Of a stretch of 63,902 nt of DNA, positions 1 through 63,902 are shown piece by piece. How positions within the stretch are numbered: position 1 is the first letter of the stretch; every line of letters starts with the position of its first letter. Origin of the DNA: Xanthomarina spongicola. Lineage in GTDB: Bacteria > Bacteroidota > Bacteroidia > Flavobacteriales > Flavobacteriaceae. Both the position numbers and the translations under genes were made by a program. The notes under the pieces are model-generated. The model worked only from the letters and a program-made list of their open reading frames with translations. It had not been told where the DNA came from and searched no databases. Where the stretch lies: the NCBI RefSeq assembly GCF_003148645.1, contig NZ_QGGP01000011.1, forward strand, positions 1-63,902, read 5' to 3'.

Positions 1-182
1 AAGTGAAACAAAATCACAAGATAGGATTGAATAATTTATTTGATCAACATTACGCCTTACATAAAGTAAGGTAAGGGCTTACAAATACTGCGTCTTTCTA
101 GACAGGAAGTTAATAAGAAAAAGACATTTGTACTGTAATATTGTAAGTAGATTAAATATATTTATAATAAATTTAGAGGTAA
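1..182. other. Non-coding leader at the window edge
   Basis: I see no gene here. It contains a small hairpin, CCTTAC (55-60) / GTAAGG (66-71) with a 5-nt loop, followed by a second GTAAGGGC copy (71-78). The segment just before the next gene is very AT-rich and may hold its promoter. Function unknown. Confidence 0.4.
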
Positions 183-413
183 ATGGATACATCCACAATA
201 ATTAATACCGTTGGTTTGATTTTCGATATCACTGGGGCAATACTCATGTTTAAAAATTCTATGCCAGTAAAATTTGGTTCTTACTTATACAGCTCAAAAT
301 ATTTAAAATTGCAAAAGATTAAAGCCAAAAAGATGAATAGAAATATAGGGTTGGGTGCCTTGTTACTTTGTATTGGTTTTATTTTACAGCTTGTAGCAAC
401 TTTTTTAGGATAA
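183..413 (+). CDS. Small two-helix membrane protein, unknown function
   Basis: This 76-residue protein has two hydrophobic segments, about residues 8-25 and 54-74. Between them lies a strongly basic loop rich in Lys/Arg (about 38-52). That pattern suggests a hairpin inner-membrane protein with a cytoplasmic basic loop. I do not recognise a family. It stands alone on the plus strand, faces away from the window edge and is followed by a weak hairpin. It lies at the left end of the accessory island, opposite in strand to the RHS and LRR genes, so its role is open. Confidence 0.55.
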   Translation: MDTSTIINTVGLIFDITGAILMFKNSMPVKFGSYLYSSKYLKLQKIKAKKMNRNIGLGALLLCIGFILQLVATFLG

Positions 414-448
414 TTCAGTTTGTTAGATAGCTTTGAACTTAAAGCAAA

Positions 449-477
449 ACAGCAACCCGATTAAAGATTGTTGCTGT
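449..477 (+). terminator. Weak hairpin after the small membrane protein
   Basis: ACAGCAAC (449-456) pairs perfectly with GTTGCTGT (470-477), with a 13-nt loop. Only a short AT-rich tail follows, so it is a weak intrinsic terminator or just an RNA 3' hairpin. Confidence 0.4.
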
Positions 478-550
478 ATTTAAAACCCGATATTGGGGGA
501 TGTTTGTAGTAGTTTAAAATAGTGAGTGCTGTTTAAAACTAAACAGGCTT

Positions 551-583
551 TTCATAAAAAACCACAACTTTTACATTGTGGTT
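551..583 (-). terminator. Intrinsic terminator of the LRR lipoprotein gene
   Basis: AACCACAA (560-567) and TTGTGGTT (576-583) form an 8-bp stem. Read on the minus strand, the stem is followed by a run of T, as expected for a Rho-independent terminator of the gene ending at 698. Confidence 0.6.
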
Positions 584-697
584 CTCTGTTTTAATTATTA
601 GTTATTGCTTAATAGTTCGAAGTTATAAACCTCGAAGAGGTTCTTTGTTTTTATTACTCTTATCGGCACTCGTTACAAACGAGCAGTAGCGAGGATT

Positions 698-1174
698 TTA
701 TCTTGTTTTACAATCTAACCCCTTTATGCTTGGAAATTCATAACCATATAAAGCTTCAGCTTTTTCAGGAATTAAGCACTCAATTGATGATTTTTTAGTT
801 TTTAAAGGATTATGAGTAATAGAAATTACTTTTAAACTATCCATGGTACTAAGATTTCTAAAATAGCGTATTTTATTTCCTTCTAAATCTAAAACTTTCA
901 GGTTTTTAAAATTCAATATCTCTACAGGAATTGAATCAATATAGTTATCTGACAAATAAATATTCTCTAAATAAGTAAGTTGAGACAGCTGTAATGGAAA
1001 CTCTATAAATTTATTATTTCTTAAATTTATAGTTTTTAAGTTTCTATATTTAAGTATTCTTTCAGGTAGTTTTTTTAGGTTTTTCCCTGAAAGATCTAAT
1101 TCTTTTGTTTCATACCTCTTTGAGCTACCACAAGCTAAAAAAATAAAAAACAGCACCAAAATTACATTTTTCAT
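698..1174 (-). CDS. Leucine-rich-repeat lipoprotein next to an RHS tip, possible immunity protein
   Basis: This 158-residue protein starts with a lipoprotein signal peptide, with lipobox around residues 12-15 (LACG, Cys15). After it come about four leucine-rich repeats (roughly residues 26-125) of the form LxxLPxxLxxLxxLxxLxLxxN, and a short Cys-containing tail. It is probably lipid-anchored in the envelope and binds another protein. Its start lies 2 bp after the end of the RHS toxin-tip gene, so the two are almost certainly co-transcribed. Polymorphic toxins are usually followed directly by their immunity gene, and LRR proteins are among known immunity scaffolds. The immunity role is inference from position only. 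Confidence 0.75.
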   Translation of the reverse strand: MKNVILVLFFIFLACGSSKRYETKELDLSGKNLKKLPERILKYRNLKTINLRNNKFIEFPLQLSQLTYLENIYLSDNYIDSIPVEILNFKNLKVLDLEGNKIRYFRNLSTMDSLKVISITHNPLKTKKSSIECLIPEKAEALYGYEFPSIKGLDCKTR

Positions 1175-1176
1175 AT

Positions 1177-2193
1177 TTATTTGTCTTTAATTGCCTGAAT
1201 TAATAAAGTAGGAGGTAAAGATTTATTTATTGAAACATCTAAACCATTCATGGTTCTATAGCCGCTATTCGTTTCTGAACTATTCAACCAATTATTAGCC
1301 GACTTAAAATATTGTTTGCTATTAAAAGCGCCAGATTTATAAATAGCTCTTCCATAGTTGCCTGAAATTAAATCACCTCCTTTTCTATACCCTATTCCTC
1401 CTTGTTGATGAATTATCCCTGATAATGCTTTTGCTTCAAACTCAAAATTTCCATTGTTAAAGTTTGACCCTACAAAATCAATATAAAATTCCGAAGTAGT
1501 CATTCCTGATTTAGGAAATAAAGTTTCCCATTGAGCGGCATGAACAAATTCTTCAACCAATGAGTTTTTTACAATCTCACTTTTACTTTTTAGACCTTTA
1601 AATTGCTCGAAATAATCAAAAGGTAATCTAATAGTACCACCTTTATTAGATGATTCATCGTAAGTTTCTGTAGTCTCTAAAGTATCTTCATCAAATTGAA
1701 CATCAGATACTCCTGTATCAGGGTCAAAACTTGCATCTGCACTTATACCCTCATTACCAACCGTATATATATTTTCACTACTATGTAATGTTTCAAAAAT
1801 ATTATTAAAAACTTTTGAGTTTTTCCTTAAGTTATGTATAAAACTACCTACTATCTGCTTTTCTTCAGGACTTAAATTTTCTCCCCACTCTACTCTTTGT
1901 CCGTCAGGGTCAGTAAACACTATTGGGTTATTTAAAGTATAATTATACCCTGAATATTCATGATACTTCTCTGCCAACGGGTCGACATTCATCCAACGTC
2001 CTAAACTCGCATCATAATTCCTAGCACCATAATCATGCCAATTTAAATCTAACTCATCTTGGAACTCTTTTCCATTATAGGTTTTCTTTAAAGCTATGTT
2101 AGTAGAAGTAGCCACGTTATTATACCCTTTATGTTTGAGTCCAAAGGGATAACAGCTACCCCTCTTTTTTGAGGGCTTTTGTACTTTTTTCAA
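1177..2193 (-). pseudogene. Orphan C-terminal tip of an RHS/YD-repeat polymorphic toxin
   Basis: Residues about 15-98 match the conserved RHS repeat-associated core, including YPFGLKHKGY, a GARNYDASLGRWMNVDPLAE-type segment, NYTLNNPI and the terminal DPDG that precedes the variable toxin domain. The preceding repeats, normally well over a thousand residues, are absent. The reading frame opens from a TTG in non-homologous sequence beside a CCCTC/GAGGG palindrome. The C-terminal ~240 residues would be the toxin. They contain EEFVHAAQ (about 208-215) and a downstream FEFEAKAL, which resemble a zincin-like peptidase with E in place of the first H of HExxH. I read it as a truncated gene or displaced toxin cassette with its likely immunity gene downstream. 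Confidence 0.72.
2159..2175. repeat. REP-like palindrome at the RHS truncation point
   Basis: A CCCTC / GAGGG inverted repeat with a T-rich loop is followed by GCTTTTGTA. It resembles the CCCCTCC-AAA-GGAGGGG-CTTTATA element at 13619-13641, so it may be a dispersed palindrome. It sits where RHS homology begins, so it may mark the breakpoint that removed the upstream part of the gene. Confidence 0.4.
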
Positions 2194-2379
2194 CAGTAAC
2201 TCATACTTCTAGCCACCTATTTTAAAGAACGTTTTTCTATTATTTTTCCTTTTACTAAAATAACTTCTTTTATGTTTTCTTCCTAATCTTTATAACTAAA
2301 AAAGAAAGATGACTTATTAGGTCATCATTTTATTCTTTACATAGATCATCTTTTCTTAAATCATTTCTTTTTCTATTAT

Positions 2380-2431
2380 ATCGGACATTTATCGGACATT
2401 TATTATCTATATCAGTCATATATCGGACATT
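2380..2431. repeat. Phased iteron array ATCGGACATT
   Basis: ATCGGACATT occurs exactly at 2380-2389, 2391-2400 and 2422-2431. A degenerate copy (ATCAGTCATA) lies at 2411-2420. Start-to-start spacings are 11, 20 and 11 bp, so all copies would lie on about the same face of the helix. The array begins directly after the stop codon of the AlbA_2 gene, in the 238-bp gap before the RHS tip. It could be a protein binding array or a recombination/integration remnant. Confidence 0.6.
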
Positions 2432-3751
2432 CTAATATTTAATCTCATAACGTGTACCTTTTTTTTCTCCAACTTTTATAAGAATTTCAAGGTTAACAAG
2501 TTCATCAAGATGCCTATATGCAGTTTTATCAGAAACTTTATAAAGTTCTTTATAAATACCATTTGTTATATATCCATTTTCACGAATATATTTAACAGCA
2601 TTTAATTGATTATCATTTAAATCCAATTTAGAAAGATATTCATCACTAGCTTTATCTTTAAATAATGTAACAGCAACACCTCCAGTTAATTCTTCTATTT
2701 TAGGCTCAAGTAATCCTGCCCTTTTACATTCTTCAATAATCTTAATTGTTCCTCGTCCCCAAGATTCAACATAACCTGCTCTAAAGAATGTTCTAGCAAT
2801 ATTTGGATTTCTAGTGATAGATGTATGATCAATTTTTAATTTTTCAGGAGTTAGTGGACTTAATAATTCTCCTTGATTCCAAAACCTAATTCGGTCAGGG
2901 TAAACGCTAATTTGTATTGGAGAGTTTTCATAAGTTCTATGGGTAAACGCATTTAATAGTATTTCACGAACTGCTTCGTATGGGTATTCATAGGTTTCTA
3001 TCCTTTGAATTCCATCATAGTTAATAGAGCTATTAATAAATCGCGTGAATAAAATTTTGAGAGCTTCATCAAGTTGCTCAAAAAGATTTCCTTCTATAAC
3101 TTCTTGAGAAAGTAACTCTGAACTTGATTTTCCAAATTTTCCAATTTTAAGAAATGAGCTTACATAAAACCTTAAAGGTTGTTTACCAAATAATAATATT
3201 GCTGACCGAGTTAACTTGCCGTCATTTATGATAAGTAAATTCTCAAGAACAGTCTTTGTATCTAGGTTTTCTGTTTCAGGAGGTAATCTCTTTGAAGCAA
3301 TACCTAATTTTACAAATTGACGAACGGTACCTTCGTTAATATCATCAAACGAGGCATTTTCCTCTTCAATATCGTCCCACGTTTTCCCTGTTTTCCTTAA
3401 TAAAAATTCTGTCAGTTCATTTCCTCGAAGCTCTTGATTGGTAGTACCTGAACGATAATAATATTTTCCATTATACGAAATACCATTATTGTAAGGGTTT
3501 GTAGTAATTTCTATATAAAATAGACCTTCTTCTTCGTGTAGATTGATATCACAAAGTACTCCTAACTTACTAGAAATTTTATTTGGAAGGTCATCCATTA
3601 ATTTTTTGTAGTTACTCACTCCAACTACATTTCCCTTATCATCTTTTCCAATATATAAAACACCTCCTTTGGCATTAGCGAAACCACTAATCCATTGCAA
3701 GTATTCATCTCTCCAAGATTGTTTCCATTCTATGTTTTGTTGTTCGGGCAT
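2432..3751 (-). CDS. AlbA_2 (Schlafen-type) DNA-binding / HATPase_c_4 regulator
   Basis: Residues about 5-110 form an AlbA_2 domain (EWKQSW, then FANAKGGVLYIG), a nucleic-acid-binding fold shared with Schlafen proteins. Residues about 250-370 match the ATP-binding fold of the COG2865 family (AVREILLNAFTHR, RFWNQG, FRAGYVESWGRGT). A winged-helix end (about 390-439) completes the usual 440-residue layout. Such proteins are thought to be transcriptional or nucleic-acid regulators. The gene starts 54 bp after the RloC-like ATPase gene on the same strand, so both likely form one operon. Genes of this type (formerly AAA_4) are known accessories in type I restriction loci, but none is visible here. 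Confidence 0.82.
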   Translation of the reverse strand: MPEQQNIEWKQSWRDEYLQWISGFANAKGGVLYIGKDDKGNVVGVSNYKKLMDDLPNKISSKLGVLCDINLHEEEGLFYIEITTNPYNNGISYNGKYYYRSGTTNQELRGNELTEFLLRKTGKTWDDIEEENASFDDINEGTVRQFVKLGIASKRLPPETENLDTKTVLENLLIINDGKLTRSAILLFGKQPLRFYVSSFLKIGKFGKSSSELLSQEVIEGNLFEQLDEALKILFTRFINSSINYDGIQRIETYEYPYEAVREILLNAFTHRTYENSPIQISVYPDRIRFWNQGELLSPLTPEKLKIDHTSITRNPNIARTFFRAGYVESWGRGTIKIIEECKRAGLLEPKIEELTGGVAVTLFKDKASDEYLSKLDLNDNQLNAVKYIRENGYITNGIYKELYKVSDKTAYRHLDELVNLEILIKVGEKKGTRYEIKY

Positions 3752-3805
3752 ATCCTATTTTAAGGCATTTAAAAAGAAATTCAAAGTTAAATTTTTTCTA
3801 TTAAA

Positions 3806-6427
3806 TTAGTTCCTTCTTTTTTTTAATTCTACAGCATATGCTTTAAGAATTTCAAGGTCAGCATTTACTTCCTCTGTATCAGGCAAACTTTGTATTAATT
3901 CCCCAGCACTATCATGTCCAGAAAACATTGTAGAACACTTGGACATATTAGCTTTGATTTTTTGATAGTCTTCCTCAGTAAGGTCTATTACCTTCTTCAA
4001 GCGTAGGGTTTGAACTTCTCTCCCAAATCTTTGTATAGTACCGTTTAGAAGCAGTTCTTCCACAAGGCGTTCCCACGTTTCTCTCATTAGTCCATACATT
4101 AGTTTTACTTTTTCTCTATAGACTTCTTCGGTCTCTGTATTCTCTATTTTTTCCAAAGTCTGAAATTCTGCATTAAGAACACCAACTCTAGCTTTAACTG
4201 GCAGTGCATCCCAAGGTGGATTTTTAGCCAAAATACCTGTTTCTGTTTTCTTTCTTGTTAAGCTTTTGATTTCTATATCGCAGTCTTGTTTGTTAGCAAA
4301 TTCTTGAAGTCTCATCAAAAAAGTGATGTCGTGAGTAAAAACAATAACTTGTCTTTCCTGTGATTCTTCAATAATTCTTTTAGAAATTTTATCTCTCCAC
4401 CTATGGTCTAAAGAAGATACAGGGTCATCAAATATTATTGCAGATTTATGTTCTGATATTGAAAGTTCAGAGAAAAATGTAGCAAGTGAAATACAACGAT
4501 GCTCTCCTTCACTTAATATATCTTTTAAACTTATATTAACTCCATAAGATGTATCCAATTGTAAATAATGATATTGTTTCCCTTTAGCTCCTTTAGTATT
4601 GGCAACAACATTTATATTCTTAAAACCGAGCTTTCTCAACTCAGCTTTAAAATTTTCTTTCAAGTTACTTGTTATATAAGTATCTGTGATACCATTACTA
4701 CATATCGTAATATTTGTTGTTCGGCATTGAGATGTGCATTTTTTTAGAGATTCAATACTTCGCTTTCGATTGATTTCATCAGTAATTTGCTTTTCATACT
4801 TCTGAAGTTCTTTGATAGCTGACAAATTTCTGAACTCACTTTCTAATAATTTCAATTCTTCTTCAACGGATGCTTTACTTAATTTTATGTTTTCTTCTTG
4901 TAGTGTCTTCACAAGAGTTTCAATAACTGTAATTGGTGTACTCTCAAATTCAGGAATTTCTATAACCTCAATTATTTTAGGTGTTTCATAGAGCTTTAGT
5001 ATTTTTTTTTGCTCTGTATTCAGGGCATTAATAAAACTAGCCTGTTTAACAGTAAACCCTTCAATTAATTCTTCTATCTCATCAATTGTTGGAGTGTATT
5101 CTGTAAAATCAAAATCTAGGTTCGCATAATAATTTTTCCATTCTTCTAGTTTTGTTGATGCCACATCTAATTGCTGTTGTAAATCAGCTTTTACAAAAGT
5201 TTCGAAGTTGTTAAACCTTTCTTTGGCATCATCTCCAAGGTCTTGAAGACATAGTGGGCAATTTGAATTTTCATCCGTATTAGGAAATATAGTATCTCCA
5301 ACGGAATGATTATAAAACTTCCTGGCACTTTCCCATAATGTTTTCCAATATTCATTCCCAACATTTTCTATTGGTAAATTAGAAAAAGCTTTCTCAGAAG
5401 CAGTTTTTGATATTTCAGATGCTGAAAAAAAAGTATTTATAATTGTTTTTGAATCAGTGAGTGTCTTTTCTGTAAAACCAGTTTCAACAGCTCTATATCT
5501 ATCTTTCAGACTATTAAATCGTCTAATCTTTTTATTATTATCTTCAATTACTTTTTTTGGGTCTTTTGCTTTGAGTTTAATAATGCTAGTCCCCAGTTCT
5601 TTAATTCGTGCTTCTGATTCTTCAGTATGATTAGTGTGTGTTTTTAACTCTTCAATTTTTGTTTTGTTACTTAATGTTTGTAGAAATTTAGAAACCTCTG
5701 TTTCGTATTCGCCAATAAGAAAGCTAAAATCAAAGGAAGAAGCTATTAATGTTCCTTTGTCTGTATTTATTCTTTCTTCAACTTTTTTACAACATTGAGC
5801 CAACTTTTCAAGTACTATTAATCCTGAAGGAATAAATGCAATTTCATCTTCATCTTCTATATAATGATTGGCACTTTGCGTATCAAATACATCAACGACT
5901 TGAAGTATACGGTCATTCAAATGGTTGTCTTTCCATACTACAGAACCAGACGAACCACTTTCGGTGTTATATTCAAGTTCAGCAACTTGTTGTTTTTGGT
6001 CACTGTTCTCAACGAAAAGATTTGAATTGATTGTTGGTCTTATTCCACGTGTATTACATATATGTTTTAAAACACTAACATAACTAGATTTTCCAGAACC
6101 ATTATCTCCATAAATAACTGTTAGTCCATTGGGAGCAAACTCTAATTCCTCACCTTCTTTTAGAGCATTAATATTTTCGGTATTACATATTTTTGAAAGT
6201 GTAACTGTTTCCTCACTATCTGAATTTTCTACTAAAGCTTTAAGTTCTTCAATATCAACAACATCAAACTCTAGATCAGAAATTCCATTTTCAGACTTAC
6301 AAATATTGACTAAGTCATTAATATCTCCATCTGTTAAATCATTGTTCCGAATGATTCTATTAACTGCTTCTTGCCAAAATTTAGGCTTATCTTCAATCCA
6401 TTCAATTATATGTACTAGAATAGGCAT
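3806..6427 (-). CDS. RloC-like AAA_13 ATPase with CxxC hook, candidate defence effector
   Basis: This 873-residue protein has an SMC/RecF-like layout. Walker A is at 107-114 (GDNGSGKS), followed by coiled-coil segments (about 205-310 and 415-560) that flank a CPLC hook (C390, C393). An ABC signature (LSEGEH, about 638-643), Walker B plus D-loop (IIFDDPVSSLD, 664-674) and an H-loop His (699) follow. The C-terminal part (about 770-845) contains RETWERLVEE and, further on, CSTMFSGHD. This order (split ATPase, hook, C-terminal effector) is that of RloC, a stress-activated anticodon nuclease. R782/E786 and H838 could correspond to the Arg-Glu-His nuclease residues of the PrrC/RloC group, but that assignment is inference. 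It is the first gene of a two-gene operon with the AlbA_2 regulator. Confidence 0.72.
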   Translation of the reverse strand: MPILVHIIEWIEDKPKFWQEAVNRIIRNNDLTDGDINDLVNICKSENGISDLEFDVVDIEELKALVENSDSEETVTLSKICNTENINALKEGEELEFAPNGLTVIYGDNGSGKSSYVSVLKHICNTRGIRPTINSNLFVENSDQKQQVAELEYNTESGSSGSVVWKDNHLNDRILQVVDVFDTQSANHYIEDEDEIAFIPSGLIVLEKLAQCCKKVEERINTDKGTLIASSFDFSFLIGEYETEVSKFLQTLSNKTKIEELKTHTNHTEESEARIKELGTSIIKLKAKDPKKVIEDNNKKIRRFNSLKDRYRAVETGFTEKTLTDSKTIINTFFSASEISKTASEKAFSNLPIENVGNEYWKTLWESARKFYNHSVGDTIFPNTDENSNCPLCLQDLGDDAKERFNNFETFVKADLQQQLDVASTKLEEWKNYYANLDFDFTEYTPTIDEIEELIEGFTVKQASFINALNTEQKKILKLYETPKIIEVIEIPEFESTPITVIETLVKTLQEENIKLSKASVEEELKLLESEFRNLSAIKELQKYEKQITDEINRKRSIESLKKCTSQCRTTNITICSNGITDTYITSNLKENFKAELRKLGFKNINVVANTKGAKGKQYHYLQLDTSYGVNISLKDILSEGEHRCISLATFFSELSISEHKSAIIFDDPVSSLDHRWRDKISKRIIEESQERQVIVFTHDITFLMRLQEFANKQDCDIEIKSLTRKKTETGILAKNPPWDALPVKARVGVLNAEFQTLEKIENTETEEVYREKVKLMYGLMRETWERLVEELLLNGTIQRFGREVQTLRLKKVIDLTEEDYQKIKANMSKCSTMFSGHDSAGELIQSLPDTEEVNADLEILKAYAVELKKRRN

Positions 6428-6548
6428 ATATTATTATTTTAATTATATACGAAAAAAAACAATTTAGATAAAATGAGCATCTAAATATTATGGATTTCCG
6501 TAATATCCAATAAATTAATTAGTGTTTTCTTCTAGGGAGATTAATTAA
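6428..6548. other. Junction between defence cassette and truncated secretion operon
   Basis: This short AT-rich gap separates the divergent RloC-like gene from the truncated prepilin peptidase. I find no N-terminal half of the peptidase in any frame here. An in-frame TAA lies directly before the GTG start at 6549. TTAATTA-like inverted repeats flank the last 35 bases. It looks like a deletion or insertion boundary. Confidence 0.5.
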
Positions 6549-6830
6549 GTGCAATATACTATTTTTTATGAAATTGGATGCAAACTCTTAATAACCTCTA
6601 TAGGAAGTGGAGATGTTTTGTTGTTTTTAGCTTTATGTCTTAGTTTTTCGAGTATTTCATTCATCACCTGTTTTGTCCTGTCGCTTACTTTTTCTTTAGT
6701 ATTACATCTGTTTTTCAAAAAACGAGATTCTATAAAAACAGTCCCTTTAGCTGGCTATATGAGTTTGTTTTTTGCACTGGTCTATCTAGGATCTTGGACA
6801 GGTCTTATTGATTCCTTATACATCATCTAA
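6549..6830 (+). pseudogene. 5'-truncated prepilin peptidase (A24-type), C-terminal half only
   Basis: The 93-residue product contains GSGDVLLFLAL (about residues 20-30), the GxGD motif that carries the second catalytic aspartate of A24 prepilin peptidases. A helix, a basic loop and VPLAGYMSL (about 66-74) follow, a segment typical of the C-terminal end of that family. Flavobacterial members are about twice as long and carry the first catalytic aspartate in the missing N-terminal half. The start is a GTG directly after an in-frame stop. Its stop overlaps the gspE start (TAATG), so the original operon order is kept. It is probably inactive. Confidence 0.68.
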
Positions 6831-8242
6831 TGATAGACACATTAGATTTCCATATAGACACCAGGTTAAAGCAACTCTTAAATAGTGAGCAAGCCTATCA
6901 TTATCGAATTATACCCATTGCATTTGAAAATAATACGATTGTTTTTAAAACCGATAACATAACCAATGACGTTTTACAGGAACTTCAAGTTGTTTTCGAT
7001 AAAAGCGTAAAACTTGAAGAAGAAAGCCCTGAGAATATTCAAAAATATCTAGCAACTAATTTTAGAAAACAATCCAATGCTATTAAAACAGATTTGCATT
7101 ATAGTACTGATTTTTTAGAAAAATTGTTAGTGTCTGCAAAAAATATAGGGAGTAGTGATATTCATTTTGAGCCTTATGAAACTCGTTGTCGCGTCAGGTT
7201 TCGACTAGATGGAAAATTAAAAGAATACTATATTATTTCATTAGACGAGTACCCTGTAATTATTAATAAGATTAAGATAAAAGCTGGACTAGATATTTCT
7301 GAAAAGCGCTTACCTCAAGATGGTCGAATAACCATAAAAGCCAACAACCAAGAATTTGATATTCGTGTGTCCACACTTCCTACACTTCATGGTGAAAAAA
7401 TAGTCCTCCGTCTGTTAAGTAAGGATGCTGAAAACATTAACCTTGAAGATTTAGGTTTTACCCAAAAGGAATTAAACAGCTATTTAGAAACCATTAAAAA
7501 ACCTAATGGTATCATCTTAATTTCAGGCCCTACAGGTTCTGGAAAAACAACCACACTTTATGCGACCCTAAAACTTTTAAACGATGACAAAACAAATATT
7601 CTAACCATTGAAGACCCTATTGAATATACCTTAGAAGGTGTTAATCAAGTACAGCTAAAAGAAAATATTGGACTAGACTTTGCAAGTACTTTAAGAACCT
7701 TTTTAAGACAAGATCCAGATGTTATTATGGTAGGAGAAATACGAGATGCTAAAACAGCTAATATGGCCATTCGTGCTGCATTAACAGGGCATTTAGTATT
7801 ATCTACTATTCACACAAATTCAGCTTGGGCAACCATTTCTAGGCTTATAGATATGGGAATTCCTTCCTTTTTAATTGCCAGTACTCTAAATGTTAGTGTT
7901 GCACAACGTCTTGTAAGGGTTTTATGTACTCATTGTAAAGAAAAACACAAAACAACAAAAAATATACTACCTGAGAATTTTGAAATCCCAGTAGGATTAG
8001 AATATCACTTTAAAGCTGTAGGATGTCATACTTGCCATCATACAGGTTATCAGGGTAGAAAAGCGATTTATGAAATCATTCCTATTACAAAAACTATCAT
8101 CTCACATATAAAACAAAACGAATTAGAAATTGATGATTATATCGGCAATCAGAATATAGCCACATTAAAAAGTAATGCTATTGAATTGCTTATTCAAGGA
8201 CAGACATCCATTGAAGAAGTTTATGCCTTACTAACAGACTAA
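6830..8242 (+). CDS. GspE/PilB-family secretion or pilus assembly ATPase
   Basis: This 470-residue protein is the cytoplasmic hexameric ATPase that powers type II secretion or type IV pilus extension. Visible motifs are Walker A GPTGSGKT (residue ~233 on), the Asp box around DPIEYT, Walker B/His-box region DPDVIMVGEIRD (about 293-304), TGHLVLSTIHT, and the tetracysteine zinc module C366-x2-C369 / C399-x2-C402 typical of GspE/PilB. A reduced N1E-like domain precedes. It overlaps the upstream peptidase stop by one base, and the secretin gene begins 15 bp downstream. No GspF platform gene is found in the operon, so the ATPase may lack its usual membrane partner. Confidence 0.93.
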   Translation: MIDTLDFHIDTRLKQLLNSEQAYHYRIIPIAFENNTIVFKTDNITNDVLQELQVVFDKSVKLEEESPENIQKYLATNFRKQSNAIKTDLHYSTDFLEKLLVSAKNIGSSDIHFEPYETRCRVRFRLDGKLKEYYIISLDEYPVIINKIKIKAGLDISEKRLPQDGRITIKANNQEFDIRVSTLPTLHGEKIVLRLLSKDAENINLEDLGFTQKELNSYLETIKKPNGIILISGPTGSGKTTTLYATLKLLNDDKTNILTIEDPIEYTLEGVNQVQLKENIGLDFASTLRTFLRQDPDVIMVGEIRDAKTANMAIRAALTGHLVLSTIHTNSAWATISRLIDMGIPSFLIASTLNVSVAQRLVRVLCTHCKEKHKTTKNILPENFEIPVGLEYHFKAVGCHTCHHTGYQGRKAIYEIIPITKTIISHIKQNELEIDDYIGNQNIATLKSNAIELLIQGQTSIEEVYALLTD

Positions 8243-8257
8243 AAACCAACGCTCTAT

Positions 8258-10435
8258 ATGTATATAAAAAAGATATTCCTTTTATTATTATTTTTTAATA
8301 TAACTCTGGCGTATTCGCAAAAGGAAGATCCACGTATTGACCAAATTAGAAATCAATTAACCGCATTATCTGTTGAAAATGCAGGCCTTACTGAAAATGT
8401 AAAAACTGATATTACAGTCAACAATATGACCTTAGCAAAATTTTTGCTAGCTATCTCTGAAATCCATGAAATAAACATTAGTGTAGACCCTCAATTAAAT
8501 CAAATTACCATTGCTAATAACTTTCAGAATGTTCCAGTAGCTGATGTCTTGGTTTGGTTATGTAAAGAGTATGACTTAACTATAGATTTCACAGGGATTA
8601 TATTATCTATTGAAAAATATAGTCCTCCAATTCAAGAGGTCGTCCAGAAAGAAATCTATGTGGCATTCGACCCTCCATCAAATTTAATATCAATCGATGT
8701 AAAAGGAGATAAACTCTATGATGTTTTTAAAACTATTATAGATAAAACAGGGAAAAATTTGGTTTTCTCTCCAGGTCTTGAAAATAAATTATTAACGGCC
8801 TATATCCTTCAAACGCCATTAGATGTTGCCATGAGCAAATTAGCCTATGCCAATAATCTGTATTATGAAAAAACGAAAGATAATTTTTATCTTTTTGAAA
8901 GTAACACAAATCCTGATATCGCGAATGGCACAGATCAAAACAGTCAGCAAACAACTATAAGACCAACTAGGAGGCGTAACTCAAATATTTATTTTAAAGT
9001 ATTAGATGCAGAAAATAAATATGTTGAAGTCGATTTTGAAAACGCTCCAATCGTTGACATTATAAATGATATTGGCGTTGCGCTAGATATAAATATTTTT
9101 ACTGCTTCTCCTTTAGATGCTGCTGGAACTGCCACTTTTAAAGCAAAAAACATTCATTTTGATGAATTATTAGTCAAGATTTTTGAGATGCAAGCTGCTA
9201 CAAATAACCCTCAAAATACAACTTCTGGGCAAAGACCTGACAAAAGCCTTTCATCTGTCAATACCTCACCCTTTACATTTAAAAAAGAGGACAATATTTA
9301 TTTTTTCGGAACGGAAGAGCAGTTAAGTGTTAGAAAGGTGGAAATTATTTATATGAGGCATCGTTCCGTATCCCTCTTAGGTGATGCTTCAAATAGTTTT
9401 AGTAATTATACAGGGTCTAATAATTTCAGTATGTCTGGGAATGATTCATTTAATCAATTTGACAATACAAATTCAAGAAACCCAAACAACTCAAACAATC
9501 AGAACAATCAGAATAATCAGAATAATACGAATAACGATTCTATGGCTAGAAGTACTTTAATTGATATTGTGCCAGTTGAAATTATTCAGGAATTAGACAT
9601 AAAGGTAGATTATGAGCTTAATTGTTTTTATGTTAATGGAGCAAGTACAAATATTGAACGTCTTAAAGAGTTTTTAGTTAATATTGATAAACCTGTTCCT
9701 GTTATATTAATTGAGGTCATGTTTATAGAAGTAAACCAAAACATGAACCTTGAAGCCGGAATAAGTTGGGGTATTGGTGAAGGACCTACTACAACTCAAG
9801 GGAATATCTATCCCACTACAGATTTAACTTTAGGAGCTCAAGCTGTGAATAGCATATTAACAGGGTTTAGTGCTTTTAGTGGTTTTAATCTTGGAAAGGT
9901 TGTGCCAAACTTTTTTGCCAGTATTAAATTAGCTGAATCAAATGGAAATTTAAAAATACGTTCTACTCCTAAATTAGCTACACTAAATGGTCATAAAGCC
10001 ATGTTTTCTAATGGACAAACGTCTTATTATGCTGTGACACAACGTAATATTTATGGAACGGATAACCCACAAACATCAGAAATCACCAACTATTTTCCTA
10101 TTGAAGCACAATTAGGATTGATTATTAGACCGTCTGTTTCTGGTGATGGTCAAGTATTGTTAGATATCAATGTTATTCAATCTGCTTTTGGAGTAAGGAT
10201 CGCTGAAGATGCGCCACCAAATATTAATTCTAGGACGTTTAGTTCGATCATTCGTATGGAAGATCAGGATATTGCCATATTAGGTGGTTTAGAAGAACAG
10301 TCACAAAATAAATCAAGTACAGGTGTTCCTGTTTTAGCCAGGATACCTATTGTAAAATGGTTGTTTAGCAAACAAACTAGAGAAGGCTTTAAATCTAAAT
10401 TAACGGTTCTTATTAAACCGACTGTGATATATTAA
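8258..10435 (+). CDS. GspD/PilQ-family outer-membrane secretin
   Basis: This 725-residue protein has a signal peptide (residues 1-20, ending AYSQ). The N-terminal part holds secretin/TonB short N-terminal and N-type domains (about 45-120, 135-210, 240-320 and 440-480). The conserved secretin core is C-terminal (about 480-725), with VILIEVMFIEVNQN, LKIRSTPKLATLNGHKA and an EDQDIAILGGL segment near the end. A run of Asn and Gln (about 408-428) linked by QNN repeats interrupts the middle. It would form the outer-membrane ring of the secretion or pilus machine. The stop overlaps the next start (TAATG). Confidence 0.92.
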   Translation: MYIKKIFLLLLFFNITLAYSQKEDPRIDQIRNQLTALSVENAGLTENVKTDITVNNMTLAKFLLAISEIHEINISVDPQLNQITIANNFQNVPVADVLVWLCKEYDLTIDFTGIILSIEKYSPPIQEVVQKEIYVAFDPPSNLISIDVKGDKLYDVFKTIIDKTGKNLVFSPGLENKLLTAYILQTPLDVAMSKLAYANNLYYEKTKDNFYLFESNTNPDIANGTDQNSQQTTIRPTRRRNSNIYFKVLDAENKYVEVDFENAPIVDIINDIGVALDINIFTASPLDAAGTATFKAKNIHFDELLVKIFEMQAATNNPQNTTSGQRPDKSLSSVNTSPFTFKKEDNIYFFGTEEQLSVRKVEIIYMRHRSVSLLGDASNSFSNYTGSNNFSMSGNDSFNQFDNTNSRNPNNSNNQNNQNNQNNTNNDSMARSTLIDIVPVEIIQELDIKVDYELNCFYVNGASTNIERLKEFLVNIDKPVPVILIEVMFIEVNQNMNLEAGISWGIGEGPTTTQGNIYPTTDLTLGAQAVNSILTGFSAFSGFNLGKVVPNFFASIKLAESNGNLKIRSTPKLATLNGHKAMFSNGQTSYYAVTQRNIYGTDNPQTSEITNYFPIEAQLGLIIRPSVSGDGQVLLDINVIQSAFGVRIAEDAPPNINSRTFSSIIRMEDQDIAILGGLEEQSQNKSSTGVPVLARIPIVKWLFSKQTREGFKSKLTVLIKPTVIY

Positions 10436-11637
10436 TGTTAGAAAAATTAAAACAATATCTCTTATTTGGAAACACCTTTTATGGTGTCGAGCATACCATT
10501 ATTGAAAATAAAGAAACAATTATTGTTGTTTCTCTGAAGAAAAAAAAGAATGATCTTGATATTGTTTTAAAAAAAACAACAGATTCAATTGAAAGTGTAT
10601 CAAGTTATATTCCAAAAAAATCTGGTGTTACTATAGTTATAAATAATGACAAGGTACTTTCTAAAAAAGTACCATTTTCAAAGGATGAAGATTCAAAATT
10701 AATTCAGAATGCTTTTCCTAATATTAATCTCAATGAGTTTTATTTTGATGTATTATGTCAAAAAAATGCTTGTTTTATTGCTATTTGTCGTAAGCAATAT
10801 GTTGATACGCTTATTGAAGATTACCGAAATAAAAACCTTTTTGTTTTAAATGTTTCTTTTGGAAATCACGTATTCTCTAATATTAGTGAGTTTTTAGATT
10901 CTGAAGAGGTATTTACTTCGAATGCCTTAATTGAAAAAAACCGATTAGGCATTGAGAATATTAACAAACAATCAAATACAATAACACAGGAGTATGACAT
11001 AAATGGATTGAATGTGTCTAATATGTTTTTGCTATCATTTGCAGCTATATTGGAACTGGTACTATCTAAAAAAGTGAATGAACAATCAAATTTTGATTCC
11101 AAATATGCAGCTTTAACAAATGATTATCAACAGCAACGATTTTTTAGTCAGTTTTTAAAAGTTGGATTATTGTTTGTCCTAACTATATTATTCATCAATT
11201 TCTTTATTTTTAACCACTATTTTAACAAAGTTTCAGACTTAAGACAAACGTCACAAGTCAATGAGACTTCAAGGCAACAATTGATAGCTATAAAAGAAGA
11301 TGTTGACAAAAAAGAAAAGTTTATTACTGATATTTTAAAGAGTGAATCTTCAAGAAGTTCGTTCTATGCGAATGCCATTATGATTAGCTTACCTCAATCA
11401 ATCAATATCTCAGAATTTAACTTTCAGCCTTTGACCAAGCGTGTAAAAGCAGAGAAACCTATAGAATATGAATTAAATACTATTTTATTGAAAGGTATTA
11501 GTTCAGTCACATCTGATATTTCAAATTGGGTTACTGAACTAGAACGATTAAATTGGGTTGAGAAAGTAATTATTACCGAATATAGTGAATCGAACATGTC
11601 ATTAACAGAGTTTAGTTTATTAATCACAATCAAATGA
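10435..11637 (+). CDS. PilM/PilN-like (GspL-like) assembly protein
   Basis: This 400-residue protein has a cytoplasmic N-terminal region (1-240), one transmembrane helix (about 242-262), a short coiled coil (about 265-295) and a periplasmic C-terminal domain. This is the architecture of GspL, or of fused PilM plus PilN, the inner-membrane linker between the ATPase and the secretin. I infer the identity mainly from topology and from its place between secretin and PilO-like genes. Direct motif support is weak, because the actin-like phosphate loops of PilM are not obvious. It overlaps the neighbours by 1 and 4 bases, so translation is coupled. Confidence 0.65.
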   Translation: MLEKLKQYLLFGNTFYGVEHTIIENKETIIVVSLKKKKNDLDIVLKKTTDSIESVSSYIPKKSGVTIVINNDKVLSKKVPFSKDEDSKLIQNAFPNINLNEFYFDVLCQKNACFIAICRKQYVDTLIEDYRNKNLFVLNVSFGNHVFSNISEFLDSEEVFTSNALIEKNRLGIENINKQSNTITQEYDINGLNVSNMFLLSFAAILELVLSKKVNEQSNFDSKYAALTNDYQQQRFFSQFLKVGLLFVLTILFINFFIFNHYFNKVSDLRQTSQVNETSRQQLIAIKEDVDKKEKFITDILKSESSRSSFYANAIMISLPQSINISEFNFQPLTKRVKAEKPIEYELNTILLKGISSVTSDISNWVTELERLNWVEKVIITEYSESNMSLTEFSLLITIK

Positions 11638-12146
11638 CCTCAAGAAATAAAAATATCGTTTTAGTCGTTGGTTTCATTATCATTCTTTTTGTTTGTTATC
11701 ACCTGGCTATTTCAAAAACAGTCGTTTTAATTGGAGAATCAAAATCACTTAAAATAGAAGAGCTTCTTTTTAAAAATACGCCAAGAGAACTTTCGCTGTT
11801 AAAACAAAAGCAAAAATATTACGATTCCATATTTAATAAATACCAACTTAATGGATCGTCAATCCAGAATAATTTATTGAAAACGATTAACACAACTGCT
11901 GAACAAAACAATATTCAAATCATTAGCTTTTTAGAACCTCACATAGAGTTGAAAGAAGATTTAACCATAAAAACCTATCAATTTGTAATTGAAGGCGAAT
12001 ATAATGATATGGTACAGTTAATCTATCAATTGGAACAGAAAAGTAAATTCGGAGAAATCATAAATCTGCATTTTGAGAAGAAAAAGAACTTTAGAACTGG
12101 AAAGTCATTTTTGGAAGCCAGTGTTTTATTGAAGAGTTTTGGGTGA
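11634..12146 (+). CDS. PilO/GspM-like inner-membrane protein
   Basis: This 170-residue protein has a short basic N-terminus, one transmembrane helix (about 8-27), a coiled-coil region (about 38-75) and a small alpha/beta periplasmic domain. That matches PilO or GspM topology. The start overlaps the upstream stop (ATGA). It is the last gene of the secretion-like operon, and the integrative-element genes converge on it from the right 32 bp later. The family call rests on topology and context. Confidence 0.6.
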   Translation: MTSRNKNIVLVVGFIIILFVCYHLAISKTVVLIGESKSLKIEELLFKNTPRELSLLKQKQKYYDSIFNKYQLNGSSIQNNLLKTINTTAEQNNIQIISFLEPHIELKEDLTIKTYQFVIEGEYNDMVQLIYQLEQKSKFGEIINLHFEKKKNFRTGKSFLEASVLLKSFG

Positions 12147-12178
12147 TTATTTAGTTTCCTATAAATTATCACAAATGT

Positions 12179-12841
12179 TTAATTCCTTTTGTCAACAGAC
12201 TTTGAATCAAAACTTATTAAGTTAAACATTTGTCGCATTCTAGAACGCACACGATTGCCATATCTCTCTTCTAATTCTTGAGCATTTAAGTTGGTTGTTG
12301 AATGGGTTTTAATGTTTCGTTTTAGGAATAAATCGTAACGAGATAAGAGAATTTCTCCCATAACATTGCAGTCTTTACCAAAATGACGACCTGTAGTTTC
12401 AACACCCAAATCATCGAAACAATAAAAATTACTATTACCATATTCTTCAATAGTTTTATATCCAAGGTTGTTAAAAGCAAATGTGATGTTACGAGCTGGT
12501 ATAAGTTCATAGGCTTTTTGATGAGGTACTATGTAACGTAATAATTTCATTAAACTGGTTTTTCCACAGCCTACAGGACCAGATAACAAAATTCCTTTAT
12601 TGGGATCTATTTTTAGCTTTTCGCAAGCCTCAAAATCTCTAATAAAATAAATGCATAGCTTGTAAAGAATGATCTCATCTTCCTCGTAAATTTTAAAGTG
12701 TTTGCCGAAGATCAACTTTCCTTTGGCATCGAGGTAAATTAATATTTTTTTGAAATCGTATTGAATCATGTTACCATTTAGAGACCCAAGATGGAACTCC
12801 ACTCCTTTTTCGATTATTATATGTGGTTTGTTACTGCTCAT
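12179..12841 (-). CDS. DnaC/IstB-like AAA+ helicase loader of the integrative element
   Basis: This 220-residue AAA+ ATPase has Walker A GPVGCGKTSLM (about 87-97), Walker B FDDLG (about 143-147), sensor-like residues STTNLN and an Arg-rich end (RYGNRVRSRMRQM) that would supply the arginine finger. It is closest in layout to DnaC-type helicase loaders found in phages and integrative elements of Bacteroidetes. It follows the initiator-like gene on the same strand, which recalls the lambda O-P order. Its likely job is loading DnaB onto the excised element. It could also be a DNA-transfer ATPase. Confidence 0.75.
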   Translation of the reverse strand: MSSNKPHIIIEKGVEFHLGSLNGNMIQYDFKKILIYLDAKGKLIFGKHFKIYEEDEIILYKLCIYFIRDFEACEKLKIDPNKGILLSGPVGCGKTSLMKLLRYIVPHQKAYELIPARNITFAFNNLGYKTIEEYGNSNFYCFDDLGVETTGRHFGKDCNVMGEILLSRYDLFLKRNIKTHSTTNLNAQELEERYGNRVRSRMRQMFNLISFDSKSVDKRN

Positions 12842-12870
12842 GCTTTCTATTAATGAGATCTTGGATTAAA

Positions 12871-12890
12871 ACTTCGACAAGCTCTGTGTA
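12871..12890. repeat. Copy of a dispersed flavobacterial repeat (TTCGACAAGCTC type)
   Basis: The segment ACTTCGACAAGCTCTGTGTA resembles the short dispersed repeat ACTTCGACAAGCTCAGTGT that I know from many Bacteroidetes genomes. A related element lies at 41175-41200. It occupies the gap between the helicase loader and the initiator gene. Confidence 0.4.
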
Positions 12891-12901
12891 AAATATCTTT
12901 T

Positions 12902-12930
12902 TGACCTCTGGTTTATGAATCCAGAGGTCA
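12902..12930. repeat. 10-bp perfect inverted repeat over the initiator stop codon
   Basis: TGACCTCTGG (12902-12911) pairs with CCAGAGGTCA (12921-12930) over a 9-nt loop. The stop codon of the initiator gene lies inside the right arm. No T-run follows on either side, so it is not a standard terminator. CCAGAGGTCA recurs at 14053-14062 in the regulatory region of the same element, which points to a binding site. Confidence 0.6.
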
Positions 12931-13605
12931 CAAGGGTTCATTGTAATTTTTATTTTTAGTTGTCTTTAGGTTGTCTTTAAAATGAGACTGTTGCTTATTG
13001 TTTGTGATTTCTTCAGCTTTTAGCATCCAATTTTTGGCTGTAGCTTTCCAATTAACAATTTTAGTTTTACCTCCTACTTTCCAACCAATGCCTTGGTAAT
13101 GATTGTAAAATTTTTGTGCTTCAGTTTTTGCCCAGTTTTTCATTTCAAAAAAATCGATGACTTCTTTTTCATTTTTTGGCTGGTCAAGTTTATTTATGTT
13201 TTTATTGTTTTCTATTGTTTGTATATGTTTATATTTAGGTACCAGTGCTTGTCCAGTGCTTGTCTCATTTTTGGGACGGTTGTGTACCTCTGCTTGTCCA
13301 GAGCTTGTCTCGAATTTGAGCATCTTAATTTTACTCCCTCGATATGGATTATGAGATGGGTCATAAACAACATATTTCCAATGATGCAATTCTTTAATAC
13401 ATCTATGATAGGTGGATTTTGAGCCTATTTTAGAGAGTTGCATCACTTCATCACGAACTACAAAAAACTTTTCTTTAAATCGGTTTATGTTCCATAACTG
13501 AAACAAAGCCATATATAAACTTATATGGGTTGGATTTAAACGACTGTCTTTTGAGAATTGCTCGAAGACAGCGTTTAGATGTTTGATGTAATTTACTTCT
13601 TTCAT
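12928..13605 (-). CDS. Replication-initiator-like wHTH protein with internal repeats
   Basis: The first ~110 residues of this 225-residue protein look like a winged-helix DNA-binding domain, with the helix-turn-helix near SKIGSKSTYHRCIKELHHW (about 64-82), as in DnaD/RepA-type initiators. Then comes a linker with a 15-residue tandem repeat (ETSSGQAEV / ETSTGQALV), followed by a C-terminal DnaD-like segment (FYNHYQGIGWKVGGKTKIVNWKATAKNWM) usual in phage and mobile-element replication proteins. The helicase-loader gene follows, so the two likely form a replication module. The repeat DNA could be origin iterons, as in lambda O. Confidence 0.68.
   Translation of the reverse strand: MKEVNYIKHLNAVFEQFSKDSRLNPTHISLYMALFQLWNINRFKEKFFVVRDEVMQLSKIGSKSTYHRCIKELHHWKYVVYDPSHNPYRGSKIKMLKFETSSGQAEVHNRPKNETSTGQALVPKYKHIQTIENNKNINKLDQPKNEKEVIDFFEMKNWAKTEAQKFYNHYQGIGWKVGGKTKIVNWKATAKNWMLKAEEITNNKQQSHFKDNLKTTKNKNYNEPL
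13239..13311. repeat. Two 28-bp repeats inside the initiator gene, candidate origin iterons
   Basis: Positions 13239-13266 and 13284-13311 match at 25 of 28 bases and are 45 bp apart, so the frame is kept. Each unit also carries two half-copies of GCTTGTC. Lambda-type phages place the origin iterons inside the initiator gene, so this is a reasonable origin candidate. Confidence 0.5.
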
Positions 13606-13618
13606 AAGGCCTCCACAA

Positions 13619-13635
13619 CCCCTCCAAAGGAGGGG
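13619..13635. repeat. REP-like palindrome CCCCTCC-AAA-GGAGGGG
   Basis: A perfect 7-bp stem with a 3-nt loop lies in the 45-bp gap between the excisionase-like and initiator-like genes. The GC-rich palindrome contrasts with the AT-rich surroundings and resembles dispersed palindromes of Bacteroidetes. It could attenuate transcription or be a mobile REP-like unit. Confidence 0.5.
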
Positions 13636-13650
13636 CTTTATATGGGTGTG

Positions 13651-13929
13651 CTAAAATTTGTTATGAATTTTATTGTCCTCCATTACTTGTTGGATTTCTT
13701 CATAATCGTAATAGATAACGCCACCTACTTTGGTATAAGGTAGTGTTCCATTGATTCTAAGGTTTTGTAGAGTTCCTGGTGAGATGCTTAAATAGTCACG
13801 AACTTCTGGTGACTTTAACCATTTTTTAGTCGCGAAATCAGTTTGATTATTCACGATTGCTTTGATGTCTTCCAATAATTCATGTTTAAATTCTCGAAGA
13901 TCTTCGGTAGTAATAATTGTTGCTGCCAT
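13651..13929 (-). CDS. Excisionase-like helix-turn-helix protein (HTH_17)
   Basis: This 92-residue protein carries a MerR/Xis-type winged helix (about residues 38-85) with the usual order: WLKSPEVRDYLSISPGTLQNLR, then a strand with TLPYTKVGGVIYYDYEEIQQVM. These small proteins act as DNA-bending recombination directionality factors or regulators in Bacteroidetes integrative elements. It stands upstream of the initiator gene and downstream of the RteC-like gene, with a 159-bp control region full of inverted repeats in front. It probably controls excision together with the integrase. Confidence 0.85.
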   Translation of the reverse strand: MAATIITTEDLREFKHELLEDIKAIVNNQTDFATKKWLKSPEVRDYLSISPGTLQNLRINGTLPYTKVGGVIYYDYEEIQQVMEDNKIHNKF

Positions 13930-14088
13930 AGTAAAAGGTTTTGATTAAAATAGCTACCACATCAAACTTTCGTTCTCAATGGCAGCTATTAAATGATTTG
14001 ACTTTCGTTTAGCAAACTTGGTACTATTTGATATTAATTTATCACCATATGACCAGAGGTCAGGTCAAATTTTAACACTTTAACCCAA
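13930..14088. promoter_or_regulatory. Control region of the integrative element with nested inverted repeats
   Basis: This gap holds three signals. (1) AATAGCTACCA (13949-13959) faces TGGCAGCTATT (13980-13990), an 11-bp inverted repeat with one mismatch. (2) TGATTTGACTTTCGT (13994-14008) recurs in inverse orientation at 16268-16282 upstream of the integrase gene. (3) TGACC-AGA-GGTCA (14050-14062) is a perfect palindrome sharing CCAGAGGTCA with 12921-12930. They are good candidates for excisionase, RteC-like or integrase binding sites. Confidence 0.6.
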
Positions 14089-14928
14089 CTATTGATATGA
14101 TTTGGTGATGAACTCCTGTAAATTATATGCAAGTTCCTCCAGAAACTTAGTCTTGGTTTTTTGCCTAGTTTTTATTTCTGAAAATACTTTGTAATAATCG
14201 CCTAAATCACAATTGAAGATGTTTTGAAACATATCGGCAATCTGTTTGATTTCTGTTTGTTCGTTGTTAAATACATTCGTACAGTGAAGCGCATACACTA
14301 GCTCTATCAATGCTGATTTAGGAGCTGTCCAAACAAGTTTTGATTTCTGATTGATTAGCTGTTTTCGCTTTAAGTAAGGGTTGTCAATAGCATCATATCT
14401 GTTTCTGAGGTATTTCATAAAATATTTATAAGCTTCTATCCTTGCATACAATTCGTCATGAGAGGTATTAAAAACCGTATCATAATAACAAGCGCCATTA
14501 TGAATTAGTAAGTACAGATCCTCTTTATTTCTTAAAAAATAAAGCCTGTCCAAATGCGTAAAATTCTGGTCGATGTATTGCAAAAATTCAAAGTGTTGCT
14601 TAAAGAATTTATCGATAAGATTCAATTGCTTAGAAATGTACCTTTTCTTTATATCTTGTGTTGTTTTAGGTATTGACATCTCGAAAGACCTAACTTCCTT
14701 AAAATAGATGAGTTGAGCCAGTGGTTTACTTTTAATGTTTTTAAAAAAGAATATTTCTTCTTCAGGGGTTTTGAATTTTGTAATTTCAAGGGTTTTTCTA
14801 AAACTATTTAGACAATTGTTACTTAATACGATTGCTAGATTAGATTGTTTTAGAATGTCTTCACCAGATGAACAAATTGTTTCTAAGTCATTTTGGTAGG
14901 TCTGCAAAATTTCTTTTAATTTTATCAT
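14089..14928 (-). CDS. RteC-family protein of the integrative element
   Basis: The 279-residue product matches the RteC family in length, in its mostly alpha-helical make-up and in its place between integrase and excisionase genes. RteC of CTnDOT is a winged-helix activator that switches on excision genes. Motifs seen here are FKTPEEEIFFFKNIKSKPLAQLIYF near residue 55 and LVWTAPKSALIELVYALH near 200, both typical of this family. The gene has its own upstream palindrome at 14953-14967. I cannot tell whether it is an activator or has been adapted to another role. Confidence 0.78.
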   Translation of the reverse strand: MIKLKEILQTYQNDLETICSSGEDILKQSNLAIVLSNNCLNSFRKTLEITKFKTPEEEIFFFKNIKSKPLAQLIYFKEVRSFEMSIPKTTQDIKKRYISKQLNLIDKFFKQHFEFLQYIDQNFTHLDRLYFLRNKEDLYLLIHNGACYYDTVFNTSHDELYARIEAYKYFMKYLRNRYDAIDNPYLKRKQLINQKSKLVWTAPKSALIELVYALHCTNVFNNEQTEIKQIADMFQNIFNCDLGDYYKVFSEIKTRQKTKTKFLEELAYNLQEFITKSYQ

Positions 14929-14952
14929 ATCGATTTGGTTTAAGTTAATGTC

Positions 14953-14967
14953 ATAGTAAGTTACTAT
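14953..14967. promoter_or_regulatory. Perfect palindrome upstream of the RteC-like gene
   Basis: ATAGTAA-G-TTACTAT is a 7+1+7 perfect inverted repeat, 25 bp upstream of the RteC-like start codon. It is placed like an operator for a dimeric regulator, perhaps the RteC-like protein itself. Confidence 0.5.
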
Positions 14968-14985
14968 TAACCTTCAAAACGATAA

Positions 14986-16233
14986 TTATCTGGCTTCCCT
15001 AATCTGATCTTTTATTTTAATTTTTTGTCTTAGGCTATTCATGTCATCGCTTACTTTTTTCTCAATTACTTTTGCATAAATTTGAGTAGTTGATATTCTT
15101 GAATGACCCAAAAGTTTAGAAACGGTTTCGATAGGTACTCCGTTTGAAAGTGTTACTGTGGTTGCAAACGTATGACGTGCCAAATGAAAGGTTAGGTTTT
15201 TTCTGATTTTGCATAAGTCGGCAATCTCTTTTAGATAAGAGTTTAGTTTTTGATTTGACATTTTAGGAAAAATAGTCCCATTGGCTAAGGATTTAGCGGT
15301 TTCTTTATATTTATTAATTAAATCCAATGCTTTAGGCAAAATTGGGATTCGTAAAGCATTATTTGTTTTCTCTCTTTTCATGATTAGCCATAGTTCACCA
15401 TCTATTCCGTGATTGATGTCATTAGCAGTCAAGTTAACGACGTCTATATAGCTTAAACCCGTATAGCAGGCGAATACGAATAGATCCTTTACTAATTGTA
15501 ATCTCTCAATGGAATAATTTTTATCTTCGATGTCCATCAATTCGGCTTCTGTTAAAAACCCTCTTTCTACTTTTTCAAATTTGGATTGGAAATTAATGAA
15601 AGGATCTCTATCAATCCATTCTAACTTATAGGCAAGTGTTATCATTTTTCTAAAACGCTCGATATGCTTCATTACCGTATTATTGCCCATCGGCTTTTGA
15701 TGGTCTGTTGGTATGTGGTTTCTTAAATACGTTTCAAACTTTAAAATGAAGTTATAATCAAGTTGCTTTAAGTACATATCAGTTACTTTAAACTTAGTAA
15801 GTAAAAAATCTGTTATATAGCCTTGAGTCGTGTAGTAATTTTTTTGAGTGCCCCACTTTAGTTTCCCGACCATATCTTCATTATGATATTTTGTAATATC
15901 ATTTATAGAATAGTTCTGCTCATCTTCTTTTAAATAGCGTGCCTTGATCGTTAGAGCTGAAATAATTTTACCTTCTGATTTTAATTCGTTTTTGGATTTG
16001 TGAAATTCTGAAGAAACCTGGTCCAAAAATTCATTAATGATTCTAGCCTCTTGGTTGGTGCCTTTGACCTTATTCTTGGCAGAGCTCCAGTATTCAATTT
16101 TGATTTTCCTTTTAAGGCTTATTTCTGCTCTTTTTCCATTTACTGTAATTCGAGCATAAAGGGGTGCTTTTCCATTTTTGGCTTTCGAAAGTTTTAGCCA
16201 AAACAGAATACTAAATGTGGTTGAAGTTTTCAT
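14986..16233 (-). CDS. Tyrosine-type site-specific integrase (CTnDOT-like)
   Basis: The 415-residue recombinase has an arm-binding domain (about 1-95), a SAM-like core-binding domain (about 110-210) and a catalytic domain (about 220-405). Catalytic residues seen are HLAR (His and Arg), GH (LLGHSRIS) and the nucleophile Tyr in TQIYAKV near the C-terminus. The first catalytic Arg, normally in TGLR, is Ser (FACYTGLSYID), as in IntDOT of CTnDOT, so this is a family trait and not decay. The gene lies about 200 bp from the 3' end of tRNA-Pro, the likely attachment site. Confidence 0.93.
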   Translation of the reverse strand: MKTSTTFSILFWLKLSKAKNGKAPLYARITVNGKRAEISLKRKIKIEYWSSAKNKVKGTNQEARIINEFLDQVSSEFHKSKNELKSEGKIISALTIKARYLKEDEQNYSINDITKYHNEDMVGKLKWGTQKNYYTTQGYITDFLLTKFKVTDMYLKQLDYNFILKFETYLRNHIPTDHQKPMGNNTVMKHIERFRKMITLAYKLEWIDRDPFINFQSKFEKVERGFLTEAELMDIEDKNYSIERLQLVKDLFVFACYTGLSYIDVVNLTANDINHGIDGELWLIMKREKTNNALRIPILPKALDLINKYKETAKSLANGTIFPKMSNQKLNSYLKEIADLCKIRKNLTFHLARHTFATTVTLSNGVPIETVSKLLGHSRISTTQIYAKVIEKKVSDDMNSLRQKIKIKDQIREAR

Positions 16234-16267
16234 GTCTTTCGTCTTTTAATTAAACATTTGTTTACTG

Positions 16268-16327
16268 ACGAAAGTCAAATCAATTATTCGGTTACCTTTT
16301 CAATTAGTATTAAATGGTAACCGAATA
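16268..16327. promoter_or_regulatory. Inverted repeats between integrase gene and tRNA-Pro
   Basis: TATTCGGTTACC (16285-16296) and GGTAACCGAATA (16316-16327) form a perfect 12-bp inverted repeat with a 19-nt spacer. Just to the left, 16268-16282 is the inverse copy of the 15-mer at 13994-14008. The position next to the integrase start and the presumed att site suggests arm-type integrase sites or an operator. Confidence 0.6.
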
Positions 16328-16437
16328 GGTCACTTATTTAACCAAATAATATCAATTCTTATGATTGCTTAAAAACCATAAAACCTCGATAATCTTACGA
16401 TTACCAAGGTTTTGATATTAATTGATTATTAAATTTG

Positions 16438-16512
16438 TCGGGGTGGCAGGATTCGAACCTGCGACCTCCGCGTCCCAAACGCGGCGCGATAACCGGGCTA
16501 CGCTACACCCCG
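16438..16512 (-). tRNA. tRNA-Pro (anticodon TGG)
   Basis: A 75-nt cloverleaf on the minus strand has acceptor stem CGGGGTG/CACCCCG, anticodon stem CCGCG/CGCGG enclosing loop TTTGGGA (anticodon TGG), and T-arm GGTTCGAATCC. CCA is not encoded. Its 3' end points to the integrative element, so this gene is the probable integration target. Confidence 0.97.
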
Positions 16513-16544
16513 AAACAGTTATCTGTTTTAAATCAATAAAATTG

Positions 16545-16629
16545 CGGAGAGTGTGGGATTCGAACCCACGCGACAGTTACCCGTCGACAGTTTAGCAAAC
16601 TGCTCCATTAACCACTCTGGCAACTCTCC
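16545..16629 (-). tRNA. tRNA-Ser (anticodon GCT)
   Basis: An 85-nt tRNA with a long variable arm has acceptor stem GGAGAGT/ACTCTCC, anticodon loop TTGCTAA (anticodon GCT), a variable arm CGACGGGTAACTGTCG and T-arm GGTTCGAATCC. It stands 32 bp upstream of tRNA-Pro on the same strand, so the two are probably co-transcribed. Confidence 0.97.
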
Positions 16630-16721
16630 CAATATTTAATGAACTTTGCAATAAAATTGCGGATGCAAATGTAGTGTATCATCTTTAAGAACGCAACTAT
16701 TTTTTTTAATTTTTTAAATAT

Positions 16722-18770
16722 TTATTCTGGATATTCTATACGCAAATGATAAATGTTTGCAAGCTTGTGTTTTAGTACTTTTTTAATAGACTGGATTTCT
16801 TTAAATGTAATGTTAGCATTTAAAAATTGCTCATCAACCATTTGCTTATTTATTATATTTTCTACAAAGACATCTATTTTACTTGAAGTTGGCTCCTTTA
16901 AGCTTTTAGATGCTGCTTCAACACTATCGCACATCATTAATATTGCTGTTTCTTTACTAAATGGTTTAGGTCCTGGATAAGTAAATAGACTTCTATCAAT
17001 GGTACTATCTATTTCTTTTTCTTTCATATAGAAATAATAAACAACACTTGTTCCATGATGGGTTCTAATAAAATCTATTACTCTATCTGGAAGGTTATAC
17101 TTTTTGGCAATTTCAATTCCGTTAATTACATGGTTTATAATAATATTTGTACTTTCTTTTGAAGATAATTCATCATGTGGATTAATTCCTGTTGACTGAT
17201 TTTCTGTAAAATATGTTGGATTCATCATTTTTCCAATGTCATGGTATAATGCTCCTACTCTAACCAACATAGCATTTGCTCCAATTTCATTTGCTGAAGC
17301 TTCAGCTAAATTGGCAACGTTTAATGAATGATGAAATGTGCCAGGTGCTTTATTTGATAGCTCTTTTAATAGTTTTGTATTTGTATCAGACAATTCTAAT
17401 AATGATACATCTGAAACTAATCCGAATAACTTTTCATAAGCATAAATTAATGGTTGCACGAATAAGGTGGCTAAACCACATAAAATAAACATACCAAATG
17501 TCTCCCATTTTAAAGTTTCAATACTTCCTTCATGAATTACAAAAAATGCAAAATATGCAATAATATAAATAAGCGTAATTTGACCTACAGAAATAAACAA
17601 ATTAGCACGCTTATATAGTTCAGAAACGGTTAAAATAGTTACAATTCCAGCTATTATTTGAAGGAACATATACTCGTAACTGTTAGGAACAATGGATCCT
17701 AATAATAAAACGGTTATAACATGTGCAAACAAGCCTAAACGAGCATCAAAAAAAGCTTTTAACACTAATGGTAGTATACAAATTGGTACCACATAAATAT
17801 ATTGTGAATTGTAATTAACAACCAAGGTTGTTATAAAAACCATTAAAAACACATTGAAAAATATAAATGTGACTTTTGTGTTATTTTCAAAAATATCTAT
17901 TCTATATTTTCTTAAAAATAACAATAACATCAACAGGGCTAAAGACACTAATAAAGTATATGCAAATAGAATCCAATTGTAATTAGATTTTGTCCAAACT
18001 TGCGACTCGTATTCAGATTCTAATGATTTAAGAATTTGATATTTATCTCCTTCAACAACTTCCCCTTTTGATATTATTAAAGTTTCTCTCTCTACACTTC
18101 CTCTTGTAAACGAAATTTTATCTAAATCACTTAATAATGCTTTTTCTGTAAACTCTTTATCATAAATAAGGTTAGGCTCAATAATATCGAAAAACAATGA
18201 CACATAAGGCGTTACAAATTGATTAAGACTCTCTTTAGTTAATAAATTATTTATTGTATTCTTTATATCTCCTTGCTTAATTAATTGAGAGAATTTTACA
18301 GTTTGTTTTTCGGTTCTACCTTCTAATAAAACGACCTTTTTATCAATCGGTAAATCGTAATCTTCATTTAAAACACCATTAACATATAGATCATTAATTA
18401 AATCCAAGCCAATATTAAATAACTTCTCTTTATCTTGTTTTACTAAAGAATCTGGTAATTCTAATTTAAATTCAGCCTTATAATCTTCAAGAACACGCTC
18501 CTTTATTTTTGGTTCTACATTAAAATAAAGAATAGCATTATTCTTAATCTCAGTTTTTTCAGTTTCAATATCCTCTTCGGATTTTTTAATTGCAAAATCG
18601 AATGGTGCGTATAAATTTTCAGACTGCCAAGGTTTGCCTTTTTCGAAGTTGTATTTAAACTTGCCACTTTTTGGAAATAAATAAACGATTAAAAAAGTTG
18701 TACTTATAAATAGTATCAGTTTATATGCCAGAGAATGGTTTTTATATAGGAAATTAATAAAGTCTTTCAT
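16722..18770 (-). CDS. 7TM HD-family phosphohydrolase (PgpH-like c-di-AMP phosphodiesterase)
   Basis: The 682-residue protein has one N-terminal helix (about 14-33), a long periplasmic 7TMR-HDED domain (about 45-265), seven membrane helices (about 268-460) and a cytoplasmic HD domain. The HDIG motif is at H510-D511 (LYHDIGKM), with HHGTSVVYYFY about 65 residues later. This is the YqfF/PgpH architecture, whose known reaction is hydrolysis of cyclic di-AMP. Length and order match the family. The start at 18770 gives a normal N-terminal membrane anchor. Substrate is inferred from family membership. Confidence 0.9.
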   Translation of the reverse strand: MKDFINFLYKNHSLAYKLILFISTTFLIVYLFPKSGKFKYNFEKGKPWQSENLYAPFDFAIKKSEEDIETEKTEIKNNAILYFNVEPKIKERVLEDYKAEFKLELPDSLVKQDKEKLFNIGLDLINDLYVNGVLNEDYDLPIDKKVVLLEGRTEKQTVKFSQLIKQGDIKNTINNLLTKESLNQFVTPYVSLFFDIIEPNLIYDKEFTEKALLSDLDKISFTRGSVERETLIISKGEVVEGDKYQILKSLESEYESQVWTKSNYNWILFAYTLLVSLALLMLLLFLRKYRIDIFENNTKVTFIFFNVFLMVFITTLVVNYNSQYIYVVPICILPLVLKAFFDARLGLFAHVITVLLLGSIVPNSYEYMFLQIIAGIVTILTVSELYKRANLFISVGQITLIYIIAYFAFFVIHEGSIETLKWETFGMFILCGLATLFVQPLIYAYEKLFGLVSDVSLLELSDTNTKLLKELSNKAPGTFHHSLNVANLAEASANEIGANAMLVRVGALYHDIGKMMNPTYFTENQSTGINPHDELSSKESTNIIINHVINGIEIAKKYNLPDRVIDFIRTHHGTSVVYYFYMKEKEIDSTIDRSLFTYPGPKPFSKETAILMMCDSVEAASKSLKEPTSSKIDVFVENIINKQMVDEQFLNANITFKEIQSIKKVLKHKLANIYHLRIEYPE

Positions 18771-18863
18771 GAATAGAGTTCAGTAATTCAAATGTAATAA
18801 AAATATCACCGAAATAGATGACTTATAATAATGTAAAGATTCTAGATTCTACTAAAAATTGAT

Positions 18864-18871
18864 TAATTTTG
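18864..18871 (+). promoter_or_regulatory. TAnnTTTG -7 element of the thiolase gene
   Basis: TAATTTTG matches the Bacteroidetes -7 consensus and lies 27 bp before the ATG at 18899. No clear -33 TTG is visible at the usual spacing. Confidence 0.55.
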
Positions 18872-18898
18872 CAGCAATTAAAATTAAACACACTTAAA

Positions 18899-20077
18899 AT
18901 GAGTAAAGAAGTAGTTATTGTATCTGCAGCAAGAACGCCTATTGGGAGTTTTTTAGGAGCTTTATCAACAATTCCAGCGCCAAGATTAGGTGCTATTGCT
19001 ATTAAAGGAGCATTAGATAAAATTAACTTAAACCCAAACTTAGTACAAGAAGTTATTATGGGACATGTTGTGCAAGCTGGTTCAGGGCAAGCTCCTGCAA
19101 GACAAGCAGCAATCTATTCTGGTATTCCAAATACAGTACCATGTACAACTGTAAATAAAGTGTGTGCTTCTGGAATGAAAAGTGTTATGCAAGCAGCTCA
19201 AGCTATTGCTCTAGGTGATGCAGATATAATTGTTGCTGGTGGTATGGAAAACATGAGTTTAATCCCTCATTATTATCATGCACGTACAGGAACAAAATTT
19301 GGACCTGCCACATTAGAAGATGGTATGCAAAAAGATGGTTTAGTTGATGCTTACGATAAACAAGCTATGGGAGTATGTGCTGATGCATGTGCAACTGAAT
19401 ATAAGTTTTCACGTGAAGATCAAGATGCTTTCGCTATCCAATCATATAAACGTTCTGCTGAAGCTTGGGAAGCAGGGAAATTTGATAATGAAGTTGTTCC
19501 TGTTGAAGTACCTCAACGTCGTGGTGATGCTATTGTAGTTTCAAAAGACGAAGAGTTCTCAAACGTTAAAATAGAAAAAATACCTGCCTTACGCCCTGCT
19601 TTTACAAAAGAAGGAACAGTAACAGCTGCAAATGCTTCTACTATTAATGATGGAGCTGGCGCTATGGTATTAATGAGTAAAGAAAAAGCATTAGAATTAG
19701 GCTTAAAGCCTTTAGCAACTATAACAGGTTATGCAGATGCAGCTCACGAACCAGAATGGTTTACAACTGCTCCTGCTAAAGCTTTACCAAAAGCATTAGA
19801 TAAAGCTGGTGTTTCTATAGACGATGTTGATTATTTTGAATTTAACGAAGCATTTTCTGTTGTAGGCTTAGCAAATATGAAAATCTTAGGACTTAATGAT
19901 AGTAACGTCAATGTAAATGGTGGAGCAGTTTCTTTAGGTCATCCCCTAGGTTGTTCTGGTGTAAGAATACTTATTACGTTATTAAATGTCTTAGAACAAA
20001 ACAATGCAAAAATTGGTGCTGCTGCTATTTGTAATGGTGGTGGTGGTGCATCTGCAGTTGTTATTCAACGAAACTAA
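18899..20077 (+). CDS. Acetyl-CoA C-acetyltransferase (thiolase)
   Basis: The 392-residue enzyme joins or splits acetoacetyl-CoA units (biosynthetic or degradative thiolase). The nucleophile is C89 in NKVCASGMK. The GHPLGCSG motif supplies the second Cys near residue 378, and NEAFSVVGLANM carries the acid-base His region. I place the start at the ATG at 18899 (MSKEVVIVSAARTPIG). The longer frame from an upstream TTG would begin inside the promoter -7 element. Length is the family norm. It is a single gene followed by an NlpC/P60 gene on the same strand. Confidence 0.93.
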   Translation: MSKEVVIVSAARTPIGSFLGALSTIPAPRLGAIAIKGALDKINLNPNLVQEVIMGHVVQAGSGQAPARQAAIYSGIPNTVPCTTVNKVCASGMKSVMQAAQAIALGDADIIVAGGMENMSLIPHYYHARTGTKFGPATLEDGMQKDGLVDAYDKQAMGVCADACATEYKFSREDQDAFAIQSYKRSAEAWEAGKFDNEVVPVEVPQRRGDAIVVSKDEEFSNVKIEKIPALRPAFTKEGTVTAANASTINDGAGAMVLMSKEKALELGLKPLATITGYADAAHEPEWFTTAPAKALPKALDKAGVSIDDVDYFEFNEAFSVVGLANMKILGLNDSNVNVNGGAVSLGHPLGCSGVRILITLLNVLEQNNAKIGAAAICNGGGGASAVVIQRN

Positions 20078-20095
20078 ACCTGATATTAAAAATTC

Positions 20096-20845
20096 ATGCA
20101 ATACGGAATTTGTAATCTAAGCATTGTTCCTTTAAGACTAGAGCCAACAGATACTAGCGAGCTGGTTTCGCAAGTCTTGTATGGCGATTATTTTAAAGTT
20201 CTTGAACAACGGAAGTCTTGGAGCAAAATCCGTTTAGGTTTCGATAAATATGAAGGCTGGATAGATAATAAACAATATATTGAAATTTCTGTAGAACAGT
20301 ACAAATCCATTCATCAAGAAACACCCATTCTTTCAACCGATTTAGTTGAATTTGTAGAAGATACAAACCAACAACTTTACGCCATTCCATTAGGTGCTTC
20401 GTTAAATGGTCTTTCTCTTTTAAACCACACTCATGATGGTAATATAATTAATGAGCAAAGATCAAAATCTCATTTAATTGAAACAGCTTTTCTTTATTTA
20501 AATGCTCCATATCTTTGGGGAGGGAAAACGCCTTTTGGTATTGATTGCTCAGGCTTTACTCAAATGGTTTATAAATTAAATGGTTATAGACTGTTAAGAG
20601 ATGCATCGCAACAAGCAACACAAGGTGAACCACTAAGTTTTATTGAAGAAAGTGAGCCTGGAGATTTAGCCTTTTTTGATAATGATGAAGGACAGATTGT
20701 TCATGTTGGGATTATTATGAAAGATAATTATATTATTCATGCTCATGGTAAAGTTAGAATAGACAGACTAGATCATTCTGGAATTTACAACCAGGAAAAA
20801 AGAATGCATACTCATAAGTTAAGAGTTATAAAAAAAGTAATATAA
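20096..20845 (+). CDS. NlpC/P60 (C40) cell-wall peptidase with SH3-like domains
   Basis: The 249-residue protein has an N-terminal SH3-type region (about 1-115) and a C40 peptidase domain (about 123-245). Catalytic residues visible are C151 in GIDCSGF and H203 in IVHVGII, with a third polar residue likely in HAHGKV. It would cut peptidoglycan peptides, as YkfC-type gamma-D-Glu-dipeptide peptidases do. No signal peptide is seen, so a cytoplasmic role in recycling of muropeptides is more likely than surface lysis. The gene ends at a strong bidirectional terminator. Confidence 0.88.
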   Translation: MQYGICNLSIVPLRLEPTDTSELVSQVLYGDYFKVLEQRKSWSKIRLGFDKYEGWIDNKQYIEISVEQYKSIHQETPILSTDLVEFVEDTNQQLYAIPLGASLNGLSLLNHTHDGNIINEQRSKSHLIETAFLYLNAPYLWGGKTPFGIDCSGFTQMVYKLNGYRLLRDASQQATQGEPLSFIEESEPGDLAFFDNDEGQIVHVGIIMKDNYIIHAHGKVRIDRLDHSGIYNQEKRMHTHKLRVIKKVI

Positions 20846-20872
20846 AAAAAGCCGCAAATTGCGGCTTTTTTA
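20845..20872. terminator. Bidirectional terminator
   Basis: GCCGCA/TGCGGC stem (20851-20865) is flanked by A6 and T6. It serves the NlpC/P60 gene on plus and the TPR gene on minus. Confidence 0.9.
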
Positions 20873-20891
20873 TTTTATGCTTTAGTTTTTA

Positions 20892-22139
20892 TTAACCTCC
20901 TAAAGACTCAACAGTAGCTTTCATTGCTTTAAACTTATCTGTATCTCCAGTTGCACTATAAATATTCATTAATGTTTTAGCTGCATCTACATTACTTGGA
21001 TCAGATTTTAGAGCTGACTCTAAATATGGAATAGCACTTTTATAAATCTGTGCTCTTTCTAATTTCAATTCATCGTAACGCTTATTATCTGCAGGAGAAC
21101 TACCAAGGCTATTCATTTCTTCAATTAACCCTTTTTCTTGGTCTAATAACATAGCAGCCATATTAATTTTTGCATTGGTATAATTTGGATCTAACTCTAT
21201 AGCTTTATCATAATATTTCTTAGCAGAATCAAGGTCTCCAGATTCCTGAGATATAACTCCTAAATTAAATTGTAATTCTGGGTTTTTAGGATCTCTTTCT
21301 GTAGCTTCTTGTAATAAATCTTTAAATTTATCTTTATCTCCTAATTTGAAATATAAATTAGCTTCAGTTATTAATAAATTTAAATCGTCTGGATTTGCTT
21401 TTCTAGCTCTAGATAAAGCAGCAAGTGCTTTTTCATTATCTCCTTGATTTGTATAAATTAAAGCCATGTTTTTAACTATCTCTCCTTGTTTAGATTCAGT
21501 TTGACGTTGAGTAGGTTTTAAGTGAGTACCACCTTTTACAGAAATATCTCTAATATTTTTACTCTGAAAAACTTCTATTTCACCAGTTTCTTTATCTATA
21601 GCTAAATATTCTGTTTCAATTCCAGTATAGTTTAATTCTTCTAATTCTTCATAAAGAACTAAAGCTCTATCGAATTCTTGAACACCAGTAGCAGTTACAG
21701 CTGCATAATATAGATATAAAGTATCTTGTGGTGAAACTCTATAAGCATTTTCAAAATTCTTTGAAGAAACGCTGTAATCTTTACTTTCGTAAGCTTCATT
21801 TCCTTTTTTAACAAAAGATTGAATCATACTGTTTTTTAAGACCTTAGATTCTTCAGCATATTCACCTTGAACCAAGCCTAAACTTTTTAATGCTTTAGCA
21901 ACATCGTCGTTATTTGCTGACCCATTAGCATACAAAGCTTCAGCATTTAAATAATAATATTGTGCCTTATATTTATCATCCATAGAAGACAGCATTGGCT
22001 CAACTTGACTTAATAATGTTTTAGCTTCAGCAAAGTTGTTGTCTTTAATTGCTTTTTCAGCTTCTTTTAATTCTTTTTTTTGTGCAAAAGAAAATGTAGC
22101 TACCATGATTGCTAGAGCAACTATAAATTGTTTTTTCAT
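20892..22139 (-). CDS. Secreted TPR-repeat protein
   Basis: This 415-residue protein has a signal peptide (about 1-19, ending SFAQ) and many tetratricopeptide repeats. The clearest are around residues 128-160, 228-260, 262-295 and 296-330 (LGVISQESGDLDSAKKYYDKAIELDPNY-like). It should be periplasmic or outer-membrane-bound and act as a protein scaffold. Its gene lies 29 bp downstream of gyrA on the same strand and may be read from it. No enzymatic domain is present. Homologues are widespread in flavobacteria without a defined role. Confidence 0.85.
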   Translation of the reverse strand: MKKQFIVALAIMVATFSFAQKKELKEAEKAIKDNNFAEAKTLLSQVEPMLSSMDDKYKAQYYYLNAEALYANGSANNDDVAKALKSLGLVQGEYAEESKVLKNSMIQSFVKKGNEAYESKDYSVSSKNFENAYRVSPQDTLYLYYAAVTATGVQEFDRALVLYEELEELNYTGIETEYLAIDKETGEIEVFQSKNIRDISVKGGTHLKPTQRQTESKQGEIVKNMALIYTNQGDNEKALAALSRARKANPDDLNLLITEANLYFKLGDKDKFKDLLQEATERDPKNPELQFNLGVISQESGDLDSAKKYYDKAIELDPNYTNAKINMAAMLLDQEKGLIEEMNSLGSSPADNKRYDELKLERAQIYKSAIPYLESALKSDPSNVDAAKTLMNIYSATGDTDKFKAMKATVESLGG

Positions 22140-22168
22140 GTTATTAATATTAAATTATTTTGTTTTAT

Positions 22169-24715
22169 TTATTCTTCTTCTTGGGAATTATCAAGAGTTG
22201 TGCCATCCTCATTTTGGTTACTGATTTCAGTAGATTCAGGGATTATTACATCTCCATTTTCATCTACTTCATCTTCATCATGCATAACTTTGGCTACAGC
22301 TGCAATAGAATCGTTTCCTTTTAAGTTAATGAGTTTTACACCTTGTGTTGCTCTTCCCATAACTCTTAAGTCTTCAACTGCCATTCTAATAGCTATTCCA
22401 GATTTGTTAATAATCATCAAATCATCACTATCAGTTACATTCTTTATTGCTACTAAATTACCCGTTTTTTCTGTAATAGAAATGGTTTTTACTCCTTTTC
22501 CTCCTCTATTTGTAATTCTGTAATCTTCTAGACTTGATCGTTTTCCGTAACCATTTTCTGAAACTACTAGAATGTCACTTTCCATATCGTCTACAGCTAT
22601 CATACCTATAACTTCATCCGTTTTCTCATTTTGTAAACGAATGCCACGAACTCCAGAAGCATTTCTACCCATTGGTCTGGTTTTCGCTTCTTCAAATCTA
22701 ATAGCTTTACCAGATTTTAAAGCTAGCATAACTTGACTTTCTCCAGTAGTTAACTTTGCTTCTAATAACATATCATCGTCCTTAATAGTAATGGCATTAA
22801 TACCATTTGTTCTAGGTCTTGAATATTGTTCTAAAGACGTCTTTTTAACTTGACCTTTTTTAGTAGCCATAATTACATAATGATTATTTATGTAATCTTC
22901 GTCTTTTAGATCTTGAGTACAAATAAATGCCTTAACAGCATCGTCCTGCTCAATATTTATTAGATTTTGGATAGCTCTACCTTTTGATGTTTTACTACCT
23001 TCGGGGATTTCGTAAACACGCATCCAGAAACATTTTCCTTTTTGTGTGAAGAATAACATATATTGATGATTAGTACCAACAAATAAATGTTCTAAGAAAT
23101 CTTCGTTTCTAGTTGTTGAAGCTTTTTGTCCAACTCCTCCTCTATTTTGTGTTTTGTATTCTGTAAGCGATGTACGTTTAATATAACCAGCATGAGATAT
23201 AGTAATCACTACTTTTTCATCTGGAATCATATCTTCAATACTTAAATCTCCACCAGCATATTCAATTACAGAACGACGTTCGTCTCCGTACTTATGCTTA
23301 ACTTCTTCAAGTTCTGTTTTAATAATTTCCATACGACGTTCTTTTTTATCAAGAATGTCTTTTAAATCTTCTATGGTAATCATTAACTCATCGTATTCAG
23401 TACGTAATTTGTCTTGTTCTAATCCGGTTAATTGACGCAAACGCATTTCAACAATTGCTTTTGCTTGGATTTCTGAAAGTTTAAAACGTTCAATTAATTT
23501 TTCGCGAGCTTCATCAGCATTTGATGACGCACGAATAAGCGCAATTACTTCGTCTATATTGTCTGAAGCAATTATTAATCCTTCAAGAATATGAGCACGT
23601 TCTTCGGCTTTACGTAATTCGTATGTGGTTCTTCTAACTACTACTTCGTGTCTATGCTCAACAAAATAATGGATTAACTCTTTTAAATTAAGCATTTGTG
23701 GTCTTCCATTTACTAGTGCAATATTATTAACACTAAATGAAGATTGTAATGCTGTATATTTATAAAGTTTATTTAATACAATATTTGGAATGGCATCTCT
23801 TTTTAATACGTAAACAACACGCATTCCGTTTCTGTCTGACTCATCACGTATAGTAGAAATACCTTCAAGTTTCTTTTCATTTACCAAATCTGCAGTTTTT
23901 TTAATCATGTCTGCTTTATTCACTTGGTAAGGAATTTCTGTAATGATGATACATTCTCGACCTTGAACTTCTTCAATATTTGCTTTTCCACGCATTACAA
24001 TACGTCCACGACCTGTATGAAAAGCTTCTTTAACACCATCGTAACCATAAATAATTCCACCTGTTGGAAAATCGGGCGCTTTAACGTGTGTAATTAACTC
24101 GTCAATTTCAATGTCGTTATTATTAATGTAGGCAATAGTTCCATCTACAACCTCACTTAAATTGTGTGGTGGCATATTGGTGGCCATACCTACAGCAATA
24201 CCAGATGCTCCATTAACCAATAGCCCAGGAATTCTGGTTGGTAAAACAGTTGGTTCTTGTAAAGTATCGTCGAAATTTAATTTATGATCTACAGTCTCTT
24301 TGTCAATGTCTGCTAGCATATCTTCCGATATTTTACGCATACGTGCTTCTGTATAACGCATTGCTGCAGGACTATCTCCATCTATAGACCCAAAGTTTCC
24401 TTGTCCATCTACAAGCATATAACGTAAACTCCACTCTTGAGCCATACGCACCATTGCATCGTAAACAGAGGTATCTCCATGTGGATGATACTTACCCAAA
24501 ACTTCCCCAACTATTCTCGCTGATTTTTTATGTGCTCCTGTGGCTCTAACACCTAATTCATGCATACCATATAATACACGTCTGTGAACTGGTTTTAAAC
24601 CATCTCTTACATCAGGTAAAGCACGTGACACAATGACCGACATTGAATAATCAATGTAAGCCGATTTCATTTCATCTTCAATGTTAATTGGAATGAGTTT
24701 TTCTCCTTCTGCCAT
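22169..24715 (-). CDS. gyrA: DNA gyrase subunit A
   Basis: The 848-residue subunit cuts and rejoins DNA in the A2B2 gyrase that introduces negative supercoils. The catalytic Tyr is Y121 (AAMRYTEAR). The quinolone region reads [14 protein letters not shown] (about 77-90). A coiled-coil tower (about 360-490) precedes the C-terminal beta-pinwheel of GyrA repeats (about 500-810), which includes the GyrA box variant NRGGKG near residue 735. The last 40 residues are acidic, as is common in this phylum. The pinwheel and box distinguish it from ParC. Confidence 0.97.
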
Positions 24716-24976
24716 ATATAATTTTAATTAGTTTTTTTCAAGTTTTTCAAATCGTGCTAATATAACCATTTCAGTAGTAACAGTAAGTGTTTCTTGTTGT
24801 TATTTTAAAGTTTTTTATTAACAATTTTTAGGTTTTATATTTAATAAGTATGCTGTTAAATATTTTGATTTTATTAAGTTTTTTTTGTCTATTAGCATAT
24901 TACCCATAAATTAAGGTATGATTTTTGTTTTTAGTCATATGAATTTATTATTTTTAATGTAGAAAGGAACAAGTAT
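24716..24976. other. Divergent promoter region of gyrA and clpC
   Basis: This 261-bp, very AT-rich gap lies between divergent genes. A loose -7-like element (GATTTTTG) lies around 24917-24924 ahead of clpC. I see no palindromic operator such as a CtsR box. Confidence 0.4.
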
Positions 24977-27529
24977 ATGGACGATAATTTTTCCCCAAGA
25001 GTAAAAGATGTTATTGCTTATAGCAAAGAAGAAGCACTACGTTTAGGTCATGATTTTATTGGCACTGAACACTTAATGCTTGGTTTATTACGCGATGGTA
25101 GTGGCAAAGCAATAAATATATTAAATGCGTTAGAAATAGATTTAAATCATTTAAGACGAAAAGTAGAAATTTTAAGTCCTGCAAATCCTAACATTGCTGT
25201 AGTGTCAAACGAAAAAAAGAATTTACATCTAACTAGACAAGCAGAACGTGCTTTAAAAACAACATTTTTAGAAGCTAAACTTTTTCAAAGTACTTCTATT
25301 AATACAGCACATTTACTTTTGTGCATTTTAAGGAACGAAAATGATCCCACTACAAAACTTTTAAATAAACTTAAAATTGATTACGATAACGCTAAAGAAC
25401 AATTTAAACATATGATTACTAATGACGACGAATATATAGAACCAAAAGCTGAATCTTTTCAAGACGATGATGATGCATCTTCAGAAGACGATGGTTCTAA
25501 AGAGAATTTATTTAATTCTCCAACTTCTAAAACAAATAAAAAATCTAAAACTCCTGTTTTAGATAATTTTGGACGTGATCTTACAGCTATGGCTGAAGAA
25601 GGCAAACTTGATCCTGTAGTTGGAAGAGAAAAAGAAATTGAACGTGTCTCACAAATATTAAGTAGAAGAAAGAAAAACAATCCTCTTCTTATTGGAGAAC
25701 CAGGTGTTGGTAAATCTGCTATTGCAGAAGGTTTAGCAAACAGAATTATTAGCAAAAAAGTTTCAAGAATATTATTTAATAAACGTGTTGTAACTCTTGA
25801 TTTGGCAAGTTTAGTTGCTGGAACAAAATACAGAGGACAGTTTGAAGAACGAATGAAAGCTGTAATGAATGAACTTGAAAAGAATGATGATATTATTCTT
25901 TTTATTGATGAAATACACACCATAGTTGGTGCAGGTGGAGCTACTGGAAGCTTAGATGCTTCAAACATGTTTAAACCTGCTTTAGCTCGTGGAGAAATTC
26001 AATGTGTTGGAGCAACAACTTTAGACGAATACAGACAATACATTGAAAAAGATGGCGCTTTAGAACGTCGTTTTCAAAAGGTAATAATTGAGCCTACTAC
26101 TGTTGAAGAAACAATCGAGATACTAAATAACATAAAAGATAAATACGAAAGTCATCATCATGTAGATTATACACCTGAAGCTATTGAAGCTTGTGTAAAA
26201 TTAACTAATAGATACATGACAGATCGTTTTTTACCAGACAAAGCTATCGATGCTTTAGATGAAGCTGGTTCTCGTGTTCATATTAAAAACATTAATGTTC
26301 CAAAACAAGTTTTAGATTTAGAGAAACAATTAGAAGCTGTTAGAGAAACAAAATCTTCTGTTGTTAAAAAGCAAAAATATGAAGAGGCAGCTAAATTAAG
26401 AGACGACGAGAAACGTCTTGAAAAAGAATTAGCTATTGCTCAAGAAAAATGGGAAGAAGAAACTAAGTTGCATAGAGAAATTGTTACCGAAGATAATGTA
26501 GCAGATGTTGTTTCTATGATGACTGGTATTCCTGTTAATAGAATAGCGCAAACAGAAAGCAATAAACTAGCACTTTTACCAGATTTAATTAAAGGAAAAG
26601 TTATTGGACAAGATGAAGCTGTTGCCAAGGTTGTAAAAGCAATTCAAAGAAACAGAGCTGGACTTAAAGACCCAAACAAACCAATTGGTTCGTTTATATT
26701 TTTAGGGCAAACTGGTGTTGGAAAAACGCAATTAGCTAAAGTGCTTTCTAAACAATTATTCGACAGTGAAGATTCTTTAATTAGAATTGATATGAGTGAA
26801 TACATGGAGAAATTTGCAATCTCAAGATTGGTTGGAGCTCCTCCAGGATACGTAGGTTATGAAGAAGGTGGTCAATTAACTGAAAAAATAAGACGTAAAC
26901 CTTATTCAGTTGTTTTACTTGATGAAATTGAAAAGGCACATCCAGATGTATTTAATATGTTACTTCAAGTATTAGACGATGGCTTTTTAACAGATAGCTT
27001 AGGTAGAAAAATTGATTTTAGAAATACGATTATTATAATGACTTCGAATATTGGTTCTAGAAAATTAAAAGACTTTGGAACTGGTGTTGGTTTTGGAACT
27101 GCTTCGCAAAAAGCTCAAGAAGATGCTAATGCAAGAAGTGTTATTGAAAATGCACTTAAAAAAGCATTTGCTCCAGAATTTCTAAACAGAATTGACGATG
27201 TAGTCGTGTTTAACGCATTAGAAAGAGAAGATATTGATAAGATAATAGATATTGAGTTAGAGCAATTAGTTAATCGTATTAAATCTCTTGGCTATACGCT
27301 TAAATTAACAAAAAAAGCTAAAGATTACATTGCTAATAAAGGTTTCGATAAACAATATGGAGCTAGACCTTTAAAGAGAGCTATTCAAAAATATATTGAA
27401 GATAAATTAGCAGAAGAAATTATCAACGCTAAAATCCATGAAGGAGATATAATAAATATGGATTTAGACTCAAAAACAAAAGAATTAACAGTTAAAATTG
27501 AAAAGGCAAAAAATACAACTAAATCTTAA
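24977..27529 (+). CDS. clpC: ClpC-type AAA+ unfoldase of the Clp protease
   Basis: The 850-residue protein has a Clp N-domain (two repeats, about 1-145), an acidic linker, AAA-1 with Walker A GEPGVGKS (residue ~241), a UVR/M-domain segment (YEEAAKLRDDEKRLEKEL, about 470-490) and AAA-2 with Walker A GQTGVGKT (residue ~577), ending with the C-terminal D2-small domain. The short middle domain with UVR motif marks ClpC rather than ClpB. It unfolds proteins for ClpP and needs an adaptor in other phyla. The gene ends at an intrinsic terminator. Confidence 0.95.
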   Translation: MDDNFSPRVKDVIAYSKEEALRLGHDFIGTEHLMLGLLRDGSGKAINILNALEIDLNHLRRKVEILSPANPNIAVVSNEKKNLHLTRQAERALKTTFLEAKLFQSTSINTAHLLLCILRNENDPTTKLLNKLKIDYDNAKEQFKHMITNDDEYIEPKAESFQDDDDASSEDDGSKENLFNSPTSKTNKKSKTPVLDNFGRDLTAMAEEGKLDPVVGREKEIERVSQILSRRKKNNPLLIGEPGVGKSAIAEGLANRIISKKVSRILFNKRVVTLDLASLVAGTKYRGQFEERMKAVMNELEKNDDIILFIDEIHTIVGAGGATGSLDASNMFKPALARGEIQCVGATTLDEYRQYIEKDGALERRFQKVIIEPTTVEETIEILNNIKDKYESHHHVDYTPEAIEACVKLTNRYMTDRFLPDKAIDALDEAGSRVHIKNINVPKQVLDLEKQLEAVRETKSSVVKKQKYEEAAKLRDDEKRLEKELAIAQEKWEEETKLHREIVTEDNVADVVSMMTGIPVNRIAQTESNKLALLPDLIKGKVIGQDEAVAKVVKAIQRNRAGLKDPNKPIGSFIFLGQTGVGKTQLAKVLSKQLFDSEDSLIRIDMSEYMEKFAISRLVGAPPGYVGYEEGGQLTEKIRRKPYSVVLLDEIEKAHPDVFNMLLQVLDDGFLTDSLGRKIDFRNTIIIMTSNIGSRKLKDFGTGVGFGTASQKAQEDANARSVIENALKKAFAPEFLNRIDDVVVFNALEREDIDKIIDIELEQLVNRIKSLGYTLKLTKKAKDYIANKGFDKQYGARPLKRAIQKYIEDKLAEEIINAKIHEGDIINMDLDSKTKELTVKIEKAKNTTKS

Positions 27530-27551
27530 CTGTTAGACCTTACTATACTTG

Positions 27552-27587
27552 AAAACGTCATTAATTACTTTTAATGGCGTTTTTTTA
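27552..27587 (+). terminator. Terminator of clpC
   Basis: AACGTCATTAA and TTAATGGCGTT form an 11-bp stem with one G-T pair, followed by T7. Confidence 0.85.
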
Positions 27588-27608
27588 TATTTACATAAAT
27601 ATATTCTG

Positions 27609-27616
27609 TAATTTTG
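27609..27616 (+). promoter_or_regulatory. TAnnTTTG -7 element of the STAS-like gene
   Basis: TAATTTTG matches the -7 consensus, 26 bp before the ATG at 27642. Confidence 0.5.
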
Positions 27617-27641
27617 CAAATAAATTAATACTTACAAACAT

Positions 27642-28019
27642 ATGTCAAATATGTTATCATTTTCATTTGGCAAAGTAACCATTTATGACAATTACTTAGT
27701 ATTTGTTATGAACGAAGGCATTACAGTAACCCCAGAATATAACGATGTTTTAGTGGACATTGCTGATACTTACTTTAGTAATAAGAATTTTGTTTATATT
27801 ACTCATAGAATTAATTCTTATTCTGTAGACCCTAATATCTATTTTAAAACATCTCAAATAAAAAACCTTATTGGTTTTGCTGTAGTAACTGGAGATAAAA
27901 TTTATAGAGATAATATCTCGTTAGAAAAGACCTTTTTCTCGAAACCATTTAAAAGCTTTAATAAGCTAGAAAAAGCTATAGAATGGGCAAATAAACTTTG
28001 CGAAGAAAGCAGTAAATAA
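27642..28019 (+). CDS. Small STAS/SpoIIAA-like protein, unknown function
   Basis: This 125-residue protein has no signal peptide or membrane segment. The alternation of strands and helices, with an aromatic-rich middle (NFVYITHRINSYSVDP, about 49-64) and a last amphipathic helix (KLEKAIEWANKL), resembles the STAS/SEC14-like SpoIIAA fold found in small flavobacterial proteins. I infer the fold and see no motif for an activity. Its own -7 element and the terminator before it show it is transcribed alone. It converges with hutH, whose stop lies one base away. Confidence 0.6.
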   Translation: MSNMLSFSFGKVTIYDNYLVFVMNEGITVTPEYNDVLVDIADTYFSNKNFVYITHRINSYSVDPNIYFKTSQIKNLIGFAVVTGDKIYRDNISLEKTFFSKPFKSFNKLEKAIEWANKLCEESSK

Positions 28020-28020
28020 A

Positions 28021-29529
28021 TTACATTAATTCATTGGCATCAATAGAAAGCGTCTCAATAAAGTTTATAGATGCTTCAATATCTTTAAATAACTCTCTAT
28101 CGAAAGCTACAAAAGGGACTTCGTTTCTATAGACAGTTAAAAAAGACTCAATGAATTCTGAAGATTTTAAAGGCGTTCTTAAACTTAATGCTTGAGACCC
28201 ATTAAATAATTCTATTGCTAAAACTCGTTTTACATTTTCAATTAATTTAGAGGCTTGTGTTGCAGCATTGGCTCCCATACTTACATGGTCTTCCTGTCCA
28301 TTACTAGAAACAATACTATCTATACTTGCTGGAGTTGCTAATTGTTTATTAGCACTAACAATACTTGCAGCTGTATATTGAGGAATCATAAACCCAGAAT
28401 TTAGCCCAGGACTATCAACTAAAAAAGCTGGTAAACCACGTAAACCAGACACTAATTGAAACACACGTCTTTCAGAAATGTTTCCTATTTCAGCCATAGA
28501 AATTTTTAGATAATCTAATGCCAGAGCTAAAGGTTGACCATGAAAATTACCACCAGAAATAATTTCATCTTCTTTTGAAAAAATATTTGGGTTATCTGTT
28601 ACCGAATTAATCTCTGTAATAAATGTTTTTTCCACAAAAGCTAAAGTATCTTTTGTTGCTCCATGAACTTGAGGGATGCATCTAAAAGAATAAGGGTCTT
28701 GAACATGAACTTTCTCTTGTTCAATCAATTCACTTCCTTCAAGAAACTCTCTAACTCGTTCGGCAGTTTTTAATTGCCCATTATGAGGTCTCACTAAATG
28801 AACTAACTCATTAAACGGTTCTATTCTACCATCAAAAGCATCTAAAGAAACACTTCCTATTAAATCTGCTAAATAAGATAATTTATAAGATTCTAAAAGT
28901 AAATGAATACCATAAGCACTCATAAATTGTGTTCCATTTAAAAGCGCTAATCCTTCTTTAGATTGCAGTGCTATTGGTTCCCAATTAAAAGTCTTTAAAA
29001 TTTCTTCACCAGAAAAAAGTTTGCCTTTATAAGTTACTTCTCCCTTTCCAATTAATGGTAATGCCAAATGTGCTAAAGGTGCTAAATCTCCTGATGCACC
29101 CAAAGATCCTTGAGTGAAAATTATTGGCGTAATATTATTATTATAAAAATCAATTAAGCGTTCAACAGTAAGTAATTGAACACCACTATGTCCATAACTT
29201 AAAGACTGTATTTTAAGCAAGAGCATGAGTTTTACTATAGCTTGAGGCACCAAATCTCCTGTGCCACAAGCATGAGACATCATTAAATTCTCTTGAAGTT
29301 TTGTTAGATTTTCTTTAGAAATCTTCACATTATATAACGATCCAAAACCAGTATTAATACCATAAATAGGTTTATCTTGATTCTTTAATTTATCGTTTAA
29401 ATAATTTCTACAATTTGAGATTTTTTCAATCGATTCTTCAGAAAGTTGCAACTTTTTTTCTTCATAAATTATAGTATGAAGAGTTTTTAAATCTAGAGTT
29501 TTCGAAGATATATAATGAATGTTGTCCAT
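28021..29529 (-). CDS. hutH: Histidine ammonia-lyase
   Basis: The enzyme removes ammonia from L-histidine to give urocanate. The MIO prosthetic group forms from the A-S-G triad in GSLGASGDLAPL. I start the gene at MDNIHYIS (29529), which puts the triad at residues 145-147, close to the usual 142-144. A start seven codons upstream (29550) is also open. Other conserved segments are YGINTGFGSL (MIO access loop) and VHDPY-like VQDPYSFRC. No hutU, hutI or hutG is near, so the rest of histidine breakdown must be encoded elsewhere, or the enzyme serves another aromatic amino acid. Confidence 0.9.
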   Translation of the reverse strand: MDNIHYISSKTLDLKTLHTIIYEEKKLQLSEESIEKISNCRNYLNDKLKNQDKPIYGINTGFGSLYNVKISKENLTKLQENLMMSHACGTGDLVPQAIVKLMLLLKIQSLSYGHSGVQLLTVERLIDFYNNNITPIIFTQGSLGASGDLAPLAHLALPLIGKGEVTYKGKLFSGEEILKTFNWEPIALQSKEGLALLNGTQFMSAYGIHLLLESYKLSYLADLIGSVSLDAFDGRIEPFNELVHLVRPHNGQLKTAERVREFLEGSELIEQEKVHVQDPYSFRCIPQVHGATKDTLAFVEKTFITEINSVTDNPNIFSKEDEIISGGNFHGQPLALALDYLKISMAEIGNISERRVFQLVSGLRGLPAFLVDSPGLNSGFMIPQYTAASIVSANKQLATPASIDSIVSSNGQEDHVSMGANAATQASKLIENVKRVLAIELFNGSQALSLRTPLKSSEFIESFLTVYRNEVPFVAFDRELFKDIEASINFIETLSIDANELM

Positions 29530-29600
29530 AGTATTTGTAATAGATTCCAAAATTCAACATTACAAACCTTTTATGCAAACATTTGTTAATAATTAATGGT

Positions 29601-29634
29601 TTTGATGAAAAATCTAAAATATCTTCTATTTTTG
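29601..29634 (+). promoter_or_regulatory. Promoter of the TlpA-like gene
   Basis: TTTG (29601-29604) lies 22 bp upstream of TATTTTTG (29627-29634), close to the Bacteroidetes -33/-7 pair. Both boxes sit in a direct repeat TTTGATGAAAAAT (29601-29613 and 29631-29643). The ATG follows at 29655. Confidence 0.6.
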
Positions 29635-29654
29635 ATGAAAAATAAACAAACACA

Positions 29655-30710
29655 ATGAAAAAAATTCTATTTCTATTTAGCTTAATTGCTGTAATTTCTT
29701 GTAAAGAAGAGCAAAAACCAAAAGACTTCATGACTTTCTCAGGAAAAATCATTGATAAAAATAGTGATTCTATAGTCATTAGAAATGAAACCTATTCTAA
29801 AACCATAAAAGTAAATGAAGATGGAACATTTAAAGATACTTTAAAGGTTAAAACTGGTAATTATAGTTTTTATGATGGAGGAGAAAGTACTAGCTTATTC
29901 TTACAAAATGGTTATGACCTTTCAATGTCTTTAGACACCAAAATGTTTGATGAAACTATTAAATACACAGGCATTGGCTCAGAATCTAATAACTATTTAG
30001 CTGAAAAATCTTTAATGCAAGAAACACTTTTTCCTCCAAGCCTTTTTGATTTTGAAGAAACTGAATTTAAATCTGCACTTTCTAATATAAATTCTAAAAG
30101 AATTAGCTTTTTGAATGAAAACAAGAATATAGATTCAACACTATATCGTATTGAAAAAGAAAATATTGACAAATTCGAAGGTGAATACTTAGAATACTAC
30201 TCGAAGCAAGAAGAAATGAATAAGGCAAGAGCAGCTAAGTTTGCTGACTTTATTGGACAGCCTTCACCAATTTTTACTAATTATGAAAATTATGAAGGAG
30301 GCAATTCATCCTTAAACGACTTAAAAGGTAAATATGTATATATAGATATATGGGCAACGTGGTGTGGACCATGTATTGCTGAGATTCCTTCTTTGAAAAA
30401 TGTAGAAAAAGAATATCATGATAAGAATATTGAATTTGTAAGTATTTCTGTAGACAATGGAAGAGGATACAAAAACAGATCTAAAGAAGCTGCCAAAGAG
30501 GGTTGGAAAAATATGATTGCTGAAAAAGAATTAGGAGGTATTCAATTATATGCTGATAAAGATTTTGAATCAGATTTTATACGTGAATATAGAATTAATA
30601 GTATTCCTCGTTTTATCTTAATTGATCCTGATGGGAATGTTGTAAATGCCGATGCGCCTAGACCATCGAGCCCTAAATTAAAAAAGTTATTTGATACCTT
30701 AAGTATCTAA
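29655..30710 (+). CDS. TlpA/ResA-like thiol-disulfide oxidoreductase lipoprotein
   Basis: This 351-residue lipoprotein has lipobox AVISC (Cys16). An N-terminal DUF4369-like beta domain (about 25-115) and a helical linker precede a thioredoxin fold (about 205-345) with the active site WCGPC. The cis-Pro region is SIPRF. It should be anchored in the envelope and reduce or exchange disulfides in exported proteins, as TlpA/ResA do. The two-domain layout is common in Bacteroidetes. It ends at a strong terminator shared with the convergent NnrD/E gene. Confidence 0.9.
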   Translation: MKKILFLFSLIAVISCKEEQKPKDFMTFSGKIIDKNSDSIVIRNETYSKTIKVNEDGTFKDTLKVKTGNYSFYDGGESTSLFLQNGYDLSMSLDTKMFDETIKYTGIGSESNNYLAEKSLMQETLFPPSLFDFEETEFKSALSNINSKRISFLNENKNIDSTLYRIEKENIDKFEGEYLEYYSKQEEMNKARAAKFADFIGQPSPIFTNYENYEGGNSSLNDLKGKYVYIDIWATWCGPCIAEIPSLKNVEKEYHDKNIEFVSISVDNGRGYKNRSKEAAKEGWKNMIAEKELGGIQLYADKDFESDFIREYRINSIPRFILIDPDGNVVNADAPRPSSPKLKKLFDTLSI

Positions 30711-30729
30711 AAAATATAAGTTCACAACT

Positions 30730-30762
30730 AAAAAAGCCACTCAAATTGAGTGGCTTTTTTTT
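30730..30762. terminator. Bidirectional terminator
   Basis: GCCACTCAA and TTGAGTGGC form a perfect stem with A5 before and T8 after, between the convergent TlpA-like and NnrD/E genes. Confidence 0.92.
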
Positions 30763-32317
30763 ATTTTTCTTTAGCTTCTGATTCTGAATTTGGTTGTGGT
30801 TGCTCTGGTTGTTTAAATAAATCTAAATAAGCATTACCAATTGTTTCAATAACATGACTAGCAATTAAACTTTCAAAACCTTTTTCCTCAACTGCAATAT
30901 CTGCCGATTTTCCGTGTAAATAAACACCAAATATACTAGCTACTAATGGATTATATCCTTGTGCAATTAATCCAGTTAAAATTCCAGTTAAAACATCTCC
31001 AGTTCCTGCTGTAGCTAACCCTGGGTTACCTGTTAAATTAACATACAACTTGTCTTCTAAAACAGTAATAGTATGTGCTCCCTTTATAACAATTATAACC
31101 TTATGTTTTTTCGAAAATGCTTTGACTTTCTTTAGTTTATCAAAATCGTCTTTCCATGTTCCAATTAAGCGTTCCAATTCTTTTGGATGCGGTGTTAATA
31201 CAGAGCCTTCTGGAATGTGCTTTAAAAATCCTTTATTTTCAGAAAGTATATTTATGGCATCTGCATCAATAATTAAGGGCACTTTATTTTCCTTTAAGAA
31301 ATCACCAAATGCTTTTGCAGTTTTTGTATTTGTACCTAACCCAATTCCTATACCAATAACTGTTGGACTTATATTAAAATCAATATTGGTAATTATATTT
31401 TCATCTATATCTGTAATTACCATAGCCTCAGGAAAAGAAGATTGGAGAACATTATAACCACATCTAGGAATATAAGAAGTTACTAATCCAGCTCCAGTTG
31501 ATAATGCTGAACGACTTGCTAAAGTAACAGCTCCTATTTTACCATAACTTCCACCAATAATCAATGCATGGCCAAAATTACCTTTGTTAGAAAACTTATT
31601 TCTTGGAATGTAATTTGGAATTACTTCTTGCTTTCCTATTAACTCAGCCTCTGTATGTATTTTGATTAAAAAGTCTCTGTCTATACCAATATCTAAAACT
31701 TCCCATTGAATAGAATATTTAGCTGTGTCTGGTAAAAAGAACACCAGTTTTGGCGATTGAAAACTAAGTGTATGATTTGCCCAAACTACGCCATTTTCAT
31801 CTTCTGGCACTTGATTAGTATGTAATCCTGACGGAATATCTATTGCTAATGTAAAGGCTTTCGATGCCTTAAAATGCTGAAACAATTGTTTTACCCATGA
31901 ATCTACTTCTCTATTTAATCCAATACCAAAAACGGCATCAATTATTATATCATCTACTCCAATTGGTGGAAAATCGCCTTTACAATCTAATAACGTTGGC
32001 CACTCTTTTGTAACGTGTTTAATTTTATCATAATTAACTAAAAAATCTTTCGAACGTTTATCGCTACAATTAACCACATAAGTATTTACATTATAACCAT
32101 GTATTACCAAATGTCTTGCTACAACTAAACCGTCTCCACCATTATTGCCAATGCCACAAAATACATGGATAGGTACTTGAGCTCCTTGCATTCTTACATG
32201 AAGCCAATTAAAAATTTGTAATCCAGCACGTTCCATCAATTCTGTAGATGTAATGTTCTGCCTCTCTGCAGTTAATCTATCTCCTTCGTAAACTTGCTCT
32301 TTAGATAATATTTTCAT
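30761..32317 (-). CDS. nnrD/nnrE: Bifunctional NAD(P)H-hydrate epimerase/dehydratase
   Basis: The 518-residue fusion repairs damaged NAD(P)H. The N-terminal epimerase (YjeF_N, about 1-215) has GIGNNGGDGLVVARHL. The C-terminal ADP-dependent dehydratase (YjeF C-terminal, about 230-495) has a GGSYGKIGA segment and the conserved NPGLATAGTGDVLTG, the nucleotide and hydrate binding loop. Length and order are typical of the fused bacterial form. The last 20 residues are a Pro/Gln/Glu tail without known role. It is transcribed alone, divergent from the GNAT gene. Confidence 0.95.
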   Translation of the reverse strand: MKILSKEQVYEGDRLTAERQNITSTELMERAGLQIFNWLHVRMQGAQVPIHVFCGIGNNGGDGLVVARHLVIHGYNVNTYVVNCSDKRSKDFLVNYDKIKHVTKEWPTLLDCKGDFPPIGVDDIIIDAVFGIGLNREVDSWVKQLFQHFKASKAFTLAIDIPSGLHTNQVPEDENGVVWANHTLSFQSPKLVFFLPDTAKYSIQWEVLDIGIDRDFLIKIHTEAELIGKQEVIPNYIPRNKFSNKGNFGHALIIGGSYGKIGAVTLASRSALSTGAGLVTSYIPRCGYNVLQSSFPEAMVITDIDENIITNIDFNISPTVIGIGIGLGTNTKTAKAFGDFLKENKVPLIIDADAINILSENKGFLKHIPEGSVLTPHPKELERLIGTWKDDFDKLKKVKAFSKKHKVIIVIKGAHTITVLEDKLYVNLTGNPGLATAGTGDVLTGILTGLIAQGYNPLVASIFGVYLHGKSADIAVEEKGFESLIASHVIETIGNAYLDLFKQPEQPQPNSESEAKEK

Positions 32318-32390
32318 TTATATTCAATTGATTTATATGAAGTAAAAATAATACTTTTGAAATCATAAACATATTTATTCTGTTTTTCTA

Positions 32391-32906
32391 ATGACAACAA
32401 TTGTAAAAGCAACTATCAAAGATGCCAAAATACTTTCAAAAATTGGAACACAATCTTTTATAGAATCTCATGGTATAAGTGCTCCAGAAAAAGATATTTC
32501 TAATTACGTAGCATTAAAATTCACTAAAGAAGTTTTTGAAACAGAATTGAAAGATTTGAATAACGTATTTCATGTTTTGTATTATAATGAAAAACCTATT
32601 GGATATTCTAAAATTATATACAATATTTCACAAGATAATATTCCCTTTAAAAACGTTACAAAATTAGAAAGACTCTATGTTTTAGAAGAATTTCATCATT
32701 TAAAATTAGGCTTACAACTTTTTAATTTTAATATCCAAGAGTCTAAAAAACATCATCAAAATGGCATGTGGTTATATACTTGGATAGAAAACCAAAAGGC
32801 TATTAATTTCTATAAAAAAGCTGGTTTTAAGATTGTTGGTAGTTATAATTTTAAAATTTCTGAAACCCACTCAAACCCAAACCACCAGATGCTTTTGGAG
32901 TATTAA
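32391..32906 (+). CDS. GNAT-family N-acetyltransferase
   Basis: This 171-residue GNAT domain begins with IVKATIKDAKILSKIGTQSF, typical of the first strand and helix. The acetyl-CoA loop is LEEFHHLKLGLQLF, a weak version of R/Q-x-x-G-x-G/A. WLYTWIENQKAINFYKKAGFKIVG is the standard C-terminal GNAT motif B. Substrate unknown, though the closest general pattern is of small-molecule or protein N-terminal acetyltransferases. It begins the less conserved pocket 32.4-36.1 kb. Confidence 0.85.
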   Translation: MTTIVKATIKDAKILSKIGTQSFIESHGISAPEKDISNYVALKFTKEVFETELKDLNNVFHVLYYNEKPIGYSKIIYNISQDNIPFKNVTKLERLYVLEEFHHLKLGLQLFNFNIQESKKHHQNGMWLYTWIENQKAINFYKKAGFKIVGSYNFKISETHSNPNHQMLLEY

Positions 32907-33016
32907 CCTTACTTGACCATTTCAATAAAATAGACTAACTTGGTTCCTGCCTATCAATAAGATAATACACTATTTATTAATTAATTGCTGACCTTATTTC
33001 AGTATTAAAATGGATT

Positions 33017-33043
33017 TATATTTGTATGTTATAAGTATATTTG
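33017..33043 (+). promoter_or_regulatory. Tandem TAnnTTTG elements before the LytTR gene
   Basis: Two exact TATATTTG copies at 33017-33024 and 33036-33043 precede the LytTR gene. Either could be its -7 box. The second lies only 10 bp before the proposed TTG start. Confidence 0.45.
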
Positions 33044-33053
33044 AAAAGAAACA

Positions 33054-33860
33054 TTGGAACAATTAATTCACATAAGCGAAAAATTCAAAATTCCGAAAAT
33101 TGGTAAAATACCTTTGTATTTGATTATTGTAATTTTTATTTTTCTATTGGCAGTCCTTCAAGACTATATATACAGTAGTATACAACAAACTGGGTTTTAT
33201 CTATCAGAATCATTACTCTATAATACGTTTTGGGTGTTTTTTATACCTCTTACCATTTTCATAAATCAACTCATTAAAATCATTAATCCTAAAAACAAAT
33301 TAGTCAAACTACCTTTAAATTTAGGAGTTGGAATAACTTTTAGTTTTCTGCATTTAGTATTGTTCACATCTTTATTTGTGTTCGTTAGCCATTTGGTATT
33401 TACACCTCCACATTATTTTTCAAATATTTTTAATGCTGCTTTTTCAAATCAATTTTATATTGCTTTATTATGGTATGTAATTTTTCCTGCAATTTATATT
33501 TCAAAGCTTAAACAAACCAATTTAAACAATATTTATCCCGAAGAAATTAAACTAAAAGTTGGTTCAAAAATTATAATTGTTCCAACTTCATCAATTCAGA
33601 TTATTTCGACTGACAAACCATATTCTGTTATTCACACAAACGACCAAAAAATTTTAGACAATAAAAGTTTAAAGGAATTTGAAACCAAACTCGACCCAAC
33701 TATTTTTTTAAGAGTACATCGCTCAATAATTATAAACGCTTCATACATTAAGGAAATAAAGTCAAGAAGTAATGGCGATTATGACGCTAAACTTGAAAAT
33801 GGCCAAATTATTAGGTTAAGCAGACATTATAGAAGTAATTGGCAGCAACTACTCCAGTAA
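33054..33860 (+). CDS. Membrane-anchored LytTR-type DNA-binding regulator
   Basis: The 268-residue protein has four hydrophobic segments (about 20-40, 52-75, 88-115 and 133-150) and a C-terminal LytTR domain (about 165-268). The domain shows KLKVGSKIIIVPTSSIQIIST, FLRVHRSIIINASYIKEI and GQIIRLSRHYR. LytTR domains bind DNA as beta-sheets. The four-helix sensor without receiver or kinase is common in flavobacteria. The first codon is TTG, and the next in-frame ATG lies far downstream. It probably controls the next gene or envelope functions. Confidence 0.85.
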   Translation: MEQLIHISEKFKIPKIGKIPLYLIIVIFIFLLAVLQDYIYSSIQQTGFYLSESLLYNTFWVFFIPLTIFINQLIKIINPKNKLVKLPLNLGVGITFSFLHLVLFTSLFVFVSHLVFTPPHYFSNIFNAAFSNQFYIALLWYVIFPAIYISKLKQTNLNNIYPEEIKLKVGSKIIIVPTSSIQIISTDKPYSVIHTNDQKILDNKSLKEFETKLDPTIFLRVHRSIIINASYIKEIKSRSNGDYDAKLENGQIIRLSRHYRSNWQQLLQ

Positions 33861-33949
33861 ACTATTTATTCACTCCACACAGATAATTAACAGCAAAATG
33901 CAAAGTAAACAGCCTATTAAATAACTACATTTATTGAAAAACTTCAAAA

Positions 33950-35155
33950 ATGCTACGAATATTTAAAATTGGATTTCTACTATTAACGTGTATAAATTTG
34001 TTAAACTGTAATGGACAAACTCCCAAAAAACAGACAAATATACTACCTGATGATTTTGATAAATCGCCACCATTTTATTATAAAATGCCAGAAAATTTAT
34101 CTTCAAGTGATACAAGTCCTGCTTTAGACCAAAAAGGACAGAAAATTTTGCTAACAGGGACAGTGTATCAAATAGATGGAAAAACACCTGCTCCAAACGT
34201 CATTTTATACTATTATCAAACAAACATTAACGGGGTTTATGCCACAAAAGAAACTGAGAAAAGAAATATGCCTAAAAATAAATTGGGACAAACTCATGGC
34301 TATATTAGAGGCTGGATAAAAACTGATGAACAAGGTAAATATTCTATTTACACAATAAAACCTGGAACATATCCAAGTAGAGACGAACCTGCACACATAC
34401 ACATCACTATTAAAGAGAAACATATGAAAGATATCTATTATATAGATGATTTTGTATTTGATGATGATTCTCTATTAACAACACAAAGGAGAAAAAAAAT
34501 GAAAAATCGTGGTGGAAGTGGTGTCATTCGATTTGTTGAAAAAGGAGATATGTGGATTGGCGAACGTAATATTATTTTGGGTCTAAATATTCCTAATTAC
34601 CCAAAACAAAATACAAGTTTTATCAATTCAGGTAAAAACATTGGCGAAGAAATAATTTCCTTTACGCCATTTCATGCTTATGGAGCAGATAAAGGCACAA
34701 AAACCTGTCCAATTTGCAAATACGGTTGGTTTCATGGCATTATATATTTTGTGGGTAATAAGCCTAATTGGAAAGACGTAAAAGAATGGCTTGTTTTTTT
34801 AGAAAACGAAAGCGAAAAAAGAGAAAAATATTTGAAAGTTTATTTTGTATATGGTAATGAAGCAAACTATGATAAAACCCAAAGAATACAAGAATTGGAA
34901 AAACTTGGAACTAAACTTGATTTAAAAAAAGTAGCCTTAACTTTTGTGCCCTCTTTTAAAGATAAAACGTCAGAAATATATTTGAACAAAATCAATCCAA
35001 ATGTAGAAAACACCTTTCTAGTATATAAAAGAAGTAACATTATTGATAAATACGTTGACCTTAAACCCAATCAAGAGAATTTTAAAAAAATAACAAATCA
35101 ACTCGATAATTCAGCGAACGAATATTTTAAGTTTTCAAGACCAAAACAGGAATAA
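33950..35155 (+). CDS. Lipoprotein: intradiol-dioxygenase-like domain plus thioredoxin-like domain
   Basis: This 401-residue lipoprotein has a lipobox near Cys20 (LLNC). Residues about 60-210 resemble intradiol ring-cleavage dioxygenases: GTVYQIDGKTPAPNVILYYYQ, then HGYIRGWIKTDEQGKYSIYTIKPG and PAHIHITI, with the Tyr and His positions used for Fe(III). Residues about 230-385 look like a thioredoxin fold with a CPIC motif (KTCPICKYGW). The gene follows the LytTR regulator by 89 bp and may be under its control. The fusion is unusual. Cleavage of aromatic compounds is possible but not shown. Confidence 0.68.
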   Translation: MLRIFKIGFLLLTCINLLNCNGQTPKKQTNILPDDFDKSPPFYYKMPENLSSSDTSPALDQKGQKILLTGTVYQIDGKTPAPNVILYYYQTNINGVYATKETEKRNMPKNKLGQTHGYIRGWIKTDEQGKYSIYTIKPGTYPSRDEPAHIHITIKEKHMKDIYYIDDFVFDDDSLLTTQRRKKMKNRGGSGVIRFVEKGDMWIGERNIILGLNIPNYPKQNTSFINSGKNIGEEIISFTPFHAYGADKGTKTCPICKYGWFHGIIYFVGNKPNWKDVKEWLVFLENESEKREKYLKVYFVYGNEANYDKTQRIQELEKLGTKLDLKKVALTFVPSFKDKTSEIYLNKINPNVENTFLVYKRSNIIDKYVDLKPNQENFKKITNQLDNSANEYFKFSRPKQE

Positions 35156-35198
35156 AGCTAGCGTACAACAAAGCAATGTTATAAAAAAACAGAATATT

Positions 35199-36068
35199 TT
35201 ATTTTAAGAAGTTATAAAAATTCCCTTCATACAGCCTTGGAGCTGCAATCATTTTCTGCTTTTCTTTTGCCTCTTTATCTTCCCAAATCAATTTTACGCC
35301 TAATTGCTTACTCATGTCATAAGAGTCATAACGTGAGGTCAATAAGGCATAAATATAGTTTTTCAATGGAGTGTCTCGAAAAAACTTAAGTACTGCTCCA
35401 ATTATAAAAAAAAAGTTTTCGTTACAATCTGCAGTTATACTATGGCAATAAAAAACGGGTGTTTTTTGGTGTTTATAATTTACTAAATCACCAACATTTA
35501 ATTGTTTTTCTTTAATCTCACGTCTTTTTATTTTTTCATAAGTTTCGAGACTTAGAGGTAAATAAACACAATGCCCAGCATAATTTCCAGAAGTGTCAGA
35601 CACAATAATATTAAGCTCTGGCAACATGTTGCTTGCAGCTCTAATTAACTCTTTAGAAGTTGCTTTTTGATTATTATTCTGAAGATTTGTAAACCGAATG
35701 ATATAATCAATATCTACATCTGTATTTATACTTCTAATTCTATCTGTAGTTTTATCAATTTTATCCTTAATCCAATCTGCATCTGGTAGGTCTTTAGAGA
35801 TTGAAGAAAGAGAATATTTTCTAAGATCAAAATCGTAATAAGTAGGTATAGCAACAGGAGCATTTAAGTTTCTAATTACTTGATATGGAATAAAAGTGAT
35901 GTCTGCTAACAGTTTCTCTTTTTCTGGTTTTAAAAGAGTTTCATTTTTTTCCCATCTTAAAATAGTTCGTATATCTACATCAAACAAAGTTGCTAAATCA
36001 ATTTGAGACATCATATTGATTCGCCTATACTCCATAAGTAACTCTCCTAAAGTTGAATATTTTTTCAT
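35199..36068 (-). CDS. HTH (XRE-type) protein with GNAT-like C-terminal half
   Basis: Residues about 5-60 are a helix-turn-helix: LGELLMEYRRINMMSQIDLATLFDVDIRTILRWEKN. Residues about 150-280 show a pattern of strands and helices like a GNAT fold (NYAGHCVYLPLSLETYEKI, then YIYALLTSRYDSYDMSKQLGVKLIW), without a clear acetyl-CoA loop. This could be a DNA-binding regulator with a ligand-sensing or vestigial GNAT domain. The gene stands alone, convergent to the dioxygenase-like gene. Function unknown. Confidence 0.65.
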   Translation of the reverse strand: MKKYSTLGELLMEYRRINMMSQIDLATLFDVDIRTILRWEKNETLLKPEKEKLLADITFIPYQVIRNLNAPVAIPTYYDFDLRKYSLSSISKDLPDADWIKDKIDKTTDRIRSINTDVDIDYIIRFTNLQNNNQKATSKELIRAASNMLPELNIIVSDTSGNYAGHCVYLPLSLETYEKIKRREIKEKQLNVGDLVNYKHQKTPVFYCHSITADCNENFFFIIGAVLKFFRDTPLKNYIYALLTSRYDSYDMSKQLGVKLIWEDKEAKEKQKMIAAPRLYEGNFYNFLK

Positions 36069-36110
36069 GAATTTAAAACCATAAACCTATTTATAGACAA
36101 TTTTAATTAC

Positions 36111-37745
36111 TTAATCTAAACTAGGTAAAGTAAAATCGTCTAAAGCACTTTTTTCTTTCATGAGTTTTTCTATTTCTTCAGATTTACGTGGTGCTTCAGC
36201 AGAAAGGTTTATTGGTCCATTTTCAGTAATTAGAATATCGTCTTCAATTCTAACTGCAATTCCCCACCATTTCTCATCACAATCGCTTCCTTCAGGAATA
36301 TAAATTCCTGGTTCCACAGTAATTACCATATTTGGTTCAAAAGCACCATAAAGTCCAGCGTCATGCACATCTAGCCCTAAATAATGCGATGTTCCATGGG
36401 GAAAGTATTTCCATGATTCCTCATTGCTTTTTATTAAACCAAGCTCAATTAAACTGTCAGTAATTACTTTTCTACATGCAGCATCTGTAGCAGAATATGC
36501 GTTCCCAACTGTAGCAGCTGCAATACCAGCTTCTTGAGATTGATAAACAATATCATATATTATTTTTTGCTCTTTTGTAAACTTACCATTTGCAGGAATG
36601 GTTCTAGTAACATCTGCTGTATAACCATGATATTCTGCACCTAAATCCATTAACACTAAATCGTTTTCCACTTTCATTTTATTATTTTCAATATAATGTA
36701 GCACACAACCGTTATTTCCAGCTCCAACAATACTTGGATAGCCTTCATACTCGCTACCATATTTTTTATAAACATACTCATGTACACCTTGAACTTCAGT
36801 TTCTGACATCCCAGGATGCATGGCTTTCATTATTTCACGTTGTCCCATAGCAGAAATACGAATGGCTTTAGTAAGCAACACCATTTCTTCTTCCGTTTTT
36901 ATTTGGCGTAATCCTCCCATAATGGTCGATAAAGATTGTGTATCTAAATTACTTTTAGGTGTTTCGCTCTCTATTTTAATAACTTGTTGTTTTAATTCTA
37001 TACGTGTATTATCATCAGTTGCATTTACATAAGCCTCAATAATTTTATCATCTTTTAAATCTGGATAATATTCTAAAGCACGACCTAAGTTTTGAGCCAC
37101 ATTAGCACTGTTTTCAATTTCAGTAGCCTTAATCATTTCGTAAGCTCGTTCTTTTATTGGGTCTGGAATAGCAACTTCGCTATAATTTGCTTGAGTTTTA
37201 AAAGTTTCAATCAAACTATATAAATCTGCCTGATTTCTTTTAGAGTCTCTATAATCGTTTTCGAAATTAATAAACATCACTTTATCAAACGAAGCATAAT
37301 CTATTCCAGAATTACTAAAATCACTTCCATTATAAGCAGCCTGAAATCCTAATTTTTCTTTTGCTCCTTCTGTTCCTAAACGAGTTCCATTCCATTGTTC
37401 TGCTCTAGGATCCTTTTCTTGTACATAAATAATTTCGTTATAATTTATTCCAGCATCATTTACTTGTTCTTCAGAAAAAATAACTAAAACACCATTTGGC
37501 TCTTTATAACCTGTTAAATAATAGAAATTTGGGTCTTGATGATAAATATAATCTACATCATTTGCTCTATTTCTCACTGGATTTGTAAACAAAACAGCAA
37601 TACTATTTTCTGGCATTTTTTCTCTAAAAGCGTCTCTTCTGCTCTTATGAAATTCTGAATCTAAATAATCGGTTGGAATACCATCTTGCGCTAAAATAAG
37701 TGCAGAAAATAAAAAAAGACAAATTGTGGTTAGTTGTAGTTTCAT
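36111..37745 (-). CDS. Secreted M24 aminopeptidase P (Xaa-Pro aminopeptidase)
   Basis: The 544-residue protein starts with a signal peptide (about 1-19, ending LILAQ). It has an aminopeptidase P N-domain (about 30-190) and a pita-bread catalytic domain (about 280-520). Metal ligands visible are the two Asp in MDLGAEYHGYTADVTRT, the His in FPHGTSHYLGLDVHD, and Glu in TVEPGIY and in RIEDDILIT. It removes the first residue from peptides with Pro at position 2. Export suggests it feeds on external or periplasmic peptides. Confidence 0.93.
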   Translation of the reverse strand: MKLQLTTICLFLFSALILAQDGIPTDYLDSEFHKSRRDAFREKMPENSIAVLFTNPVRNRANDVDYIYHQDPNFYYLTGYKEPNGVLVIFSEEQVNDAGINYNEIIYVQEKDPRAEQWNGTRLGTEGAKEKLGFQAAYNGSDFSNSGIDYASFDKVMFINFENDYRDSKRNQADLYSLIETFKTQANYSEVAIPDPIKERAYEMIKATEIENSANVAQNLGRALEYYPDLKDDKIIEAYVNATDDNTRIELKQQVIKIESETPKSNLDTQSLSTIMGGLRQIKTEEEMVLLTKAIRISAMGQREIMKAMHPGMSETEVQGVHEYVYKKYGSEYEGYPSIVGAGNNGCVLHYIENNKMKVENDLVLMDLGAEYHGYTADVTRTIPANGKFTKEQKIIYDIVYQSQEAGIAAATVGNAYSATDAACRKVITDSLIELGLIKSNEESWKYFPHGTSHYLGLDVHDAGLYGAFEPNMVITVEPGIYIPEGSDCDEKWWGIAVRIEDDILITENGPINLSAEAPRKSEEIEKLMKEKSALDDFTLPSLD

Positions 37746-37864
37746 GTTAGTGTTTTTGTTTGATTTAACTAAAATAAATGTTTGTCACTTGTTTTAAGGC
37801 CTATCTTGAAAATTTAACAAATTTTTAATCAACCTACTTCTTAAAAGAAACAGATAATTTTCAA

Positions 37865-37872
37865 TACTTTTG
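37865..37872 (+). promoter_or_regulatory. TAnnTTTG -7 element of gcvT
   Basis: TACTTTTG matches the consensus, 27 bp before the ATG at 37900. Confidence 0.55.
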
Positions 37873-37899
37873 TCTATCAAAATTTGAAAGACCATAAAT

Positions 37900-38982
37900 A
37901 TGAAAAACACTGCATTATCATCCACACACGAAGCTCTAGGAGCAAAAATGGTTCCTTTTGCTGGCTATAACATGCCAGTTCAATACGAAGGTGTAAACAT
38001 AGAACATGAAACCGTTAGAAATGCTGTTGGTGTTTTTGATGTTTCGCATATGGGAGAATTTTTAATTGAAGGACCACATGCACTTGAATTAATTCAGAAA
38101 GTTTCTAGTAACGATGCTTCGAAATTGACTATTGGAAAAGCGCAATACAGTTATTTACCAAATGAAGATGGTGGTATTGTGGACGATTTAATTATCTATC
38201 GAATTGAAGAAAATCAGTATTTATTAGTAGTAAATGCTAGCAATATTGAGAAAGATTGGAATTGGATTTCATCTAAAAATGATGTTGGAGCCCAAATGAA
38301 AGATTTAAGTGAAGATTATTCACTACTCGCTATTCAAGGTCCAAAAGCAGTAGAAGCTATGCAGAGTTTAACCAGTCATGATTTATCTCAAATAGACTTT
38401 TATAATTTTATAGTAGGAGATTTTGCTGGTATTGAACATGTTATTATTTCTGCAACAGGCTATACTGGAAGTGGTGGCTTTGAAATTTATTGTAAAAACA
38501 GTGAAGTAAAACAAGTTTGGGACAAAGTTTTTGAAGCTGGAGCAGATTTTGGCATTAAACCAATTGGTCTTGCTGCTAGAGATACATTACGTTTAGAAAT
38601 GGGTTATTGCCTATACGGAAATGATATTGACGATACTACGTCTCCGTTTGAAGCTGGTTTAAGTTGGGTGACTAAATTCACTAAAGAATTTACAAATTCT
38701 AAAGCTTTAGAAGCTGAAAAAGCTCGTGGTTTAGAAAACAAGTTAGTAGCATTTAAATTAGACGAACGTGGTGTACCAAGACAAGGTTATGATATTGTTG
38801 ATGGTCAAGGAAAGAAAATTGGTTATGTAACTTCTGGAACCATGTCTCCTTCTCTAGGTATTGGAATTGGTTTAGGCTATGTGCCTAAAGTTTTTGCTGC
38901 TGTAGATAGTAAAATACATATTCAAATTAGAAAAAATGCTGTTCCTGCAACAGTTATAAAACTTCCTTTTTACAAAGGTTAA
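37900..38982 (+). CDS. gcvT: Aminomethyltransferase (glycine cleavage T protein)
   Basis: The 360-residue enzyme transfers the methylene group from H-protein-bound aminomethyl to tetrahydrofolate and releases ammonia. Family signatures are [21 protein letters not shown] (catalytic Asp region), [19 protein letters not shown] and the C-terminal OB-like domain with [13 protein letters not shown]. Length fits. Other glycine-cleavage genes (gcvH, gcvP) are not adjacent, as is usual in flavobacteria. The glutaminase gene begins 3 bp downstream, so these two plus the next SDR gene are likely one transcript. Confidence 0.96.
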
Positions 38983-38985
38983 TGT

Positions 38986-39900
38986 ATGATTGATTATCAA
39001 AGTATTTTAAACAGCATCTATAATAAAGTAATTCAGGATAAAGACAAAGGGCAAATTGCTACTTACATTCCAGAACTAGCAAACGTAGATAAAAATAGCT
39101 TTGGAATCCATTTACAATTAATTTCTGGTGAAACCTTTTCGGTTGGAGATTCTGAAAAGAAATTTTCCATTCAAAGTATTTCAAAGGTTTTAAGCTTGGC
39201 TTTTGCTATGTCTAAAGTTGGCACAGATATCTGGAATCGATTAGATGTAGAACCTTCCGGAAACCCGTTTAACCATATGTCTTTATTAGAACTGGAAAAA
39301 GGCATTCCTAGAAATCCATTTATAAATTCTGGAGCTATTGTTATTGCAGATATTTTGGTGTCTTTATTAGATAACCCAAAAGAAGATTTTTTGACATATG
39401 TTAGAGATTTAACTGGAGACGCAAGTATTGATTACAACTACAAGGTGGCCAATTCTGAAAAACAGACTGGTTTTACCAATTATGCAGCAGCAAACCTTTT
39501 AAAATCTTTCGATAATTTAAATAATGACGTAGTTGATGTTTTGGATTTTTACTTCCATCAATGTTCACTAGAAATGAGTTGCGAGCAACTAACAAAGGCA
39601 TTTTATGTGTTTGCCAATAAAGGAAATTGTTTATTTGAAAAAACAAGACTTACAAAAAGCCAGGCTAAGCGAATTAATGCCATTATGCTTACATGTGGTT
39701 TTTATGATGAAGCTGGAGAGTTTGCTTTCGAAGTTGGTCTTCCTGGAAAAAGTGGTGTTGGTGGTGGTATTGTGGCTTTACTTCCAAACAAATTTATTAT
39801 TTCGGTTTGGTCTCCAGGCTTGAACGAAAGAGGGAATTCTAAACTAGGCATGCAAGCACTCGAACTATTTACTACACAAACTAATCAATCTATATTTTAA
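38986..39900 (+). CDS. glsA: Glutaminase A
   Basis: The 304-residue serine-lysine glutaminase turns L-glutamine into glutamate and ammonia. The S64-x-x-K67 motif (QSISKV), NSGAI and GKSGVGGGIV are the catalytic segments. It has no STAS extension. The gene follows gcvT by 3 bp, so both ammonia-yielding amino-acid enzymes are probably co-transcribed. Confidence 0.95.
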   Translation: MIDYQSILNSIYNKVIQDKDKGQIATYIPELANVDKNSFGIHLQLISGETFSVGDSEKKFSIQSISKVLSLAFAMSKVGTDIWNRLDVEPSGNPFNHMSLLELEKGIPRNPFINSGAIVIADILVSLLDNPKEDFLTYVRDLTGDASIDYNYKVANSEKQTGFTNYAAANLLKSFDNLNNDVVDVLDFYFHQCSLEMSCEQLTKAFYVFANKGNCLFEKTRLTKSQAKRINAIMLTCGFYDEAGEFAFEVGLPGKSGVGGGIVALLPNKFIISVWSPGLNERGNSKLGMQALELFTTQTNQSIF

Positions 39901-39926
39901 TACAAAATCTTCCGTTTTAGAGCTAT

Positions 39927-40760
39927 ATGAAAGAAAGAGAAGATAAACATCGTGTGTTAATATTAGGTGCAAGTGGCTTTCTTGGAAATGCCATTTACAA
40001 AGAGCTTTGCTCCTATTTCAATACGTTTGGCACTTATAATACAGAAAATATACTCTTTGAAAACAATAAACACTTTCTTCAATATAATGTAGAAGAAGAC
40101 GATGTTTTCGAAATTCTAGAAGCTGTAAAACCTACTATCATTATTTCCTCTATAAGAGGCGATTTTTCAGCACAAGTAATTGCTCATTCTCATATTTGCG
40201 ATTATTTAAAATCTCATAGAGAATGTAAATTAATCTTTTTGTCTTCTTCAAACGTTTTTGATGGTTACAGTAAATTTCCAAGTTACGAAACAGACAAAAC
40301 ATTAAGTCATAGTATTTATGGGCATTTTAAAATTAAAATTGAAAACATGCTCATGCGTTTACCTAAGAGACAAATAGTTGTCCTTAGATTGCCAATGATG
40401 TTTGGGGTTCAATCTCCAAGAGTTCAAGAAATAAGAATGTTACTTAACGAAAAAGAACCTGTTGAAGTTTTTCCTAATTTAATTATTAATGTTTCTACAG
40501 ACTCAAAATTAACACAACAAATTCATTACATCATTAACAGAAATAAAAAAGGAATTTTTCATTTAGGTAGTAATGATTTAGTGCATCATGATGAATTTAT
40601 AGAAGACATTATTAAGACACTAAATATAGAAAAATATACACTTAAACAAGTCTATACTACTAATGATGAGCGTTATCTAGCCGTTTTATCGAAATACAAT
40701 TTATTACCAAAACATCTACACTTTTCAAGTCAAGAAGTGCTATTTGAATTGTCCGTTTAG
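39927..40760 (+). CDS. NAD(P)-dependent SDR, RmlD-like sugar nucleotide reductase
   Basis: This 277-residue extended SDR has the N-terminal Rossmann loop LGASGFLGN (about 12-20). SSSNVFDG (about 105-112) and YGHFKIKIE (about 129-137) give the catalytic Ser/Thr, Tyr and Lys of the S-Y-x-x-x-K type (here YGHFK). It resembles dTDP-4-dehydrorhamnose reductases, but no rhamnose genes are near, so the sugar is unknown. It follows glsA by 26 bp in the same direction. Confidence 0.82.
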   Translation: MKEREDKHRVLILGASGFLGNAIYKELCSYFNTFGTYNTENILFENNKHFLQYNVEEDDVFEILEAVKPTIIISSIRGDFSAQVIAHSHICDYLKSHRECKLIFLSSSNVFDGYSKFPSYETDKTLSHSIYGHFKIKIENMLMRLPKRQIVVLRLPMMFGVQSPRVQEIRMLLNEKEPVEVFPNLIINVSTDSKLTQQIHYIINRNKKGIFHLGSNDLVHHDEFIEDIIKTLNIEKYTLKQVYTTNDERYLAVLSKYNLLPKHLHFSSQEVLFELSV

Positions 40761-40815
40761 TTGAATTTTACACAATAATTGTGTAAATTTAAGTACATAT
40801 ATAAAACCAAATAAC

Positions 40816-41106
40816 ATGAGTAAATTATCAGAACAAGACATAGAAAAAAAATTATTGCGTTTTCCTGATTGGGAATATTACGAGAATGCCATTCATGCAG
40901 AATTTGAATTTGATAATTTTAGAGATTGCTTTAGTGCAATGAGTAGAATTGCTTTCGAATGCGAATCACTAAACCACCATCCAGAATGGACAAACGTATA
41001 CAATATTCTATCCATTTCACTATCTACACATGATGCTGGAGGTGTTACAAACAAAGATTTTCAGTTAGCAGAAGCTATTGAAATGATTGTTGAAGTTCAA
41101 GAGTAA
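40816..41106 (+). CDS. phhB: 4a-hydroxytetrahydrobiopterin dehydratase
   Basis: The 96-residue pterin-4a-carbinolamine dehydratase has the conserved ESLNHHPEWTNVYN followed by LSTHDAGGVTNKDFQLA. The His pair and Asp are the catalytic residues. It recycles the pterin cofactor of aromatic amino acid hydroxylases or has a DCoH-like role. No hydroxylase is near. Length is typical. Confidence 0.95.
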   Translation: MSKLSEQDIEKKLLRFPDWEYYENAIHAEFEFDNFRDCFSAMSRIAFECESLNHHPEWTNVYNILSISLSTHDAGGVTNKDFQLAEAIEMIVEVQE

Positions 41107-41174
41107 TTCTAGTGTTTCCCCTTCGATTCAGCTTCTAAAGGGCATACCGTTAGCAGTTGCAATATTCAGTTGAC

Positions 41175-41200
41175 TTGTCATACTGAGCGCAGTCGAAGTG
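41175..41200. repeat. Dispersed flavobacterial repeat CTGAGCGCAGTCGAAG
   Basis: The segment, with core CTGAGCGCAGTCGAAG, is one I know from many Bacteroidetes genomes as a scattered repeat of unknown origin. The element at 12871-12890 is related. It lies between phhB and the YebC-family gene, and both genes are intact. Confidence 0.6.
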
Positions 41201-41302
41201 CATCAATAAGGCACTAAAGTAATTCACTTAACCTAATGGTTTAGCGAATTATAAAAATTGATAATTTTCTTCATACAATCACATTCAATTATCTTATTTT
41301 TT

Positions 41303-41354
41303 TACATTTGTGATGCAAACAAATTATTAAATAAGATTTCCACTTTCGTGGAAA
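41303..41354 (+). promoter_or_regulatory. YebC-family gene promoter element and 5' UTR hairpin
   Basis: TACATTTG at 41303-41310 is a -7 box. Downstream, TTTCCAC (41337-41343) pairs with GTGGAAA (41348-41354) over TTTC, a 7-bp stem 20 bases before the ATG at 41375. The hairpin is in the leader and may stabilise the mRNA or affect translation. Confidence 0.55.
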
Positions 41355-41374
41355 CTAAAAATAAAATTTTTTAA

Positions 41375-42097
41375 ATGGGAAGAGCTTTTGAATTTCGTAA
41401 AGCACGTAAAATGAAACGTTGGTCTGCCATGAGTAAAGCATTTACTCGTATTGGTAAAGATATTGTCATGGCAGTAAAAGAAGGAGGTCCAGATCCTGCA
41501 AGTAATTCCAGATTGCGAGCTGTGATACAGAATGCCAAAGCTGTAAACATGCCAAAAGACAATGTGGAACGTGCCATTAAAAAAGCAAGCGATAAAAATC
41601 AAGGCGATTATAAAGAAGTTATTTTTGAAGGTTATGCACCACATGGAATTGCAGTTTTAGTTGAAACTGCTACAGATAACAACACTAGAACAGTTGCCAA
41701 TGTGCGTAGTTATTTTAATAAATGCGATGGTAGTTTAGGCACTTCGGGTTCAGTTGTTTTTATGTTCGACCATACTTGTAATTTTAGAATTCCAAATGAA
41801 GGTATCGATCCAGAAGAATTGGAATTAGAATTGATTGATTTTGGAGCTGAAGAAGTTTTTGTGGATGATGATGGCATATTAATCTATGCTCCTTTTGAAA
41901 GTTTTGGAGCTATTCAAGCAGAACTAGAATCTCGTGAGATTGAGATTCTTTCTTCAGGGTTTGAACGTATACCACAAGTTACTAAAGGATTAACTCCAGA
42001 TGAAGCTGCAGATGTTGAAAAACTTCTTGAAAAATTAGAAGAAGATGACGACGTGCAGAATGTGTATCATACTATGGAAGAAAGTTCTGAAGATTAA
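41375..42097 (+). CDS. YebC/PmpR-family DNA-binding or translation factor
   Basis: The 240-residue protein has the standard N-terminal MGRAFEFRKARKMKRWSAMSKAF, the alpha region PKDNVERAIKKA and the YEGYAPHGIAVLVE-type strand (here FEGYAPHGIAVLVETATDNNTRT). YebC proteins are described as transcription regulators and more recently as factors that help ribosomes through poly-proline or other stalls. The final 15 residues are acidic. Length is normal. Confidence 0.94.
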   Translation: MGRAFEFRKARKMKRWSAMSKAFTRIGKDIVMAVKEGGPDPASNSRLRAVIQNAKAVNMPKDNVERAIKKASDKNQGDYKEVIFEGYAPHGIAVLVETATDNNTRTVANVRSYFNKCDGSLGTSGSVVFMFDHTCNFRIPNEGIDPEELELELIDFGAEEVFVDDDGILIYAPFESFGAIQAELESREIEILSSGFERIPQVTKGLTPDEAADVEKLLEKLEEDDDVQNVYHTMEESSED

Positions 42098-42113
42098 ATA
42101 AAAACAGCCAACC

Positions 42114-42725
42114 TTGAATTACTCCAAATCACTTATTATATTCTTTATTATTATTTGTTCTGTTCCTAAAAATGTATTGGGACAAGACTCTAATAAAGAT
42201 GTGAAATATGCTGATGCCAAAGGAGTCTATATCTCTGAAAAGAAATTCAATGAATGTTTAAAAGCAGGATATCCAACTAAAACCATTGAAGAAGATGGAA
42301 TTACAATACATTTTCTAAGCCAAAATTTTATTGTAGATAAATTGACTCAAACAGAAAACGAACAAGTTCGGTTAATAATTGATAAGATTGTTGGCAAGGA
42401 CATAGATAGAAATAAAGCCATTAGTATTCATCTATATAAAAAAAATGATAAAAAGCTACAGCACGATATTAAATACAAGAGATATTGGAGATGGATCAAG
42501 AAAAACCCAAACAGAATTGAAGCTTTTTTAATAGGTGATAAAAATTCAGGAATTACTCCTAATCCTGAAAAACATGTGTATATTGATTCTTATAATTTTT
42601 TTTATAATACGTTTTTCAATAATTCAGAATTAGATTATAATCATATAATTTTTAAACCAGATGGCACTTACAAACTGTACCATGGCAATTATGACAACTT
42701 AGGTGTTATAGATGGGGCTTTCTAA
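42114..42725 (+). CDS. Secreted protein of unknown function, related to the one at 52796
   Basis: The 203-residue product has a signal peptide (about 1-23, ending NVLGQ) and starts with TTG. Residues 85-200 share a pattern with the protein at 52796-53398: a short strand ISIHLYKKNDKKLQHD, Asn-Pro followed by EAF, a KHVYIDSYNFFYNTFF-type segment and the end KPDGTYKLYHGNYD. The two look like distant paralogues of a secreted thioredoxin-like fold without active Cys. It follows the YebC-family gene by 16 bp. Role unknown. Confidence 0.65.
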   Translation: MNYSKSLIIFFIIICSVPKNVLGQDSNKDVKYADAKGVYISEKKFNECLKAGYPTKTIEEDGITIHFLSQNFIVDKLTQTENEQVRLIIDKIVGKDIDRNKAISIHLYKKNDKKLQHDIKYKRYWRWIKKNPNRIEAFLIGDKNSGITPNPEKHVYIDSYNFFYNTFFNNSELDYNHIIFKPDGTYKLYHGNYDNLGVIDGAF

Positions 42726-42752
42726 AAATAAATTCATAAATCTTTCTAAAAG

Positions 42753-42778
42753 TCCTAAACAAATTGTTTGGGATTTTT
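42753..42778 (+). terminator. Terminator after the secreted protein gene
   Basis: TCCTAAACAA and TTGTTTGGGA form a 10-bp stem with one mismatch or G-T pair, and TTTTT follows. Confidence 0.75.
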
Positions 42779-42829
42779 AATCTTTATAGGTAACAAATCA
42801 AGAAGTCAATCGTTTTAAAAATAAAACTT

Positions 42830-44296
42830 ATGCTTAAAAAGTCTTTAACCATCCTATTTTTATTTGGCTATATCTATTTTAGTTTTGCACAGCAAGTCTC
42901 TGGAAAAGTACTAACTATAGCCAATGAACCAATTCAGTTTGCAACTATTCAAATTGGTGAAAACTATGGTGTTATTACAAACGAAGAAGGTAATTTCTCT
43001 ATTGCTACAGATGGTTTTAAACCTACAGATTCTGTTTATATTTCTTGTTTAGGATATGAAAAATCTGGACATCTGTTAAAAGATTTTGTGTCTAAAGAAT
43101 ATAAGTTAGCTGAACAGGTAAACGAATTATACGAAGTTTACTTAACCAACAAGCCATTAACATTAGATTCTATAATGTATTATGTAAATAGAAACTTAAA
43201 AAAGAACTATAAAAACAATCTTGTAGAATACAACATTTTTAGTAGACGTACAGAATATATTGTTGGTAAAGATGCTGATTTTGAAATAGATAAATCTACC
43301 GGTTTTAAGAAAAAACAACTAGAAGCCTTTAATAAAGATTTCGACGAATTAGAAACATCCTTATTAAATAACAAATCCAAGCAATACACAGAATTTGTTG
43401 GAAAACTAAACATTAAAGATGAAGAATCTTCCAAATTAGAAGTTGATAAAGCTATTCGATTACTGGATGAACGCAACAACCAATCTGTCGAGAAACTTAC
43501 TGAAAAGGCTAAAGAAATTGTTTTAAAACACTTAGATAAAGACAAAGTATATACTGTAAAATCAGGTTTATTTAAGATGTCAGATTCTGTATCTCTAAAT
43601 GAAGATAACAGCAAAATGGAAGATACTATGAACTCTCTAAAGTTTATTAGAAAAATGGTTCATAATATGGTAGAAAGTCATGGTTTTAGTTCTAAAACTA
43701 TTTTAAACTTTATTACAGATACTAGAAAATACGAATACGAAATTAAAGACATTACGTTTATTGGTTCGGAAATGGTTTATGTAATTAGCTATGCACCCAG
43801 AAGAAGTTCAGCAGATTTTGAAGGTACATTCTATGTGTCTAATCAAACTTTTGCAATCTTAAAAGCCGATTACAAGTTTGCTAAAGGACGTGTTGGAGAG
43901 AAATTAAATTTAAAATTAGTTTTAGGTGTTAAATACATAGAACAGAACAAAAAAGGGTCTGTAATTTATAAAAAACATCCAGATGGTTATTATTATCCAA
44001 ACTACATGACAGATCAGTTAGACAGGTATTTTTATGTGGATAGACCAATAAAATTTAAAGACAATAACAGTAGCGAAAAAGTAGCATTCGACTTTAAAAT
44101 TGAAGGGGTTTTTAAAGAAAAGAACGAGATTTTAATAATGAGTGAGAGAGAGATAACAGAATCTGAATACAATGCTACCAAAGAAAAAAGAAAAATTGAT
44201 TATGAAGAACTAAAAGCTTTCGATCCTGAATTCTGGAAAGATTATAATGTGTTGGAACCTTTAAAAGAAATGAAAGAATTTAAAGTTGAATATTAA
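42830..44296 (+). CDS. Secreted protein with carboxypeptidase-D regulatory-like domain
   Basis: This 488-residue protein has a signal peptide (about 1-20, FSFAQ). A CarboxypepD_reg-like beta sandwich (about 24-100) shows VSGKVLTIANEPIQFATIQIGENYGVITNEEGNFSI. The rest, with coiled helical parts (about 140-270) and a later beta-rich part, belongs to a family of flavobacterial envelope proteins with no known function. It probably lies in the outer membrane or periplasm. It is preceded by a terminator and followed by one, so it is a single unit. Confidence 0.82.
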   Translation: MLKKSLTILFLFGYIYFSFAQQVSGKVLTIANEPIQFATIQIGENYGVITNEEGNFSIATDGFKPTDSVYISCLGYEKSGHLLKDFVSKEYKLAEQVNELYEVYLTNKPLTLDSIMYYVNRNLKKNYKNNLVEYNIFSRRTEYIVGKDADFEIDKSTGFKKKQLEAFNKDFDELETSLLNNKSKQYTEFVGKLNIKDEESSKLEVDKAIRLLDERNNQSVEKLTEKAKEIVLKHLDKDKVYTVKSGLFKMSDSVSLNEDNSKMEDTMNSLKFIRKMVHNMVESHGFSSKTILNFITDTRKYEYEIKDITFIGSEMVYVISYAPRRSSADFEGTFYVSNQTFAILKADYKFAKGRVGEKLNLKLVLGVKYIEQNKKGSVIYKKHPDGYYYPNYMTDQLDRYFYVDRPIKFKDNNSSEKVAFDFKIEGVFKEKNEILIMSEREITESEYNATKEKRKIDYEELKAFDPEFWKDYNVLEPLKEMKEFKVEY

Positions 44297-44320
44297 TATC
44301 TACTTGAATAATAAAATTTA

Positions 44321-44348
44321 AAAAGCTACTTTGTTCAAGTAGCTTTTT
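44321..44348. terminator. Bidirectional terminator
   Basis: AAAAGCTACTT and AAGTAGCTTTT form a perfect 11-bp stem over GTTC, with T8 after. It separates the convergent CarboxypepD-like and acyltransferase genes. Confidence 0.88.
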
Positions 44349-44442
44349 TTTATTAGCAAATGTTTCTTTTTAGGGACAAAAAGTTTACTGTATGTTTCAT
44401 TTACTAATGTATATTTTTAGATTCAAAATTTATGCCAAAAGT

Positions 44443-44991
44443 TTATGAATACTCAGGTATTTTACCCACAACACCTTTATAAAACTGTTTCATAAATCTA
44501 AAATCAGCTTCAATATCATCAGTCGTATAGAAAGGTTCTGATATTTTATTTTGTTTATTTTTAAAATCCAGAGTAAACATGATAATTGGGACTTTAGCAG
44601 CTTTAGCTATATAATAAAAACCTGTTCGCCACTCGTCTACTTTCTTTCGTGTTCCTTCTGGCGCTAAAGTCAATCTAAACTCATCATTATCATCAAAAAG
44701 CTTTGCAATGGCTTCTACTTTATTTTGACCTGACGTTCTGTCTAATGGTTTGCCTCCAATGGCTTTAAAATAGTAGCCAAAAGGCCAAACAAAAAGTTCT
44801 TTTTTACCAACAAAATTTGATCTAATTCCAATCACTTTTCTTAACAATAATCCAATATAGAAATCATGCCAACTCGTGTGAGGAAGGGCTATTACCACAG
44901 CTTTTTTAACAGTATCTTTAGACATAGTTGTATTTCCAACCAGCTTCCAGCCTAATAGTTTAAAATAAATAAATTTGGCAAGTTTTTGCAT
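44443..44991 (-). CDS. 1-acylglycerol-3-phosphate acyltransferase-like protein (PlsC family)
   Basis: The 182-residue PlsC-type enzyme has the catalytic HTSWHD (H-x4-D, about 37-42), a phosphate motif APEGTRK (about 109-115) and a hydrophobic N-terminal region. It transfers an acyl chain to a lysophospholipid or related lipid. The gene starts 1 bp after the stop of the KdnB-like gene, at the end of a four-gene operon with kdsB. That context makes a role in LPS or glycolipid assembly possible. Confidence 0.85.
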   Translation of the reverse strand: MQKLAKFIYFKLLGWKLVGNTTMSKDTVKKAVVIALPHTSWHDFYIGLLLRKVIGIRSNFVGKKELFVWPFGYYFKAIGGKPLDRTSGQNKVEAIAKLFDDNDEFRLTLAPEGTRKKVDEWRTGFYYIAKAAKVPIIMFTLDFKNKQNKISEPFYTTDDIEADFRFMKQFYKGVVGKIPEYS

Positions 44992-44992
44992 A

Positions 44993-46075
44993 TTACATTC
45001 TAAGGTAGAGTTCTTTTAATTTGTCGCGTGTAATAGTTTTTCTCCAATGCTTGCCTAAGGCATTTTCCCAAAGAGGTTCTAAACTTAAAGCAACATCTAT
45101 CATGATATCTAATTCACTATCAGATAAATTAGCACATAATCCTTGAGGTAGATTAATATCATGTTTTGCTTTCATTTTTTTGAAAAGCGCTACGCCTTCA
45201 GGATAAAACTCCTCTAATTGATCGAAAACAATACAGTTACCAATTCCATGTTTGGTTCCAAGTAAATATCCTAAACCATAACTCATAGCATGAGCTACTC
45301 CAACTTGCGAATAAGCTATACTCATACCTCCATGCCATGAAGCCATCATGAGTTTGTCTTGTGCTTCTTCATCAGACAGATTGTTATCTAAAAACAATTC
45401 TTCACATAATTCATAAGCTTTTTCGCCATATGTCTTACTAAATGCATTAAGGAATGTACCATTTAAAGATTCAATACAGTGAATAAAGCAATCCATTCCA
45501 GTATAAAACCATTGGTCTTTAGGAACATCTTTAGTTAATTCTGGATCTAAAACTACTTGATCGAAAGGTGTATAATCTGAATTAATTCCTAATTTTTTTT
45601 CTGGACCAGTTAAAACAGTTGTTCTTGAAACTTCGGCTCCAGTTCCAGAAATTGTTGGAACTCCAACATGATAAATTGCTGCGTGTTTAACAAGATCCCA
45701 ACCTTGATAATCCTTAGATTCTCCATCGTTAGTAAGCATAATAGAAATGGCTTTAGCTAGATCCATTATGGTTCCTCCTCCTATTCCAATAATTCCTGAT
45801 GGTCGTTCTTTATAAGCTAGTATAATTTCTTCAACTAGCTCATCTACTTGAGAAGTCTTTGGTTCCTGGTCAGCAGAAATGTAATATATTTTATCATCGT
45901 AAGACAAAGGTATTCTAGATGTTAACCAAGAATTACCTTTAAACACGTCGTCTACAATATAAATAAATGGTGCTTTCGAATTTAATCTTTTAGGCGAAAG
46001 AATATCTCCTAATTGATTAAAACAGCCACGTCCAAAAACGACTTTGGACACCATTGGGAAATTTTTATAACTCAT
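44993..46075 (-). CDS. kdnB: KdnB-like iron-containing alcohol dehydrogenase (Kdo 8-oxidase)
   Basis: The 360-residue Fe-ADH has the NAD loop GIGGGTIMDLAKA (about 97-109), the VPTISGTGAE segment (about 138-147) and metal-ligand region with MDCFIHCIE and AHAMSYGLGYLLGTKHGIGN. KdnB oxidises Kdo at C8, and KdnA then adds an amino group to make Kdo8N in Shewanella lipid A cores. Its clustering with kdsB (two genes upstream) supports this call. KdnA is not in the window. The symbol is my best reading and could be a related alcohol dehydrogenase. Confidence 0.7.
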   Translation of the reverse strand: MSYKNFPMVSKVVFGRGCFNQLGDILSPKRLNSKAPFIYIVDDVFKGNSWLTSRIPLSYDDKIYYISADQEPKTSQVDELVEEIILAYKERPSGIIGIGGGTIMDLAKAISIMLTNDGESKDYQGWDLVKHAAIYHVGVPTISGTGAEVSRTTVLTGPEKKLGINSDYTPFDQVVLDPELTKDVPKDQWFYTGMDCFIHCIESLNGTFLNAFSKTYGEKAYELCEELFLDNNLSDEEAQDKLMMASWHGGMSIAYSQVGVAHAMSYGLGYLLGTKHGIGNCIVFDQLEEFYPEGVALFKKMKAKHDINLPQGLCANLSDSELDIMIDVALSLEPLWENALGKHWRKTITRDKLKELYLRM

Positions 46076-46102
46076 GTATTTATTGTAACTATAATTATAA
46101 AA

Positions 46103-46807
46103 TTAATTAAATAATGGCAAAATATCTAATAAGCTACTTACCGTTCTATATGTTTTACCATTTGTTTCACTCTCATCAACCTGTTCGTGAGTCCAAGTAG
46201 TGTGAAAAGGGACATGTATGGCATGTGCTTTAATATTTACTAAAGGCAATATATCTGATTTTAACGAATTTCCAATCATTAAAAACTCTGATGGTTTAAC
46301 ATCTAAACGATTTAATAATTTAGAGTAATTTAATTCTTGTTTATCGCTTAATACCTCAATATGATGAAAATAATCAATTAATCCAGATTTTTCTAATTTA
46401 CGTTCCTGGTCTAACAAATCTCCTTTTGTTGCTAAAATTAATCGGTAATTATTAGATAGTGTTTTTAAAACAGTTTCTACACCTTCTAGTAATTCTACTG
46501 GCTTATTAATCATGTCTTTACCAATATCCAAAATTGCTTGAATAGCTCTATTAGACACGTTATTATTAGATAATTCTAAAGCCATTTCAACCATTGATAG
46601 AATAAAACCTTTTACACCATAACCATAAAGTGGCAGGTTTTTCATCTCCATTTTAAAAAGCTCTTGATCAATTTTATTCAAAGTTTCATATTGCGCCAAC
46701 AATTTAGCAAAAGCAACTTCAGCATCACGAAAATAAGTTTCGTTTACCCAAAGTGTATCATCTGCATCAAAACCAATGACTTTAATATTTTTATAATCTT
46801 CTTTCAA
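46103..46807 (-). CDS. HAD-superfamily hydrolase between kdsB and kdnB
   Basis: The 234-residue HAD-IA type hydrolase has the nucleophile D14 and acid D16 in GFDADDTLW, motif II/III (LATKGD and KPSEF region) and motif IV GNSLKSD. It is a small-molecule phosphatase with a C1 cap. It is larger than KdsC (about 180 residues, no cap), so it is probably not the Kdo-8-phosphate phosphatase. Its place between kdsB and the kdnB-like gene suggests a sugar phosphate substrate. Confidence 0.83.
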   Translation of the reverse strand: MKEDYKNIKVIGFDADDTLWVNETYFRDAEVAFAKLLAQYETLNKIDQELFKMEMKNLPLYGYGVKGFILSMVEMALELSNNNVSNRAIQAILDIGKDMINKPVELLEGVETVLKTLSNNYRLILATKGDLLDQERKLEKSGLIDYFHHIEVLSDKQELNYSKLLNRLDVKPSEFLMIGNSLKSDILPLVNIKAHAIHVPFHTTWTHEQVDESETNGKTYRTVSSLLDILPLFN

Positions 46808-46812
46808 TTAAT

Positions 46813-47541
46813 TTACTTCCAAAGTTTTTTAGCGCGTTCTAAATCTTCAGGAGTATCTATTTCTACTCCTTGAACATTAGTTTCAACCATTTTTATTTTC
46901 TTACTGTATTCTAAATAACGAATACATTCTATTTTTTCTGAAGCTTCCAAAGAAAGCATTGGTAATCTATAAAAATCTAGCAAAGCGTCTTTTCTAAAAG
47001 CATAAACACCCTTGTGTTTATAGTATTTTACATCAACTGTTTCATCTCTTGGGTATGGAATTGGGCTTCGTGAAAAATAAAGCGCAAAATTATTTTTATC
47101 TACAATAACTTTTACAGTATTTGGATTTTTAATTTCATCCCAATCTGTAATATGTACCATCAACGATGCTAAATCGATTTCTTTATTGACATCATTTTTA
47201 AAAACATGAATCAATTTTTCTAAAGAAGATACTTCTGTAAAAGGTTCGTCTCCTTGAACATTTACCACAATATCAATATCCATAAACTCTACAGCTTCGG
47301 CAATTCTATCGCTTCCACATTCGTGTTCTTTGATACTCATTATAGCTTTTCCTCCATTACTTGTAATTTCATCGAAAATAATCTGACTATCTGTTACCAC
47401 AAAAACATCATCAAACAAATTAGTATTAACAGTCGCTTCATAAGTTCTTCTAATAACAGATTTCCCTTCTAAATCCTGCATAAGTTTGCCTGGAAATCTT
47501 GATGCACTATATCGTGCAGGTATCATGGAGATTATTTTCAT
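46813..47541 (-). CDS. kdsB: CMP-Kdo synthetase (3-deoxy-manno-octulosonate cytidylyltransferase)
   Basis: The 242-residue enzyme activates Kdo or Kdo8N with CTP for transfer to lipid A. Motifs are [16 protein letters not shown] (CTP loop), [21 protein letters not shown] and NVQGDEPF (Mg binding). The gene is the first of the operon kdsB-HAD-kdnB-acyltransferase, with 5- and 27-bp gaps. Length is standard. Confidence 0.95.
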
Positions 47542-47591
47542 TTAGTATTTTAACTTTAATAGATTCAAAAATAGGATTTTTAAAATATATT

Positions 47592-48158
47592 TTAAGGTTT
47601 CGATGGTTTAAACTTTTTGTAAATCCTAAAAATCATGAAACAAATGATGCTAACCAAAATAATAGCTACTATTGGCAGAAAAATAGAAATAATAGATAAA
47701 AAAACCGAAGTACCAGTTTCTATGGTTGAAACAACAGGGTTTCCAATTCCAGCAGTTGTAGATGTTGATGCTAATCTAGTAGCAGATGTTGTTCCAGCTA
47801 TGGCAGCAGCTGTTCCTCCACCTGCTATTATAGCTAAAGCCCAAGTAAATACTGGACTTAAATCTATTGCAGTAGAAACCATTATAGCTGTTCCAGCTAT
47901 GGCTGCCAAAGGTATTGCTATGGTGTCTAAAAGGTTATCTACAAAGGGAATATAGTATGCAAAAATCTCAACTACTGTTGCAACTCCTAGAACTATTACA
48001 GCTGGTAAACTGCCTATCCATATCCAAGATTCGTTTAATTCCCATACTTGAAAATAAGCTGCTAAACTTAAAACAAACAATGGCACAAAAACACGAAAAC
48101 CAACTGATGCAGCCAGACCAATACCCAAAAAAATACTTAAAATGGTTTCTATAGACAT
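47592..48158 (-). CDS. DUF4126 integral membrane protein
   Basis: The 188-residue protein has about five membrane helices. The pattern MSIETILSIFLGIGLAASVGFRVFVPLF, then WIGSLPAVIVLGVATVVEIFAYYIPFVDNLLDTIAIP and the GGGTAAAIAGTTSATRLAST loop is typical of DUF4126. No enzyme is assigned to the family. The gene is 50 bp upstream of kdsB on the same strand and 18 bp downstream of the RecD-like helicase gene. Confidence 0.9.
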   Translation of the reverse strand: MSIETILSIFLGIGLAASVGFRVFVPLFVLSLAAYFQVWELNESWIWIGSLPAVIVLGVATVVEIFAYYIPFVDNLLDTIAIPLAAIAGTAIMVSTAIDLSPVFTWALAIIAGGGTAAAIAGTTSATRLASTSTTAGIGNPVVSTIETGTSVFLSIISIFLPIVAIILVSIICFMIFRIYKKFKPSKP

Positions 48159-48176
48159 GGTTATTAATTTCTAAAA

Positions 48177-49601
48177 TTATTCTTCAAAAAATTCACCTTT
48201 AAAACCAATAAGATACAATTTTTCTTTGGCACGAGTTACTGCTGTATATAACCATCGTAAATAATCTTTTGTTATCCCTTCGGGTAAGTAAGGCTGCTCC
48301 ACAAAAACTGTATTCCACTGACCTCCTTGTGATTTATGGCAAGTAATTGCATAAGAGAACTTTACCTGTAAAGCATTAAAATGTTTATTATTCTTTACAC
48401 TTAAAAACTTCTTATAATTACTACTTTCATTTTCATAATCTTTCATCACTTCTTGATACAATTTGTTTGAATCTTCATAAGTAAGCGAAGGTGTTTCTGC
48501 AGAAATAGTATCAAGAAGTAAAACCGTTTCAAAAGGTCTCATTTTTGGGTAATCGACCATTCTAATTTTTACTTCAGCAAAACGAAAACCATACAATTCT
48601 AATATATTAAATATCTCTAAAACTTCAATGATATCTCCATTAGCTATAAAACCAGCTTCGGTTGTAGGTTTAATCCAAAAATAATTATTCTTTACAACCA
48701 TTAAATAATCTCCAGGCGTTAACTCGTTTTCATTAAAGAGTATTCTGTTTCTTATTTGTTCGTTATACAAATTAGCACGCTTATTACTTCTAACAATTAT
48801 GGCAGTTTCTTCGTTACCTAACTGACTATAAGAATCGTTAATAGCATCCATTATTTCTTGACCATCTATAAGTCTAACAATATCTGTGTAGCCTTTTAAA
48901 TTAAATTTAAACGTATCGAAAAAAGCATTGGATAAAGACTCTCTTAAATTTGTTGCATTCTCTAAAATTCCAGAATTTTGTACCTGTCTTACTACTTCAT
49001 CAAGTTCCATTTTTATAACCTGCTTGTTGTAATTCAAGCTAAGTGTATTAGCATCTAATGCTGGACTTAAATCTAATTTTACAGGTGGGAGTTGTGCAGT
49101 ATCTCCTATTAGCAACAATTTGCATTTATGTCCAGAATAGACATATTGCATTAAATCGTCAAGAAGGGAACCATTTTCGAATAATTTCGATTCGCTAGGT
49201 GCATCTGGAATCATTGAGGCTTCATCTACTATAAAAATGGTGTTTTTATGCTTATTAGGTTGTAAAACGAATTTCACATTGCCACTTTTTTCTTTTTTTG
49301 GAAAATATATTTTTTTATGAATTGTAAACGCTTCTTTTCCTGAATAATTTGAGATTACTTTTGCTGCACGTCCAGTTGGAGCCATTAATACAGCACTCTT
49401 TTTTGCCTTCCAGAGATTAGATACTATAGTACCAATAATGGTTGTTTTTCCTGTTCCAGCATAACCTTTAAGCAAATACAAGTCGTTTGGTACATTGCTA
49501 AAAATAAATTCAGATAATTGTAATAAAACAATATCTTGCTTTGTTGTAGGATTAAATGGAAACTGCTGTTTTATAAGAAAATAAAATTCCGAAGGACTCA
49601 T
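48177..49601 (-). CDS. RecD-like superfamily 1 ATP-dependent DNA helicase
   Basis: The 474-residue SF1B helicase has Walker A GYAGTGKTT (about 44-52), motif Ia APTGRAAKVI, Walker B IVDEASMI, motif III GDTAQLPPV and the C-terminal UvrD_C_2 region with VKFSYAITCHKSQGGQWNTVFVE and YTAVTRAKEKL. It lacks the RecD N-terminal domains and RecBC partners, so it is a stand-alone RecD-like/Dda-like helicase, common in flavobacteria, presumably in DNA repair. Confidence 0.9.
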   Translation of the reverse strand: MSPSEFYFLIKQQFPFNPTTKQDIVLLQLSEFIFSNVPNDLYLLKGYAGTGKTTIIGTIVSNLWKAKKSAVLMAPTGRAAKVISNYSGKEAFTIHKKIYFPKKEKSGNVKFVLQPNKHKNTIFIVDEASMIPDAPSESKLFENGSLLDDLMQYVYSGHKCKLLLIGDTAQLPPVKLDLSPALDANTLSLNYNKQVIKMELDEVVRQVQNSGILENATNLRESLSNAFFDTFKFNLKGYTDIVRLIDGQEIMDAINDSYSQLGNEETAIIVRSNKRANLYNEQIRNRILFNENELTPGDYLMVVKNNYFWIKPTTEAGFIANGDIIEVLEIFNILELYGFRFAEVKIRMVDYPKMRPFETVLLLDTISAETPSLTYEDSNKLYQEVMKDYENESSNYKKFLSVKNNKHFNALQVKFSYAITCHKSQGGQWNTVFVEQPYLPEGITKDYLRWLYTAVTRAKEKLYLIGFKGEFFEE

Positions 49602-49682
49602 GAAACGTGTTAAATTTTAATATTTCATCAAAGATAGCAATGATTTTTACCTACTTTGGTTTTTACGATTAAAAAAAAATTG

Positions 49683-49690
49683 TAGATTTG
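49683..49690 (+). promoter_or_regulatory. TAnnTTTG promoter of the DUF3822/rsmD operon
   Basis: TAGATTTG lies 34 bp before the ATG at 49725. A TTTG sits 24 bp upstream (49655-49658), a slightly long -33/-7 spacing. Confidence 0.55.
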
Positions 49691-49724
49691 CGTTGTACCT
49701 TAATTAAATTTAATAACTAACACT

Positions 49725-50459
49725 ATGTTTAAAATAATTCTTATAGCTGTTGCTGTAATACTAGTTACAATTGGTTTAGTATGGCTAATTGACAAATTTA
49801 TTCCTTCTAAAATGAAACCTGTATTAACTATTGCACTATGGGTTTTAATTTTCTTTTTAGGATACCAGACGTTTATGTCTGTTTATGAACCTATTCAATT
49901 TAACAAAATAAAGAATAATCGTTACAAAGCAGTTATAGAAAATTTAATTGACATTAGAGATGCACAATTAGCGCACCAACAAGTTACTGGTAAGTTTGCT
50001 CCTAATTTCGATAATTTAGTTAAATTCTTAGACACTGCACAATATACTATTACGCAACGTAGAGATTCCACTATTATAGATGAAGAATTAACAAAACGTT
50101 ATGGTGGTGTTGAAACTACTAAAGAAATTACAATTATTGATACGCTAGGATTTAAATCTGTTAAAGATTCTTTATTTAAGAATTCAGATAGATATAGAAC
50201 CATGATGAATGTTCCTAATACAGATGCTCAATTTGAAATGAAAGCTGGCTTATTAGAACAAAACGAAATGCAAATTCCAGTTTTTGAAGCAAGTGTTAAG
50301 AAAAAAGTTATTTTACACGATCAAAATAAAGATTTAATTGCTCAAGAAAATCAAGTTATTGCTGTTGATGGTGTTAATGGAGATGCTCTAAGAGTAGGTT
50401 CTATGGACGAAGTTAAAACCAATGGGAATTGGCCAAAAACTTATGGAGATAGCGAATAA
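49725..50459 (+). CDS. Conserved flavobacterial membrane protein of unknown function
   Basis: This 244-residue protein has two membrane helices near the N-terminus (about 3-22 and 32-52) and a soluble periplasmic-type region. Residues 63-100 (RYKAVIENLIDIRDAQLAHQQ, then FAPNFDNLVKFLDTAQY) look like the helix-then-strand pattern of pseudopilins, but without an N-terminal prepilin site. It heads a three-gene operon with the DUF3822 and rsmD genes. I do not recognise a function. Confidence 0.75.
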   Translation: MFKIILIAVAVILVTIGLVWLIDKFIPSKMKPVLTIALWVLIFFLGYQTFMSVYEPIQFNKIKNNRYKAVIENLIDIRDAQLAHQQVTGKFAPNFDNLVKFLDTAQYTITQRRDSTIIDEELTKRYGGVETTKEITIIDTLGFKSVKDSLFKNSDRYRTMMNVPNTDAQFEMKAGLLEQNEMQIPVFEASVKKKVILHDQNKDLIAQENQVIAVDGVNGDALRVGSMDEVKTNGNWPKTYGDSE

Positions 50460-51264
50460 AACCAAAAATATTTCAACTCATATAGATTTGTCCATTCAAA
50501 TAAGTTTGAATGGACTTTCTTTTTGTATCTTAAATAGAGATACAAATACCATAACTTATTTAAAGCATTTTAAGGAAAATAAAAAACTTAATCCTTTTGA
50601 TGCCTTAGATCTTTTAAAACACCTTTTTAATACTGAAATAGAGTTACAGCAAGATTTTGCAAATATTCATGTTATTTATATAAACGAATTAGCCACCATA
50701 GTTCCAAAATCTTTATTTAATGAAGACCTTCTTGCAGACTATTTAAAGTTTAATTCAAAAATTCTAAAATCAGATTTTATTGCTTTCGATTCTTTAGAGA
50801 TAAATGATAGCGTAACTGTGTATGTACCTTATGTAAATATAAATAACTATATATTTGAAACGTTTGGTAGTTTTACTTACAATCATTTTTCTTCTATTTT
50901 AATTGAAAAAATACTCCAAATTGAAAAACATGCTGAAGATGCTAAACTATATGTGCATATAAACAAAGAACATTTTGAACTAGTAGTCACAGACAAAGGG
51001 AAATTAATACTTTACAATACATTTGATTATTCAAGCAAGGAAGATTTTATTTATTACATCTTATTTACTTTAGAGCAACTAAAGTTAAATCCAGAAAAGA
51101 TTAAACTAATACTTTTAGGCGATGTTGATAAAGACTCAGAATTATATACAATAGCTTATAAATATATTAGACACATAAGTTTTGGAGCTAGAACAGATTC
51201 TTACAATTACACTAATAATCCAAAATCTAATTATTCAGATTTTGTACTAACACAAAGTTTCTAA
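50443..51264 (+). CDS. DUF3822-family protein
   Basis: The product (273 residues from the ATG at 50443, MEIANKTKNIS; an ATG at 50422 inside the upstream gene is also open) belongs to DUF3822, an actin/FtsA-like fold family of Bacteroidetes. STHIDLSIQISLNGLSFCIL and the repeated YVPYVNINNYIFETFGSFTYNH segment are its typical parts. No activity is known. It is followed by rsmD with a 1-bp overlap (TAATG), a coupling often seen in flavobacteria, which suggests a link with ribosome or RNA maturation or just shared expression. Confidence 0.83.
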   Translation: MEIANKTKNISTHIDLSIQISLNGLSFCILNRDTNTITYLKHFKENKKLNPFDALDLLKHLFNTEIELQQDFANIHVIYINELATIVPKSLFNEDLLADYLKFNSKILKSDFIAFDSLEINDSVTVYVPYVNINNYIFETFGSFTYNHFSSILIEKILQIEKHAEDAKLYVHINKEHFELVVTDKGKLILYNTFDYSSKEDFIYYILFTLEQLKLNPEKIKLILLGDVDKDSELYTIAYKYIRHISFGARTDSYNYTNNPKSNYSDFVLTQSF

Positions 51265-51800
51265 TGCGCATAGTTTCTGGACAATTTAAAGGCAGACGAA
51301 TTACTGCTCCAAAAAAATTACCTGTTCGGCCTACAACAGACATGGCTAAAGAGGCTTTGTTTAATATTTTAAACAATCAGTATTATTTCGATGAAATTTC
51401 TGTACTAGATCTTTTTGCAGGAACTGGAAACATAAGTTATGAGTTTGCTTCAAGAGGCACAAAAAATATTACAAGTGTCGATCAAGACTATGGCTGTATT
51501 AAATTTATAAACGAAACTGCTACTAGCTTTGGCATGTCTATACAAACTATAAAAAGCGATGTGTTTAAATTTCTTGAAAAAAATATACTAAAAGCAACCA
51601 TTATTTTTGCCGATCCTCCTTATGGGTTTTCTATAGAAGATTTTTCTAAAATACCAGAATTAGTTTTTCAAAATAATTTATTAGAAGAAGATGGTGTTTT
51701 GATTGTTGAGCACTCTAAACACACAGACTTATCTAATCTTGAAAATTATAGCCATTCTAAAGGTTATGGAGGTAATATGTTTTCGTTTTTCGAATTATAA
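51264..51800 (+). CDS. rsmD: 16S rRNA m2G966 methyltransferase
   Basis: The 178-residue SAM-dependent methylase has MRIVSGQFKGRRI at the start, PTTDMAKEALFNIL, SAM loop DLFAGTGNISYEFASRG and catalytic FADPPYGF (N-methyl DPPY motif, about 113-120). It methylates G966 of 16S rRNA in the 30S subunit. Size and order match RsmD. Its start overlaps the DUF3822 stop. Confidence 0.95.
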   Translation: MRIVSGQFKGRRITAPKKLPVRPTTDMAKEALFNILNNQYYFDEISVLDLFAGTGNISYEFASRGTKNITSVDQDYGCIKFINETATSFGMSIQTIKSDVFKFLEKNILKATIIFADPPYGFSIEDFSKIPELVFQNNLLEEDGVLIVEHSKHTDLSNLENYSHSKGYGGNMFSFFEL

Positions 51801-51973
51801 TGTATAAGAACACTATATAATTCGATTTTTTTTCATTACTTTAGTAACCTCTTCCCTAAAGAGTTAAGCCTCTAATTTTTGCTTTCTACTATTACCCCTT
51901 TTCTATAATACCTTTTTATGCATGGTTAATTTATAAATTAATTCAACAATTATATTAACCAAAACCAATTATT

Positions 51974-52735
51974 ATGAAAACTATTAAAAGTGGATTATTT
52001 TTCTATGTATTTGTCTTATTTGCATTTTTTAATGTTACAGCACAAGACAGCCAACCAACCATGTTTACAACCCATACAGACAATGTAAACTTCGACAAGA
52101 TTATGGAATATGAAGGAATAATTAAAGAACTCAACGAAAATTTAGTAAAGCATAACGTAAAAGGTACTAGCTGGACAGCTATAAACTTAATAGATGGACG
52201 CTATATTTATGCTTCGCCAATTAGCAATATGGCAGACTTAGATAAAAATCCTATGGCTGATCTTTTTGAAAAAATGGGAAAAGAAGCAGCTGGAAAATTA
52301 TTTGAAAGGATGAATGAATGCTATGACTCTCATTCTGATGCTGTTATTCATCATATTCCAGAGTTATCTTATATGCCAGAAGGCTATTCTACAGACGGAA
52401 AAAATTATAGAGAATATCACATTATGTATTATTCACCAAAGAACAGTAAAGCATTAGGTGATGCTATGGAAAGTGTAAAAGAACTTTTTGAATCTAAAGG
52501 CATTAAAAACGGTTACAACATGTATCATAGTGGTTTTGGTAGCGAACAAGGCTATTATATGGTTTCGATTGCTGCTGAAGACCAAATGGATTTAGCAAAA
52601 AGTGGACAAGAAAATGATGCTGCTTTTGGACCAGAAGGCCAAGCCGTATTTTATGAAGTTATTAAACTTACTAGTGATTATGAAAAAATAGAAGGAAGAG
52701 TAAGACCGGATTTAAGTTATTCTCCAAAAGAATAA
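51974..52735 (+). CDS. Secreted protein of unknown function
   Basis: The 253-residue product has a signal peptide (about 1-23, FNVTAQ). The rest is soluble and has a repeated ferredoxin-like (dimeric alpha/beta barrel) feel: YEGIIKELNENLVKHNVKGTSWTAINLIDGRYIYASP and later YREYHIMYYSPKNSKALGDAMESVKELFESKG. This could be a two-domain antibiotic-biosynthesis-monooxygenase-like fold, but I see no catalytic motif. A strong terminator follows. Confidence 0.72.
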   Translation: MKTIKSGLFFYVFVLFAFFNVTAQDSQPTMFTTHTDNVNFDKIMEYEGIIKELNENLVKHNVKGTSWTAINLIDGRYIYASPISNMADLDKNPMADLFEKMGKEAAGKLFERMNECYDSHSDAVIHHIPELSYMPEGYSTDGKNYREYHIMYYSPKNSKALGDAMESVKELFESKGIKNGYNMYHSGFGSEQGYYMVSIAAEDQMDLAKSGQENDAAFGPEGQAVFYEVIKLTSDYEKIEGRVRPDLSYSPKE

Positions 52736-52755
52736 ATTTCTCAAAGCTTTAATTA

Positions 52756-52787
52756 AAATATGCCCTTATAAAAATAAGGGCATATTT
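52756..52787. terminator. Bidirectional terminator
   Basis: AAATATGCCCTTAT and ATAAGGGCATATTT form a perfect 14-bp stem over 4 A, between convergent genes at 52735 and 52796. Confidence 0.85.
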
Positions 52788-52795
52788 AATAAAAA

Positions 52796-53398
52796 CTACC
52801 AATCCATCAAGGCTTTCTCAGGTAGTTTATAAGAATTAAACTCTCCTAATTCTTTATAATAATTACCATTTGGTTTTAGAACCACAGCACTACCACAACA
52901 TACATTTGGAATAAAAAATGTTTGTTTTACTACATCTAATGAATCTTCATAGAAAATATGTTTCCTGTTTTTAAATTGAAACCCTTTTTCGGTCATATAA
53001 AAAGTTTCAACAGCTGGATTGTTGTTGAGCTCTATTAATCTTTTGGTATTCGCATAATGTTTTGCTAATCGCTTATCACTTTCATAAAAAAAGTAAATAA
53101 CCAATGTTTTAGTTGTGTCAACTTTAGTTTTTATGGTTTTTTCTAAAAAGGACATAAAATTGGTATAAGAGGGCTTATCCAATTGTCCTTCAAAAATTCT
53201 TACATATAGTCTTGCTAAAACAGCTGTATCATTAACAACTGCCCTTTTATAATAGGTTTCAGAATTTAATTTACTAAAGAATTCTTTTTGACCAATAGCA
53301 TTTCCGTTTTCATCAAACATATAGGCTTTTTTGCCTTCATCTTGAGCGAAAGTTAAAAATGTAAAAAAGAAAACTGATATAAGCAGGTATAATTTCAT
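52796..53398 (-). CDS. Secreted protein, paralogue-like to the one at 42114
   Basis: I start the gene at the ATG at 53398 (MKLYLLISVFFFTFLTFAQ), which gives a clean signal peptide. A longer frame to 53437 would begin inside the rnpB terminator. The mature ~180 residues contain ETFYMTEKGFQFKNRKHIFYED and VLKPNGNYYKELGEFNSY, which line up with the corresponding parts of the protein at 42114. CC (NVCCGSAVVLKP) is unlike the paralogue. Role unknown. Confidence 0.7.
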   Translation of the reverse strand: MKLYLLISVFFFTFLTFAQDEGKKAYMFDENGNAIGQKEFFSKLNSETYYKRAVVNDTAVLARLYVRIFEGQLDKPSYTNFMSFLEKTIKTKVDTTKTLVIYFFYESDKRLAKHYANTKRLIELNNNPAVETFYMTEKGFQFKNRKHIFYEDSLDVVKQTFFIPNVCCGSAVVLKPNGNYYKELGEFNSYKLPEKALMDW

Positions 53399-53425
53399 TT
53401 TATAAAAATAAAATAATTTTAATAT

Positions 53426-53457
53426 AAAACCCCTCAAAAATTTGAAGGGTTTTTAAT
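53426..53457 (-). terminator. Terminator of rnpB
   Basis: AAAACCCCTCAAA and TTTGAAGGGTTTT form a stem with one mismatch and T-rich flanks on both sides. It lies just after the 3' end of the RNase P RNA on the minus strand and before the gene at 53398. Confidence 0.82.
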
Positions 53458-53460
53458 ATG

Positions 53461-53763
53461 TAAGCAAATCTATAAGCCGAATTCTGTACTCTAAAAGAGT
53501 CCTTATCATTTATCTGAGTGTACTGTTACCAATACACTTTAGCTGTCTACCCTCCAACATCAAGCGTGCAGCCTTCAAACGTTGGTTTACATGACATTGC
53601 ACCACATAGAGTTTACCTGATTTCACTACAGCATTACCTGTACATACTTTCTGTTGCACTTTTCCTAGCCTCACGACTGGTGGCCATTAACCACTATGTT
53701 GCACTATGGTGTTCGGACTTTCCTCCATTCGACTAAACGAACAGCGATAAGACAATCTACTTA
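53461..53763 (-). ncRNA. rnpB: RNase P RNA (class A)
   Basis: The minus strand contains GAGGAAAGTCCGAACACC near the 5' end, the universal P4/J region motif of RNase P RNA, and ACAGAATTCGGCTTATAG near the 3' end (the CR V-type motif). The ends pair: TAAGTAGATT (5', 53754-53763) with GATTTGCTTA (3', 53461-53470), allowing G-U pairs, which would be P1. About 303 nt. A TAnnTTTG box 4-11 bp upstream and a terminator downstream confirm the unit. Any protein frames here are spurious. Confidence 0.93.
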
Positions 53764-53766
53764 TTG

Positions 53767-53774
53767 CAAAAGTA
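53767..53774 (-). promoter_or_regulatory. TAnnTTTG promoter of rnpB
   Basis: CAAAAGTA on plus reads TACTTTTG on minus, ending 4 bp before the first base of the P1 stem, so transcription would start at the RNA 5' end. Confidence 0.7.
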
Positions 53775-53838
53775 CATAAATTGTTAATAAATACTATTAA
53801 ATACTGAATCCAGAATTCAAAAATTTGAATTGAATTTT

Positions 53839-53846
53839 TAACTTTG
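53839..53846 (+). promoter_or_regulatory. TAnnTTTG -7 element of dnaX
   Basis: TAACTTTG ends 4 bp before the ATG at 53851. If this is the -7 box, the dnaX mRNA would be nearly leaderless. Confidence 0.5.
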
Positions 53847-53850
53847 TTGT

Positions 53851-54924
53851 ATGGAACACTTTGTAGTATCTGCACGTAAATATAGACCCCAAACATTTAA
53901 GGATGTTGTGGGTCAGCAAGCTATTACAAATACGTTACTAAATGCTATTGAAAATAATCATTTAGCACAAGCCCTACTTTTTACTGGTCCTCGTGGTGTT
54001 GGTAAAACGACATGTGCTCGTATTTTGGCAAAAATGATTAATAGTGATGGTACAGAAAAAGAAGATGAGGATTTTGCCTTTAATATCTTTGAATTAGATG
54101 CAGCTTCCAACAATGGAGTCGATCAAATTAGAGAATTAACAGATCAAGTTCGCATACCTCCACAAGTTGGAAAATACAAAGTGTATATTATTGACGAGGT
54201 ACATATGCTTTCTCAAGCTGCTTTTAATGCTTTTCTAAAAACATTAGAAGAACCACCAAAACATTGCATTTTTATTCTTGCAACTACTGAAAAACATAAG
54301 ATTATTCCAACTATTCTATCTCGTTGTCAGATTTTTGATTTTAAAAGAATTTCTGTAAAAGATGCCAAAGAATATTTAAAATATATAGCTAAAGAACAGG
54401 GTATTACTGCAGAAGACGATGCACTACATATTATTGCCCAAAAAGCAGATGGAGCCATGCGTGATGCACTTTCCATATTTGATCGTGTAGTTAGTTTTTC
54501 TGGAAAAAATTTAACCAGACAAGCAGTAACCGAAAACTTAAACGTACTTGATTACGAAACATATTTTACAAGTACAGATTACATTCTAGAAAACAATATT
54601 CCAAGTTTATTAATTCAGTTTAATAATATATTATCAAAAGGATTCGATGGCCATCATTACATTGCTGGTTTAGCCTCACATTTTAGAGATTTATTAGTTT
54701 GTAAGAATTCTGAAACTATAGAATTACTAGAAGTTGGAGAAGAAACAAAGGAAAAATATCTTATCCAATCTAAAAAAGCTTCTCAGCCATTTCTACTACA
54801 AGGAATAGAACTGGCAAACGATTGTGATTTAAAGTTTAAATCCAGCAAAAATCAACGGTTACTTGTTGAATTATGCCTTATGCAGCTTGCCTCTATCACT
54901 TTTGATGGAGAAAAAAAAAAATAG
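53851..54924 (+). CDS. dnaX: DNA polymerase III gamma subunit (dnaX, short product)
   Basis: The 357-residue clamp-loader ATPase has Walker A GPRGVGKTT (about 47-55), Walker B IIDEVHML, sensor 1 ATTEKHKI and the SRC motif (arginine finger) LSRCQIFDF. The cysteine-rich zinc module found in other phyla after Walker A is absent. In its place is GTEKEDEDFAFNIFELDAAS, as in other flavobacteria. The frame ends right after a run of 11 A at 54911-54921 with TAG, and the reading frame of tau continues one base over. It is the gamma-like product. Domain III ends near residue 350. Confidence 0.93.
   Translation: MEHFVVSARKYRPQTFKDVVGQQAITNTLLNAIENNHLAQALLFTGPRGVGKTTCARILAKMINSDGTEKEDEDFAFNIFELDAASNNGVDQIRELTDQVRIPPQVGKYKVYIIDEVHMLSQAAFNAFLKTLEEPPKHCIFILATTEKHKIIPTILSRCQIFDFKRISVKDAKEYLKYIAKEQGITAEDDALHIIAQKADGAMRDALSIFDRVVSFSGKNLTRQAVTENLNVLDYETYFTSTDYILENNIPSLLIQFNNILSKGFDGHHYIAGLASHFRDLLVCKNSETIELLEVGEETKEKYLIQSKKASQPFLLQGIELANDCDLKFKSSKNQRLLVELCLMQLASITFDGEKKK
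54911..54921 (+). promoter_or_regulatory. A11 slippery run, candidate recoding site of dnaX
   Basis: Eleven A in a row precede the TAG stop of the gamma frame. A transcript with one A fewer (or two more), or a +1 ribosomal shift, joins the gamma frame to the following 54911-55570 frame. Thermus dnaX uses A9 transcriptional slippage and E. coli uses a -1 ribosomal shift, so this is a plausible programmed site. A sequencing error in the run is the alternative. Confidence 0.65.
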
Positions 54925-55570
54925 CAAAAACTTCATAATTCCAGCTAGTTATTTTATCAATAAAGGCATTACACCTGTTCCAGTTTCTATTCCAGAAAAA
55001 AAGGAATCTATTGTAAGAGATACTAAGACACAAACTTCTAATAACACAGAAAAAACTGTTATAGCTCCTAAGGAAATTGAAACTCCAAAAATAACCTTAA
55101 ACACTGGAAAAAAAGCTACTTCTGGTCTATCGTTAAAAAGTATTAAGGCTAAAAAAGAACATCAAATAAAACAAATGGAAGTTATAATTGATGAAGAAAA
55201 TTTGCCAAAAGATGATTTTACTGAAGACCAATTAATTTCTTACTGGAATACATTTATTAAACAACTAGAAGTTAAAGGCCAATTTAATTTAGCATCCATT
55301 TTATCTATAGACACTCCCAAAGTAACGGGAACAACCATTTATTTAGAATTTCCTAATGCAACAAATAAAGTAGAAGTTGAGCGTCAGCAATACGATTTGA
55401 TGATGTTTTTAAAGAAGTCACTAAATAATTACGATCTTCATCTATCTATTGAAGTTAATGAAGAAATGGAAAAACAATATGCGTTTACTCCAATGGAAAA
55501 ATATTTAAAACTAAAGGAGAAAAACCCAAATATTGAGGTGTTGAAAAAAACCTTTGGATTAGATTTATAA
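54911..55570 (+). CDS. dnaX: Tau-specific C-terminal region of dnaX (frame +1)
   Basis: This frame continues the dnaX message after the A11 run: a low-complexity linker (about 30-110 residues) and a folded C-terminal part with ISYWNTFIKQLEVKGQFNLASIL and FPNATNKVEVERQQYDLMMFLKKSLNNYDLHLSIEV. This matches the C-terminal domain of flavobacterial gamma/tau proteins. With one A skipped the full tau product would be 572 residues. No good independent start is apparent except the ATG at 54905, which precedes the A run. It is unlikely to be a separate gene. Confidence 0.8.
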   Translation, partial: KKKNSKNFIIPASYFINKGITPVPVSIPEKKESIVRDTKTQTSNNTEKTVIAPKEIETPKITLNTGKKATSGLSLKSIKAKKEHQIKQMEVIIDEENLPKDDFTEDQLISYWNTFIKQLEVKGQFNLASILSIDTPKVTGTTIYLEFPNATNKVEVERQQYDLMMFLKKSLNNYDLHLSIEVNEEMEKQYAFTPMEKYLKLKEKNPNIEVLKKTFGLDL

Positions 55571-55590
55571 GAGACTTTAAAATTATTAAT

Positions 55591-56136
55591 ATGAAAAAAT
55601 TTATTTGTTTACTATTATTAATTAGTATTGCTTTTGTTAGCTGCGATGGCAGAAAAACCCAAAACGATTTATTGAATAAAGCTATTACAGAATTTAATAA
55701 CAAAGAGGCTAATTTAGAGACTTTTACAATCTATCCTAGAGAATACACAGAGGTTATTACAGATACGCTTATTTCAAATAAAGTAAATGTGCGTATCAAA
55801 AATTTTACATCTTTAAACGAAACTGTACTTATTGCTTCAACTGAAAATCAAACCAGCTATCATCGTGTTTTTAAATCTGAGATTAGCATTAAATCTGACA
55901 ATAAAAATATTTTAAAAGCTACAATTAATGCTGAAGATTTTGCAAATCCAGAAGAAATATTCTGGAATAATGCCACGTTACAACAAGTTTGGGTAAATCA
56001 AGATTTAACAACAGTTGAAGAAATAAACCTCGATATGTCGTTTATCAACCCTTTAGATAAATCTTATAAATTATATCGTATGTCTGTTAACCAAGATGGA
56101 CAACAACAAATAAATTTAATTGAAGAACAAAGTTAA
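55591..56136 (+). CDS. Small lipoprotein of unknown function
   Basis: The 181-residue lipoprotein has a signal peptide and lipobox FVSC (Cys17, VSCDG). The mature part looks mixed alpha/beta: KAITEFNNKEANLETFTIYPREYTEV then VNVRIKNFTSLNETVL. I know no family. It lies 20 bp after the dnaX tau frame and 1 bp before the miaE start, so it is in the dnaX transcript. Its envelope location gives no link to DNA replication. Confidence 0.7.
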   Translation: MKKFICLLLLISIAFVSCDGRKTQNDLLNKAITEFNNKEANLETFTIYPREYTEVITDTLISNKVNVRIKNFTSLNETVLIASTENQTSYHRVFKSEISIKSDNKNILKATINAEDFANPEEIFWNNATLQQVWVNQDLTTVEEINLDMSFINPLDKSYKLYRMSVNQDGQQQINLIEEQS

Positions 56137-56137
56137 G

Positions 56138-56719
56138 ATGCTAGGCTTAAAACTACCAACAGATCCACGATGGGTAAACATTGTAGAGAAGAATATTGAA
56201 GATATATTAACCGATCATGCTTATTGCGAACAAAAAGCTGCAAGTACTGCCATTTCTTTAATTGTAGGATTTCCAGAATATACCGAGCTTGTTCAAGAAA
56301 TGATTGCTTTGGTTAAAGAAGAAATTAGTCATTTCAAAATGGTTCATGATCGTATTTTAGAAAATGGCTGGACTTTAGGTCGTGATAGAAAAGACGATTA
56401 TGTTTTAAAACTGATTACATTTTTCCCCAAAGGAGGCAGTAGAACCACTCAATTAGTACATAGACTGCTATATGCTGCTTTAATTGAAGCTAGAAGTTGT
56501 GAACGTTTTAGATTGCTTTCAGAAGAATTAGAAGACAAAGAACTTGCTGAGTTTTATAGAAAATTAATGGTTAGCGAAGCAAACCACTACACCATGTTCT
56601 TAGGTTTTGCTAGACAATATGGAGACCGAAAAGAAGTAGATGAAAAATGGCAGCAACTCCTTGATTTTGAAGCAGACATCATGAAAGATTTGGGGAAAAA
56701 AGAAACCATTCATGGATAA
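56138..56719 (+). CDS. miaE: tRNA 2-methylthio-N6-isopentenyl adenosine-37 hydroxylase
   Basis: The 193-residue di-iron enzyme has ExxH-type iron motifs: KEEISHFKMVH, EARSCERF and SEANHYTMF. It hydroxylates the isopentenyl group of ms2i6A37 in tRNA. I start at the ATG at 56138 (MLGLKLPTDPRW), not at an earlier Met in the previous gene. Length fits the MiaE family. The N-terminus MLGLKLPTDPRW is typical for Bacteroidetes MiaE. Confidence 0.9.
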   Translation: MLGLKLPTDPRWVNIVEKNIEDILTDHAYCEQKAASTAISLIVGFPEYTELVQEMIALVKEEISHFKMVHDRILENGWTLGRDRKDDYVLKLITFFPKGGSRTTQLVHRLLYAALIEARSCERFRLLSEELEDKELAEFYRKLMVSEANHYTMFLGFARQYGDRKEVDEKWQQLLDFEADIMKDLGKKETIHG

Positions 56720-56751
56720 GATTTTGTATCTTAGATATACAAATCTACCTT

Positions 56752-57456
56752 ATGAAAATATTACACCTTATTTACTTACTATTTATAAGCTTAAATTTAT
56801 CTGCTCAAGATGAACTTTTAGGTGAATGGTTTTTGCATACAATTACTGCAAATGGTAATCCACCTATAACAACCTCTCCATATAATTACAATTTAAACTT
56901 CACTATTAATAGTACTAATAACAACATATATGACATTGATGGAGGTATGCAATGTAATGGGTATTGGGCTTCAACAACATTTCCATCTCCAACTATATTA
57001 GAGGTTGCATTTGAAGGAGTGACTCTTGCTTTTTGCGAACCATCAGAAGAAGGTTTATACCTAGAGCTTTTAACAGATTCTTATAATACAGGCAGCATGT
57101 TACATTCTTACAATATTACAGGAACTAGTGATGATGCAATATTAACATTAACAAACAGTAACAATAATGTACTTGTTTATGGTAGACAAACACTTTCAAA
57201 TCCTACGTTTACTAAAAGTACTACAATTAAAATAACACAAAATCCAGTACAAAATGAATTGAAAATTTCGGCAGAAAATGATGATTTTAAAGACTTATCT
57301 TATTCAATTCACTCTATGGAAGGTAAAATCATTATTGAAAAAGAAGTGTTAAATCAAAATAAAATTAATGTTTCATATTTAGAAACTGGTGTTTATTTTT
57401 TAGTTATTACAGACAAAAACAGTCAACAACAGGTTTTAAAATTTATCAAAGAATAA
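56752..57456 (+). CDS. Type IX secretion substrate with C-terminal sorting domain
   Basis: The 234-residue protein has a signal peptide (about 1-18, NLSAQ). A mature beta-rich domain (about 20-145) carries a lipocalin-like start (GEWFLHTITANGNPP). A C-terminal type A sorting signal (about 155-234) has NPVQNELKI, YSIHSMEGKII and the GVYFLVITDKNSQQQVLKFIKE end. T9SS cargo are exported across the outer membrane and released or anchored. It is followed by a terminator. Confidence 0.88.
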   Translation: MKILHLIYLLFISLNLSAQDELLGEWFLHTITANGNPPITTSPYNYNLNFTINSTNNNIYDIDGGMQCNGYWASTTFPSPTILEVAFEGVTLAFCEPSEEGLYLELLTDSYNTGSMLHSYNITGTSDDAILTLTNSNNNVLVYGRQTLSNPTFTKSTTIKITQNPVQNELKISAENDDFKDLSYSIHSMEGKIIIEKEVLNQNKINVSYLETGVYFLVITDKNSQQQVLKFIKE

Positions 57457-57480
57457 TAATTCTTAATCTTGATAAACAAA

Positions 57481-57513
57481 AAACTCCGATACTATTAATA
57501 TCGGAGTTTTTTT
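57481..57513. terminator. Bidirectional terminator
   Basis: AAACTCCGATA and TATCGGAGTTT form a perfect 11-bp stem with T7 after, between convergent genes. Confidence 0.9.
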
Positions 57514-57529
57514 ATGTTTTAAAATTTGT

Positions 57530-58054
57530 TTAAATCTTTACACCAACACCTAATTGGATGTTACTGTTATTGGCTTCGAAAGTTGACTCATTATCGACTA
57601 CATTGGTAAATCCATAATGGTATCTAGCATCGATAAAAATATCGTTAGTAATAAAAAATTCTAAACCACCAACCATGGAAAATGCAAAATTTTTCAAATT
57701 ATCTTCATGTTCCCATACCTTAACGCCAGCCATTGGTCCAGCACCTAAAGAGAATCTGTCTCCAAATCTATATTTAAATAAAATAGGGATTTGTATATAA
57801 TCTATACGTAAGTCTTTTTCTTTAGCACCTTCTGCAGAGAATTGTATTTCTGGAGCAATCGCTATAGTTTTTGAAAGGTCATATTCGCCAAAGAATCCAA
57901 TAGCAAAACCATTTCTGTGTGTATTATCAAAAGTTGGATTAGGCTCAAAATCTAGGTTAGATATATTTATTCCAGCACGAACACCATATAAGGCTTGTGA
58001 AAAGGAAAAAGTTGAGCATACAACAAAAGCCAAAAGAAGTATTGTTTTTTTCAT
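57530..58054 (-). CDS. Outer-membrane beta-barrel protein (porin family)
   Basis: The 174-residue protein has a signal peptide (about 1-19, TFSFSQ) followed by eight amphipathic strands: YGVRAGINISNL, GFAIGFFGEYDL, ISIAPEIQFSAEG-like, FKYRFGDRFSLGAGPMAGV, FSMVGGLEFFI, IDARYHYGFTNV and a last strand ending in VGVKI. This is an OmpX/OMP_b-brl-type 8-strand barrel. Function unknown. The gene stands alone. Confidence 0.88.
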   Translation of the reverse strand: MKKTILLLAFVVCSTFSFSQALYGVRAGINISNLDFEPNPTFDNTHRNGFAIGFFGEYDLSKTIAIAPEIQFSAEGAKEKDLRIDYIQIPILFKYRFGDRFSLGAGPMAGVKVWEHEDNLKNFAFSMVGGLEFFITNDIFIDARYHYGFTNVVDNESTFEANNSNIQLGVGVKI

Positions 58055-58153
58055 AATTAAAAATTTAAAATAAAGTAGTTTCGGGTTTCTAATGAAGCTA
58101 ATATATATGTTTTAACGAAAAGTGATATATATTAAAGACAAAATGCATAATTT

Positions 58154-59059
58154 TTACTGTGTATTGCTAGAAACCGTATCATAATAGATACTTTTTATGA
58201 TTCCATCTGACAATCCGATTTTTGGAACATAGATATCTTTAGCTCCACTCCATTTCATTGCAGAGAGATAAATTCTGGTTGCTGGAATAATAACATCTGC
58301 TCTATCTTGATTTAAATCTAATTCTGTAATACGTTCTTCGTAAGAATAAGATTGTAACGTATTATAATAAGACGTTAGATAAAAGTAAGTTAGTGGCTTA
58401 CCTATTGGTTTTCCTGATATTTTAAAGATTTTATTAATGTTACCTCCAGAACCAATAACATCAATTTTATCGTAAGGATCTGTTTTTTGTTTAATCCAGG
58501 ATTCTAATTCATGCCAGGTTTCTTTCTTTACAATATCATTTAGTAATCTAACAGTTCCTATTTTAAAAGATTTAGAAGCAACCGATTTTCCTTTGCTAAT
58601 AACTGTAAATTCTGTACTACCTCCACCAACATCCACATATAAGTATGTTTTACTGTTATCTATAAACGATTGCAAGTCTGTAGCTGCAATAATGGCTGCT
58701 TCTTCTTCACCTTCAATAATATCGATTCTTATTTTTGTTTTCTTATATATTAAATCAGAAATTTCTTTTCCATTTTCAGCTTCACGCATAGCAGATGTTG
58801 CACATGCTTTATATTTAACTACTTGATGTGTTTTCATTAATAGTTTAAATGCAGACATGGTATCTATCATTCTTTCTCTATTAAAATCTGATATATGCTG
58901 TTCTAAAAAAACGTCTGCTCCTAAACGAATTGGCACACGAACTAAAGAACTTTTTTTAAATCGCGTTTCTTTTCCTTTTTCTTCAATAATATTAGCAATA
59001 AGCAATCTTACAGCATTGGAACCTATATCTATTGCAGCATATTTTTTTATTGATAGCAT
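58154..59059 (-). CDS. ppx: Exopolyphosphatase (Ppx/GppA family)
   Basis: The 301-residue phosphatase has the actin-like ASKHA phosphate 1 loop YAAIDIGSNAVRLLI (about 7-21) and phosphate 2 loop LYVDVGGGSTEF (about 139-150), plus GSGGNINKIF. It lacks the C-terminal HD domain of GppA and is near the short (300 aa) form. It hydrolyses polyphosphate or pppGpp. Its ATG is 1 bp after the ppk stop, so ppk-ppx are translated together, which couples synthesis and breakdown of polyphosphate. Confidence 0.92.
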   Translation of the reverse strand: MLSIKKYAAIDIGSNAVRLLIANIIEEKGKETRFKKSSLVRVPIRLGADVFLEQHISDFNRERMIDTMSAFKLLMKTHQVVKYKACATSAMREAENGKEISDLIYKKTKIRIDIIEGEEEAAIIAATDLQSFIDNSKTYLYVDVGGGSTEFTVISKGKSVASKSFKIGTVRLLNDIVKKETWHELESWIKQKTDPYDKIDVIGSGGNINKIFKISGKPIGKPLTYFYLTSYYNTLQSYSYEERITELDLNQDRADVIIPATRIYLSAMKWSGAKDIYVPKIGLSDGIIKSIYYDTVSSNTQ

Positions 59060-59060
59060 A

Positions 59061-61127
59061 TTATTCTTTTAATTTATTTAAGTAATAATTATAAGTTGCA
59101 AATTGCGATCTTACTTTTATTCTACCACTTTTTCTATATTCATTTTTTTGATCTTCGTTAAGTAATCTTGCTTTAATATTATCACTCCAAGAAATATCAA
59201 ACGTATCTATTAATTCTTGTTTTATGTCTTCGGAATAAATTGGGCAACTTACTTCTACTCTATTTTCGATGTTTCTTGTCATCCAGTCTGCCGATGAGAT
59301 ATATACTTTTGGATTGTTATTGTTACAGAATATAAATAATCTAGTGTGTTCTAAAAATTTATCTACAATACTTATTACTTCAATATTTTCGCTCATACCT
59401 TTAACTCCTGGAATAAGACAACAAATCCCTCTAACAATCATTTGTATTTTCACTCCTGCTCTACTGGCTTCATAGAGTTTATCCACCATATTAAAACTAG
59501 ATAAACTATTCATTTTAAGTCTAATATAAGCTGGTTTTCCTGCTTTAACATTCTGAATTTCAGTATCAATAAGTTTAAAAAATGCAGATTGGGTATAATG
59601 AGGCGATGTAATAATATGCTTATATCTATATATTTTATAATTAAACTCGAAAAAACTAAACACTTTATTTATGTCTTTTAAAATCTTCTGGTCTGAAGTA
59701 AATAAGGTGAAATCTGTATAAATTTTAGCTGTAGATTCGTTAAAATTTCCTGTACTAATAAAACCATAACGTTTTAATTTCTTATTTTCTTCACGTTCTA
59801 TAACACACATTTTACTATGTACTTTCAATCCTTGAACTCCAAAAATAAGGTTTATGCCTTCATGTTCCATTTGTTCTGCATAATCGATATTTGCTTGCTC
59901 GTCGAAGCGAGCTTGAATTTCTATAGAAACGGTTACTTTTTTTCCGTTTTTAGCAGCATTTATTAATGAACTGGCTACATGCGAAATTTCTGCAAGTCGA
60001 TAAATTGTAATTTTAATGGTTCTTACTTTTGGATCTAAAGCAGCTTCACGAAGAAATTTTACAACATAAGAAAACGTATGGTAAGGAGCGTATTGCAAAT
60101 AATCTTTTTTGGAAACACTATCAAAAATACTATCTTCTAAACTTAGTCCTTTAACAGGAAGTGGCTCAATTTTATCGTAGAGTAAATCTGTTCTTCCTAG
60201 ACTTGGAAAGCCCATATAATCTCGTCTGTTATGGTATCTCCCTCCTGGAATAATACTATCATGAGAATCAATTCCCATTTTAGACATTAAATATCTTAGC
60301 GTTTCTTGATCTATAGTTTTATCGTAAACAAATCTTACAGGTTCTCCAATTTGTCTATCTTTAACACTATCTGATATTTTTGCAATAAAACTTTTACTTA
60401 AATCACTTTCAAAATCTAATTCGCCATCTCTAGTAATTTTTATCATGTGAGCAGAAATACTATCGTAATCGAAAATATTAAAGATATCATGCAAACAATA
60501 GCGTAACAAATCGTCTAACATGATAATGTAGCTTTTACCATCTTTTTCAGGTAATACTACAAACCTATCCATAGATTTAGTAATTTCAACTAAAGCAAAT
60601 TGATATTGATCTGTATTATTTAAAACCATTTTAACAGCTAAATATGCTGCACTATCTTTTAAATTTGGTAGGTCTACTTGGTCATTTAAAATAATGGTAA
60701 CTAAAGCTGGACTTACTTTTTGGATAAAGTATTGTTTAACAAAATTATGTTGGTCTTCACTTATCTCATTTTCTTTGATAATAAAAATATTTTCCTTCTC
60801 AAGTTCATTTTCAATATTACTTAATATCTCTAGGCTTTCACTTTGTTGAACAATTACAATTTGTGTAATTTCTTCAAGTAGTTCTTGAGCTTTAATTCCT
60901 CCTAATATATTTTTAGCAACTTTGCCTGCTTCAACAATTCGTTTAACTGTAGCATATCTAACTTTAAAAAACTCATCTAGATTATTTGAAAAAATTCCAA
61001 GAAATCTTAACCTTTCTATTAAAGGCACATTTTTATCGGCTGCCTCTTGAAGAACTCTTGCATTAAATTGCAACCAACTAATCTCTCTATTTATATAGTT
61101 ATTTTGAAGCTTTTCTGCTTTTGTCAT
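59061..61127 (-). CDS. ppk1: Polyphosphate kinase 1
   Basis: The 688-residue enzyme makes polyphosphate from ATP. It has an N-domain, a head domain and two phospholipase D-like domains. The autophosphorylated His is in GLKVHSKMC (H437), with conserved Arg/Lys neighbours. A second family His lies in LEHTRLFIF (about 600). The N-terminal YINREISWLQFNARVLQEA is a family signature. The ppx gene follows directly on the same strand. Length is normal. Confidence 0.96.
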   Translation of the reverse strand: MTKAEKLQNNYINREISWLQFNARVLQEAADKNVPLIERLRFLGIFSNNLDEFFKVRYATVKRIVEAGKVAKNILGGIKAQELLEEITQIVIVQQSESLEILSNIENELEKENIFIIKENEISEDQHNFVKQYFIQKVSPALVTIILNDQVDLPNLKDSAAYLAVKMVLNNTDQYQFALVEITKSMDRFVVLPEKDGKSYIIMLDDLLRYCLHDIFNIFDYDSISAHMIKITRDGELDFESDLSKSFIAKISDSVKDRQIGEPVRFVYDKTIDQETLRYLMSKMGIDSHDSIIPGGRYHNRRDYMGFPSLGRTDLLYDKIEPLPVKGLSLEDSIFDSVSKKDYLQYAPYHTFSYVVKFLREAALDPKVRTIKITIYRLAEISHVASSLINAAKNGKKVTVSIEIQARFDEQANIDYAEQMEHEGINLIFGVQGLKVHSKMCVIEREENKKLKRYGFISTGNFNESTAKIYTDFTLFTSDQKILKDINKVFSFFEFNYKIYRYKHIITSPHYTQSAFFKLIDTEIQNVKAGKPAYIRLKMNSLSSFNMVDKLYEASRAGVKIQMIVRGICCLIPGVKGMSENIEVISIVDKFLEHTRLFIFCNNNNPKVYISSADWMTRNIENRVEVSCPIYSEDIKQELIDTFDISWSDNIKARLLNEDQKNEYRKSGRIKVRSQFATYNYYLNKLKE

Positions 61128-61301
61128 GAATACAAGTTTATTACTACAAATATATTCTATTAGAATTAATTTTTAGATAGAAACTAAACATACTTAATAT
61201 ACAATTTATAGTAATTATTCCTATAGGTTTCAACAACATTTATATACAAGAAATTTAGACCCTAAAGCAATAAAAAATGATATGATTTTAACAAATTAAG
61301 A

Positions 61302-61787
61302 TTATCTTAAGTCTCTGGGGAAAATAATATGAGTTGTATGTCCTTTCTTAATATATTTCCAAGAATCAATGTGAAAATCTATAACAACTAATCCACTTGT
61401 TGGAACATTATCAATATATCTATCTCCAAATGAATTAACGAAATAAGTTAAGGCATGATTATGACCAAATAACATTAATGTATTAATAGTATTATCTACA
61501 TTCTTAATTGTTTTAATGAGACTTTCTCCTGAAAAATCATAAATATTTTCATCTAAACTGAATTTATTTCGGTCAATATTTAAATTATTTATAAAAATTT
61601 CAGCAGTATTTCTAGCTCTTTTTGCCGTACTTGAGAGTGCTATATCTGGTAAAATATGAAGTTCTTTAAACTTTAATGACACCAATTCAGAATCATGTAA
61701 ACCTCTAGCTTTCAATCCTCTATCATGATCGCTTACCTGTTCTACCCAAGAAGATTTTGCATGTCTTACAATAATTAACTTTTTCAT
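61302..61787 (-). CDS. sixA: SixA-like phosphohistidine phosphatase
   Basis: The 161-residue histidine-phosphatase has the RHAK motif (R8, H9), the phosphohistidine acceptor, and LFGHNHAL with the second catalytic His. The order is that of SixA, which dephosphorylates phospho-histidine of HPt or PTS proteins. The gene starts about 40 bp from a palindrome (61828-61842) and lies 174 bp upstream of ppk. The context suggests phosphate-related regulation, which is inference. Confidence 0.88.
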   Translation of the reverse strand: MKKLIIVRHAKSSWVEQVSDHDRGLKARGLHDSELVSLKFKELHILPDIALSSTAKRARNTAEIFINNLNIDRNKFSLDENIYDFSGESLIKTIKNVDNTINTLMLFGHNHALTYFVNSFGDRYIDNVPTSGLVVIDFHIDSWKYIKKGHTTHIIFPRDLR

Positions 61788-62263
61788 TTTTTACGATTAA
61801 ATGCATATTTTATCGACAAAGTGTTGTATATGTCGGACATATGACTTATTTTGGCTACCTCAAATATAAAGAGTAAGCTATTATAAAAATATTAAATATT
61901 ATTATTAATGACTAAAATCAATCAAAACAATACACAAACATCAAACTGATTAAGCAATAGTGGGATAATCGTAGTCGGTTAATTATTACATTTTACCGAT
62001 TAAGTGTTTATGCAAATCATCTTAACGAATTTTTAAGTTATTTAACATTTTTTTTTGATTGAATTGTTTAATCGCTATTTATTTGTTACGTAAGCTATTA
62101 ATTAAAAATGATCCCAAATCAAGAAATTAACTTAATCCATTATACATTGATTCGTCAATGTACTTCCCTCAACAATTTTTTGATATTATTATTTATTTAA
62201 AAGTTTTTATTATTAAACATTAATATAAAACAATTTTTGCAGTATATACAAATCTACAATCTT
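61788..62263. other. 476-bp non-coding region ahead of a large surface protein gene
   Basis: No gene is seen on either strand. It holds a perfect 7+1+7 palindrome (61828-61842) near the sixA start and, close to the right end, an AT-rich stretch with AATTTTTG (about 62232-62239) that could be the -7 box of the next gene. The rest is AT-rich without clear repeats. Confidence 0.6.
61828..61842. promoter_or_regulatory. Perfect palindrome upstream of sixA
   Basis: ATATGTC-G-GACATAT is a 15-bp palindrome, 41 bp upstream of the sixA start, placed like an operator. It contains TCGGACAT, the core of the ATCGGACATT iterons at 2380-2431. Confidence 0.55.
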
Positions 62264-63902
62264 ATGAAGACAATTACTCATAAAATTAATTTGCATGGTA
62301 TCCTATTGATAATGTTTTTACTTTTCAATAGTTATGCTTCAAGTCAAATTCTAACAAAAGAAAGTGACAGCCAATTAAGCACTGATTCTAATAGTATCTT
62401 AGATACAAGTAATTCAGCACTTAATGTTGATTCCTGTTCAGCTAACGATTTTACACTAAGTAATTTCTATTTGGCTGACATAAATGGTAATCCATTAGCT
62501 AATAATTGCACACCTGGCACACCACAATCAGCATACATATTTGCGCTCTTTTCTGCAAATACTGGTGCAGACAGATATAGTTTATATATCGATTACGATG
62601 TGATTATTAATGGCGTATTTGCTTATCATGTAAATGATTGTTTGTATAATGGACAAGCAATTCCTGTTGGACAAAACTTACAAGTGCAACAAATAAATTG
62701 GAACTGTGGTGATCAAATTAGGTTAGCAAACTTTTATATGGCCTGGCAACCAAATGCTGGTAGACCATGTGCTACAAATCCTTCTAAATGCTTTTTTGAT
62801 GCTGAAGGATTTATAGTGAATGCCCCTTTAATTGCAAATTTTGAATCTGCTATTGTATGTACTTCATATCAAATAAATTTCACAGATTTAACAACTGGTG
62901 GAGATATAGATAATCCATATAGTTATGTATGGAATTTTGGAGATGGAACTCCAACATCTAATCAACAAAACCCATCTCACACATATTCAGGTCCTGGTAC
63001 TTATACGGTAACATTAACTGTTACTGATGCAGATGGCGTTATAGATAGTCAATCCTATCAGGTAACAGTTCATCCAATATTAACAGGTTTAACCTTAAAT
63101 GCAACAAACGTTCCATGTAATGGTGGCACTACTGGATCTATAACAGCTAGTGGAACTACTGGTGGTTTTGGTAATTATACATATAGTATAAGTCCACAAC
63201 CTTCAGGATATACTCAAAATGGTGGACAATTTGGTAATTTACCTGCTGGAACTTACACAGTTACTGTAACCGATGAAAATAATTGTTCTATTAGTGAAAC
63301 TGCTACTATTTTAACTGGAGATAATACTGCACCAATTATTAATGCACCTAATTCAATTACTGTAGAAGGTTGTAGTACAGACGATGTAACTAATGGAAAT
63401 TTAACTTCATTACCTTATTCAACAACTGCTACTGCTATTACTGAATTACAGTTTTTAGCTGAAGGTGGTACGTTTACTGAAGACAATGTAGCAAGCATTA
63501 CATATCAAGATAGTGCTTCTGGTTCTTGCCCTATAATTGTAACAAGAACATTTACTATTGTTGATAATTGCGGTCAATCTGCTACAGCGAATCAATCAAT
63601 TACTATTAATGTACCTCCTTTAAATATTACAACTATTGATGGTAGCGCAACTGTTAATTGTTTATCAGAAGCAACTGCAACATTTACTATGCCATCTATA
63701 AAAGATGCATGTGGTGCTGATTTAGTTCCTTCGGCTCCTGTTATTACAGATAGTCCTAACCCGATTACTTGTGAAGGGACTCGAACTTATACATATACTT
63801 ATACAGATTGTGATAATAATCAAGATACTTGGTCTTTTGTTTATACAATAGAATATATTGGTTTTAATCCTATTGCACCAACATCTGATACAGCTGATTG
63901 TT
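62264..63902 (+). CDS. Large PKD-domain surface protein, 5' part (gene runs off the window)
   Basis: An open frame runs from the ATG at 62264 to the end with no stop (546 full codons). A signal peptide covers about residues 1-29 (ASSQI). A PKD domain (about 205-270) shows WNFGDGTPTSNQQNPSHTYS and GTYTVTLTVTD. Then follow repeated Ig-like and HYR-type modules with CNGG, NLPAGTYTVTVTDENNCS, TAPIINAPNSITVEGC and FTIVDNCGQS. This layout is common in very large, T9SS-exported adhesins or gliding-linked proteins of flavobacteria. The C-terminal sorting signal would be outside the window, so T9SS is inferred. Confidence 0.85.
   Translation, partial: MKTITHKINLHGILLIMFLLFNSYASSQILTKESDSQLSTDSNSILDTSNSALNVDSCSANDFTLSNFYLADINGNPLANNCTPGTPQSAYIFALFSANTGADRYSLYIDYDVIINGVFAYHVNDCLYNGQAIPVGQNLQVQQINWNCGDQIRLANFYMAWQPNAGRPCATNPSKCFFDAEGFIVNAPLIANFESAIVCTSYQINFTDLTTGGDIDNPYSYVWNFGDGTPTSNQQNPSHTYSGPGTYTVTLTVTDADGVIDSQSYQVTVHPILTGLTLNATNVPCNGGTTGSITASGTTGGFGNYTYSISPQPSGYTQNGGQFGNLPAGTYTVTVTDENNCSISETATILTGDNTAPIINAPNSITVEGCSTDDVTNGNLTSLPYSTTATAITELQFLAEGGTFTEDNVASITYQDSASGSCPIIVTRTFTIVDNCGQSATANQSITINVPPLNITTIDGSATVNCLSEATATFTMPSIKDACGADLVPSAPVITDSPNPITCEGTRTYTYTYTDCDNNQDTWSFVYTIEYIGFNPIAPTSDTADC

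Follow-up and report, generated by a model that had tools for sequence, protein, structure and literature searches.

A poly-A run with an abutting RNA hairpin at the gamma/tau junction of dnaX as a probable site of transcriptional slippage in Flavobacteriaceae

The dnaX locus and its reading registers

The stretch of DNA analysed here (the window, 63,902 nucleotides from Xanthomarina spongicola) carries a dnaX gene in which the gamma and tau parts lie in different reading frames. The features of the locus are listed below.

53851..54924, + strand: zero-frame ORF of dnaX, gamma, the clamp-loader ATPase part, 357 aa (ORF list, NF011531, TIGR02397)
54891..54910, + strand: RNA hairpin CUCUAUCA-CUUU-UGAUGGAG of 8 bp, arms 54891-54898 and 54903-54910 (folding)
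54911..54921, + strand: A11, proposed slippage run at the gamma/tau junction (window sequence, comparison across genera)
54922..54924, + strand: TAG, gamma stop in the templated register (A8, A11, A14; in silico registers)
54936..54938, + strand: TAA, gamma stop in registers A9 and A12 (lengths computed, position by hand)
54923..55570, + strand: tau-specific linker and C-terminal domain in the +1 frame (A10, A13; NF011531, dN/dS)

The gamma ORF starts at ATG 53851 and has 357 sense codons before TAG 54922-54924, which follows directly on the eleven A of 54911-54921, in agreement with the initial annotation of this DNA. The tau region is open in the +1 frame relative to gamma, and the accompanying claim that this frame has no fitting start of its own also stands: its listed start, TTG 54863, falls within the gamma core, and past the A run no ATG occurs in this frame before 55175, the 85th codon by hand count. 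When the run length was altered in silico, A10 gave a tau of 572 residues, the length predicted earlier for the skipping of one A, and A13 gave one of 573. Registers A8, A11 and A14 led to the TAG (356-358 aa), and A9 and A12 to the TAA (361 and 362 aa respectively), which in the tau frame overlaps a conserved pair of Ile codons, ATA ATT.

The NCBIfam gamma/tau model NF011531 (614 positions) matched the first ORF over model positions 1-369 (9e-186) and the second over 424-613 (1.3e-19), each half singly missing the cut-off of 685 bits (619.3 and 70.5). The first ORF also matched TIGR02397 with 387 bits (cut-off 250). On comparing tau in the window with six congeners, dN/dS was 0.07-0.16, a rough estimate because synonymous sites are near saturation; two of three congener pairs gave 0.057 and 0.140 and the third was saturated. 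Judging from these ratios, tau in the window is still under selection. It may be noted that a GGAG directly touches the A run in the window and is a candidate SD-like element only. RNase P RNA class A (RF00010, 205.6 bits) was also found at 53457-53763 on the - strand, divergent from dnaX.

The A run and the tau frame in relatives

All seven congeners read GAA AAA AAA AAT AGC at the junction, i.e. A10 with tau in frame. Six of them are complete (582-583 codons) and the contig of the other (G006) ends inside tau. Adding one A to a congener sequence (L002) gives the TAG of the window, and with all congeners at A10 and tau in frame, the default product here is therefore swapped from tau to gamma. 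The initial annotation had set its reading against relatives with a single uninterrupted frame and no A run; a single frame is what the congeners have, and the run is kept as A10 in every one of them.

From one set of 144 family genomes with a match, all but seven were taken into the sample. Taking one genome for each of 139 Flavobacteriaceae genera, a run of at least 9 A was present at the junction in 137, and tau was in frame 0 in 110, in -1 in 22 and in +1 in 5 (including the window), with 2 uncallable. The 16 other conserved Lys columns of dnaX have AAA in 50-88%. Counted as 226 distinct Flavobacteriaceae loci, a run of at least 9 A was found in 224 (A10 in 191), with tau in frame 0 in 179, +1 in 8, -1 in 35 and 4 uncallable; for 80 named loci the corresponding values were 67, 3 and 9, the contig of the remaining one ending in the run. 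As the loci are related, these counts are not independent. The conservation that the initial annotation had proposed to look for in other flavobacteria thus holds for the run, and the frame offset varies. The same A11 followed by TAG as in the window occurs in an uncultured Lacinutrix (2-990-J) and Psychroserpens damuponensis; Lacinutrix mariniflava and Bizionia argentinensis have A9, and Aquimarina latercula and Galbibacter marinus have A10 and an offset of -1. Outside Flavobacteriaceae, at least 9 A also stand close to where the core ends in 18 of 21 loci from other families of the order, in 19 of 20 from other orders of the class and in 8 of 13 from other classes of the phylum, the last picked by hand from about 110.

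Two other loci deserve separate mention. One Flavobacteriaceae locus (L040) has a split dnaX with no A run; it reads GAA AAG TAA, followed by a small GGGGA/UCCCC-type hairpin, and its tau is open in -1. In a 0.3-Mb genome of the order (L058), dnaX ends at about the length of gamma and no tau frame was found after it, so that tau seems, from the sequence, to have been lost in this reduced genome.

At least 41 frame changes were required on a tree built from 293 cores, of which 289 had a state (the short L336, L339 and L355 were left out, as were loci from other orders and classes), as against a mean of 63.4 and a minimum of 59 in 200 shuffles; for the 270 family loci alone the number was 36. 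We speak of about 40 switches and not 41, because one locus (L317) breaks further downstream. The window is the sole split member of its own genus and is nested among fused ones. Elsewhere whole clades are split: in the genus of G032, 14 of 22 loci read GGC A10 TC with tau in +1 and substitutions around the site (two more have the same context with an uncallable frame and six are fused), and in another genus six loci, all of them -1, group together as a clade. On this sequence evidence the split state is inherited. Some of the switches confined to a single genome may be sequencing errors, which is unlikely for the clades.

The most probable alternative is that the isolate truly has A10 like its congeners and that A11 is a base-call or assembly slip, in which case the tau frame would be uninterrupted and gamma would arise by slippage, as in the relatives. 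The uniform A10 of the seven congeners, the position of the window as the lone split gene nested within its genus and the difficulty of calling A10 versus A11 all speak for this, and still we find it rather doubtful. The A11 with TAG recurs in the Lacinutrix and Psychroserpens sequences named above, 52 other A/T runs of 7-9 lie within long open frames of the window (only such frames were counted), and the inheritance of split genes elsewhere shows this arrangement to be viable. Since 14 of 22 loci in another genus are +1 with A10, the arrangement as such is no artefact. Homopolymer error, which the initial annotation had regarded as the main rival, is therefore excluded for the arrangement as a class but may still affect the exact number of A in this isolate. 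Whichever of A11 and A10 the isolate carries, the junction looks like a slippage site from its sequence; if it is A10, the gene is congener-like and slippage would make gamma instead of tau.

Rarity of long A runs in the genome

Only 17 runs of at least 10 A were counted on both strands of the 3.16-Mb genome, where base composition predicts 104 and an order-2 Markov model 321, both estimated from the window. Given this deficit and the position of the dnaX run deep in a frame, its presence is more than chance. The overlap of the runs with ORFs was examined with ORFs closed inside each 3-kb locus and then repeated with open ends allowed. In the closed form, 13 of the 17 runs had no overlap with an ORF of at least 60 aa. 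The other four were the dnaX run, one after the stop of a SusD-like gene, one overlapping a stop codon and one near the start of a 269-aa ORF, the last being, by eye, probably upstream of the true start. With open ends, the dnaX run was the sole run deep in a long frame, lying 356 codons in; other runs touching frames of more than 200 codons had 0 to 10 codons before the run, and the remaining frames touched were of 62 to 67 codons. For frames of at least 60 codons the exception among the 17 is L362, whose run falls in a 67-codon frame on the + strand that is antisense to genes. We considered this locus as a second gene split at an A run and rejected it, the run being placed after the stop of one gene (SusD-like by eye) and before the likely start of the next.

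The hairpin adjoining the run

The 3′ arm of the hairpin ends at the base before the A run, a distance of 0, and in the window the hairpin ranks at 0.015 among synonymous shuffles; folded in full, the 111-nt stretch of the window is no more stable than its shuffles (z 0.10). In 254 of 320 loci of all ranks, pairing ends 0 or 1 nt away from the run. Hairpin tests were run on loci with a run of at least 8. Compared with synonymous recodings, 205 of the 274 family loci had a hairpin within the best 5%; compared with windows taken along the gene of each locus, 226 were within the top 5%. With one locus per genus the numbers were 92 and 107 of 138. Of 93 distinct stretches that lack the common 3′ arm, 33 were in the best 5%. 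Divided by frame, the best 5% held 166 of 211 fused loci, 26 of 36 in -1 and 8 of 21 in +1, so that the +1 loci, to which the window belongs, are the weakest class. There were 69 family loci outside the best 5%, four of them (L028, L245, L265 and L271) with a rank of 1.0.

Conservation of pairing was scored on 74 distinct 20-mers from 211 loci in a common register, out of 273 family loci. Pairing was found in 79.7% of cells compared with 74.5% after shuffling (0 of 500), and the covariation score was 0.267 against 0.187 shuffled (0 of 500) and 0.034-0.122 for slid structures. Stem pairs in which both bases had changed numbered 4, which does not exceed the shuffles (4.2). Where codons are inserted between the core and the run, the stem is retained with a longer loop in L133, L134 and L141, and no good stem was found in L187, L254, L265 and L276. 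In two further loci with extra codons, L126 (rank 0.07) and L144 (rank 0; 7 bp, -12.3 kcal/mol), a different hairpin adjoins the run, as if the stem had been replaced.

Outside the family, hairpins were not enriched, with 2 of 19, 1 of 19 and 0 of 8 loci in the best 5% by synonymous recoding and 2, 6 and 1 of the same loci along the gene. As many of these loci keep the run, the hairpin is not strictly required. With one locus per genus, the median hairpin value was -4.15 for A11 and -8.1 for A10, hairpins being weaker at A11 and longer runs (p 0.0004); A9 loci also have weaker hairpins than A10 loci (p 0.006), in a statistic that ignores kinship. This is a hint only, from sequence comparison, that run length and stem may compensate for each other. 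A role of the hairpin as a terminator was rejected by the order of the parts, since A follows it on the + strand, and on the - strand the T run comes first.

Stops in the alternative frames and ribosomal frameshifting

Of the 110 fused genera, 101 reach a stop within three codons in the register with one A added (50.3 expected, maximum 65), and 104 reach one within eight codons in the register with one A removed (37.2 expected, maximum 51), the expectation being taken from synonymous shuffles. Most of the stops in the latter register are borne by an Ile codon found in 72 of the 110 genera, where it is ATA in 70, compared with an ATA share of 1268 of 5088 Ile codons in the same genes. Slippage in both directions would require both stops; for a ribosomal -1 shift one would be enough.

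This bears on the alternative that ribosomes shift on the A run and give the second product from an unchanged mRNA. A_AAA_AAA is slippery, the E. coli dnaX site is A_AAA_AAG (PMC5009743), and ribosomal +1 or -2 slips on the run would fit the offset in the window. Also, prfB frameshift sites are reported as common in Bacteroidia in spite of an occluded anti-SD (PMC8710568). F. johnsoniae, whose anti-SD is occluded, has one as well (PMC8710568). Both points weaken the Shine-Dalgarno argument against ribosomal shifting in Bacteroidia. A locus of another family that has lost the run (L055) reads CCA AAA AAG TAG, with a 13-bp downstream stem-loop (-21.7 kcal/mol) and tau in -1; to judge from its sequence, tau seems to be produced there by a ribosomal -1 shift, opposite to the case of E. 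coli. Yet a -1 shift could give tau in the 22 split -1 genera and not in the window or the rest of the +1 genes, where the shift would have to be +1 or -2. Among 266 loci with a run of at least 9 and a callable tau frame, the sequence following the run ranks in the best 5% in 6.0%, which is the chance level; in the window no downstream stem-loop was found (z 0.69), and the 12 Rfam matches at E up to 10 include no frameshift element. Together with the early stops in both frames, these results make a ribosomal shift an improbable source of the second product.

A gene with no recoding at all, giving gamma only, or with a tau that is decaying or independently started, would agree with the separate tau ORF of the templated sequence and is highly improbable in view of the first tau-frame ATG lying 85 codons past the run, the low dN/dS of tau in the window and in congener pairs, and the clades filled by split genes.

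Proposed mechanism

We consider it very probable, on the basis of the sequence comparisons, that hairpin-assisted slippage of RNA polymerase at A11 makes both gamma and tau. The programmed slippage proposed in the initial annotation is in this way supported by the family comparisons, to which are added the reversed default relative to the relatives, the RNA hairpin and the excess of stops in both alternative frames. As RNA polymerase, with a hybrid of 9-10 bp (PMC5009743), copies the run, the hybrid would become all rA:dT, and the nascent hairpin at its upstream edge would favour realignment. The mRNA pool would then be a mixture of A10, A11, A12 and so on, in which unslipped A11 would give gamma of 357 aa, A10 and A13 would give tau, and A9 and A12 would give gamma of 361-362 aa. 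One gene with ordinary translation could thus supply both clamp-loader subunits. The sequences show the layout of the junction and how widely it is kept, the switches of frame, the stops in both frames, the extra stability of the hairpin and the selection on tau; we infer that slippage occurs, that the polymerase is its agent, that the hairpin stimulates it, and the gamma:tau ratio. A decoding ribosome would presumably cover or melt the stem.

An extension of this proposal to the whole family, for which we see the case for and against as evenly balanced, is that the dnaX junction of Flavobacteriaceae is a frame-agnostic joint, where a nascent hairpin and an A run matching the polymerase hybrid in length would make bidirectional slippage so efficient that gamma and tau are both obtained from registers 0, +1 and -1 alike. 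Insertion or loss of one base in this essential replication gene would then be nearly neutral and the tau frame would drift, as in the approximately 40 drifts of frame in this sample, with the run, the hairpin and the stops of the other frames under selection.

If hairpin-assisted slippage is correct, a whole bacterial family sets the ratio of its replicase subunits by stuttering of RNA polymerase, and the hairpin is a booster in a cellular gene and not in a mobile element. The fused, +1 and -1 genes form a natural register series of one gene, for which slippage and ribosomal shifting predict differently. Split or truncated dnaX annotations in flavobacteria may also be explained, since neither half of the window gene reaches the NF011531 cut-off.

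Comparison with known systems

No slippage of flavobacterial dnaX and no hairpin at its junction was found in open-literature titles or abstract openings. The statement of the initial annotation that no flavobacterial case is described needs care, as two-ORF poly-A dnaX genes were already predicted (PMC3711429). What is already known is dnaX slippage (Thermus) and the two-ORF poly-A dnaX of Antonov et al. 2013; what is added here is the drifting frame, the double stops and the abutting hairpin.

The -1 ribosomal frameshift of E. coli dnaX concerns the same gene, the same two products and the same kind of place (PMC3711429, PMC5009743). In E. coli, A_AAA_AAG is described as accompanied by an SD-like element upstream and a stem-loop downstream, whereas neither A_AAA_AAG nor a downstream stem-loop was found in the window.

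Antonov et al. list 17 two-ORF dnaX genes from 12 genera, of which 12 are poly-A and 9 have A10 (PMC3711429), and the A10 species may include Bacteroidota. As in the window, gamma and tau are in separate ORFs, tau requires recoding and slippage is predicted; all 17 are offset by -1, unlike the +1 of the window. Mixed shift directions were taken there as a sign of slippage (PMC3711429), which the mixed directions across the family match. In the part of that account considered here, no hairpin, double-stop test or switching among relatives is described.

In Thermus thermophilus, dnaX undergoes transcriptional slippage at A9, with mRNA of heterogeneous run length and about 1:1 products (PMC1088944, PMC5009743). 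Shared with the window are the A run at the gamma/tau junction, the choice of product by the mRNA register and the stops in both non-zero frames. The differences are a run of 9 instead of 11, and a templated frame that is tau, with slippage leading to gamma, where the templated A11 of the window is gamma; the seven congeners have the Thermus feature of a templated tau and the window lacks it. The portions of these sources that treat Thermus mention no hairpin.

For the hairpin, the closest parallel is an IS element of Roseiflexus, in which a stem-loop of the nascent RNA, immediately 5′ of T5C5, stimulates slippage and is described as what enables it (PMC5009743). That case has another run, a unidirectional loss of one base and a transposase gene. 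The hairpin is placed directly 5′ of the slippage run as in the window, and by this analogy about 10 A bordered by a stem agree with the Roseiflexus-type geometry.
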